Source: Ignavibacteria bacterium RIFOXYB12_FULL_35_14 (GTDB lineage Bacteria > Bacteroidota > Ignavibacteria > Ignavibacteriales > Ignavibacteriaceae). From it: 33,976 bases of DNA. Positions within the stretch are counted from its first letter, which is position 1; each line of letters starts with the position of its first letter. The position numbers were made by a program, and so were the translations under genes. The stretch is from NCBI GenBank assembly GCA_001803045.1, contig MHAR01000025.1, positions 1 to 33,976 on the forward strand, in the 5' to 3' direction. Positions 1-33,976 of this stretch are shown piece after piece. A model generated the notes under the pieces. It ran no database searches. It was not told the DNA's origin and saw only the letters and a list, made by a program, of their open reading frames with translations.

Positions 1-63
1 GTGAATTTTGGTTAAAATCGTTAAATTTAATTCGCTTTGTCATACTAAGAGACAATTTCAGTC

Positions 64-1470
64 ATGTTTCACATTCGCACTTCAAAAACCGGATCAGGAA
101 AAACTGCTGTTCAAATCCTTCGATACGAGAAACGTAAATTAGTCATAGTTAAACATATAGGGAGTGCTAATAATAGAAAAGAAGTTCAGAGATTAAAACA
201 TAATGCAAATAACTGGATTGAAGAAACAACCAGACAACAATCATTATTTCCACAAGCAGTGGAATTGCCGGTAGTACAACTGAATCAACTTCAATATGTA
301 GGATTCCGATACGGACTGCTGTATGAAAGTCTATATGAAGTGTTTAAGCGCTTTAACTTTCATTGGTTGCGTAATAAGCTTTTGCTGGATTTAGTCATTG
401 CACGAATAGCACAGCCTTCTTCAAAATTACGGTCAATAGAATTTCTCAAAGAGTTTTTTGGAGTTGAGCATGGGCGGCGAGAGTTGTATCGCCAGATACC
501 GATAATTCTCAAGACAAGAAATACGATCGAATCCAGGATTCTGGAGATTGCAAAGAAAGAATTTGCATTTAATTTTTCTGTGGTTTTTTATGATGTAACG
601 ACATTATACTTTGAAAGTTTTCAGGAAGACGAGCTACGGCGGAGTGGATTTTCAAAAGATAACAAATTTACTCAGCCACAAATCCTTCTTGGGCTGTTGG
701 TAAGTGGTGAAGGTTTTCCAGTAGGGTATCAAATCTTTGAAGGGAAGAAATTTGAGGGGCATACTTTAATCCCCATAATATTGAGATTTAAGCGTAAGCA
801 TAAGATAGAAAGACTAACGGTAGTTGCAGATGCTGCAATGATAAGTATTGAAAACATTAAGGCATTAACTAAAGTCCATCTTAATTATATTGTTGGAGCC
901 AGGGCAGCTAATCTGCCAATGAAAACCATTGAAGAAGTCAGTAGAAGAATTTCGGGTCATGATGGTGCAACAATTAGGATGCAAACAAACTATGGTGGTC
1001 TGATTTGTGAATTTTCACAGAAGCGACATACTAAAGACAAGCGGGAAATGGAAAAGCAAATTACAAAGGCAGAAAAACTTTTGAAAAATCCCGGCAACAT
1101 CAAACGGACAAAGTTTATTAGTTCTGAAGGACAAGTCTATAGACTTAACGCTTCATTAATAGAGAAGACTAAATCGCTGCTTGGCATTAAAGGTTACTAC
1201 ACAAATCTCACAACTCCGGAAGTAAATGATCAGACAGTTATTGAGCATTATCATAACCTTTGGCATGTTGAACAGGCATTTCGCATTTCGAAAAGTGATT
1301 TGCTAATTCGCCCGATGTTTCACTTTAAACAGCAGATGATTGAAACGCATATTCTTATCTGCTTCATGGCATTGGCAGTGTGCAAGTACATGGAATTGAA
1401 AACAGACAGGTCAATCAAGTCGAACTTGAAACTATTAAAAAGTGTTACTGATGCCAAGTTAGTAAGATAA
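64..1470 (+). CDS. IS4-superfamily (IS1634-type) DDE transposase
   Basis: DDE transposase of 468 residues. The catalytic acidic residues are visible as D177 (FYDVTTLYFE), D256 (VVADAAM) and E403 (LWHVEQAFRISK). The C-terminal signature Y396-x2-L-x3-E403-x6-K410 fits the YREK motif of the IS4 superfamily, with Leu where Arg is usual. The N-terminus (residues 1-50) matches the conserved lead-in of IS1634 proteins. The length is near the family norm and the frame is open throughout, so the gene could be active. I could not find convincing terminal inverted repeats; the left end may lie outside the window, and 1471-1534 shows no clear right end. The start at 64 gives a natural N-terminus. Family assignment is firm; subfamily less so. 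Confidence 0.85.
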   Translation: MFHIRTSKTGSGKTAVQILRYEKRKLVIVKHIGSANNRKEVQRLKHNANNWIEETTRQQSLFPQAVELPVVQLNQLQYVGFRYGLLYESLYEVFKRFNFHWLRNKLLLDLVIARIAQPSSKLRSIEFLKEFFGVEHGRRELYRQIPIILKTRNTIESRILEIAKKEFAFNFSVVFYDVTTLYFESFQEDELRRSGFSKDNKFTQPQILLGLLVSGEGFPVGYQIFEGKKFEGHTLIPIILRFKRKHKIERLTVVADAAMISIENIKALTKVHLNYIVGARAANLPMKTIEEVSRRISGHDGATIRMQTNYGGLICEFSQKRHTKDKREMEKQITKAEKLLKNPGNIKRTKFISSEGQVYRLNASLIEKTKSLLGIKGYYTNLTTPEVNDQTVIEHYHNLWHVEQAFRISKSDLLIRPMFHFKQQMIETHILICFMALAVCKYMELKTDRSIKSNLKLLKSVTDAKLVR

Positions 1471-1534
1471 AGACTATGATTAAGATTAAGAGATTTTTCC
1501 CTTTATAACAGCGTAACGTGAGTTATTAGTAAAA

Positions 1535-1912
1535 TTAGAACAACCCGTTTTCATTAATAATATTTTTCGGAACGGGCTGCCCAAAGTCCCATAATTCCAC
1601 GATCTTATCAGCTTCGAAACGGAAAATATGAATTACTGCTGCTCCGAGTTCTTGAGGATTTTGTCTTATGTGAGAATGAACAGCAGCCAAATCGCCATCT
1701 TCTAATGCACGCTTAATTTCAAAAATTTTATTTGGATTTTCCTTTGCACTTTCTTCCATCGCTAACATTAAAGTCTCGGCATCGCCTTTAAAGTAAGCAT
1801 TGTGGTGTTTGAATTTATTATCTGCAAATTTAACAAATGCTTCTTGTGATTTTCCTTTTGCACATAGAATTAAAAATTCCGTTGCAATTTCCTTCTTTGA
1901 TTTCTGTATCAT
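1535..1912 (-). CDS. SnoaL-like / NTF2-fold protein
   Basis: A single NTF2-like domain of 125 residues resembling the SnoaL-like aldol-condensation family. Supporting features are an N-terminal helix pair, the segment KHHNAYFKGD (about residues 34-43), the VHSHIRQNP strand and the closing HIFRFEADKIVELWDFGQ stretch typical of the family. No signal peptide, so cytoplasmic. It is the last gene of a minus-strand run of small one-domain enzymes, 45 bases after the DHFR-like gene, and may be co-transcribed. Substrate unknown; many members are unassigned. Confidence 0.75.
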   Translation of the reverse strand: MIQKSKKEIATEFLILCAKGKSQEAFVKFADNKFKHHNAYFKGDAETLMLAMEESAKENPNKIFEIKRALEDGDLAAVHSHIRQNPQELGAAVIHIFRFEADKIVELWDFGQPVPKNIINENGLF

Positions 1913-1957
1913 TTACTTTGCTCCTTAAATGCCAAGTTATTTTATTAAGTATTCTTT

Positions 1958-2524
1958 TTATCTTTGATAATTAAGTAATGTTATTCCGCAGTCAAATCTT
2001 TTAGCAACCATGAGCTTAAGACTTGGTTTTGCTTCTAATTTCGAAAAGATGCTCAATCCATTACCTATAGCGGCTGGATTGACGAACAGATAATATTCAT
2101 CAATAAGGTTATTCTTTATCAAATTAGAGACAAAAGCAGCCCCGCCGTAAACAATAATGTCTTTGCCGGTTCCATTTTTTAATCTTGCTATTTCATCAGC
2201 AAGATTATCTTTTGCTAACTCCGTATTTGCCCAAGCAGATTTATCGAGAGTTTTTGTAAAAACAATTTTGCGATAATCCACCATAATTTTTGCAAATTCA
2301 AAATCAGGATTTTGGGGATTAGCCATCACATTTGTCCAATGTGAAATAAAACCATCTGTCATTTTTCTTCCAAGAAGAATTGTATCAACCGTTTGGGTAA
2401 GATGACTAACATAATCTTTTAATTCCTCATCCCAATTCCATGTCATCCAATTCATTTCACCGTTGGGACCTGCAACGAATCCATCAATCGACATTTGTAC
2501 TTGCAGTTTTAGTTTGCGATTCAT
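1958..2524 (-). CDS. DHFR/RibD C-terminal-like reductase (copy 1)
   Basis: A 188-residue member of the DHFR-like family typified by YyaP/YwjB and the RibD C-terminal domain, expected to bind NADPH. Seen directly: the opening strand KLKLQVQMSIDGFVAGPNG, the TILLGRKM segment and the nucleotide-binding-like IIVYGGAAFVSNLI region near residue 125. It lies 13 bases downstream of a homologous gene of nearly the same design (shared opening strand, FTKTLDKS and YGG-x-x-FVS-x-LI blocks), so the two form a tandem paralogous pair. It is not a folate-pathway folA by context; the true substrate is unknown. Confidence 0.85.
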   Translation of the reverse strand: MNRKLKLQVQMSIDGFVAGPNGEMNWMTWNWDEELKDYVSHLTQTVDTILLGRKMTDGFISHWTNVMANPQNPDFEFAKIMVDYRKIVFTKTLDKSAWANTELAKDNLADEIARLKNGTGKDIIVYGGAAFVSNLIKNNLIDEYYLFVNPAAIGNGLSIFSKLEAKPSLKLMVAKRFDCGITLLNYQR

Positions 2525-2537
2525 TTTTTTCTTTCGG

Positions 2538-3161
2538 TTAAATTAAATCGTAAGTACATAAATTAATACCGCAATTATAGATTTTTGAGCTTTTTAATTT
2601 TAGCTGTAAGTGATTATTTAATTTATCAAAGATCGGTACTCCATTACCAAGCGCAATCGGATTTACAAAAAGATGAAATTCATCAATCAAACCTTCTTTA
2701 ATTAATTCTGAAACAAAAGAACTCCCGCCATAAACAATCATATCTTTTCCACTCTGGTTTTTTAGTTTTTTGATTTCTTCTACGAGAATTCCTTTTGCAA
2801 GTTCAGTATTATTCCATTCAGATTTATCAAGCGTTTTTGTGAAAACTATTTTTTTGACGCCTACTATTCTTTGAGCAAATCCATACATCGGATCATCTGG
2901 CCTTGTAAATGTTCGCTGCCAGAAGGGAATATAATCAATCGCCAATTTTCTGCCGATAATAATTGTATCAATGGAATCCAGCAATTCCAGTACATCTTGA
3001 TAAATTTCATCTAATGCCAAAGTCACCCAGGATTGATCGTCATTTGGTCCGGTTGAAACAAATCCATCAATACTCATTTGCATTTGCAATTTTAATTTTT
3101 CCCGGGTACTGCTCGATTTCGTTTCATTAACCATTTTAAGATAACCTTTTACGAGATTCAT
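2538..3161 (-). CDS. DHFR/RibD C-terminal-like reductase (copy 2)
   Basis: A 207-residue DHFR-like reductase, upstream partner of the gene at 1958. It carries the same blocks: LKLQMQMSIDGFVSTG, TIIIGRKLAIDYIPFW, IVFTKTLDKSEW and MIVYGGSSFVSELI. An extra N-terminal stretch of about 20 polar residues precedes the domain, so the true start may be the internal Met at residue 10. Its annotated start overlaps the stop of the upstream SRPBCC gene by four bases (ATGA), a sign of translational coupling. Enzyme class is secure; substrate is not. Confidence 0.85.
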   Translation of the reverse strand: MNLVKGYLKMVNETKSSSTREKLKLQMQMSIDGFVSTGPNDDQSWVTLALDEIYQDVLELLDSIDTIIIGRKLAIDYIPFWQRTFTRPDDPMYGFAQRIVGVKKIVFTKTLDKSEWNNTELAKGILVEEIKKLKNQSGKDMIVYGGSSFVSELIKEGLIDEFHLFVNPIALGNGVPIFDKLNNHLQLKLKSSKIYNCGINLCTYDLI

Positions 3162-3616
3162 AGTTCCTTTTTTTCTGCCAGCTCTTTAAGTTTTTGCAAA
3201 GCCTTGGGCCACATGTTCTTAAACATATCCTCATAATCTTCTGCAGAATCCATTTCCACCAGCAATTCCGTCACTCCATTATTTTCTTTGAAGGTATAGT
3301 TTTCAAGTGCGCCTGCCCATGCTTTCACCGCTTCGCTTGTAGTGTCTTCTTTTCCATCCAGCAGAGTACCTTTGTGCTCGATCGAGATGAACTCATATTT
3401 ACGATTTTCTTTTATTCGGCTTACCATGCCATCCATTTTGCCGGATTTGCCAGGTGCAAGGAAAAGTATTTTGCTTCCTCTTTCCCAGTTACCAATATAA
3501 TGTGAACCGGGGGCGAATACTGCCGTCCATGCTTGATATGAATTTCGGTTCAGCATTGTGCTCCAAACCTTTTCTTTAGGTGCTCTAATACTGATTGAGA
3601 AATTAAGTCTGTTCAT
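3158..3616 (-). CDS. SRPBCC (AHSA1-like) protein
   Basis: A 152-residue START/Bet v 1-fold protein of the activator-of-Hsp90-ATPase-homolog type. The opening FSISIRAPKEKVWSTMLN, the central GSKILFLAP strand and the closing helix (MWPKALQKLKELAEKK) are the usual markers. Such proteins bind hydrophobic ligands in a deep cavity; the ligand here is unknown. It overlaps the DHFR-like gene by four bases and follows the double-VOC gene by 23 bases, so 4542-1535 is probably one transcript of small stress or detoxification-type proteins. Confidence 0.85.
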   Translation of the reverse strand: MNRLNFSISIRAPKEKVWSTMLNRNSYQAWTAVFAPGSHYIGNWERGSKILFLAPGKSGKMDGMVSRIKENRKYEFISIEHKGTLLDGKEDTTSEAVKAWAGALENYTFKENNGVTELLVEMDSAEDYEDMFKNMWPKALQKLKELAEKKEL

Positions 3617-3639
3617 AATTTTAAAGTTTAGTTTTAATA

Positions 3640-4542
3640 TTAAATACTTATAGCGGCTTTCTCGAGGTCAGCTATTATAATCTTTTTCATTTGAAGCATT
3701 GCTTGCATAACCCTCTGTGCTTTTGCATGATTCGGATCTCTTAACAAATCGATTAAAATAGTCGGAACAATTTGCCATGAAATACCAAATTTATCTTTCA
3801 ACCATGCACATTGACTTTCTGATCCTCCCTCTGTGAGCTTATTCCAGTAGTAATCAACTTCAACCTGATCTTTACAATTTACAACAAATGATATTGCTTC
3901 ATTAAAACCAAATGGATGATCCATCGAACTGTCAATTACCATGAACACATGACCATTTAAAGTGAACTGAGCATGTTTAACAGTACCCTCGGGTTCAGCT
4001 TCACCAGCGGCATATTTTAAAATTCCAGTAATACTTGAATCTTTGAAAACCGAGGTATAGAACTGAACTGCTTCCTCTGCTCTGCCGCGCTGCATACCAA
4101 CAAAAAGTAATGAAGGAGTAATTATCTGACCAACTTCCTTTTTGTTTCCAAGGAATATCTGCCACGAAAGTCCAAACTTATCCTGAACCCAACCATACTT
4201 TTCACTCCAGTCATATTTTTGAATATCCATCAAAACACTGCCGCCTTCGGAAAGTTTTTCCCAGAGCCTGTCAACCTCAGAAACTGTTTCGCAGCTTACA
4301 AAAAATGAAATCGATGGATTGATCTTGAAGTAAGGTCCACCATTGAGCGCAGTAAATATTTGTCCTTCAAGTTGAAATCCAATCGTCATTGCCGAGCCAG
4401 CCAGCCTTCCAGATACTTTCGCGCTTTCCTCATCATAACGGGTTATCTTTAATATCTTCGAGTTGTTAAAAATGGAAACATAAAAATCAACTGCTTCTTC
4501 AGCATTGTTATCGAACCATAAAAATGGAGTCATTTTTTGCAT
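3640..4542 (-). CDS. Double-domain PhnB-like VOC protein
   Basis: Two tandem PhnB-like vicinal-oxygen-chelate (glyoxalase-fold) domains in 300 residues. The first covers residues 1 to about 140 (PFLWFDNNAEEAVDFYVSIF) and the second about 141-290 (PSLLFVGMQRGRAEEAVQFY), each ending in a D-KFG-SWQI block. Members include the group once labelled 3-demethylubiquinone-9 methyltransferase, a label now considered wrong. Probably first gene of the 4542-1535 unit; a weak purine-rich site (AAGAAA) precedes the start. Substrate unknown. Confidence 0.85.
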   Translation of the reverse strand: MQKMTPFLWFDNNAEEAVDFYVSIFNNSKILKITRYDEESAKVSGRLAGSAMTIGFQLEGQIFTALNGGPYFKINPSISFFVSCETVSEVDRLWEKLSEGGSVLMDIQKYDWSEKYGWVQDKFGLSWQIFLGNKKEVGQIITPSLLFVGMQRGRAEEAVQFYTSVFKDSSITGILKYAAGEAEPEGTVKHAQFTLNGHVFMVIDSSMDHPFGFNEAISFVVNCKDQVEVDYYWNKLTEGGSESQCAWLKDKFGISWQIVPTILIDLLRDPNHAKAQRVMQAMLQMKKIIIADLEKAAISI

Positions 4543-4654
4543 AAAAATTTCTTTCTTAAATTATTTTCGCAATTCAGATTGTATGATATTTAAATAGAAA
4601 ATTTAATATAGGTTTTAGATGCTGGCAAAATTAAAATTCCAATGTTTGTACCTA

Positions 4655-4678
4655 TTTATCCATTGGCTAACGGATAAA
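4655..4678. other. Hairpin in the 4543-4744 gap
   Basis: An imperfect inverted repeat (TTTATCC arms, two more pairs inside an A-C mismatch, four-base loop) lies 67 bases past the stop of the RND permease. It may end or stabilise the efflux mRNA, but no T-run follows it on the minus strand. Nothing else is visible in this 200-base gap. Confidence 0.35.
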
Positions 4679-4744
4679 CAGATGCATCTCTCCATCTTGT
4701 GTATGGTGAGTTATTAAGTCAATTCAATCACATTACTTTCAGAT

Positions 4745-7700
4745 TTATTTAGTAAATCCTTCGGGGATTAAATTAACTGATCCCGAAATTATTTCTGTAC
4801 TATTTTCAGCTTGTTCTAATTCCTGTTTTGCCGGACTTGTAAATCGAGCAAGCAGCGTATAAACAATAGGGATAATTACCAGGGTTAGGAATGTTGAAAA
4901 GAGCATTCCGCCAACAACAGCCAAACCTAATGGACGTCGAGATTCGGCACCGGCACCTAAACCAATAGCAATTGGTAAAATTCCAAAAATAGTCGCGAAT
5001 GATGTCATCAAAATTGGTCTAAGACGAATGGTTGCTGCATTTACTACCGCATCAATAAATGAAAAGCCTTGTGCCCGTTGCTGATTTGCAAATTCAACAA
5101 TTAATATTGAATTTTTGGTAACAAGACCAACGAGCATTATCAAGCCGATTTGAGAATAAATATTTAAGCTTTGTCCAAAAATAAAAAGTGTTAACAAAGC
5201 TCCAAAAACAGCAAGCGGTACAGAAAGCAAAATGGTAAATGGATGTATGAAGCTTTCAAACTGAGCTGATAGTACCAGGTAAATAAATATGATTGCGAGG
5301 ATAAACATAAAATATAACGCAGAGCTTGAAGATTTATATTCTAATGATTGTCCGGCATACTCATGCTTAATATTAGCAGGCAGCTTTTCCTGTGCAATCC
5401 TGTCAAGATCATCCAAAGCTTGCCCAAGAGTAACACCAGGCGCAAGATTGGCAGATAGTGTTGCTGACCGAATACGGTTATAGTGATTTAATTCCTTAGG
5501 AGCAACAGTTGTTTTAACTTTTACAACATTGGCAAGCTGCACTAAGCCGCCCCTACTTCGGATATAGATATTCTGAATTGCATCGGGCGATGAACGGTAT
5601 TCGGGTTTCATCTGCAAAACCACATCGTACTGTTTGGTGCCGCGCTTGAAATCGGTAACCTTTCTTCCACCCAGTAATGTTTCAAGTGTAGAGCCGATAT
5701 CGGTTACAGATACTCCTAAATGAGAAGCCCGTTCGCGATCAATATCAACATCAAGCTGAGGTTTATTCAACCGCAGATCGCTGTCCATATTAATCAAATA
5801 TCCTAATTTTGATGCTTCACCCATCATTAAACCCATGGATTTGTTAAGCTCATCGTAGGTGTCTGCCTGGAGCACATATTCAACAGAGCTTGAACCAAAA
5901 TTAGCACCTAAACTTGGCGGATTGATTACGAATGCTAAAACTCCCGGTATTGATATGAGCTGTGCAAAAAGCTCTTGTACGATCTGTTGCTGAGACTTAT
6001 CACGCTCGCTTCGGGGCTTCAAGTTTAAAAACATAAAACTGTTGGTAACACTCCCAGGACCGCCAAAACTTAATCCTGTTGCAGTAAAAAGTCCTTCAAG
6101 TTCAGGAAGTTTCAACAAAAGATTTTCTATTTCTCTAACATACCTGTCAGTATATTCCAAAGTGGCTCCTTCAGGAGCAATTACAATTCCGAAGCTGACT
6201 CCGCGGTCTTCAACCGGCACAAGCTCACTTGGTAAAAGATTAAATAGAAAAACTCCAAGAATCACCACGCCGACACCTCCTGAAATTAATAGCAGCCTGT
6301 GGCGTAAAGTCCATCTAAGTGTACTTTCATAAATAAAATTTAACCAATTGAAGAAAGCATCGAATGATCTGGAAGCCCAGCTTTTGCTCGTCCCATGTAA
6401 AGGTCGTAGAATTAGAGAAGAAATCATGGGCGTTAATGTTAGTGCAACGAAACCGGAAATTAAAACGGCTACCGCAACAGCGATTCCAAATTCATTAAAT
6501 AATCTTCCAACATTACCTGAAAGAAATGCAAGAGGAATGAACACTGCGACGAGTGAAATTGTGGTAGAAATAATTGCGAAGCCGATTTCTTTACTGCCAT
6601 CAAGTGAAGCCTGCCAACGGCTTTTGCCCATTTCCATATGCCGGTAAATGTTTTCAAGTACAACAATCGCATCATCAACTACTAAACCGATTGCTAAAAC
6701 AAAGCCAAGGAGTGTAAGAATATTAATTGTAAATCCTGCAAAGTAAACTGCTGCCAAAGCTCCGATAATTGAAATAGGTATAGCTAATGAAGGGATAATT
6801 GTTGCACGAAAACTTTTTAAGAACGCCAGCACTACAAGCACAACCAGAACAAGAGCGATCATTAAAGTTTGCTGCACTTCGGAAATTGATTCATTAATAA
6901 ATTCAGAACTATCAAAAGCCACCTCTAATTTCATTCCTTCAGGCAATAGCTTGGCTAATTCGGGCAATGACTTTTTGATTTCGGCAGCAACATCTACAGT
7001 GCTTGCTTTAGATTGTTTAACGATTCCTAATCCTACAGCCAGTTGACTGTTCCATCGTGCAAGTGTTCGTTCATCTTCTGCCCCGACATTAACATCTGCA
7101 ACATCTCTCAAACGAATCACAGCGTCACCCTTTTGAGAAATAATAATCGAACCAAATTCTTCCGGTTTAGAAAGCTCTCCGCGTGTACGAACAGCAAATT
7201 CACGCTGTACACCTTCAACTCTTCCTCCGGGTATTTCTGCATTTTCACTTCTAACTGCCGCTTCAATGTCCTGCGAAGTTAAACCATGTGCAGCCAACCG
7301 AAGAGGATCTATCCACACACGCATGGCATATCTCCGCTCACCACCAATTATTACAGATCCAACACCGGGCAGACGCTGTATTTTTTCTTTTAGCACACGG
7401 TCTGCAAAATCCGATAATTCTAACCCGGAATGATGCTGACTTGAAAGTGCTAGCCAGACAATAGCCTGCGCATTTGCATCAACTTTTGAAATTATGGGAT
7501 CATCTATTTCTTGCGGCAGAGCACCGCGAACACGGGAAACTCTATCCCTCGCATCATTGGCTGCTTCATTAACATCGCGGTTCAATTCAAATTCAATAGT
7601 TATAACCGAACCACCTTCGCGGCTTGATGAAGTAATGGTTTTTACTCCTTCGAGTGTAGCAAATTGTTCTTCAAGTACATCGGTTATTTCTGTTTCAACA

Positions 7701-7873
7701 ACATTTGAACTGGCTCCTCGATATATGGTTACTACCGAGATAATGGGTGGGTCAATGTCGGGATATTCCCTAACAGGAAGCTGAGTAAAAGAAATAATTC
7801 CGAACAGAAGAATTGCTAAACTCATTACGGTTGCAAAAACAGGACGGCGAATGGATATGTCACTAAGTTTCAT
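4745..7873 (-). CDS. RND efflux permease (HAE1/AcrB type)
   Basis: Inner-membrane proton-driven multidrug exporter of 1042 residues, the full AcrB-family length. Visible features: N-terminal TM1 after SDISIRRPVFATVM, two large periplasmic porter/docking regions, the TM4 proton-relay aspartate pair in GLVVDDAIVVLENI (around residue 400), and the matching TM10 lysine in MLVGLVTKNSILIVEFA. The C-terminus is a polar tail after the twelfth TM segment. It is the last gene of a minus-strand tolC-adaptor-permease operon, 198 bases after the adaptor. HAE1-type sequence predicts hydrophobic or amphiphilic drugs, not metal ions. No local regulator gene is present. Family certain; substrate unknown. Confidence 0.95.
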   Translation of the reverse strand: MKLSDISIRRPVFATVMSLAILLFGIISFTQLPVREYPDIDPPIISVVTIYRGASSNVVETEITDVLEEQFATLEGVKTITSSSREGGSVITIEFELNRDVNEAANDARDRVSRVRGALPQEIDDPIISKVDANAQAIVWLALSSQHHSGLELSDFADRVLKEKIQRLPGVGSVIIGGERRYAMRVWIDPLRLAAHGLTSQDIEAAVRSENAEIPGGRVEGVQREFAVRTRGELSKPEEFGSIIISQKGDAVIRLRDVADVNVGAEDERTLARWNSQLAVGLGIVKQSKASTVDVAAEIKKSLPELAKLLPEGMKLEVAFDSSEFINESISEVQQTLMIALVLVVLVVLAFLKSFRATIIPSLAIPISIIGALAAVYFAGFTINILTLLGFVLAIGLVVDDAIVVLENIYRHMEMGKSRWQASLDGSKEIGFAIISTTISLVAVFIPLAFLSGNVGRLFNEFGIAVAVAVLISGFVALTLTPMISSLILRPLHGTSKSWASRSFDAFFNWLNFIYESTLRWTLRHRLLLISGGVGVVILGVFLFNLLPSELVPVEDRGVSFGIVIAPEGATLEYTDRYVREIENLLLKLPELEGLFTATGLSFGGPGSVTNSFMFLNLKPRSERDKSQQQIVQELFAQLISIPGVLAFVINPPSLGANFGSSSVEYVLQADTYDELNKSMGLMMGEASKLGYLINMDSDLRLNKPQLDVDIDRERASHLGVSVTDIGSTLETLLGGRKVTDFKRGTKQYDVVLQMKPEYRSSPDAIQNIYIRSRGGLVQLANVVKVKTTVAPKELNHYNRIRSATLSANLAPGVTLGQALDDLDRIAQEKLPANIKHEYAGQSLEYKSSSSALYFMFILAIIFIYLVLSAQFESFIHPFTILLSVPLAVFGALLTLFIFGQSLNIYSQIGLIMLVGLVTKNSILIVEFANQQRAQGFSFIDAVVNAATIRLRPILMTSFATIFGILPIAIGLGAGAESRRPLGLAVVGGMLFSTFLTLVIIPIVYTLLARFTSPAKQELEQAENSTEIISGSVNLIPEGFTK

Positions 7874-7970
7874 CTTAAAAACTCCTAAATAAAACGATAT
7901 TACTTTTCAAAAATTATTTTTTGAATTAATTAATTTCTTATTAACCTGTCCTACGCAAAAGTGAAGAATA

Positions 7971-8020
7971 CAAACCCAGTTCCCAACGCATAGTACTAAA
8001 AATTAAAGGAACGGGGTTTG
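7971..8020. other. Long-loop hairpin between adaptor and permease genes
   Basis: Arms CAAACCCAGTTCC and GGAACGGGGTTTG pair at 12 of 13 positions around a 24-base loop. It lies between the adaptor stop (8072) and the permease start (7873). No T-run follows on the minus strand, so it looks more like an mRNA processing or stability element than a simple terminator. A dispersed repeat is an alternative. Confidence 0.4.
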
Positions 8021-8071
8021 TTTGCTGATTATTATCTTTACCATGCGTAACGGATAAATTAATTCATAAAA

Positions 8072-9157
8072 TTATTGCTGCATCGATTTTACATGGTCAG
8101 AGTTTATGGGCATAACTTTCGCCCCGTCAAAAAGTTTTTGATGCCCGGTTCTCACCACTTGCATTCCGTTCTCTAATCCATTTACTACTTCAACAATCTC
8201 AGAAGTCTGCAAACCAAGAGTAATAGGAGTTGCCGCAACACTGCTGTCATTTTTTACAACAAAAACAAAAGATTGATTTCCATTTGCAAATACTGCCTCA
8301 TTCGGAATTGTTAACGCATTTGGTCTTTTGTTTAACACGGCAGATACATTTGCAGACATACCGGGCCGAAACTTTTGTCCCGGATTTTGAACACGCGCTA
8401 CAATATTAACATTACGAGTTTCGGAATCTAATATTGGTTCAATGGCTATAATTCTTCCTTTAACTTCATGCCCGGGAAAAACGGAAGAAGAGATTGTTAC
8501 TTCTGCGTGTCTTTTAAGTTGTGAAAGAAAACGTTCGGACGCGGAAAATCCCACACGAATTTCATTAAGATTTGCTAATTCAGTTATTTGTTGTCCTATC
8601 CGTAAAAAAGCACCGACACTTACCTTGCGAGTTCCAATACTTCCGTTAAAAGGTGCCAGTATACGGGCTTTTGCTAATCGCGCTTTTGCAAGTTCATAAT
8701 TTGCTTCTGCAACTTTTAAGCGGGCTAATGCATCATCCAAATCCTGTGGTGTTCCGGCATTTTGTTCAACAATTGATTTGATACGATTGTAAGATGTTTT
8801 GCTCTGATCGTATAATGCTTCAGTTCGATTTACTTCCGCGGAAAGTTGTGAGTCGTCGAGCTGTGCAATAAGATCGCCTTTTTTAATGAAGCTGCCTTCT
8901 TCAAAAGGAAGGCTTTGAACCGAAGCATCTATTTCCGAAACGATAGTTACGCCTTCAATTGCTTCTATTGTTCCAACCACCTCAAATTTATCTATGACAT
9001 CCTGTGCTTTTACATCCGCTGTCTCAACCGGTGTGGGCGGTAATGTGAAACCGCCTGTGGATGCATTTTGTTCTGAACAGCCATAATAAATCAGGGCAAA
9101 TGCTGCGGCTAAAAAATAAATCATCCGATTGTTCTTTGATTTGAATTTGATCAACAT
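8072..9157 (-). CDS. RND periplasmic adaptor lipoprotein
   Basis: Membrane-fusion protein of 361 residues linking the permease to the outer-membrane channel. A lipobox-like segment ends at Cys27 (ALIYYGC), so it is probably lipid-anchored in the periplasm. Then come the lipoyl half-motif with GTIEAIEGVTIVSEIDASVQ, an alpha-helical hairpin (about residues 105-165), the second half-lipoyl (ARILAPFNGSIGTRKVSVG), the beta-barrel (VTISSSVFPG) and the membrane-proximal domain (ALTIPNEAVF). The order is canonical. It follows the tolC-like gene by 37 bases and precedes the permease. A start at Met12 would also leave a usable signal peptide. Confidence 0.93.
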   Translation of the reverse strand: MLIKFKSKNNRMIYFLAAAFALIYYGCSEQNASTGGFTLPPTPVETADVKAQDVIDKFEVVGTIEAIEGVTIVSEIDASVQSLPFEEGSFIKKGDLIAQLDDSQLSAEVNRTEALYDQSKTSYNRIKSIVEQNAGTPQDLDDALARLKVAEANYELAKARLAKARILAPFNGSIGTRKVSVGAFLRIGQQITELANLNEIRVGFSASERFLSQLKRHAEVTISSSVFPGHEVKGRIIAIEPILDSETRNVNIVARVQNPGQKFRPGMSANVSAVLNKRPNALTIPNEAVFANGNQSFVFVVKNDSSVAATPITLGLQTSEIVEVVNGLENGMQVVRTGHQKLFDGAKVMPINSDHVKSMQQ

Positions 9158-9194
9158 AAATTTTTTCCTTTCTTAAACTTTATCAAACCTGTTT

Positions 9195-10775
9195 CTATTG
9201 TAATTCTCTTGAAGGATAGTAACCGGATGTTAATTGCTTTAATTCGGCGGCAGCTTTTACGGTTTTAACTAGAGCATCTGAATAGCGCAGCTGTGCAACA
9301 GCAAAATCTTCACTTAACCGCACAAGCTCAAAAGCCGATAAACGTCTGTTCTGAAACTCAATCATTCCAATTCTTACTTGTTCTTGTGCCGCATCAACAC
9401 CATCGCGGGAAGCTTTTAAGCGCTCATTACCGTGTAAAAGTTCACGGTATGATGTTCGAACTTGCTGTTCCAATAACCGGGATAATTCGATATAGCCCTG
9501 CTTTGCATTTAATGAACCGGCTTCCAAACGGTCCTTCTCTCCCAATCCCTTTCTAAGTCCTATTGGAAGGCTTATTTCTACACCAACACTCCATCCAGAA
9601 AATTTACGTTTAAAAACTTGTGAGAGTACATCTCCAATACTTCCACTTGTTGATGAGCGAAGAGTATCGCCGCCGAAAATAACATTCTGCGAAGTTCCGC
9701 CTAAACCACTGCTGGTAAGTCCACCAACAAAATCGACTTGAGGAAGCGCTTGCCAGGTTGCCGCATCTACCAATACATTGGCTGCCTCAATATTTTTTTG
9801 TGCCGCTTGAATTTCAAGATTACTATTTAATGTTTGCTCGATAAGCTCTTCGAGCGGTACAATGGGAAAATTGCTCGGAGGTTCATCAACTGTTAAAAAC
9901 TTTGAATTACCTTTTTCCGGTCTTCTACCGGTTAGAACTGCAACTTGATCAGATTGAGCATCAAGCTGCTCATCTCTGTCAATTAAAAGTAATTTTTGTT
10001 GAGCCCAAAACGTTCTAGCATTTGCAACCTGATTAGGACCGACAAGTCCGACTTTCTCGCGAAGCTGTGCTACTTTTAACACCGCTTCTGCCCGTTCAAG
10101 GGTGAGCTTTTGAACTGCATAATTGCGTTCAGCCATGTATAAGTTCCAATATGCCTGTTCGATTTTTGAATTTGCTCTTAGTACTTCTTGATCATATTGT
10201 GCTTTAGAAGATTCAACAATTAACTCGGCTTGGTTCAAATCTCTGCGTGCTGATGATGTAAATCCGGATAGTAAGGGTTGACGAAGTGAAATGAATCCAA
10301 AGGCATCATATTCAGGATTCAAAAAAGCAAATTGGGAATTTGTTTTTAATTTTGTTGAGTTTAGCGATAGCTCCAGCTTTGTTCCTATCGGAAGATTTAA
10401 TCGCAGGCCTGTTTTTGTTTCGGTTTGTTGAGTGGAGAGAACAGGCGCACCGGCAAAAAACGATGCTGAAGGTATTTTTTGATCTTCGTAATTAAAGCTC
10501 AAGAAAAATTCGGGATCAAAGGTTCCCCTTTCCCTGCGCAAGGTTCCAAGTGAAGCCAAATAAACTGCCTCAGCCTGTTTGACGGAAGTAGAATTTTCTA
10601 AAGCATACTGCTGTGCTTGCGATAAAGATAAAGACGTTCCTTCCAAATTGATTAAAATTGTTTGAAGTGCACTGTCCGGATTCACTATAGTCTGAGCTAA
10701 AGAATTTCCACCGGTGCAGGCAATTGTAACAAGTATTGAACAAACAGTAACTAAAAATCTAAAGTCTTTTATCAT
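9195..10775 (-). CDS. TolC-family outer-membrane channel
   Basis: Outer-membrane efflux protein of 526 residues. A hydrophobic signal sequence occupies residues 5-26, with cleavage after SLAQ or lipidation at Cys20 possible. Two outer-membrane-efflux repeats follow, with heptad-rich helices (LSQAQQYALENSTSVKQAEA; LNSNLEIQAAQKNIEAANVL) and strand segments such as GFISLRQPLLSGF and GVEISLPIGLRKG. Length is at the upper end of the family. First gene of the efflux operon; AGGAAT lies ahead of the ATG as a ribosome site and a perfect small palindrome lies at 10796-10812 in the leader. Confidence 0.92.
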   Translation of the reverse strand: MIKDFRFLVTVCSILVTIACTGGNSLAQTIVNPDSALQTILINLEGTSLSLSQAQQYALENSTSVKQAEAVYLASLGTLRRERGTFDPEFFLSFNYEDQKIPSASFFAGAPVLSTQQTETKTGLRLNLPIGTKLELSLNSTKLKTNSQFAFLNPEYDAFGFISLRQPLLSGFTSSARRDLNQAELIVESSKAQYDQEVLRANSKIEQAYWNLYMAERNYAVQKLTLERAEAVLKVAQLREKVGLVGPNQVANARTFWAQQKLLLIDRDEQLDAQSDQVAVLTGRRPEKGNSKFLTVDEPPSNFPIVPLEELIEQTLNSNLEIQAAQKNIEAANVLVDAATWQALPQVDFVGGLTSSGLGGTSQNVIFGGDTLRSSTSGSIGDVLSQVFKRKFSGWSVGVEISLPIGLRKGLGEKDRLEAGSLNAKQGYIELSRLLEQQVRTSYRELLHGNERLKASRDGVDAAQEQVRIGMIEFQNRRLSAFELVRLSEDFAVAQLRYSDALVKTVKAAAELKQLTSGYYPSRELQ

Positions 10776-10795
10776 TTAAAATATTCCTATTGGAT

Positions 10796-10812
10796 AACTG
10801 CATTTTGCAGTT
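10796..10812 (-). promoter_or_regulatory. Perfect palindrome in the efflux-operon leader
   Basis: AACTGCA-TTT-TGCAGTT, a perfect seven-base inverted repeat, starts 20 bases upstream of the tolC-like start codon. The position suits an operator or a leader hairpin that limits translation. No regulator gene is nearby, so its partner is unknown. Confidence 0.4.
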
Positions 10813-10866
10813 CATTGGTTTGTTGAACAAAGAAGCCATTTCGTTTTACACGTTCATTAATGACGG

Positions 10867-11235
10867 CTATTTCGCAGATGGATCATCCTGGTAAATTCCA
10901 TGAATGTTTCCATCGGGATCTTTGAAGTATGCAAGCCAGCCAACGGCCGGGATTGGCATTTTAGGTACAACAATTTTTCCGCCTGCCGATTCAATTTTTC
11001 TTACGGTAGCATCAAGGTTTACAACATCAATTGAATTTGCTACAGGCTGCCCGGGATTTTGCTTTTTCATTAAACCGCCGTTTATGCCTGGTAATTTTTC
11101 ATCACCGGTTATTACTGTCCAATATTCCATGTCACCGAATTGCTGAAATGTCCAGCCGAAAGCATCGCCAAAAAATTTCATGGTTTTTTCAGGATCGTCA
11201 CATGGAATTTCAAAGTGTACTACTCGGTTGCTCAT
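10867..11235 (-). CDS. VOC-family (glyoxalase-like) protein
   Basis: A single glyoxalase/bleomycin-resistance-fold protein of 122 residues. Seen: the opening VVHFEIPCDDPEKTMKFFGD with the metal-site-type His4-x-Glu pair, the GINGGLM strand and the closing AYFKDPDGNIHGIYQDD, which matches the DPDGN-hhhhh-E/Q end of the family. It lies upstream of the efflux operon on the same strand with a 91-base gap and may share transcription. Substrate not predictable. Confidence 0.85.
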   Translation of the reverse strand: MSNRVVHFEIPCDDPEKTMKFFGDAFGWTFQQFGDMEYWTVITGDEKLPGINGGLMKKQNPGQPVANSIDVVNLDATVRKIESAGGKIVVPKMPIPAVGWLAYFKDPDGNIHGIYQDDPSAK

Positions 11236-11360
11236 ATAATTTTCCCATTTAGTTTAACATTCATTTTACTTTTTGAACATAAATAAAATGAAAAAGTTTA
11301 GCAACCAGGGAATGTGATATGGAAAGTTTGATTTGGGTAATTTTTTTCTATAAACAGTTT

Positions 11361-11392
11361 AAAATAAAAAGCCGTGATGTTATGATCACGGC
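11361..11392 (-). terminator. Rho-independent terminator after the YidB-like gene
   Basis: Perfect eight-base stem GCCGTGAT / ATCACGGC with a six-base loop. Read on the minus strand it is followed by TTTTTATTTT. It lies 32 bases beyond the stop of the gene at 11424, correctly oriented to end that transcript. Confidence 0.85.
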
Positions 11393-11423
11393 TCATATCC
11401 CGATGACATTTTTGATGCAATTA

Positions 11424-11828
11424 CTATTTCTTACCGAACAATCCGCCAAGTAAGTTCATACCTTGACTTACAATATCGCCTGTAGGAATTTTTCCATCAG
11501 GTGTAAGCTTATCAACTACTTGAGGAAGTAAGGTTGATAGCTGCGAGGTTAAAGCATTGTTATCCATTCCAAGCTTGGAAGCAAGTCCCTTAACAACATC
11601 AGAACCCAGCACGCTTTGAAGCTGATCTGGAGAGATGGGAAGATTCATTCCTGTTCTTACCCAAGATTGAGCAATATCACCCAATCCTTTTGTAGCAAAC
11701 TGCTGAATGAATCCATCCAAACCGCCGCTTTGTCCACCAACTAAATTTAACACTGCTGACATGAGGTCGGGCTGTTGATTGCCCGCTTGACTGTCGAGGA
11801 CTGATTTCAATGTGTTTAAAATATCCAT
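11424..11828 (-). CDS. YidB-like (DUF937) protein
   Basis: A 134-residue protein of the YidB/DUF937 family: the opening MDILNTLKSVLDSQ, a Gln/Gly-rich linker, then GLGDIAQSWVRTGMNLPISP and LQSVLGSDVV-KGLASKLG, ending TPDGKIP and a glycine-rich tail. No signal peptide or TM segment. Function in the family is unknown; structures show an all-helical repeat fold. It is monocistronic: its own terminator follows and the divergent SPFH unit lies upstream. Confidence 0.88.
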   Translation of the reverse strand: MDILNTLKSVLDSQAGNQQPDLMSAVLNLVGGQSGGLDGFIQQFATKGLGDIAQSWVRTGMNLPISPDQLQSVLGSDVVKGLASKLGMDNNALTSQLSTLLPQVVDKLTPDGKIPTGDIVSQGMNLLGGLFGKK

Positions 11829-11958
11829 TTTATTACTCTTTAGTATTTTGCCGATGAAAGTTTAATCAAAGATAAAAATTTTTTCTGATTATGCTTCAAA
11901 GTATTTAACTCATCACAAAAGCAATTTTCTAAATCCTATTTATTTACTGCTCATAATA

Positions 11959-11987
11959 TTGTAAAATCCCGGATGATTTAATATTTG
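11959..11987 (+). promoter_or_regulatory. Candidate Bacteroidota-type promoter for the SPFH unit
   Basis: TTG, 17 bases, then TAATATTTG, one base longer than the TAnnTTTG consensus. It lies about 110 bases ahead of the SPFH start, with the 12049-12076 dyad between. Judged by eye only. Confidence 0.3.
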
Positions 11988-12048
11988 GTAAAAAACGCTA
12001 TTTTTATCTGTAATTCCAGAATTTTCTCAAAAAGTACCTGATTTTTTT

Positions 12049-12076
12049 GCTATCAATATGATATCATTACGATAGC
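12049..12076. promoter_or_regulatory. Nested dyad operator upstream of the SPFH unit
   Basis: Outer arms GCTATC / GATAGC enclose a perfect ten-base palindrome, ATGATATCAT, with three-base spacers. The 28-base dyad ends 21 bases before the start codon and just ahead of the ribosome site (AAGGAG). It is well placed as a repressor site. The RHH protein encoded at 13618 in the same unit is a candidate binder (inference). Confidence 0.5.
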
Positions 12077-12097
12077 AATAATAATAAGGAGCACAAA

Positions 12098-12973
12098 ATG
12101 GAAAAAATATCTGAAAAATCAGCGAACAAATTAAATGGCTTTTTAATGCTGTTTGTTTTAATCGCCCTCATTGTGTTGGATATATATCTATTAGTAAATG
12201 GAATCAAAACGGATAATATCCAGGTACTTTGGATTTTCATTCCGCTGATCTTCGTAATCATCTTAGTGAGCAGCGGATTTGTAGTTGTTCAGCCGAATAA
12301 CTCGCGCGTACTAATTCTTTTTGGTAAATACACGGGAACAGTAAGAGATTCCGGTTTCTGGTGGGTTAATCCTTTTACTTTAAGGAAAAAAATCTCATTG
12401 AGAATAAGAAACTTTAACAGCCAGAAAATAAAAGTGAACGATCTTCACGGAAATCCAATTGAAATAGGAGCTGTGATTGTTTGGAAAGTGTTTGATTCTG
12501 CAAAAGCTTTTTTTGATGTAGAGAACTATGAACAGTTTGTAGATATTCAAAGCGAAACAGCGATAAGGACTCTAGCCGCGGAATACCCCTATGATGTTAA
12601 CGAAGAAGACAAACCATCTCTGCGCGGAACTCCGAAAGAAATAGCCGAAAGTCTGAAGAACACTTTGCAAACAAGATTGGAAGTTGCCGGCATTGATATT
12701 ATTGAATCAAGAATCAGTCATCTTGCTTATGCTCAGGAAATTGCTCAGGCAATGTTACGCAGACAGCAAGCGCAAGCAATTATTGCAGCACGACAAAAAA
12801 TTGTTGAAGGCGCTGTCGGTATGGTTGAAATGGCTCTTAAAATGCTGAGCGAACAAAACATTGTAAAGCTTGATGAGGATAAAAAGGCAACGATGGTAAA
12901 TAATCTTATGGTCGCATTAGTTTCAGAAAGTGAAGTGCAGCCGATAATTAATACAGGGACGCTGTACCAGTAG
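12098..12973 (+). CDS. SPFH/Band-7 (prohibitin-like) membrane protein
   Basis: Membrane-scaffold protein of 291 residues. Two hydrophobic segments occupy roughly residues 13-33 and 43-62, followed by the SPFH domain that begins [23 protein letters not shown]. Later come a helical stretch rich in Ala and Gln ([17 protein letters not shown]) and a C-terminal segment, [20 protein letters not shown]. The strong ribosome site AAGGAG fixes the start. It heads a unit with the unknown gene at 13105 and the RHH gene at 13618. SPFH proteins organise membrane microdomains; the client is unknown. Confidence 0.9.
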
Positions 12974-12985
12974 CTGATTAATAGG

Positions 12986-13062
12986 TGTCACTCTGAGCCT
13001 GTCGAAGAGTGACTCACAATCTGCAAATGAATCGTTCAGATTTCGACAAGCTCAATCTGACA
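12986..13062. repeat. Bipartite TGTCA...TGACA intergenic repeat, copy 1
   Basis: Begins TGTCA and ends TGACA. Two hairpins are present: GTCACTCT / AGAGTGAC, loop holding GAGCCTGTCGA; and TCAGATT / AATCTGA, loop holding TCGACAAGCTC. A 22-base linker joins them. Related copies lie at 13877, 14680 and 26817, with a truncated half at 23881. Confidence 0.8.
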
Positions 13063-13104
13063 TTTTTAATTTTGTGTATTTTGTTAGCATTGATAGAATA
13101 ATAA

Positions 13105-13614
13105 ATGAAAACATTTTCAGATTACTTCGGAAAAACTTTGCATTTCGTTCAGCCGTCAATTTGGAAACGTGTGTTTCAATTGAAAGATGGCAATCAAGTG
13201 ATTGGGACACTTATCTATCCAAAATTTTTTAGCGTAAGAGCTGAAGCAAGCATCTTCGATTCAAAAGTTGAGTTCTACGAACCGAAGTGGTGGAAAAACC
13301 TAGTGGAAGTTCGAGAGCCGGGGAAATCGCAGCCATTTGCTAGTTATAAGCCGGCAATACTAAAGAATAAAGAAAAGCTTGAACTTCCTCGCGGAGAGAG
13401 TGTTAATCTTAATTCAAACTTGCTTTCGACAACGCTGGAAATATTGGATCATTATAATTCACGCCTGGTTTTATTAAAAAGAAAGATGAATGTTAAGACC
13501 ACTTATGAAATTCAAATTGAAAAAAGATCTGAAGTGTTGGATAGAAATCCCTGGGTGCTGCTACTAATAATTTATGTTGAGATTAATAAAAGCAGACGCA
13601 GATCGGCAGGTTAA
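13105..13614 (+). CDS. Conserved hypothetical, middle gene of the SPFH unit
   Basis: A 169-residue protein I do not recognise with confidence. It is rich in beta-strand-like segments (WKRVFQLKDGNQVIGTLIYP, SVRAEASIFDSKVEFYEPKWW, REPGKSQPFASYKP). It ends in a hydrophobic helix, NPWVLLLIIYVEI, before a basic tail, SRRRSAG. That suggests a small soluble beta-rich domain with a membrane-touching C-terminus. The strand pattern recalls tubby/LURP/scramblase-like folds, a weak guess. It lies 131 bases after the SPFH gene and three bases before the RHH gene. Confidence 0.75.
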   Translation: MKTFSDYFGKTLHFVQPSIWKRVFQLKDGNQVIGTLIYPKFFSVRAEASIFDSKVEFYEPKWWKNLVEVREPGKSQPFASYKPAILKNKEKLELPRGESVNLNSNLLSTTLEILDHYNSRLVLLKRKMNVKTTYEIQIEKRSEVLDRNPWVLLLIIYVEINKSRRRSAG

Positions 13615-13617
13615 ATT

Positions 13618-13797
13618 ATGGCTGAGAAGAAAAAATTTCTGTTAAGAATAGATGAAGGCATTTACTCCGCACTTGAAAAATGGGCGGCTGATGAATTGCG
13701 AAGCATCAATGCTCAAATGGAATTTTTATTGAAGGAAGCTCTTAAAAATGCCGGCAGACAGAAAGAAAATCCTCCGCCAACTCCACCGGAAGAATGA
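13618..13797 (+). CDS. Small Arc-type ribbon-helix-helix protein
   Basis: A 59-residue protein: KKKFLLRIDEGIYSALEKWA, then ADELRSINAQMEFLLKEALK. A beta strand followed by two helices, with the R-I-D-E-x-h-Y and S-x-N-A-Q-h-E-x-h-h patterns, is the signature of Arc-like RHH DNA-binding proteins. A proline-rich tail (NPPPTPPEE) follows. It begins three bases after the preceding stop. It may autoregulate the unit through the dyad at 12049-12076 (inference). Confidence 0.82.
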   Translation: MAEKKKFLLRIDEGIYSALEKWAADELRSINAQMEFLLKEALKNAGRQKENPPPTPPEE

Positions 13798-13876
13798 ATG
13801 ACAGAATGGTTGAATGGATCGAAGTCGCTTCTATGGTTTTCATTCCCGCGTATGAGGGAATCCGTATAAAATAGCT

Positions 13877-13947
13877 TGTCAGATTGAGCCTGTCGAAATC
13901 TGATTTTACCATAGTAACCGTCACTCTTCGACAAGCTCAGAGTGACA
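13877..13947. repeat. Bipartite TGTCA...TGACA intergenic repeat, copy 2
   Basis: Same two-hairpin design as 12986-13062 with the hairpins in the opposite order: the ATTGAGCCTGTCGAAAT hairpin first, then GTCACTCT-(TCGACAAGCTC)-AGAGTGAC. Its ends are TGTCA and TGACA. It sits 25 bases before the YdeI-like gene. Confidence 0.8.
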
Positions 13948-13971
13948 TAAAAGTAGTGTCAAATTATAACT

Positions 13972-14547
13972 ATGCAAATAACAAACCCAAAACATTTTAA
14001 GTGTCGCGATGAATTGCGAAAGTGGTTAATTAAAAACCACGCGAAGCAAACCGAGCTTTGGATTTTATTTTACAAAGTCCATACAAAGAAAAAGTGCGTA
14101 CGCTATGCTGAAGCTGTAGAAGAATCTCTTTGCTTCGGATGGATTGACGGCATCGTAAAACGAATTGATGATGAAAAGCATGTGCAAAGATTTACTCCGC
14201 GTAAAGCAAAAAGCATTTGGTCAAAGGTGAATAAGGAAAGAGCAAAGAGAATGATAGATGCCGGAAAAATGACGGATGCCGGATTAGTAAAAATTAAAGA
14301 AGCGAAGAAAAGCGGCTGGTGGCAAAACGCATACACGACTCAAGACAATTACATTATGTCAGCCGAAATGAAAAAAGTTTTAATGTCAGACAAAGAAGCA
14401 TGGAAGAATTTTCAGAATTTTGGCAAGAGCTACCAGAACACATACATCTTTTGGGTTAATTACGCAAAGCGAGAGGAGACGAAGAAGAAACGAATACAGC
14501 TTGTTTTGGAGCGTGCAAAGAAAAACATTCCGCCGGGGTTGGGGTGA
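13972..14547 (+). CDS. YdeI/OmpD-associated family protein
   Basis: A 191-residue protein of the YdeI/OmpD-associated (bacteriocin-protection-like) family. Markers are WILFYKVHTKK, AVEESLCFGWIDGIVKRIDD, the QRFTPRKAKSIWSKVN block and VLERAKKNIPPGLG at the C-terminus. No signal peptide. Family members are linked to peptide or envelope-stress resistance in some bacteria, but the biochemical role is unknown. Stand-alone gene between two copies of the intergenic repeat. Confidence 0.88.
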   Translation: MQITNPKHFKCRDELRKWLIKNHAKQTELWILFYKVHTKKKCVRYAEAVEESLCFGWIDGIVKRIDDEKHVQRFTPRKAKSIWSKVNKERAKRMIDAGKMTDAGLVKIKEAKKSGWWQNAYTTQDNYIMSAEMKKVLMSDKEAWKNFQNFGKSYQNTYIFWVNYAKREETKKKRIQLVLERAKKNIPPGLG

Positions 14548-14679
14548 TCGAATGGATGAGTGAGGGAATGGTTGGAGGTGGTTTGTCGAGCAAAAAGATA
14601 GCGGATTATCATCCACTCAATGGACGATTTGCATGGATGAATGAGTGTGGGAAGTTGTCGCTGACTTTTCATGCTATCC

Positions 14680-14707
14680 GTCACTCTTCGACAGGCTCAG
14701 AGTGACA
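14680..14707. repeat. Half-copy of the TGTCA...TGACA repeat
   Basis: One hairpin, GTCACTCT / AGAGTGAC, with loop TCGACAGGCTC. The other half (from about 14655) is degenerate. It lies 130 bases past the YdeI-like stop. Confidence 0.7.
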
Positions 14708-14709
14708 AT

Positions 14710-14829
14710 TTCTATCTTGTATCCACCATCCCACAAAGTGGCAGGCAGCATCTAGCCTCCAGCATCTCAAGCAGCGAGGTTGGGATCTAGTTAGGCAGCA
14801 GGTAGTTTCAGAAAATATATAATTGTATT
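14710..14829. repeat. CAGCATCTAG-type low-complexity repeat tract
   Basis: Contains ATCCACCATC, GCAGCATCTAGCCTCCAGCA and related words. The same vocabulary returns at 16315-16385 and 24604-24628. It is non-coding spacer between convergent genes. Confidence 0.45.
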
Positions 14830-16014
14830 TCAATTTCGAAGTCCTGCTCTCATCAAATCATTTAGACCTGTAATTAAATGCCTTTCTTTTGCTTTGAAGG
14901 TGTTGAACAACTTAAGCTGTTTGTCCTTGAGATCGCCTCCATATTTTACTTCAAACAAAGTTTTATCCTCTGTAAAAAAGTCTATTTCTATTCCATCCTT
15001 ATAAACATAAGCTGGGTTGCGATATTTAAGTTTAAAGTAAATATAATTTTCAAATAAGCTGCCCTTATCTCTAAATCCCGTAAAAATATTTCTAATTCCA
15101 AGATCTGCAGCATAAATTTTTTTTGCAGATAGAAGCCGTTCATTTGTTTTTCCATATCTTGGCAATAACTGTACGAGATATGTGCTCTGAAAATATTCCA
15201 GATATCTTCTAACTGTATCTGGAGAGATCTTCAATATGTTTGCAATCTTATTTATGCTGAACACTTTTCCGCAGCGTTCCATAAGAAGCAAAAAGAAATC
15301 CTTAAGTAGAAATGAATCCTTAATGTTATGCTGAGCGGCAATGTCTTTAAGGATGATATCATCAACTACTTCTTTGAGGTATTCAATGTCTCCCCTAATT
15401 ACATATTCAGGGATGCCGCCTGTGTAAAGAAATTCTTCAAAATGCTTTTCGAATAAGTGCGAATTCCTTTTACTGATAGAAATTTCTTTGAACTGCAGAT
15501 ACTCGTCAAAATCCAGCGGAAGAATTTCTATAATTCTTGCTCTGCCGGTTATTAGACTTTTTTTGCTTTTAAGTACAGAAGATTGAGAAGAAGATGCAAA
15601 TACCTTAACGTTCTGATTATCATAAAGATTTTTCAGCTGCTGCTCAAAATCTTTCTTATAGGCAACTTCGTCAAAAAATAAGAACACCTTTTCTTCAAAT
15701 TTTATTTTATGGCTTTTCCTGTATTCATCAACTATTTCAATTATTGATTTTCCGGTCAGCAAATAGTCATCTAAACTTATGTAGAATATCTTGTTGGGGC
15801 TTATGTCTTCGTTATTAATAAGCTCCTCAATTAACATCCTCATTGCAGTAGTTTTGCCAATTCTTCTTAGCCCTGTTAGAATAACAATATCTTTTGTAAG
15901 AAGCAGCATTTTAAGTTTTTCAACAAGGGCTTGTCTAGGGTAAACACCCGAAAGACTTTGGTGTTTTTCCCACCAGGGATTATATCTGTAAAGTATTTGT
16001 TCCATCGGATGCAA
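14830..16014 (-). CDS. AAA ATPase with DUF4143 C-terminus
   Basis: ATP-binding protein of 394 residues, AAA_14 plus DUF4143 architecture. Walker A is GLRRIGKTT (48-56), Walker B is FLFFDEVAY (111-119), and a Ser-rich sensor-like SSSQSS follows. A winged-helix-like section (KVFSINKIANILKISPDTVRRY) and the DUF4143 region, with a nuclease-like E-x-D...FEVKYGG pattern (IEIDFFTEDKTLFEVKYGG), end the protein. Such genes are common, mobile and of unknown function. Alternative start at Met4. Flanked by repeats on both sides. Confidence 0.9.
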   Translation of the reverse strand: MHPMEQILYRYNPWWEKHQSLSGVYPRQALVEKLKMLLLTKDIVILTGLRRIGKTTAMRMLIEELINNEDISPNKIFYISLDDYLLTGKSIIEIVDEYRKSHKIKFEEKVFLFFDEVAYKKDFEQQLKNLYDNQNVKVFASSSQSSVLKSKKSLITGRARIIEILPLDFDEYLQFKEISISKRNSHLFEKHFEEFLYTGGIPEYVIRGDIEYLKEVVDDIILKDIAAQHNIKDSFLLKDFFLLLMERCGKVFSINKIANILKISPDTVRRYLEYFQSTYLVQLLPRYGKTNERLLSAKKIYAADLGIRNIFTGFRDKGSLFENYIYFKLKYRNPAYVYKDGIEIDFFTEDKTLFEVKYGGDLKDKQLKLFNTFKAKERHLITGLNDLMRAGLRN

Positions 16015-16237
16015 ATATACGATGAAGTCGTATAAAAAATCAAATAATTATACGCCCCAATCGTATAAGATTATCGGGAATCAGTTAAAGAATCACTCTG
16101 GTAAAAAAATTATTGCGGTGATGTGGTTAGCAGATTATCCTCCAGAGGAATGAAGGAATGAATGATTGTCCGAAGGACTCCTTGGAGAATGCTTGCCCGC
16201 CCAAGCTATGGGCTTACAGGTCTGGCGGGAATGCCTG

Positions 16238-16252
16238 TCCGCCTCTGGCGGA
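16238..16252. repeat. TCCGCC-NNN-GGCGGA palindrome
   Basis: TCCGCC-TCT-GGCGGA. The same palindrome with spacer AAA occurs at 25506-25520, and a longer-spaced form at 16349-16369. Confidence 0.7.
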
Positions 16253-16348
16253 AATGATTGATTGATTGAATGAAAAAAAACAGATCGGCTATACCCATTT
16301 TATTCGGTATCCGGAATCTAGTATCTTGCATCCAGTCCGCCTGACCTG

Positions 16349-16369
16349 TCCGCCCTTGGAGGAGGCGGA
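16349..16369. repeat. TCCGCC / GGCGGA inverted repeat, nine-base spacer
   Basis: Six-base arms around CTTGGAGGA; a further TCCGCC begins at 16336. Same family as 16238-16252. Confidence 0.6.
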
Positions 16370-16384
16370 TAAACATCCAGCATC

Positions 16385-16843
16385 TTACTTTCTTTTAAAA
16401 TTTGCCTCGTAAATTTTTATCCACTCTGATGCGCTCATTTTTTTTGTAAGCTCGGCAATTAATTTGTATGGAATGTCCTCCACTTTCTTGAATCGGATGC
16501 AGCTCTTTCCCATATCGAGTTTTGTTTTACAATGATTAGGATATTCTTTAGTGAACCAATCAAGAAGTTCTTTCTTTGCATATATACCCATGTGATAAAG
16601 AGCGATAAAATTTTTCTGAGATGCGATGTTCATAAAGGGCAGCGGCTGTTTGGGGTCGCAGTGATAGCCGCTTGAATATAAAGAATGAGGAACACAGTAC
16701 CCTATCGTGTTGTAATTCATGCATTCCATAAAACCTTTGGGAAGGTTCTTCAAAATGGTTTGTCTTAGTTTTGACATAGCTTCTTTTCGGTCTTCCGGCA
16801 CTTTGCTGATGTACTCTTCGGGTGAGCTGGCTTTTATTATCAT
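16385..16843 (-). CDS. DUF1801 (YdhG-like) protein
   Basis: A 152-residue YdhG/DUF1801 protein. Seen: an N-terminal segment, YISKVPEDRKEAMSKLRQTI, the NYNTIGYCVPHSLY stretch, LPFMNIASQKNFIALYHMGI and the C-terminal MGKSCIRFKKVEDIPYKLI. The order matches the family. Fold is related to the frataxin-like group; function unknown. Stand-alone gene; its stop runs into repeat words. An AGGGAAAAA site precedes the ATG. Confidence 0.88.
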   Translation of the reverse strand: MIIKASSPEEYISKVPEDRKEAMSKLRQTILKNLPKGFMECMNYNTIGYCVPHSLYSSGYHCDPKQPLPFMNIASQKNFIALYHMGIYAKKELLDWFTKEYPNHCKTKLDMGKSCIRFKKVEDIPYKLIAELTKKMSASEWIKIYEANFKRK

Positions 16844-17135
16844 TTTTTCCCTTGATGATTATTTAATCTATAACGGATAATCTTTTGAGCAATATTCAAT
16901 AATTAATTAAAAAATGCAAAAAAGTTGTGTGATAAGGGAGCGGACTTGTTGGTGCTGCGTTACGGGTTGTTGGGTGCGCAAACGATACCGAAGCAACTCG
17001 CGCAAAAAACTATAAATTGAATTGAGGGTTTTGAAGATTAGATGAAACAAATTTTATTAAAAAATTAGATAAGCTTTGAATGTAGAGTCGGGAAAAAGGA
17101 CATCATTAAGAGTATGCTCAATTAGTAAATTAATT
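16844..17135. other. Gap at the downstream edge of the four-gene cassette
   Basis: No gene, no clear terminator and no direct repeat were found. This is where a downstream island boundary would be expected. Confidence 0.4.
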
Positions 17136-18689
17136 TTATGCAGAATTTAGTCTATTCATGCGCCGCGTCACTAATTCATTATATGTTTTTCTAATTTCCA
17201 TTTGTATTTGCTTAGAAATTTTTAATTCCTTATAGAAATAGTCGGATACTAAATCGATCACCTGATCTTTTTGACTGTTCATTAACATGGCCTCAGCTTT
17301 TATATATAAATCCTTTACCCAGCTATAATTCCCGATCCTAATAATTGAGGATTGAAGTGATGAGGGTTCAATTTTCAAAACACCAGAGCCATATACTTTA
17401 GAGTTTGATTCCAAGGATAATTGAGATGGATACGTTAAAAAACTAAGCTGAAGACACTGAATTGATTCAGGAGAGAGTTTATCTTTAAAATAGATTCGAT
17501 GAATTGAATTTGTCGATTGATAATTTTTGTTATTCAATAATAAGTAGGGACATTTAGAAATTCTATATGGAAAAAAAGCATCGGGTATTTTACCAACTAT
17601 TACACTGTACCATGGATTTCTTCTAATCGAGTGTGCTCTTAAATGTATTTTATCTTCTCTGAAACTTCTTAGTAATCCAATATGGTTTTTGTAATTACGT
17701 TTATTGATTTTTAATAAATATTGTTCAGGGATAGTTCCGTTTAATAAAAAGCCACATACATTTCGAAATGACGTGAGTATGGGCTGAAGTGTTCTTCTAT
17801 CAAATTTTTGTTCGGTTATCTTATCACGTTTAAAAATGAAATAATCATTTGCTCCTGTGACAACGCCTATTTTTACCGATGCGATATTTCCAAATGGTTC
17901 ATAACCATGTTCATTTGTTAATTTGTCTATCAAATTATTTATCGAACAATAACTTGAGACAGTAACTCTTCTGGACAACCACGTGTATGAATCAATCTCA
18001 TTAAACTTAATTTCATTTTGGATAGTATTTGAATATCCAATTTTAATCGATTTGTTCACATTTCCATAGTTGAACAGCCATAATAGTATAATTCGTTCTT
18101 CGGCATTTAAAAAGTAATTTCTATCTAGCGCAATCAATTCAATTCTTTCAAACTTTTGTAAGAGAAATTCGCGAATAGAATGCGCATAATCAGCTTGAAG
18201 GAAGGACCATGGTAAAATTACACCCAGATTTCCACCCTCATTTAAATGTGAAGTAGATTTTAGTAAAAAATATCCCCATAAATCTGTTGATAAATTAATT
18301 TTGCAAATGTCTTTTACTTTTTTATAGTACTCGATTCTTCTAGAAACTTGGAAGAGATGATGTCTGACGAAAGGTGGATTAGACACTATGGTATCGAATT
18401 TTTGGGCTACAGGAAAAAGGAAAAAATCTTTTCTTGTAAAATTTTCATTCGGTAAGTGTGTTAGTAAGCCATCTTTTGGTAATTTGTCACAACCATGGAG
18501 TGACAAGAACTTGAGTTTAGGATATTTTCTTTTATACACTTTTTCGGCTGCGAGTAATAAGGATCCTTCACCATATGCCGGATCAAAAATTGTAAGTTTT
18601 GACCTATCAATTAATGGTTCTACAAAATAAGATGCCAAATCGCTTGGAGTATAATAAACTCCATTCTTTTTATTATTTATTGTTACCAT
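17136..18689 (-). CDS. N6-adenine DNA methyltransferase
   Basis: Gamma-type (TaqI-like) adenine DNA methyltransferase of 517 residues. Motif X is GVYYTPSDLASYFVEPL (10-26). Motif I is FDPAYGEGSLLLAA (35-48). The catalytic motif IV is SNPPFVRH (103-110). From about residue 265 a target-recognition region begins with the GNIASVKIGVVTGANDYFIF block seen in Eco57I/type IIG-like enzymes. It lacks any visible nuclease domain. Last gene of a four-gene unit; its start overlaps the preceding gene by 17 bases. Expected to methylate adenine in a specific site and mark self DNA; the site is unknown. Confidence 0.92.
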   Translation of the reverse strand: MVTINNKKNGVYYTPSDLASYFVEPLIDRSKLTIFDPAYGEGSLLLAAEKVYKRKYPKLKFLSLHGCDKLPKDGLLTHLPNENFTRKDFFLFPVAQKFDTIVSNPPFVRHHLFQVSRRIEYYKKVKDICKINLSTDLWGYFLLKSTSHLNEGGNLGVILPWSFLQADYAHSIREFLLQKFERIELIALDRNYFLNAEERIILLWLFNYGNVNKSIKIGYSNTIQNEIKFNEIDSYTWLSRRVTVSSYCSINNLIDKLTNEHGYEPFGNIASVKIGVVTGANDYFIFKRDKITEQKFDRRTLQPILTSFRNVCGFLLNGTIPEQYLLKINKRNYKNHIGLLRSFREDKIHLRAHSIRRNPWYSVIVGKIPDAFFPYRISKCPYLLLNNKNYQSTNSIHRIYFKDKLSPESIQCLQLSFLTYPSQLSLESNSKVYGSGVLKIEPSSLQSSIIRIGNYSWVKDLYIKAEAMLMNSQKDQVIDLVSDYFYKELKISKQIQMEIRKTYNELVTRRMNRLNSA

Positions 18690-19425
18690 AGCAAAAATTT
18701 CTTAAAAATAAATTTGTTGGTTTACATTCACTCGATCTTAAAATATTAAAACAATTTTCATAATGCGGTTTCATTACCATAATTTCATTTGCGTGAAGAA
18801 TACCCAACCATTTGCCATCCTTTCTAATCTTATCTGTGATTAAGCTTGAAAATTCATTGAAAATTGCATCAAGTAAAAATGCCATGGTAACCGGCATATA
18901 ATTAATTCTAGGTATATCCAGACTACTTTCAAAACGATTATCATATGCCGAACAATCTGCTCCCAATTTTAATATATAGTTGCTTAACCTACCGGGAAAT
19001 TGCATATGAAAAATTGGGCCAGGTTGATTGAGATGTTTTACGGCATAATCAAAGTGAAATCTACGAATGGGAATTATAGAATTTTTTATTTTTCTACAAA
19101 TAGTAAATTGATAACTTACTAGATGATATTCTTTTTGTAATTGCCCCCTCTTTTTGTGGTTAACTTGTGTTCCCTGTATTATAAATCCCAAAGTAAAATG
19201 TAAATTATTTTCTAAATTATAAAAGCCAGATTCGAATTTAAATGGAATTCTATAAAGTAAATTAATATCCCTAATTGTATGGAAAAAAAGATTTAATTCG
19301 GTGTGGAAACTATGAAACTCGTTATTTCCGGCAATTACTGGGTTACTTCGAAGATAGTTTATAGTATCGTATTCGAGTTTTTTTAGATCGTATGGATTTG
19401 GGTAACCGCCCTCTACTTTTAACAT
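18673..19425 (-). CDS. Unknown protein of the methyltransferase-kinase cassette
   Basis: I do not recognise this 250-residue protein. There is no signal peptide or TM segment. It is rich in aromatic residues and His. Notable motifs: FHSFHTELNLFFHTIRDINL (about 37-56), RRFHFDYAVKHLNQPGPIFH (around residues 121-140), then PRINYMPVTMAFLLDAIFNEF (around 170-190). The H-x-D-Y ... H-x-Q-F ... PRI spacing could mark a metal or nucleic-acid site. It overlaps the methyltransferase start by 17 bases and starts four bases after the receiver gene, so it is translated in step with both. An effector or substrate adaptor is plausible by context only. Confidence 0.78.
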   Translation of the reverse strand: MLKVEGGYPNPYDLKKLEYDTINYLRSNPVIAGNNEFHSFHTELNLFFHTIRDINLLYRIPFKFESGFYNLENNLHFTLGFIIQGTQVNHKKRGQLQKEYHLVSYQFTICRKIKNSIIPIRRFHFDYAVKHLNQPGPIFHMQFPGRLSNYILKLGADCSAYDNRFESSLDIPRINYMPVTMAFLLDAIFNEFSSLITDKIRKDGKWLGILHANEIMVMKPHYENCFNILRSSECKPTNLFLRNFCYGNNK

Positions 19426-19429
19426 CTCC

Positions 19430-20440
19430 CTAGTCCTTAATGATCCTTATTTCTTCAAAAAATAAAGATTTTTCAAATTTGGGATGAGGAATAGAACAAT
19501 GCTGATGCAATTGAATGGGGGTTTTAGCTTCATTATCAGTAAATCCTACAATCTCCGGATACTCTTGATTGCAATAACCGCATAAGCTAAAATCATTTTT
19601 GTTTATTTCTTGAAATACCCTAGCTGCTTCCCATGGATATATGGATTTATAGGTTGGATTTAATACAAATATTTTTGATATCAATTTACTTTTCCACCAT
19701 CGAATATCTGTTTTGTTTGAAAATACTCCATCATAAATATCTTCTTTGAATTTCAATTCAATTTTAGAAAAACTGTCAAATTTGATTCCACAATAAGTTG
19801 CTGCCCATAGCTTATCAATTAAAAAACCAGGTTTAGCCATTAAAACTTTTCTTATCCAATCAGATATTTTTTTTATAGATTCTCTAGTGATTTTACCCAT
19901 TTTTATAACATCGGGTATAATTGAAATTAACATATCGTCATCCGCTTTTGGAGAATTAAGAATTTTAAGTAATTGTCTTTCATTTTTAGGAATTCTTCTC
20001 CTGATTTTCTGATATCCTTTAACTAGAGCTGCTATTTTCAGAGTATTTTCACCAATTCTACTCCCAGAAATAATTTCATCATATACATTTTTAGCATGAG
20101 TATCAATGTTCACAATGTCAATTGCGGTAATAGATATAATTGGTAAACCTGGAAGTTTTTGTCGAAAAATTTCTGCAACCGAAGGGCCATTTATTATATC
20201 TTTATCTTTTATTTTATCTAATCGATGGTCTATAACTATTAATTGACAATTCTTTGCTTCTTTTAAGTAATCATGGAGGTCACCCAAAAAATTTTTATTT
20301 CTGAAATTTCTGAATAAATAATTTAATTTTAGTTGATATGAAAGATTTATCGCAGCTGTTTCTCTTTTATTATCGTCATCAATCCAAAATATTTTATTCT
20401 TTTTTTTCAAGGTAACTCTATTACTAATTTTGTTTTCCAT
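19430..20440 (-). CDS. Receiver-domain protein with C-terminal zinc-knuckle-like motif
   Basis: A 336-residue protein. Residues 15-120 look like a response-regulator receiver: acidic cluster D21-D22-D23 after KIFWI, phospho-acceptor candidate D71 in QLIVIDHRL, and T105 in PIISITAID. The conserved lysine is not obvious. A helical middle part (140-280) has no known output domain. The C-terminus holds C287-G-Y-C290 and H312-Q-H314-C315, a possible zinc site. The start lies 34 bases inside the end of the kinase gene, implying coupled expression and a cognate pair. No HTH is visible, so the output may be protein-protein or DNA contact through the zinc site (inference). Confidence 0.82.
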   Translation of the reverse strand: MENKISNRVTLKKKNKIFWIDDDNKRETAAINLSYQLKLNYLFRNFRNKNFLGDLHDYLKEAKNCQLIVIDHRLDKIKDKDIINGPSVAEIFRQKLPGLPIISITAIDIVNIDTHAKNVYDEIISGSRIGENTLKIAALVKGYQKIRRRIPKNERQLLKILNSPKADDDMLISIIPDVIKMGKITRESIKKISDWIRKVLMAKPGFLIDKLWAATYCGIKFDSFSKIELKFKEDIYDGVFSNKTDIRWWKSKLISKIFVLNPTYKSIYPWEAARVFQEINKNDFSLCGYCNQEYPEIVGFTDNEAKTPIQLHQHCSIPHPKFEKSLFFEEIRIIKD

Positions 20441-22638
20441 GTCTCGGTTGGCTCCTGAAAAGAAATACTTCCATTTCTTAATTGAATTATATCTTTTACA
20501 ATACTTAAACCTAAACCACTTCCGGTGCCCACAATATATTTGTCAGCGGGATTTAAATTCCTCTCTAACTTGGGATAAAGTAGATTAGAAGGATCTGCTA
20601 TAAATGGTATAAAGATTTCTTCGTACATATCTTTGCCAACGCCTATTCCAGTATCTAAAATCGTAATAACGTTCTTACCATCTACCTTACTTGCTACAAA
20701 CTTAATTCTCTTTTCTTCACCTCCAGCAATAACAGCTTTAATGGAATTTGACAAGACATTTAGAACTATAGAATATAACTCCGCCTCTAAAATATTATGA
20801 ATGATTATATTGTTTGGGACATCGTCATATGATATATCAATATCATAATCATCTATTATTATTTTAAAGGCATTTCTTGCTTTTGCGATTCTTTCTTTTA
20901 AAGAAAGATTCGTCAACGAAGCTTTTTTGCTATCGACACTAATCAGCGACGTCAAACCCAATAAATCTTCGAATCGAATCTTGGACTCATTAAGATCATT
21001 TTGCACATAAGAAATCTGGTTCTGATCACTTTTATCAAGTTTTTCCTTAATTATTTCTAAAGTATTTGTATGGTTTTCTAAAAGTCCCAATAAAGATTTA
21101 ACTTCATGAGAAAAAATTAAAAGGAGAGTGGAGGTTGATGCAATTAATCTTAGGTGCCTTAGTTCTTCTGTATTACTTTTTTCATATTGAAGAATCGCAT
21201 CTGTGGCTTTTGATAAACTCTTCTGAACAATTCTTTTTTCTTTTGAAGGAAGATAATTTACAATATTCCTAACTTCTTTTTGAATATAGTCAACCGCAGA
21301 CGTTACCACTTTTTCTTTTTCAATCTTTTCATCTAAAACACCCTCCAAATATTTCCTTGCAACATCGCTACTTTCCTTTGCTTTTTGCCTTAAATAAAAT
21401 TCTCTATATATAGTTGCCCAGTAAATACAAAATTTTACAAACAACTTTAATTGTTGAAAGGAATTCGATTCAATAAATCCTTCTCTGTTCGCTTTCATTT
21501 CAAACCCAGTAGCGTGTTCTCTTATATTAACATTTCCAACGTAGCTTCTCATTGATAACATATTTAATAACGCCCTGCTTGCATCTATACCCTTTAATGT
21601 TTGAGCAAATAAATACAGTTCCTTCTCAGGAGTAGTTCGCCGCAAGCCCCTTTCCTTATCAATGTCAAGCCAATCATCATCGCCGTAATTTCCAACTCGA
21701 AAACCCTTAAATCTAATCTGTACACCTCCCCATTCATTAAGTATTTGGCTAAGGGAACCCAATGCTAAAATTTTACTATTTCGTATCTGTTCTCTTTCAT
21801 CAACCATTATACCTATCTTTAGATAAATATCTTTCAAATGAGAGAACTTTTCTTTGGAGATAAATTTTTTTTCACCTATATCCATGGCAACAAGTTTACA
21901 AACAGCATTTCCATTTTTATTAATATAGGCAGACAATGTTCCCCAGCCGGCGTCCAATAAATGATCACGTAAGTCAACCACCTTTTCATCAAATTGTGGT
22001 GCTTCTATCATAATATTAAAACCGGGATCTATTTTATATCCCTCTCTTTTAGCCCCTCTGTTGGCTACTAAAACAGCTAATTTCCTCTTAATATAATCGT
22101 AACTTCTTCTATTCCATTCTTGTGATATATTGCTGATTATTAATTTTGTGCCTGTTTCTCCTTTTTGAGATTTCGAAAGGATACCTGGACATTTAATAGT
22201 TGTAACGTCTGTTCCGGCAGTAAATTCTTTTTCCCATGGAAAAATGACATCGGTTTTCTCTTGCATTCCTTTATTTTTTCCTTCAGTAACTAGCCTCAAA
22301 TGTAAACCCAATCTACGACATGAAAATCTACCAATGCCTTTTGAGCCCGTCCTTGGCCTACCGTATATAGGAGAAAAAGACTTTTTGATTTTATTTGTTG
22401 TAGCAATTCTCATCCAAAAGTTTCGCACTTCTTCGTGCGTCATTCCGGACCCATTATCTATTATTTGGATTTCGTTTATTGAATTTTCATCACTTATAAA
22501 CCGTATTTTCACTTCTGTAGCATCTGCATCATAAGAATTTTTAACTAATTCGACAAGCGCAAGGTGAACGGTTTCAACAAGTTTTTCACCAAGCTCACTT
22601 AAGAGCGCGCTATCGACCGTAAAATAAAGATTAGCCAT
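20407..22638 (-). CDS. Dual-GHKL protein: Hsp90/MORC-like N-terminus fused to a histidine-kinase core
   Basis: A cytoplasmic 743-residue protein with two ATP-binding Bergerat folds. First: E30-L-V-K-N34-x2-D37 (N box), D61-N-G-S-G (G1), TGSKGIGRFS at 97-106 (G2), followed by a transducer-like section to about residue 350, as in Hsp90/MutL/MORC-type ATPases. After a helical region (about 400-480) comes a kinase core: His511 in FSHEVKSLL (H box), N box LNVLSNSIKA near 627, G1 ILDTGIGV near 661, IFIPFIAD (F box) and GTGSGLGLSIVKDI near 704 (G2). No TM or sensor domain is seen. It heads the four-gene unit and overlaps the receiver gene by 34 bases. Confidence 0.9.
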   Translation of the reverse strand: MANLYFTVDSALLSELGEKLVETVHLALVELVKNSYDADATEVKIRFISDENSINEIQIIDNGSGMTHEEVRNFWMRIATTNKIKKSFSPIYGRPRTGSKGIGRFSCRRLGLHLRLVTEGKNKGMQEKTDVIFPWEKEFTAGTDVTTIKCPGILSKSQKGETGTKLIISNISQEWNRRSYDYIKRKLAVLVANRGAKREGYKIDPGFNIMIEAPQFDEKVVDLRDHLLDAGWGTLSAYINKNGNAVCKLVAMDIGEKKFISKEKFSHLKDIYLKIGIMVDEREQIRNSKILALGSLSQILNEWGGVQIRFKGFRVGNYGDDDWLDIDKERGLRRTTPEKELYLFAQTLKGIDASRALLNMLSMRSYVGNVNIREHATGFEMKANREGFIESNSFQQLKLFVKFCIYWATIYREFYLRQKAKESSDVARKYLEGVLDEKIEKEKVVTSAVDYIQKEVRNIVNYLPSKEKRIVQKSLSKATDAILQYEKSNTEELRHLRLIASTSTLLLIFSHEVKSLLGLLENHTNTLEIIKEKLDKSDQNQISYVQNDLNESKIRFEDLLGLTSLISVDSKKASLTNLSLKERIAKARNAFKIIIDDYDIDISYDDVPNNIIIHNILEAELYSIVLNVLSNSIKAVIAGGEEKRIKFVASKVDGKNVITILDTGIGVGKDMYEEIFIPFIADPSNLLYPKLERNLNPADKYIVGTGSGLGLSIVKDIIQLRNGSISFQEPTETWKTKLVIELP

Positions 22639-22665
22639 TGTATATGATTAGATAATACATTTACA

Positions 22666-22673
22666 CAAATATA
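22666..22673 (-). promoter_or_regulatory. Candidate -7 box of the four-gene cassette
   Basis: On the minus strand TATATTTG, an exact match to the Bacteroidota TAnnTTTG consensus, lies 28 bases ahead of the kinase start codon. A correctly spaced -33 TTG is not clear. Confidence 0.4.
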
Positions 22674-22711
22674 ACCAATATCATATTTAAAGAATTTCCC
22701 AACTTTAGTTT

Positions 22712-22849
22712 TTAAACAACTTTCGTTAGTCTACGTGTCTCCCCAACGCTCACTACTCCCGCACCATACCTCACCAAATTCATCCCAAAATTAACTTTGT
22801 TTCTTACTTTTCTAAACTTAGTGCGAGTATCAAGCGGTTCGTTTCCTCT
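22712..22849 (-). pseudogene. C-terminal remnant of a MOSC-domain gene
   Basis: Reading the minus strand from 22849 gives 45 sense codons to a TAA. The translation includes GNEPLDTRTKFRKVRNKVNF then GMNLVRYGAGVVSVGE. It aligns without gaps to the C-terminus of the intact MOSC protein at 24633-25436 (GSEPLETLAQFRKVGNKVMF), with about 22 of 38 residues identical. An in-frame TAG precedes it and no start is available, so it is a severed gene end. It sits between the defence-like cassette and the hydrolase gene and is likely a rearrangement scar. The divergence says it is not a fresh copy of the intact gene. Confidence 0.85.
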
Positions 22850-22885
22850 CTAGGTAGTTATGGCACGTGTTATTAGTAGCAAAAA

Positions 22886-23830
22886 TTATCTTCCTAGAAA
22901 ATCCGCAATCACTTTAAATGTTTTATCCGGTTCTTCAATAAATGGATCGTGCCCGCTTCTTTCAAACATTACAAACTCAGCCTGCGGTGCATAGGTTTTA
23001 TATTTTATTGCAAACCTTGGAATTGAAATTCTATCAAACCGTCCCTGTAAAATCAGCATTGGCATCTTCAAATCTTTCAGCTTATCTCTAAAATCAAGTT
23101 TACCAATATCGCCGCTAATCAGAAAGTCGGCATCCTTTCCCGCTATCTGGTAATAAACATCCGTATTCATTGAAAGAGAATCTCCGCGTACTTTATATGC
23201 ATTCGAAGCATCATAAAAATACAGCAGTCCGGAGGGAACAGAGTAGGCATCAACATGTTCCTGTGAGCTTGAAGTTTTTCCCTCGTCTCTCAGCTCCATA
23301 ACTTTTTGCCAGACTTCGGGATATTGATTTCTTATTTCATAATTGGAGCTGTTATCATTTTCCTGCCACATTTCACCGCTGTAAAAAGTGCTCACTAATA
23401 TTAATTTATTAACGGAGTTCGGATAATCGAGTGCATACTGCTGAGCAACCATTCCGCCGTATGAATGTCCGAGCACAGTCCACTTATCAAAACCCAAAAC
23501 TTTGCGCAGCGCTTCAATGTCTTCCACATCTCCTTTGAACGAATATTGATCGGGAGATTTTGCGCGGTCGGATTTTCCTCTGCTGTAAGCATCGAAGTAA
23601 ATTACCTTAAAATTATTAGCCAGTTCAGAAAACCACGGATGAAAATAAATATGAGAATTTCCAGGTCCGCCCGGAATTAAAAGTATTGGATCGCCTTTTC
23701 CTTCAACTTCATACCAAAGTTTTTTAGCGTTAACAGTCACGTAATCTCCCGGGGCGTGCTTAACTTCCTGTGCAGCGACTGCTGATGAGAATAATAAAAT
23801 GATAACCAGGTACTTCAATATGTTTTTCAT
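22886..23830 (-). CDS. Secreted alpha/beta hydrolase (proline iminopeptidase-like)
   Basis: A 314-residue exported alpha/beta hydrolase. A signal peptide ends near AVAAQ (20-21). The oxyanion segment LLIPGGPGNSH (50-60) resembles the HGGPG motif of proline iminopeptidases. The nucleophile elbow is GHSYGG with Ser123, and the acid and base are likely D266 (GRFDRIS) and H294 (RSGHDPFIEEP). Export argues for a periplasmic or cell-surface esterase or peptidase. Stand-alone gene with repeats upstream. Class certain, substrate unknown. Confidence 0.92.
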   Translation of the reverse strand: MKNILKYLVIILLFSSAVAAQEVKHAPGDYVTVNAKKLWYEVEGKGDPILLIPGGPGNSHIYFHPWFSELANNFKVIYFDAYSRGKSDRAKSPDQYSFKGDVEDIEALRKVLGFDKWTVLGHSYGGMVAQQYALDYPNSVNKLILVSTFYSGEMWQENDNSSNYEIRNQYPEVWQKVMELRDEGKTSSSQEHVDAYSVPSGLLYFYDASNAYKVRGDSLSMNTDVYYQIAGKDADFLISGDIGKLDFRDKLKDLKMPMLILQGRFDRISIPRFAIKYKTYAPQAEFVMFERSGHDPFIEEPDKTFKVIADFLGR

Positions 23831-23880
23831 TTGAACTCTCTTATTTATTACAGGGTAAACTTACAAAATTCTTTTTCTCA

Positions 23881-23893
23881 GTCACTCTTCGAC
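23881..23893. repeat. Truncated TGTCA...TGACA-family half repeat
   Basis: GTCACTCTTCGAC matches one hairpin arm and loop of the repeat at 13877-13947, then stops abruptly. The next bases lead into the GGCGCATAGGCGTCAAC motif at 23904. Confidence 0.6.
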
Positions 23894-23903
23894 CCTGCCA
23901 AGG

Positions 23904-23920
23904 CGCATAGGCGTCAACTT
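23904..23920 (-). repeat. GTTGACGC motif, inverted copy
   Basis: On the minus strand GTTGACGCCTATGCGCC. It matches, in opposite orientation, GTTGACGCTAATACGCC at 24243-24259, with 14 of 17 bases identical. Each copy can form a small hairpin (TTGACG / CGCC). They may be ends of a degenerate element about 355 bases long. Confidence 0.5.
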
Positions 23921-23988
23921 ACGAAATCAAAAATTGAACAACGTAACAAAGAAATCCACGGAAGATTTCAAATAATTAAATAAATATT

Positions 23989-24006
23989 GCACTCCTAAAG
24001 GAGTGC
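23989..24006. repeat. CTCC/GGAG hairpin repeat, unit 1
   Basis: GCACTCCT-AA-AGGAGTGC, perfect eight-base arms. First of four related hairpins within 165 bases. Confidence 0.7.
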
Positions 24007-24027
24007 TGTTTTCGAGGGGGTTTGTAT

Positions 24028-24058
24028 TTTCTATAAACATATAGCTCCTCTGGAGCTA
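24028..24058 (-). repeat. CTCC/GGAG hairpin repeat, unit 2
   Basis: Hairpin TAGCTCC-TCT-GGAGCTA. On the minus strand it is followed by TATGTTTATAGAAA, the same tail that follows unit 3 on the plus strand, so the unit has a defined structure and orientation. Confidence 0.75.
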
Positions 24059-24080
24059 ATATTAGATCCCTCTGAATTTC

Positions 24081-24113
24081 TTAACTCCGTTAGGAGTTAA
24101 ATGTTTGTAGAAA
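24081..24113 (+). repeat. CTCC/GGAG hairpin repeat, unit 3
   Basis: Hairpin TTAACTCC-GTTA-GGAGTTAA followed by ATGTTTGTAGAAA. Best-preserved unit, opposite in orientation to unit 2. Confidence 0.75.
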
Positions 24114-24135
24114 TGAGTAAGCCCCCATATGAAAC

Positions 24136-24170
24136 GAACTCCGTAGGAGTTCAATATAAAATATTTGTAA
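24136..24170 (+). repeat. CTCC/GGAG hairpin repeat, unit 4
   Basis: Hairpin GAACTCC-GTA-GGAGTTC followed by a partly degraded tail, AATATAAAATATTTGTAA. Confidence 0.7.
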
Positions 24171-24239
24171 GAACTAATAGCATAATAAAAACAGCAATTT
24201 ATTTATTTACAACAAATTATAACAATAATAAATAAAATT

Positions 24240-24410
24240 AGGTTGACGCTAATACGCCAAATCGCGGTAAACTAGGCTCTCCATAGGAATCCAATGGACA
24301 GTGTGACAGTAATTTATCATCATGTTACTGCCCTGAACTTCGGGGGACGACTTCTTGACAGAAGTGAACATCGGTCATGGTGCGACCCCCGAGGGATAGG
24401 TGACAACCTT
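24240..24410 (+). ncRNA. Candidate structured non-coding RNA
   Basis: Several nested pairings occur in about 170 bases with no open frame. TTGACG pairs with CGCCAA at the 5' end. TCCAT pairs with ATGGA. CAGTAA pairs with TTACTG. A long arm, CTTCGGGGG with CCCCCGAGG, encloses ACTTCT / AGAAGT. An outer AGGTTG / CAACCT pair closes the set. It is more G/C-rich than its surroundings, and a perfect terminator lies downstream at 24551 with no protein gene in between. It does not match tmRNA, RNase P, SRP RNA or a tRNA as I know them. An ORF-less HEARO/OMEGA-type RNA or 6S-like RNA are guesses only. Strand is taken from the terminator. Confidence 0.5.
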
Positions 24411-24550
24411 CCCAATATTAGCTTACCATCAATATAATGAGTACATTGACAAATAAAACGTGCCGAATTCGCCCTCCAGTGGAAGATATCTTATCAAAAG
24501 TGCATGGAGTTATATTTTCTCAATTAGTATCTTATAAAAATTAGAGAGTG

Positions 24551-24589
24551 AGAGAGAGTTTTTAAAATTAACTCTCTCTTTTTATTTTA
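24551..24589 (+). terminator. Strong rho-independent terminator, plus strand
   Basis: Perfect ten-base stem AGAGAGAGTT / AACTCTCTCT with a nine-base loop, followed by TTTTATTTT on the plus strand. No plus-strand protein gene precedes it, which supports a non-coding transcript from this block. It could also act on the convergent MOSC mRNA. Confidence 0.8.
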
Positions 24590-24632
24590 ATACGAAATTC
24601 TTTTATCCAGCATCTAGTATCCGGCATCAACT

Positions 24633-25436
24633 CTACGGTGTAACGCTATCCCCAACTCTTACGACTCCCTTATCGTATGCTATCAAATTCTGCCCAAACA
24701 TAACTTTGTTGCCGACTTTCCTAAATTGTGCAAGAGTTTCGAGTGGTTCGCTTCCTTTTTCGGCAGTATCCTGGTTTACAGTTGTAACAACGCACCGAGA
24801 GCATGGCTTGACTGCTCTGAATTTCAAATCGCCAATCATAAAATCTTTCCATGTATCTTCAATAAATGGTTCGCCGCCGCTAAAAACAAAATTGGGACGA
24901 AAGCGATTTATCGGAAGCGGTTCTTTTAATCTTCTGTTTAATTCGTTGAGAGATTCTTGTCCAATAATTAAAAACGGATATGCATCCGCAAAGCTAACTT
25001 GTTTTGGTTCGGGCGTGTATTTTAGATCTGTGTGTCTGTCTGAGTCTTTATCCATAAAAACTAGATGGCAGTCTAAGTTGAGTGCTTCGGAAAACCATAA
25101 GTCAGCATCATGAGAAACATTTTTTGCAATGACAACATCATTCCAAATGTTCACCACCATGTGGTTGGATTTTTGTCCGTTGGAGATTGGAAGTTGCAGG
25201 TTGGAAATTGGTTTTACTTTGTGAGTGACTTCCAGATTATCATCTTTCAAATTCACTTGAAGCAGCGCCATCTGCGGATGTTCTCTTTGAGTTAAGAACA
25301 TTCCGTTTTTATCAACAAGCATCCAGCGTCTGTCGTACTGTAGTCCCCGTTCTTCAACTTTAGCTGATTGAAGTGAAATTCCACCTAAGGATTTGATGGG
25401 GTAGATGTAAATATGTGTTAAGGTTAGCTTGTTCAA
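24633..25436 (-). CDS. MOSC-domain protein with beta-barrel N-terminus
   Basis: A 267-residue protein with a MOSC N-terminal beta-barrel domain (opening LTHIYIYPIKSLGGISLQSA, then GLQYDRRWMLVD) and a C-terminal MOSC domain. The latter holds the conserved cysteine in KPCSRCVVTTVNQDT (Cys215) and ends FRKVGNKVMFGQNL...GVVRVGD. The family relates to molybdenum-cofactor sulfurases and mARC-type oxidoreductases, binding Moco or moving sulfur. Stand-alone gene. A diverged remnant of a related gene end lies at 22712-22849. Confidence 0.93.
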   Translation of the reverse strand: MNKLTLTHIYIYPIKSLGGISLQSAKVEERGLQYDRRWMLVDKNGMFLTQREHPQMALLQVNLKDDNLEVTHKVKPISNLQLPISNGQKSNHMVVNIWNDVVIAKNVSHDADLWFSEALNLDCHLVFMDKDSDRHTDLKYTPEPKQVSFADAYPFLIIGQESLNELNRRLKEPLPINRFRPNFVFSGGEPFIEDTWKDFMIGDLKFRAVKPCSRCVVTTVNQDTAEKGSEPLETLAQFRKVGNKVMFGQNLIAYDKGVVRVGDSVTP

Positions 25437-25505
25437 AGTCTTTCAAAACAATTTCGGGTGAATATAATTACTTGCCAGCTTAGGGAAAAGAGAGAGGATA
25501 AAGAT

Positions 25506-25520
25506 TCCGCCAAAGGCGGA
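25506..25520. repeat. TCCGCC-AAA-GGCGGA palindrome
   Basis: Same family as 16238-16252. It is followed by AAGAACGCAGCAAGCACAGC, a word typical of dispersed spacer DNA. Confidence 0.65.
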
Positions 25521-25628
25521 TGATTAAGAACGCAGCAAGCACAGCAAGAATGATTTTTGAGCATATCAAAAACACAAATGCAGTCGTTTTCACACCCATC
25601 TTAATAACCCACCTTACCCAAAATGGAG

Positions 25629-25639
25629 AGATGACATCT
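25629..25639. repeat. AGATGWCATCT palindrome, copy 1
   Basis: AGATGACATCT, flanked by AG and TTT. A second copy (AGATGTCATCT) lies at 25983-25993, and the 15-base match AGAGATGACATCTTT is inverted between them. Confidence 0.5.
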
Positions 25640-25789
25640 TTTTACATGTTAATAAATGCTCAAATTAAAATACAGATGTTGCTTTTATCTAAAATATCAG
25701 TGTTGTCAAAAATAATTTTGTAAAGAAGAATTTGTTTTGAAATAAATACAAATTCTAATGTTTTTATAAACCGATTGAACTCATCCCCA

Positions 25790-25812
25790 CCCTTCCCTTA
25801 CAAAGGGAAGGG
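25790..25812. repeat. Perfect hairpin of ten-base arms
   Basis: CCCTTCCCTT-ACA-AAGGGAAGGG. Isolated from any gene. It may be a dispersed repeat or a remnant terminator; no T-run follows directly. Confidence 0.6.
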
Positions 25813-25982
25813 CTTATAAAATTTTACGACTTAAATGTTAATATGCTGTCAAGAAATAATCATTTAGCATTTTATTACCAATAAGTCTCTTTCTTTTAAG
25901 AGAGAGATTATCACATAGTGATGCCTATGGCAGAGTGAGTTCACTTTATTTTGGACAGATATGTAAAATATATGAAAAATAA

Positions 25983-25993
25983 AGATGTCATCT
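25983..25993. repeat. AGATGWCATCT palindrome, copy 2
   Basis: AGATGTCATCT flanked by AA and CTTTATT; see 25629-25639. Confidence 0.5.
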
Positions 25994-26269
25994 CTTTATT
26001 AATTTCTTTTCTGTGTAATGTAAGTTAATAAATAGCTTAAGGGGAAAATTATTTTTAACTTTAACTCGACCATAAAAATCAATCGCGAGAAGTAAAATGA
26101 TAAAACCATTTTTACAAACTCTCCTATTGGGAATATTTTTTAATACTCCTGCCCAGAATAGCATAACTTTTCTTAAAAATCTTACCCATTCTGTACAAAA
26201 AATATTTTTATTAAGCTCGATTTTTTCGAGGCCCAATTTATAATTCCAAATAATTAAAAGGAGAATGCC

Positions 26270-26791
26270 ATGTTCAAGAAAATTTTTGTGGCTGCAATAT
26301 TTCTTTTTGCCACAGTCTTTTTGTTTATCTCGTGTGAGAATCAAAACACTACGAAAGAAGTAAAGCAAAAAGAAGAGGTAAAACCAGACATTTCGTTACG
26401 AGAGAAGGTAGACAGCATCAACAACATTCTTGATAGAGCAATGTTGAGGGGTGATTATGAAGCTATGCTTCAGTATTACACCGACGATATAATTATTTCA
26501 CCGGGATTGAATCCAACTGTAAAGGGTAAAGCCGCAGTAAAAGAATCTTATGAGAAAAATAGAAAAATGGAAGTTCAGTATCATTCCTTCGATGGTACGG
26601 CTGAAGATATTTGGGAAAGCGGCGATAAAGTATATGAACGAGGTACGTTCGGAGTATCGTTAAGCTATAAGGATCATCCGAAACCGTTGGCATATTACGG
26701 CTCTTACTTCACGATATGGCAGAAAGCGAGTGCCGATTCGCTAAAAATAAAATACGTCATTTGGAATTTGGGTTTCAATCCGTGTGATTAA
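26270..26791 (+). CDS. Lipoprotein with SnoaL/DUF4440-like domain
   Basis: A 173-residue lipoprotein. The signal peptide ends in the lipobox LFISC (Cys22), then a Lys/Glu-rich linker. From about residue 45 a DUF4440/NTF2-like domain follows: SINNILDRAMLRGDYEAMLQ, YYTDDIIISPGLNPTVKGKA, later WESGDKVYERGTF. The ribosome site AGGAG nine bases ahead of the ATG fixes the start. Such domains bind small ligands or act as enzymes, mostly unassigned. Upstream is a long non-coding spacer; downstream a dispersed repeat. Confidence 0.88.
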   Translation: MFKKIFVAAIFLFATVFLFISCENQNTTKEVKQKEEVKPDISLREKVDSINNILDRAMLRGDYEAMLQYYTDDIIISPGLNPTVKGKAAVKESYEKNRKMEVQYHSFDGTAEDIWESGDKVYERGTFGVSLSYKDHPKPLAYYGSYFTIWQKASADSLKIKYVIWNLGFNPCD

Positions 26792-26816
26792 GGTCTTCAA
26801 TAACGAAATGTTAATG

Positions 26817-26886
26817 TGTCATGCTGAATTCATTTCAGCATCTCAATTATTGTACTGTGAGACCCCGAAACAAGTTAGGGGTGACA
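26817..26886. repeat. TGTCA...TGACA element, sequence-variant copy
   Basis: Same termini and two-hairpin plan as 12986-13062 but with different hairpins: GCTGAA-TTCAT-TTCAGC, then ACCCC / GGGGT with inner AAC / GTT pairs. Length 70 bases. Confidence 0.65.
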
Positions 26887-26932
26887 TGGTCAATTAAACG
26901 AAAAATGGACGAAATTATCAGGTGAATCTAAA

Positions 26933-27205
26933 ATGAATTTAACAAATTTTTTCACTGCTATTGCAGCAATTGCTATTGTTTGGTTCTTAGTATCAGGTGC
27001 GATGATAGTAAATGAGCTGATGAAAAGAAATCACAAGATCAAATTCATAATTATCAACATGATGCTTCCGGTTTATATTCATCGATACAAAAAGATTACG
27101 CTTGAAGAATCAGGCAGAGTCGGTGCGTTATATTATCATTGGCTTATAGCAATCAATACGGCGCTTGTGTTTGCTGTCGCGGCGATCATCTCTAAAAATT
27201 TGTGA
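26933..27205 (+). CDS. Small membrane protein
   Basis: A 90-residue protein with two hydrophobic segments, residues 6-26 (FTAIAAIAIVWFLVSGAMIV) and 70-86 (INTALVFAVAAIISKN). Between them lies a basic, mostly polar loop (KRNHKIKFII; RYKKITLEESGR). I do not recognise a family. The ATG follows an A-rich region without a clear Shine-Dalgarno. It sits 142 bases after the lipoprotein with a repeat between, so it is probably a separate gene. Confidence 0.65.
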   Translation: MNLTNFFTAIAAIAIVWFLVSGAMIVNELMKRNHKIKFIIINMMLPVYIHRYKKITLEESGRVGALYYHWLIAINTALVFAVAAIISKNL

Positions 27206-27274
27206 GCTAGATTCTAGTCTCGAATAGAAAATGAATAACAACGAATTTTAACAATTGAGATTTGGGTATCTGCA

Positions 27275-28507
27275 TTATTTCTTATCTAGTTTAATCAACG
27301 TTACTTCTGGCGTTGAGTTATATCTTAACGGAAGAAGCGACATTCCCAATCCGCGAGTAACGATCATAAGCATGTCCCCAAATTTAAAATCCCCGCGCAC
27401 GTACTTTGTCTCAATTAACGACGCAGATAAATTGTAAAAAGGAAAGAAGAACGTTACTTGTCCTCCGTGAGTGTGGCCATTTAGAAGCAAATCGTATTTA
27501 TGCTTGATAGCAGCATCAATAAATTTATTCCTCGGTTGATGAGTGAGAAATATTTTAAGATCATAATTTCTGTCAAGCTGTACTAAGCTGTCAAGATTTT
27601 CATCGGAAATTCGTTCAACATAAGTGTTAGTTATGAAAGTAATGTTCAGTTCGGATTTATCCACATCAACAACTTTTCTTCCGTTATCAACCATCTGCAC
27701 ATTATTTTTCTTAAGCGCTGTTGTAATTTCCATCAAACTTCTTCCATTATCCCTCCAATATGCCCAGTTATCATGGTCTCCCACACACGAATAAACTCCG
27801 TATTTTGATTTCAATTTACCAACGTACTCAGCGGATGTGTTTATATAATTCGGAGTGCTTGTTATCATATCACCCGCAATTAATACTAAATCGGGATTAG
27901 TTGAATTAACTTTTGATACAAATCTATTTAATCTAGTTTCATTAGTGTACCTATCTGCCTGAATGTCGGAGATAAAAGCAATTTTAAATTCAATTAAATC
28001 TGCCGGTAGATTTTGTTTTTTGAATTCAACCAATCTCAAAGAAACAGTATTAAAATCGTAAATAACTCTGATTGGAACGTAAAAAATAAAAAGTGCTGCA
28101 AGCGCCAAAACTATTTTTGCTTGAATTGGCAGAAGCTTTGCTTTATACTTTTTGTAAAGTGGAAGTAAAATAAGTTTTAACAAATCCAGCAGCAGGAACA
28201 GCAATCCGCATTGAACAAATATCAGCATGCTTATCCAAAATGGGAAAAGAATCAGATAATCGAAGAGGCTGCTTTCTGGAGGAACGGGGCGGTCACCGGA
28301 AGTGATGAATGAATAAAGATATGCGATAATTACCAGTATCATATAAAAGTTGATGTAGACGATAACGCCGATAATAATTTTCTTGTATGTTGAAAACTGA
28401 AGTTTTGGGAAGAGAATATGTATCGAGCTTCGCACTTTTCTGAGGAAGTAATATTCAATTACAAACAGCAAAACAATTGCGATAAGAATCCAGATTATGA
28501 ATGACAT
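27275..28507 (-). CDS. Membrane-anchored metallophosphoesterase
   Basis: A 410-residue protein with an N-terminal membrane part (about residues 1-150, four or five TM segments) and a calcineurin-like phosphoesterase domain of the YkuE type. Metal-site motifs are FISDIQAD, VLIAGDM, GDHDNW (the usual GNHD, with Asp for Asn) and NGHTHGGQ. Likely substrates in the family include phospholipid-linked or cyclic phosphates; not predictable here. The N-to-D change in the GNHD motif is unusual because that Asn normally binds metal. Confidence 0.9.
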   Translation of the reverse strand: MSFIIWILIAIVLLFVIEYYFLRKVRSSIHILFPKLQFSTYKKIIIGVIVYINFYMILVIIAYLYSFITSGDRPVPPESSLFDYLILFPFWISMLIFVQCGLLFLLLDLLKLILLPLYKKYKAKLLPIQAKIVLALAALFIFYVPIRVIYDFNTVSLRLVEFKKQNLPADLIEFKIAFISDIQADRYTNETRLNRFVSKVNSTNPDLVLIAGDMITSTPNYINTSAEYVGKLKSKYGVYSCVGDHDNWAYWRDNGRSLMEITTALKKNNVQMVDNGRKVVDVDKSELNITFITNTYVERISDENLDSLVQLDRNYDLKIFLTHQPRNKFIDAAIKHKYDLLLNGHTHGGQVTFFFPFYNLSASLIETKYVRGDFKFGDMLMIVTRGLGMSLLPLRYNSTPEVTLIKLDKK

Positions 28508-28616
28508 GATATAATAGGTTAAGTTTTATAATGAATACTGAAATTTATTCCAATTTGTTTATAATTCCATGAATAATAATTTCTGCGTCTTAGCGACTTT
28601 GCGGTAAAAACCGCGG

Positions 28617-29354
28617 CTATCTAAGCTTTTCAATAACAGCCAGCATTTTAGCATAATGACTTCCCTTCCAGAAAATCTTATCGCAATTCTTGCAGTAGTA
28701 AAATTCATTTTGAAATTCTTTTACTTTGCGCGGGAGACGATCAATTATTTTTTCTTTTGAAATTTTCTTGAGAAGCGAATTGCAAAGTAGACATCTCGAC
28801 AATTCTTTGATCTGATTTTTAAGATCAAATCTTTTCATCACCTCGATCAATTGCTCTTCAGTTTTTGTGCTGCGTATCCAATAGCCATGAGTAACTTCGG
28901 ATCTTTTTAATATTCCCCTGTCTTTAGTAAGAATAGCCCGCCTTTCTTTTAAGGATATCTTAATAATCTCTTCATCTTTGTAGTTGTTTTTGTAAAGAGT
29001 ATCGAACCCGAGCATACGCATGTATTTTGCAAGCGTACCGAGATGAACATCCAGAATAAATTTTGGTTTACGCAAAGGTTTTGCCCGCAGTCTCTGAAGG
29101 TTAGATATATCTAAAGACTCGAACATTGGGTAAACGCTTATGTCATCTCCGTTATTAACTAAGTATGAAAAGTCAACAGAGATTCCGTTAACAAGTATAA
29201 GATCAACTTCAGTGTGAGGAACCCCGAGTGATTCAATCATATCCTTGACAGATGTTCTGTCAATAAAGCTGTGCTCAAATCTTTTCTTCTTTTTATTTGA
29301 GGGAAGAAAATCATTAAGCTCTTCGTAGAACCTTAAGTATACTTTTTTAAGCAT
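28617..29354 (-). CDS. Mut7-C RNase-domain protein with ubiquitin-like N-terminus
   Basis: Three parts are visible: a ThiS/ubiquitin-like N-terminus (KKVYLRFYEELNDFLP to about residue 85, ending NGDDISVYPMFESLD), a Mut7-C PIN-like RNase domain (KFILDVHLGTLAKYMRMLGF, RAILTKDRGILKR) and a zinc ribbon (RCLLCN...YYCKNCDKIFW). I set the start at 29354 rather than at the in-frame ATG at 29369. The partial copy at 30049-30111 preserves MLKKV as its first Met, and the five codons upstream are not coding in that copy. A hairpin (GCGGT / ACCGC at 28601-28614) lies just past the stop. Acts on RNA in the cytoplasm; target unknown. Confidence 0.9.
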   Translation of the reverse strand: MLKKVYLRFYEELNDFLPSNKKKKRFEHSFIDRTSVKDMIESLGVPHTEVDLILVNGISVDFSYLVNNGDDISVYPMFESLDISNLQRLRAKPLRKPKFILDVHLGTLAKYMRMLGFDTLYKNNYKDEEIIKISLKERRAILTKDRGILKRSEVTHGYWIRSTKTEEQLIEVMKRFDLKNQIKELSRCLLCNSLLKKISKEKIIDRLPRKVKEFQNEFYYCKNCDKIFWKGSHYAKMLAVIEKLR

Positions 29355-29436
29355 GGTGAAATTTAACACTTATTGACTTTAGCTCCTCACGGTTGGCATA
29401 GTTGCATTATTAAAACCGCACATCTACTTTTATGTA

Positions 29437-29469
29437 TTGATAATAACCAAATTAGGTACTAATTTGTAC
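29437..29469 (+). promoter_or_regulatory. Promoter and operator candidate of the toxin-antitoxin unit
   Basis: TTG at 29437, 20 bases, then TAATTTG, close to the Bacteroidota pattern. The dyad GTAC-T-AATT-T-GTAC (29456-29469) overlaps this -7 box, and the antitoxin start follows 22 bases later. That suits self-repression by the antitoxin-toxin complex. Confidence 0.4.
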
Positions 29470-29491
29470 TCAGAAAAACAAGGAAAACGTT

Positions 29492-29761
29492 ATGCCAATT
29501 ATAAAACCCATTTCCAGCATACGTCATCAAACAAGAGAAATAGCAGCCATTTGTCATCAGCAAGATGTTCCTGTATACTTGACTACAAACGGTGAGGGTG
29601 ATCTTGTGGTTATGAGTATATCTCATTATGAACGGTTAAAAGAACAAGTTGATCTTTTCGCAAAACTTGGTGTTGCTGAAGCGCAAGCGGCTGCCGGGAA
29701 AAAAGGGATTACACACAAACAGATGATGTCAAAGCTACGTCGAAAGTTGAATGCTCGCTAA
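29492..29761 (+). CDS. Phd/YefM-family antitoxin
   Basis: An 89-residue type II antitoxin. The N-terminal Phd/YefM DNA-binding fold is visible (PIIKPISSIRHQTREI; then DVPVYLTTNGEGDLVVMSIS and HYERLKEQVDLF). The C-terminal part (about 60-89) is charged and likely wraps the toxin. It overlaps the toxin gene by 11 bases, the usual arrangement. An AAGGA ribosome site precedes the ATG, with a GTAC dyad upstream. Confidence 0.9.
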   Translation: MPIIKPISSIRHQTREIAAICHQQDVPVYLTTNGEGDLVVMSISHYERLKEQVDLFAKLGVAEAQAAAGKKGITHKQMMSKLRRKLNAR

Positions 29762-30059
29762 ATACAAGCTTCGCTATCTTCCGGCTGCTGAAAAAGATCT
29801 TCTTTCCATTCTTGAATGGATTGCAAAAGACAGTCCCGATCGAGCTATTTCATTTATCCATAAACTTGACAAGAGAATTTCAATTCTTGAGACCTTTCCT
29901 AAAACCGGACGATTACCCCGCCATCCAAAACTGAGCGAATCAGGATACAGAGTTCTCGTTATCGAATCATATATTGCTTTTTATAAAATTGTTGGGCATA
30001 CAATTCAAGTGCATCGGGTGATTCACGGTTCACGTAATCTGGACATGATTATTTTTTAG
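29751..30059 (+). CDS. ParE/RelE-family toxin
   Basis: A 102-residue RelE/ParE-superfamily toxin: LRYLPAAEKDLLSILEWIAK, FIHKLDKRISILETFPKTGR, GYRVLVIESYIAFYKI and the closing VHRVIHGSRNLDMI. Whether it is a ribosome-dependent RNase (RelE) or a gyrase poison (ParE) cannot be told, though the LPRHPKLSE and ISILETFPKTGR stretches look ParE-like. Its TAG stop shares its last base with the first base of the duplicated Mut7-C segment, so its gene ends exactly at a recombination-like junction. Confidence 0.9.
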   Translation: MLAKYKLRYLPAAEKDLLSILEWIAKDSPDRAISFIHKLDKRISILETFPKTGRLPRHPKLSESGYRVLVIESYIAFYKIVGHTIQVHRVIHGSRNLDMIIF

Positions 30060-30111
30060 GAAGAAAATCATTAAGCTCTTCGTAGAATCTGAGAGTTACT
30101 TTTTTTAGCAT
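30049..30111 (-). pseudogene. Truncated second copy of the Mut7-C gene 5' end
   Basis: Minus strand from 30111 reads MLKKVTLRFYEELNDFLPKK then stop. It matches the first 18 residues of the Mut7-C protein (MLKKVYLRFYEELNDFLP) at 17 positions. The DNA match runs 30059-30124 against 29302-29367, about 57 of 66 bases, with 29 identical in a row (30059-30087). Of four altered codons, three are synonymous, so both copies diverged as coding DNA before being brought together. The break falls at the toxin stop codon. Confidence 0.9.
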
Positions 30112-30258
30112 GGTGAAAATTAATGATTAATCTATTCTGTTGTAATTTTGAAGTCACGGATAATATTTTTCAGTAAGGTTTCCAGTAAAAAATAACTTGT
30201 TCAAAATATTGCTATTTTTCTTACAGAGCTTTGAATTACTATTTCATTCACAACACGA

Positions 30259-31002
30259 ATGAACTTTTATATGTCCGACAGACATAAAATAGTATCTCTT
30301 ATCTTCTATTTATTACTTCTTGTTTCTGTACCGCGGGAAATCTACAGTCAAAGCGACTTCATAACCACGAATAGTTTTCTTTTCCCCGATACATTGCATT
30401 TCGCCGAATTTAAAGATCAGATAACAATGTATCTTGCTAAGTTGCCGGAAGATATTGTTGAAGAAGTTAGTGCTGATATTTATGCACCGTTCTTTGCATA
30501 CCAAGCTAAGTTGGGTTTGATTTATGGATTCTCACTGAATGGAAGCGTGAGCACAAATATCATCACTCGTAATTTTCAGCTTGGACTTCAATGGAGCTTG
30601 CGGTTAAGTCGTTTTGCTCTATCGCTTGGATATGATGCAGCGTACATGTACGGTAAATTACGCGGTTTCGGTTTTGACAACAAGGTCACCGGCTGGCTTT
30701 TCTATCCCAACATTTCACTTGGAGCTGCATTTAATAAATTTACGTTTACAGTTAAAGGAGAACTTTCGACCATACCAAAACTGACTCAGACCGCAGATGA
30801 CATTGTTACTACCACAGATCGTAAATTTCTATCGGGAGGTTCAATCGGATTTTATATCGAGCAGCCACTATGGAAAGATAATTTTGTGATTCTGGGTGTG
30901 AGGGCAAATTATGTGCGTTACTATTTTCCTGCCTGGGCTACCTTTCCAACATGGGATAGATTCCACTTCATCCCCGAAGCTGTGATAGGATTGAATATAT
31001 GA
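30259..31002 (+). CDS. Outer-membrane beta-barrel-like protein
   Basis: A 247-residue exported protein. Signal peptide about residues 9-31 (SLIFYLLLLVSVPREIYSQ). The mature part has many alternating amphipathic strands ending in aromatic residues (AKLGLIYGFSLNGSVSTNII, RLSRFALSLGYDAAYMYGKL, NFVILGVRANYVRYYFP) and ends GLNI, consistent with an eight- to ten-stranded barrel. Not a family I can name. Start at 30271 (MSDRHK) is an alternative. Its stop overlaps the start of the phosphodiesterase gene by four bases (ATGA). Confidence 0.75.
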   Translation: MNFYMSDRHKIVSLIFYLLLLVSVPREIYSQSDFITTNSFLFPDTLHFAEFKDQITMYLAKLPEDIVEEVSADIYAPFFAYQAKLGLIYGFSLNGSVSTNIITRNFQLGLQWSLRLSRFALSLGYDAAYMYGKLRGFGFDNKVTGWLFYPNISLGAAFNKFTFTVKGELSTIPKLTQTADDIVTTTDRKFLSGGSIGFYIEQPLWKDNFVILGVRANYVRYYFPAWATFPTWDRFHFIPEAVIGLNI

Positions 31003-32252
31003 AGAAGATCTTCGTAATACTTCCATTATTCGGTTTGATCCTTTTATCATGCGAACCTGTTTATGAATTAGTTGAACCGGAATTTAAAGTGGAAAGTATT
31101 TTGAAGAATACCGATTCTCTATCATACAAAATAAAAGTGAGGATGGAAGGTGTTTATCGAGTCGTAAAAGGAGCAGATCAATTTGGAGATATAATTGTTG
31201 CAAAATGGAGCGGCGAAACTCTCTCGTTTTTTGGACGCAAATTGGGATCCTATTTTATTTTGAAAGGAGGATCAAAAGACACGATGATTTTATTTGAGGG
31301 AAAATGGAGATATGCAGTAAGCACCGAAACCGGCTTGACAAGATTGGTTATAAATAAGCGCAGCGGTATTGATTCTCTCCTCAACGACACATCTGGAGCA
31401 AAATCATTTTCAATAGTTGGTACATTCGGTAATGAGAATGATTTCCGCTCGAATGACATTCAGCTCAAATACATCAGGCCTTTCAGCGAAGCAGTCCGAA
31501 ACAAAAATTATTACATTCTTGCTCATAGAGGCGGCGGGAGAAATTCTGATTTTGTTGGTGCTTCGGAAAACAGTCTCGAAATAATTTCCCTCGCAGAACA
31601 ATATGGCGCAAACGGAATTGAGATTGATGTAATGCTTAGTAAAGATAATGTGCCGTTCTTATATCATGATGCAAATATAAATCTCCGCGAAACTAAAAAG
31701 GGATTGCTGCTTGGGCCTGTTGAAAATTTTACAATTGCTCAGCTAAAATCATTTGTTGAATTGAAAAACGGCGAGAAGATCCCAACTCTTTGCGAGGCAC
31801 TTGAGCATGTTTTGTACAACACTAATCTTAAGTTTGTTTGGCTCGATATGAAATCTGAACGGAATTCTATGCCGCAGGTTATTGAAATACAGCAGGATAT
31901 ATTGAATCGCGCTGCTTTGCTTGGAAGAAATTTAGAGATAATGGTTGGTTTACCAACGGAGTTTATGCTTAACAACCTTTTAGCATATCCAAATTATCAG
32001 AACGTTCCATCATTGTGTGAGCTGAGTGTAGATCAATTTCATTCGGTGGGTTCAAAAATCTGGGCACCAAGATGGACAATGGGCACATTAATTCCGGATG
32101 TTCGTACACTGCACGGTGAGGGTAAGCGAGCTTTTGTTTGGACCCTTGATCAAACTTTGTTCATTCAGCAGTTTATTAATGAAAGCGAATTTGACGGAAT
32201 ACTTACAAATTATCCAACAATCGTTGCATCGCTCTACTATGCGAAAGAATGA
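30999..32252 (+). CDS. Glycerophosphodiester phosphodiesterase lipoprotein
   Basis: A 417-residue lipoprotein. Lipobox LLSC (Cys18). Residues 25-165 form an unrecognised N-terminal domain. The GDPD TIM-barrel begins YYILAHRGGGRNSDFVGASE, with catalytic His-Arg, E in the SEN segment, E-x-D in NGIEIDVMLSKDNVPFLYHD, and a late AFVWTLD-type strand (HGEGKRAFVWTLDQ). Hydrolyses glycerophosphodiesters to an alcohol and glycerol-3-phosphate in the family. Anchored in the envelope, it could recycle phospholipid head groups. Translationally coupled to the upstream barrel gene. Confidence 0.92.
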   Translation: MKKIFVILPLFGLILLSCEPVYELVEPEFKVESILKNTDSLSYKIKVRMEGVYRVVKGADQFGDIIVAKWSGETLSFFGRKLGSYFILKGGSKDTMILFEGKWRYAVSTETGLTRLVINKRSGIDSLLNDTSGAKSFSIVGTFGNENDFRSNDIQLKYIRPFSEAVRNKNYYILAHRGGGRNSDFVGASENSLEIISLAEQYGANGIEIDVMLSKDNVPFLYHDANINLRETKKGLLLGPVENFTIAQLKSFVELKNGEKIPTLCEALEHVLYNTNLKFVWLDMKSERNSMPQVIEIQQDILNRAALLGRNLEIMVGLPTEFMLNNLLAYPNYQNVPSLCELSVDQFHSVGSKIWAPRWTMGTLIPDVRTLHGEGKRAFVWTLDQTLFIQQFINESEFDGILTNYPTIVASLYYAKE

Positions 32253-32256
32253 TTTT

Positions 32257-32856
32257 ATGCGGCTAATTAATACTAAAATATTATTAATTACGATTTTCTT
32301 AATAGTTGCTTCTTTTCGCTGCTTTGGGCAAGGGGCTGATACAACTTACAAAGTAAATGCTATTGTGGGATTGGGTTATTCATACTTTATAACTTCGCTT
32401 GCGGAACTAGATGGATTGAATCCGCATTCGTTCAATGCAACCGCAAAAGTAATGTGGCAGCCGGAACATTTGCTTAGAGTTGGAATTGAGTCGGGATATT
32501 TATCGTTTTATTCGTACAAGCAAGGCGGATTTACTTCTGAATATGGAACGACAGATGTTAAGTCATCTCTATCCGCTATTCCGATCATATTAGTTTTTGC
32601 AATGGAATTGTTTGATAGGTTAGAAGTTGCATCCGGAGTTGGAGTTTATTTTCTTTTTTCAGAAATAGATTCGTACAATAACAAAGTATCGAGTTCAGTT
32701 TTTAGCAACGGCTACTACGCAAGCTTATCTTACTTTCATTCTTTGAACCACGATATAAGTATTGGCGGCGAGCTAAAGTATTATTACCTCTCAAAAATTG
32801 AAGATGCGGATCTTTCGCTGCAATTTATTCTAAAGTATAATTTTTTAGAATATTAA
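32257..32856 (+). CDS. Exported beta-barrel-like protein
   Basis: A 199-residue protein. The frame is open from 32098, inside the phosphodiesterase gene, but the signal peptide (RLINTKILLITIFLIVASF, ending CFGQG) points to the ATG at 32257, four bases after the upstream stop; 32239 is an alternative. Strands such as KVNAIVGLGYSYFITSLAEL, HLLRVGIESGYLSFYSYKQG and SIGGELKYYYLSK, with C-terminal LQFILKYNFLEY, suggest a small outer-membrane barrel. Third gene of the 30259-32856 unit. Confidence 0.75.
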   Translation: MRLINTKILLITIFLIVASFRCFGQGADTTYKVNAIVGLGYSYFITSLAELDGLNPHSFNATAKVMWQPEHLLRVGIESGYLSFYSYKQGGFTSEYGTTDVKSSLSAIPIILVFAMELFDRLEVASGVGVYFLFSEIDSYNNKVSSSVFSNGYYASLSYFHSLNHDISIGGELKYYYLSKIEDADLSLQFILKYNFLEY

Positions 32857-32857
32857 A

Positions 32858-32887
32858 AAGGTTGCCATGGTTTGCCATGACAACCTT
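32858..32887. terminator. Bidirectional terminator-like hairpin
   Basis: Arms AAGGTTGCCATGG and CCATGACAACCTT pair at 12 of 13 positions around TTTG. It lies two bases past the barrel gene stop and 29 bases before the end of the convergent S74 gene. A-rich on the left side; T-tract weak. Confidence 0.65.
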
Positions 32888-32915
32888 GAAATGGCTCCTA
32901 ATTGAGCATTAAAAT

Positions 32916-33914
32916 TTATTTACTCTCCAATGCTCCTATTCGCTTTGTCAATTCACCAATTATTTTTTGTTGTTCTTTAACAGCCTGGATAAGAATGGGA
33001 ACAAGTTCCATATACTTTATACTCTTATAATGAATTTCTTCCCCGACTATCTCACCATCTACACTTGTTGCAGAAGGATGCACAGCATCTACAACTAATT
33101 CAGGAAAGACTTTTTCAAGTTCTTGTGCAATTAATCCATAATGAACGCCGGATGGAAGGTTCATCTGATTATATTGGTTATCAGATGTGTAGGTGAATGT
33201 AATGGGCTCGAGTTGTGAAATTTTTTGAATAGAAGAAAAGGAATTTATATTTTGTTTTAACTTTGTATCTGATGGAGGACCAAATAAAGTCCCTGTATAA
33301 GCAAGATCTCCTGATGCATAAACACCATAATTTGTTGCACCGCCGCTTGCAGATCCATATACACCATACCTGGTTCCGGCAGTTCCAAATGAATACCCAT
33401 ATACACCATAACCACCACCGGCAAATGCCCCACCATTACAAGAGCCCTGTACACCCCTATATCCGCCTTCAAAAATTCCACCAAAACCATATCCATCAGC
33501 AGGAACTGACTGACCGTAAACTCCAGCTGCATTATAAGTTCCTGTTCCGGTGAACTCAGAATGAAGAACATGATGTGGGCTAGTTGATTCATCACTTTTT
33601 ACAGATACATTACCTTCAAAATACCCCGCCCAGTTTGTTTGACCACCAGATGCTGATCCATAAATACCATAATTTTCCCCCCAACCACCTTCACCACCTG
33701 CCCATCCCTTAATACCATAATTTGTACCAGATACAGAGGCATAACCCTCAACTCCGGTTTTAAATCCATTCCCACTAGCCTCACCTCGGACTCCACATCC
33801 ACCATCGAACGATACTCCTGAAAATGAACTTCCTAATACTCCGTACAAACCACCTTCAAACCTTCCACCGAATCCTCCAGTATAACCATGGTCACTTGTA
33901 TATAGTATTGTCAT
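32916..33914 (-). CDS. Glycine-rich fibre-like protein with S74 chaperone domain
   Basis: A 332-residue protein. Residues 1-205 are repeats built on YGVYG and F-E-G-G units (GLYGVLGSS; GYGVYGYSFG; YGVYGSASGG). The C-terminal 118 residues are an S74 intramolecular-chaperone domain with the Ser-Lys dyad S215-D-x3-K220, then LKQNINSFSSIQKISQLEPI, HYGLIAQELEKVFPELV and a coiled-coil tail. S74 domains trimerise the stalk and then cut themselves off. The N-terminus lacks a signal peptide and begins inside repeat-like sequence right after an in-frame TAA, so the gene may be 5'-truncated or frameshifted. Confidence 0.85.
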   Translation of the reverse strand: MTILYTSDHGYTGGFGGRFEGGLYGVLGSSFSGVSFDGGCGVRGEASGNGFKTGVEGYASVSGTNYGIKGWAGGEGGWGENYGIYGSASGGQTNWAGYFEGNVSVKSDESTSPHHVLHSEFTGTGTYNAAGVYGQSVPADGYGFGGIFEGGYRGVQGSCNGGAFAGGGYGVYGYSFGTAGTRYGVYGSASGGATNYGVYASGDLAYTGTLFGPPSDTKLKQNINSFSSIQKISQLEPITFTYTSDNQYNQMNLPSGVHYGLIAQELEKVFPELVVDAVHPSATSVDGEIVGEEIHYKSIKYMELVPILIQAVKEQQKIIGELTKRIGALESK

Positions 33915-33976
33915 TTAAGTTTTTGTTTTTTGTGTAAAGATATTAAGAGTACAATAAAGACCTAAGTAAAGCATCA

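What the first reader, a model, noticed from the sequence alone, without database searches (positions are those of the whole stretch)
20407..22638. One protein with two Bergerat-fold ATPases, the second a full histidine-kinase core
The N-terminal third has N, G1 and G2 boxes in the Hsp90/MORC style, while the C-terminal 260 residues hold an H box (His511), N, G1, F and G2 boxes. There is no membrane or sensor domain. A clamp-type ATPase acting as the sensor of a cytoplasmic kinase would be an unusual way to detect DNA or nucleoprotein.
Basis: partly seen in the sequence, partly recalled or inferred. Interest (0 to 1): 0.68.

Follow-up and report, generated by a model that had tools for sequence, protein, structure and literature searches.

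The report
Probable kinase-driven DNA defence gene cassette
A bacterial gene set pairs a DNA-marking enzyme with a protein that joins a MORC-like clamp to a signalling kinase, a receiver protein and an unknown third protein, suggesting that foreign unmarked DNA may be detected and answered through a phosphate relay rather than by an ordinary DNA-cutting enzyme.

Summary
The 743-aa protein (22638-20407, minus) has two Bergerat ATPases (HATPase_c_3, 2e-24; HATPase_c, 2e-21) and a complete histidine-kinase core; His511 is invariant in 55 of 55 aligned sequences. A model places residues 7-416 on MORC3 and Hsp90, and the C-terminus on kinase HK853. The architecture is published (HEF_HK, PMC8011034), but the window proteins match neither of that paper's Pfam models.

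P3 follows the receiver in 58 of 75 relatives with enough flank; as bait, P3 led to five new loci, all with all four genes. P3 is remotely related to DUF2290, half of a tested anti-phage pair. In one kinase clade, Ssp phosphorothioation genes replace the methylase.

Best reading: a mark-based defence whose restriction arm is a phosphorelay, with the MORC-kinase as sensor and P3 as probable effector. This is inferred from sequence and gene order; nothing was assayed. The published alternative, a regulator of R-M genes, stays open.

The parts
20407..22638 (-). MORC/Hsp90-like GHKL + histidine kinase, 743 aa
22255..22569 (-). first Bergerat ATPase (HATPase_c_3, residues 24-128)
   Evidence: invariant residues
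21469..22017 (-). middle, transducer-like region (about residues 208-390), inside the 7-416 match to MORC3/Hsp90
   Evidence: model, structural match; borders read by eye from the secondary structure
20938..21246 (-). long helix and hairpin holding the H box (about residues 465-567)
21106..21108 (-). His511 codon, presumed phosphorylation site
   Evidence: H in 55 of 55; phosphorylation inferred
20410..20787 (-). second Bergerat ATPase, kinase catalytic domain (HATPase_c, residues 618-743)
   Evidence: structural match
19430..20440 (-). receiver protein (RR), 336 aa; Asp71 presumed phospho-acceptor; overlaps the kinase gene by 34 bases; C-terminal half of unknown fold
   Evidence: profile A3 against PDB receivers, best 8fk2_A 1.2e-6; D22 and D71 in 50 of 50; C-terminal half without convincing PDB match
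18673..19425 (-). P3, 250 aa, DUF2290-like protein, candidate effector; conserved H124, D126, H140, R173
   Evidence: A2 of 51 sequences; hhalign with DUF2290 prob 93.4, E 2.4e-7; model pLDDT 77.4
17136..18689 (-). N6-adenine type DNA methylase, 517 aa, NPPF at 104; overlaps P3 by 17 bases
   Evidence: N6_Mtase 3.5e-17, Eco57I 1.2e-14; PADLOC MTase_II 1.1e-64

Best explanation
The protein is the sensor kinase of a four-gene, mobile, restriction-modification-like defence cassette. The methylase marks the host's DNA (by family; not assayed). The MORC/Hsp90-like N-terminal ATPase dimer is proposed to close on DNA and to respond to DNA that lacks the host mark (inferred). Closure would drive autophosphorylation of His511 through the helical linker (inferred from the intact kinase core), phosphate would pass to Asp71 of the receiver protein (supported by invariant residues and gene coupling; not assayed), and the phosphorylated receiver would switch on P3, the DUF2290-like protein, as the damaging or growth-stopping effector (inferred from steady linkage and the tie to a tested anti-phage family). 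In one clade the same kinase-receiver-P3 set is joined to Ssp phosphorothioation genes in place of the methylase, which is why a reader of DNA marks is preferred over a regulator of one methylase.
For: Kinase. Receiver. Linkage: of the best 80 loci a receiver follows in 75 (median gap -11 bases; 69 of 75 within 60 bases) and P3 follows the receiver in 58 (median gap -4; 54 of 58 within 60); among the 75 loci with at least 2.4 kb behind the kinase: P3 58, divergent P3x 10, MBL-fold protein 2, none of these 5. P3 as bait, E up to 1e-6: 2 of 395 genomes of the phylum and 6 of 299 of the family of G462; G000, G462 and G324 were known before; the other five (G508, G512, G513, G520, G655) hold kinase, receiver, P3 and a methylase match, the last weak in two (70 and 77 bits). 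Exchange of the mark: of the 58 P3 loci 46 have the N6 methylase, 8 ssp genes, 4 neither by my profiles; PADLOC names SspC 1455 and SspD 301 bits (L074), SspB 296 (L064), SspA 530 with DndA 525 (L059); the nine ssp-linked kinases (with L026) form one clade, SH-aLRT 100, nested among methylase-linked ones. DUF2290: control (prob 0.2); Helicase + DUF2290 inhibits phage T7 (PMC9122126, passage). Mobility: GC 0.315 against 0.379 and 0.368, absence from the syntenic site of G461; 18 of 80 viral-contig loci have kinase, receiver and P3, 16 of them a methylase match too.
Against: No function was assayed. P3's fold found no convincing match, so an enzymatic role is a guess from four conserved polar residues. 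The DUF2290 tie rests on 61 aligned columns around one motif and on only eight DUF2290 sequences. The receiver's C-terminal half could be the effector or a DNA-binding regulator. The 80 loci were not scanned for restriction endonucleases. P3 is not universal: 17 of 75 loci lack it by my count, and of the five phylum genomes with a kinase at 1e-25 only two have P3 (one of the others is cut by a contig end). Most ssp loci do not use this kinase: of 21 phylum genomes with SspD one (G324) has it within the 1.5 kb seen (a kinase on the far side of the ssp genes, as in L064, would be missed). Viral-contig loci may include host DNA. PMC12421847 (passage) reports restriction endonuclease genes in the region of Acinetobacter ssp genes.
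Confidence: 0.55

Rival explanations
1. The kinase and receiver form an ordinary regulator that tunes expression of the modification genes or of a separate restriction system, as has been proposed in print for related pairs.
For: Published suggestions (PMC8011034; PMC7464106, passage: kinase genes beside SspE in 211 Acinetobacter strains). The receiver carries an extra part of about 190 residues of unknown role.
Against: No DNA-binding domain recognised in the receiver (an absence of matches only). No separate restriction enzyme among the other three cassette proteins or ten scanned window neighbours for it to control. P3 is kept with the pair in most of the nearest relatives (58 of 75).
Confidence: 0.22
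2. The receiver protein itself is the restriction effector (a phosphorylation-activated nuclease), and P3 is an adaptor or specificity subunit.
For: The receiver's C-terminal half is conserved and of unknown fold.
Against: Its most conserved residues (G69, F91, W100, C138 invariant, G56, L58, Y87, G89, W99 at least 90%; numbering of the C-terminal piece) look structural, whereas P3 keeps H, D, H and R.
Confidence: 0.12
3. P3 and the pair answer some other infection cue, such as phage proteins or DNA ends, and the modification genes are only protective passengers or addiction partners.
For: Hsp90-like clamps bind proteins as well (established knowledge); MBL-fold proteins stand in P3's place in some cassettes.
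Against: A modification gene is near 66 of the 75 loci with enough flank by my profiles, and in one clade it is exchanged rather than lost.
Confidence: 0.1

Closest known systems
HEF_HK / Response_reg_2 pair (PF19191, PF19192; PMC8011034)
   Same: Domain order HATPase_c_3 + DHp + HATPase_c, soluble, receiver gene next door, R-M neighbourhood
   Different: Window kinase and receiver match neither model even at E up to 10; 0 of 55 kinases match HEF_HK at 1e-3; N6 methylase, while that paper stresses C5 methylases. Its main text holds no 'phosphorothio', 'Ssp', 'DUF2290' or 'phage'; it does name uncharacterised neighbour groups (OG_20, OG_16 and others) that might include P3
MORC / paraMORC ATPases of R-M systems (PMC2292703)
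   Same: N-terminal GHKL plus transducer-like fold, R-M context
   Different: C-terminal histidine-kinase core; nuclease or helicase partners not seen in the window
BbrUII/HgiDII family restriction enzymes (NF050001) and two PADLOC REase_II models
   Same: N-terminal ATPase domain related: 76.9 bits over residues 6-188; PADLOC REase_II 2.1e-10 and 3.7e-10 over residues 6-172
   Different: Far under the NCBIfam cut-off of 550 bits; only the first 165-185 positions of those profiles match, and a kinase core stands where those enzymes have their own C-terminal part
SspABCD-SspE and SspABCD-SspFGH phosphorothioate systems (PMC8092258)
   Same: In 8 of 80 relatives ssp genes accompany the kinase
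   Different: The window has a methylase; in those 8 relatives kinase-receiver-P3 stands where a restriction partner would be expected (no profile search for SspE or SspFGH was made there)
Helicase + DUF2290 anti-phage system (PMC9122126)
   Same: P3 is a remote DUF2290 relative
   Different: No helicase in the window cassette; P3 below the DUF2290 cut-off
Detocs (PMC11728103, passage)
   Same: Two-component phosphate signalling used for phage defence
   Different: Three genes with a phosphate-buffer protein DtcB, no modification enzyme in the passage read; not compared by profile here

Membership tests
HEF_HK (PF19191) | match to the HEF_HK profile | tested here: not met
   none for the window kinase at E up to 10; 0 of 55 in A4 at 1e-3; a kinase of another branch, L034, reaches 23.8 bits against the cut-off 24.1
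HEF_HK (PF19191) | HATPase_c_3 and HATPase_c around a soluble DHp with core His followed by Glu/Asp | tested here: met
   (E or D at 512 in 53 of 55)
Response_reg_2 (PF19192) | match to the profile | tested here: not met
   window receiver none at E up to 10; not among the 13 families matched by any of 50 in A3 at 0.1
Two-component receiver (REC) | acidic pair, phospho-acceptor Asp, Thr/Ser after strand 4 | tested here: met
   position 21 45 D and 5 E, D22 and D71 50 of 50, T/S105 46 of 50; PDB receivers 1.2e-6 as a profile. The window receiver alone matches no Pfam receiver model; 7 of 50 relatives match Response_reg at 0.1
HisKA-type histidine kinase | H, N, G1, F and G2 boxes and kinase-core fold | tested here: met
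HisKA-type histidine kinase | autophosphorylation and phosphotransfer | not testable with these tools
   needs an assay
MORC / paraMORC | GHKL domain plus S5 (transducer) domain | tested here: met
   5ix2_B Z 22.3, residues 7-416; the Hsp90 family, with Z up to 20.8, and other MORC rows, Z 18.8-19.6, overlap, so this shows the fold class and not MORC as against Hsp90
MORC / paraMORC | family-specific motifs of MORC and paraMORC1-5 | not tested
   no profiles of these families used
BbrUII/HgiDII restriction enzyme (NF050001) | score over the curated cut-off 550 | tested here: not met
   76.9 bits, N-terminal domain only
Type II restriction-modification | DNA methylase | tested here: met
   NPPF
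Type II restriction-modification | cognate restriction endonuclease | tested here: inconclusive
   only the kinase's ATPase domain and the methylase domain touch restriction-enzyme models; none among ten scanned neighbours; P3 and the receiver C-terminus are of unknown fold
DUF2290 (PF10053) | score over the Pfam cut-off | tested here: not met
   window P3 no match; 1 of 51 P3s at 0.038
DUF2290 (PF10053) | profile-profile relation over the shared (H/R)xD..HPxxHx(T/Q)..R motif | tested here: met
   prob 93.4, E 2.4e-7, 61 columns
Ssp phosphorothioation system | ssp genes in the window's own cassette or genome | tested here: not met
   methylase instead; no SspD match in G000 at 1e-20
Detocs | DtcA, DtcB, DtcC | not tested
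   no profile compared; description from a PMC11728103 passage

The most novel reading that the evidence does not exclude
The kinase, receiver and P3 form an exchangeable, phosphorelay-gated restriction arm: a MORC/Hsp90-like clamp reads the absence (or presence) of whatever mark its partner makes, base methylation or backbone sulphur, and converts it into a phosphate signal that fires a DUF2290-like effector. It would also be a candidate for the missing restriction partner of some sspBCD clusters.
Probability: 0.38. Interest if true: 0.88.

Novelty: new variant of a known kind. Interest (0 to 1): 0.68.

Why it matters
Restriction systems are normally thought to couple recognition and cutting in one enzyme or complex. 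If this reading is right, self/non-self recognition of DNA is separated from the response by a two-component phosphorelay, which allows amplification, thresholds and shut-off. It would give bacterial MORC-like ATPases a testable function, tie a two-component pair to mark-based immunity, and offer a partner for some sspBCD clusters, most of which lacked sspE and sspFGH in one survey (196 with sspFGH, 199 with sspE and 36 with both, of 2,678; PMC8092258, passage).

Tried and rejected
P3 fold: Foldseek against the PDB gave nothing (best E 0.39) and the second look gave Z at most 4.1; this shows neither a new nor a known fold. Receiver C-terminal half: profile search of the PDB gave only weak, unrelated hits (best 0.0095). 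P3x of the C5-methylase cassettes as a P3 relative: hhalign prob 17.5, E 0.0014 with a shared HxYxHxQ stretch; not claimed. ssp as the usual partner: rejected, 8 of 80 kinase loci and, in reverse, 1 of 21 SspD genomes. Repeated switching to ssp: not needed, one change on the tree. MADS and MZA: only partial matches of single domains (mad2 3.2e-11 on the methylase, mad3 0.031 on the receiver; MzaB 3.6e-6 on the first ATPase).

Gene calls in these loci are my own ORF search and my own profiles built from the same loci, iterated at 1e-3 or 1e-4; starts are first ATG/GTG/TTG, so gaps are approximate. Rows dropped before counts: five of 80 loci with under 2.4 kb behind the kinase (L038, L046, L047, L058, L072) from the count; 14 of 80 unlabelled or double-labelled loci and L040 (short ORF) from the tree, to which window, L006, L007, L011 and L026 were added (70 rows). 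An earlier, stricter count gave receiver 64, P3 57, methylase 61, all three 46 of 80. In a wider set of 64 P3 sequences H140 and R173 are 98% rather than invariant, H124 91%, D126 94%.

Paper searches for a description of this cassette: in a library that lacks most subscription papers and has no bioRxiv; in the listings and the passages I read, none described kinase + receiver + DUF2290-like + methylase or ssp. Papers: PMC8011034 parts 1-5 of 7 and a term search of the main text; passages only of PMC2292703, PMC10952713, PMC9122126, PMC12278908, PMC11637435, PMC12839542, PMC7464106, PMC8092258, PMC12421847, PMC11728103; the rest only as search listings.
Full report
Observation. The reading frame 22638-20407 (minus) encodes 743 residues. 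Pfam finds HATPase_c_3 at 24-128 (2.4e-24) and HATPase_c at 618-743 (2e-21), both far above their cut-offs. His511 begins HEVKS. In alignments of 17 and 55 sequences, window included, His511 is invariant. Of 18 box positions counted in the 55, 13 never vary; the others are E512 (52), D662 (50), G664 (54), G666 (51) and G706 (54). So both ATP sites and the H box look intact throughout.

Structure. A monomer model from A4 has mean pLDDT 84.6 and pTM 0.58; the placement of the domains relative to each other is therefore uncertain. Residues 7-416 match MORC3 best (5ix2_B, Z 22.3, rmsd 3.3, 300 aligned), then Hsp90 proteins (up to 20.8), while other MORC entries score 18.8-19.6; the C-terminus matches HK853 (6rfv_B, Z 19.4, 511-743) and kinase catalytic domains such as MprB (Z 20.0, rmsd 1.9). 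By sequence the same domain is also related to the N-terminal part of BbrUII/HgiDII restriction enzymes (76.9 bits, cut-off 550), to two PADLOC REase_II models (2.1e-10, 3.7e-10) and to MutL. The dimer was not modelled.

What is already published. Bellieny-Rabelo et al. 2021 (PMC8011034; parts 1-5 of 7 read) described soluble proteins with HATPase_c_3 + HEF_HK + HATPase_c (174 of 222) next to receiver-like proteins in R-M neighbourhoods rich in C5 methylases. They proposed a new two-component system, kinship to paraMORCs and a sensor role of the N-terminal ATPase. So the architecture is not new. The window pair matches neither of their profiles at E up to 10, nor do the 55 aligned kinases at 1e-3 or the 50 receivers at 0.1, whereas a kinase and receiver of another branch come close to the cut-offs. 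The window belongs to a branch outside those models. Their main text mentions neither phosphorothioation, Ssp, DUF2290 nor phage.

The cassette. Downstream lie the receiver (20440-19430, overlapping the kinase by 34 bases), P3 (19425-18673, four bases on) and an N6-adenine methylase (18689-17136, overlapping P3 by 17). The receiver has D22 and D71 in 50 of 50 relatives and matches solved receivers as a profile (1.2e-6), though alone it matches no Pfam receiver model. The methylase matches N6_Mtase and Eco57I and a PADLOC type II methylase model (1.1e-64) and has NPPF. Apart from the shared ATPase and methylase domains no restriction-enzyme model was touched in the four proteins, and none in ten scanned neighbours.

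Linkage. A receiver follows the kinase in 75 of the 80 (median gap -11 bases), P3 follows the receiver in 58 (median gap -4). Of the 75 loci with at least 2.4 kb behind the kinase, 74 have a receiver; 58 have P3, 10 a divergent P3x, 2 an MBL-fold protein (a third, L112, by its label), 5 none of these; among the 58 the partner is the N6 methylase in 46, ssp genes in 8, neither in 4. As a test from the other side, P3 alone was used as bait: 2 of 395 genomes of the window's phylum (G000 and G324) and 6 of 299 of the family of G462, the genome of the Psychrobacter locus L049. G000, G324 and G462 were known before. The five new loci all hold kinase, receiver, P3 and a methylase match, weak in two (70 and 77 bits), on the other strand in one. 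In these two samples P3 was not found apart from the kinase (8 of 8). The reverse is not true: of the five phylum genomes with a kinase at 1e-25, one is cut by a contig end and two carry the MBL variant.

P3. The window P3 matches no Pfam, PADLOC, NCBIfam or PHROG family. Its 51-row alignment keeps H140 and R173 in all rows and H124, D126, P137, P172 and P178 in at least 90%. Profile comparison with DUF2290 (A5, eight members) gives probability 93.4 and E 2.4e-7 over 61 columns, against 0.2 for the receiver profile. DUF2290 with a helicase is an experimentally tested anti-phage pair that inhibits T7 (PMC9122126, passage). The fold of P3 was not recognised.

Exchange of the mark. In eight of the 80 loci, and in L026 from G324, no methylase was found but ssp genes lie beside the kinase: SspC and SspD in nine of nine, SspB in eight, SspA in three by my profiles. 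PADLOC scores for representatives are SspC 1455 and SspD 301 bits (L074), SspB 296 (L064) and SspA 530 (L059, where DndA at 525 and the general IscS models fit nearly as well). In seven of the eight, SspD ends between 20 bases inside and 18 bases before the kinase ORF; in L064 the ssp genes run the other way. In a tree of 70 kinases (LG+G4, quick search) the nine ssp-linked ones form one clade with SH-aLRT 100, nested among methylase-linked kinases; three label changes suffice in all. One replacement of a methylase by ssp genes is the simplest history, subject to the unknown root. The reverse count is modest: of 21 phylum genomes with SspD, one has this kinase within the 1.5 kb seen. Two others have a protein that by eye resembles DUF262 next to SspD (L140, L146), a domain I recall for SspE; this was not tested. 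In a survey of 2,678 sspBCD clusters most had neither sspE nor sspFGH (PMC8092258, passage). In A. baumannii sspE was not found beside the ssp genes in 5,518 of 5,530 cases; restriction endonuclease genes and a two-component system lie in that region (PMC12421847, passage). Whether that system is of this family was not tested.

Mobility. The cassette has GC 0.315 against 0.379 and 0.368 in the flanks. The same-genus genome G461 keeps the genes on both sides in order (homology to window 16395-16853 and 24652-25421), with other genes between them; the missing stretch includes the hydrolase gene 22886-23830 as well as the cassette, so the borders of the insertion are not fixed. The nearest kinases on the tree come from Bacteroidota, Acidobacteriota, Planctomycetota, an unassigned bacterium and Chloroflexota. 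In the viral-contig collection 97 relatives were found and 80 kept; 18 of the 80 have kinase, receiver and P3, 16 of them a methylase match too, some of these weak. Some such contigs may be host DNA.

Mechanism. Shown by sequence or model: two intact-looking ATPase sites, a kinase core, a receiver, a methylase, close gene coupling, exchange of the modification partner. Inferred: that the MORC/Hsp90-like module senses DNA and its mark; that phosphate flows from His511 to Asp71; that P3 is the effector. The exchange of the mark is the best argument that the module reads marks rather than regulating one methylase, but it is an argument from gene order. The published alternative, regulation of R-M genes by the pair, is not excluded.

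Verdict. The finding is real and its protein architecture already described; the cassette, the P3-DUF2290 tie and the ssp exchange were not found in print in the searches named under Tried and rejected. I rate it a new variant of mark-based defence, interest 0.68, with the mechanism at 0.55.

Noticed in passing
window about 12986-13062, 13869-13955, 14668-14710: Short repeated elements that match many places on both strands in related genomes G461 and G431; a dispersed repeat family.
   Followed up: no
L009, L010, L027, L028, L094, L100, L112: Variant cassettes in which an MBL-fold protein lies behind a short receiver instead of P3.
   Followed up: partly
L077, L086, L088, L092, L102-L104, L107, L109, L110: Cassettes, most with a C5 methylase nearby, with a divergent receiver (hhalign 95.5 with RR) and a divergent third gene P3x.
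   Followed up: partly
L029, L030, L034: C5-methylase cassettes followed by a protein that by eye resembles a base-excision glycosylase, perhaps a repair helper like Vsr.
   Followed up: no
L011 1219-6856: A Piwi-domain gene and a large DNA methyltransferase lie beside the cassette on a Hymenobacter plasmid.
   Followed up: no
L140, L146: A DUF262-like protein (by eye) follows SspD at the place where G324 has the MORC-kinase.
   Followed up: no
Acinetobacter literature, PMC12421847 and PMC7464106: ssp genes, mostly without sspE in one survey, near a two-component system or kinase; could be this family; not tested.
   Followed up: no
window 14830-16014: AAA_14/DUF4143 ATPase near the low-GC cassette.
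   Followed up: no
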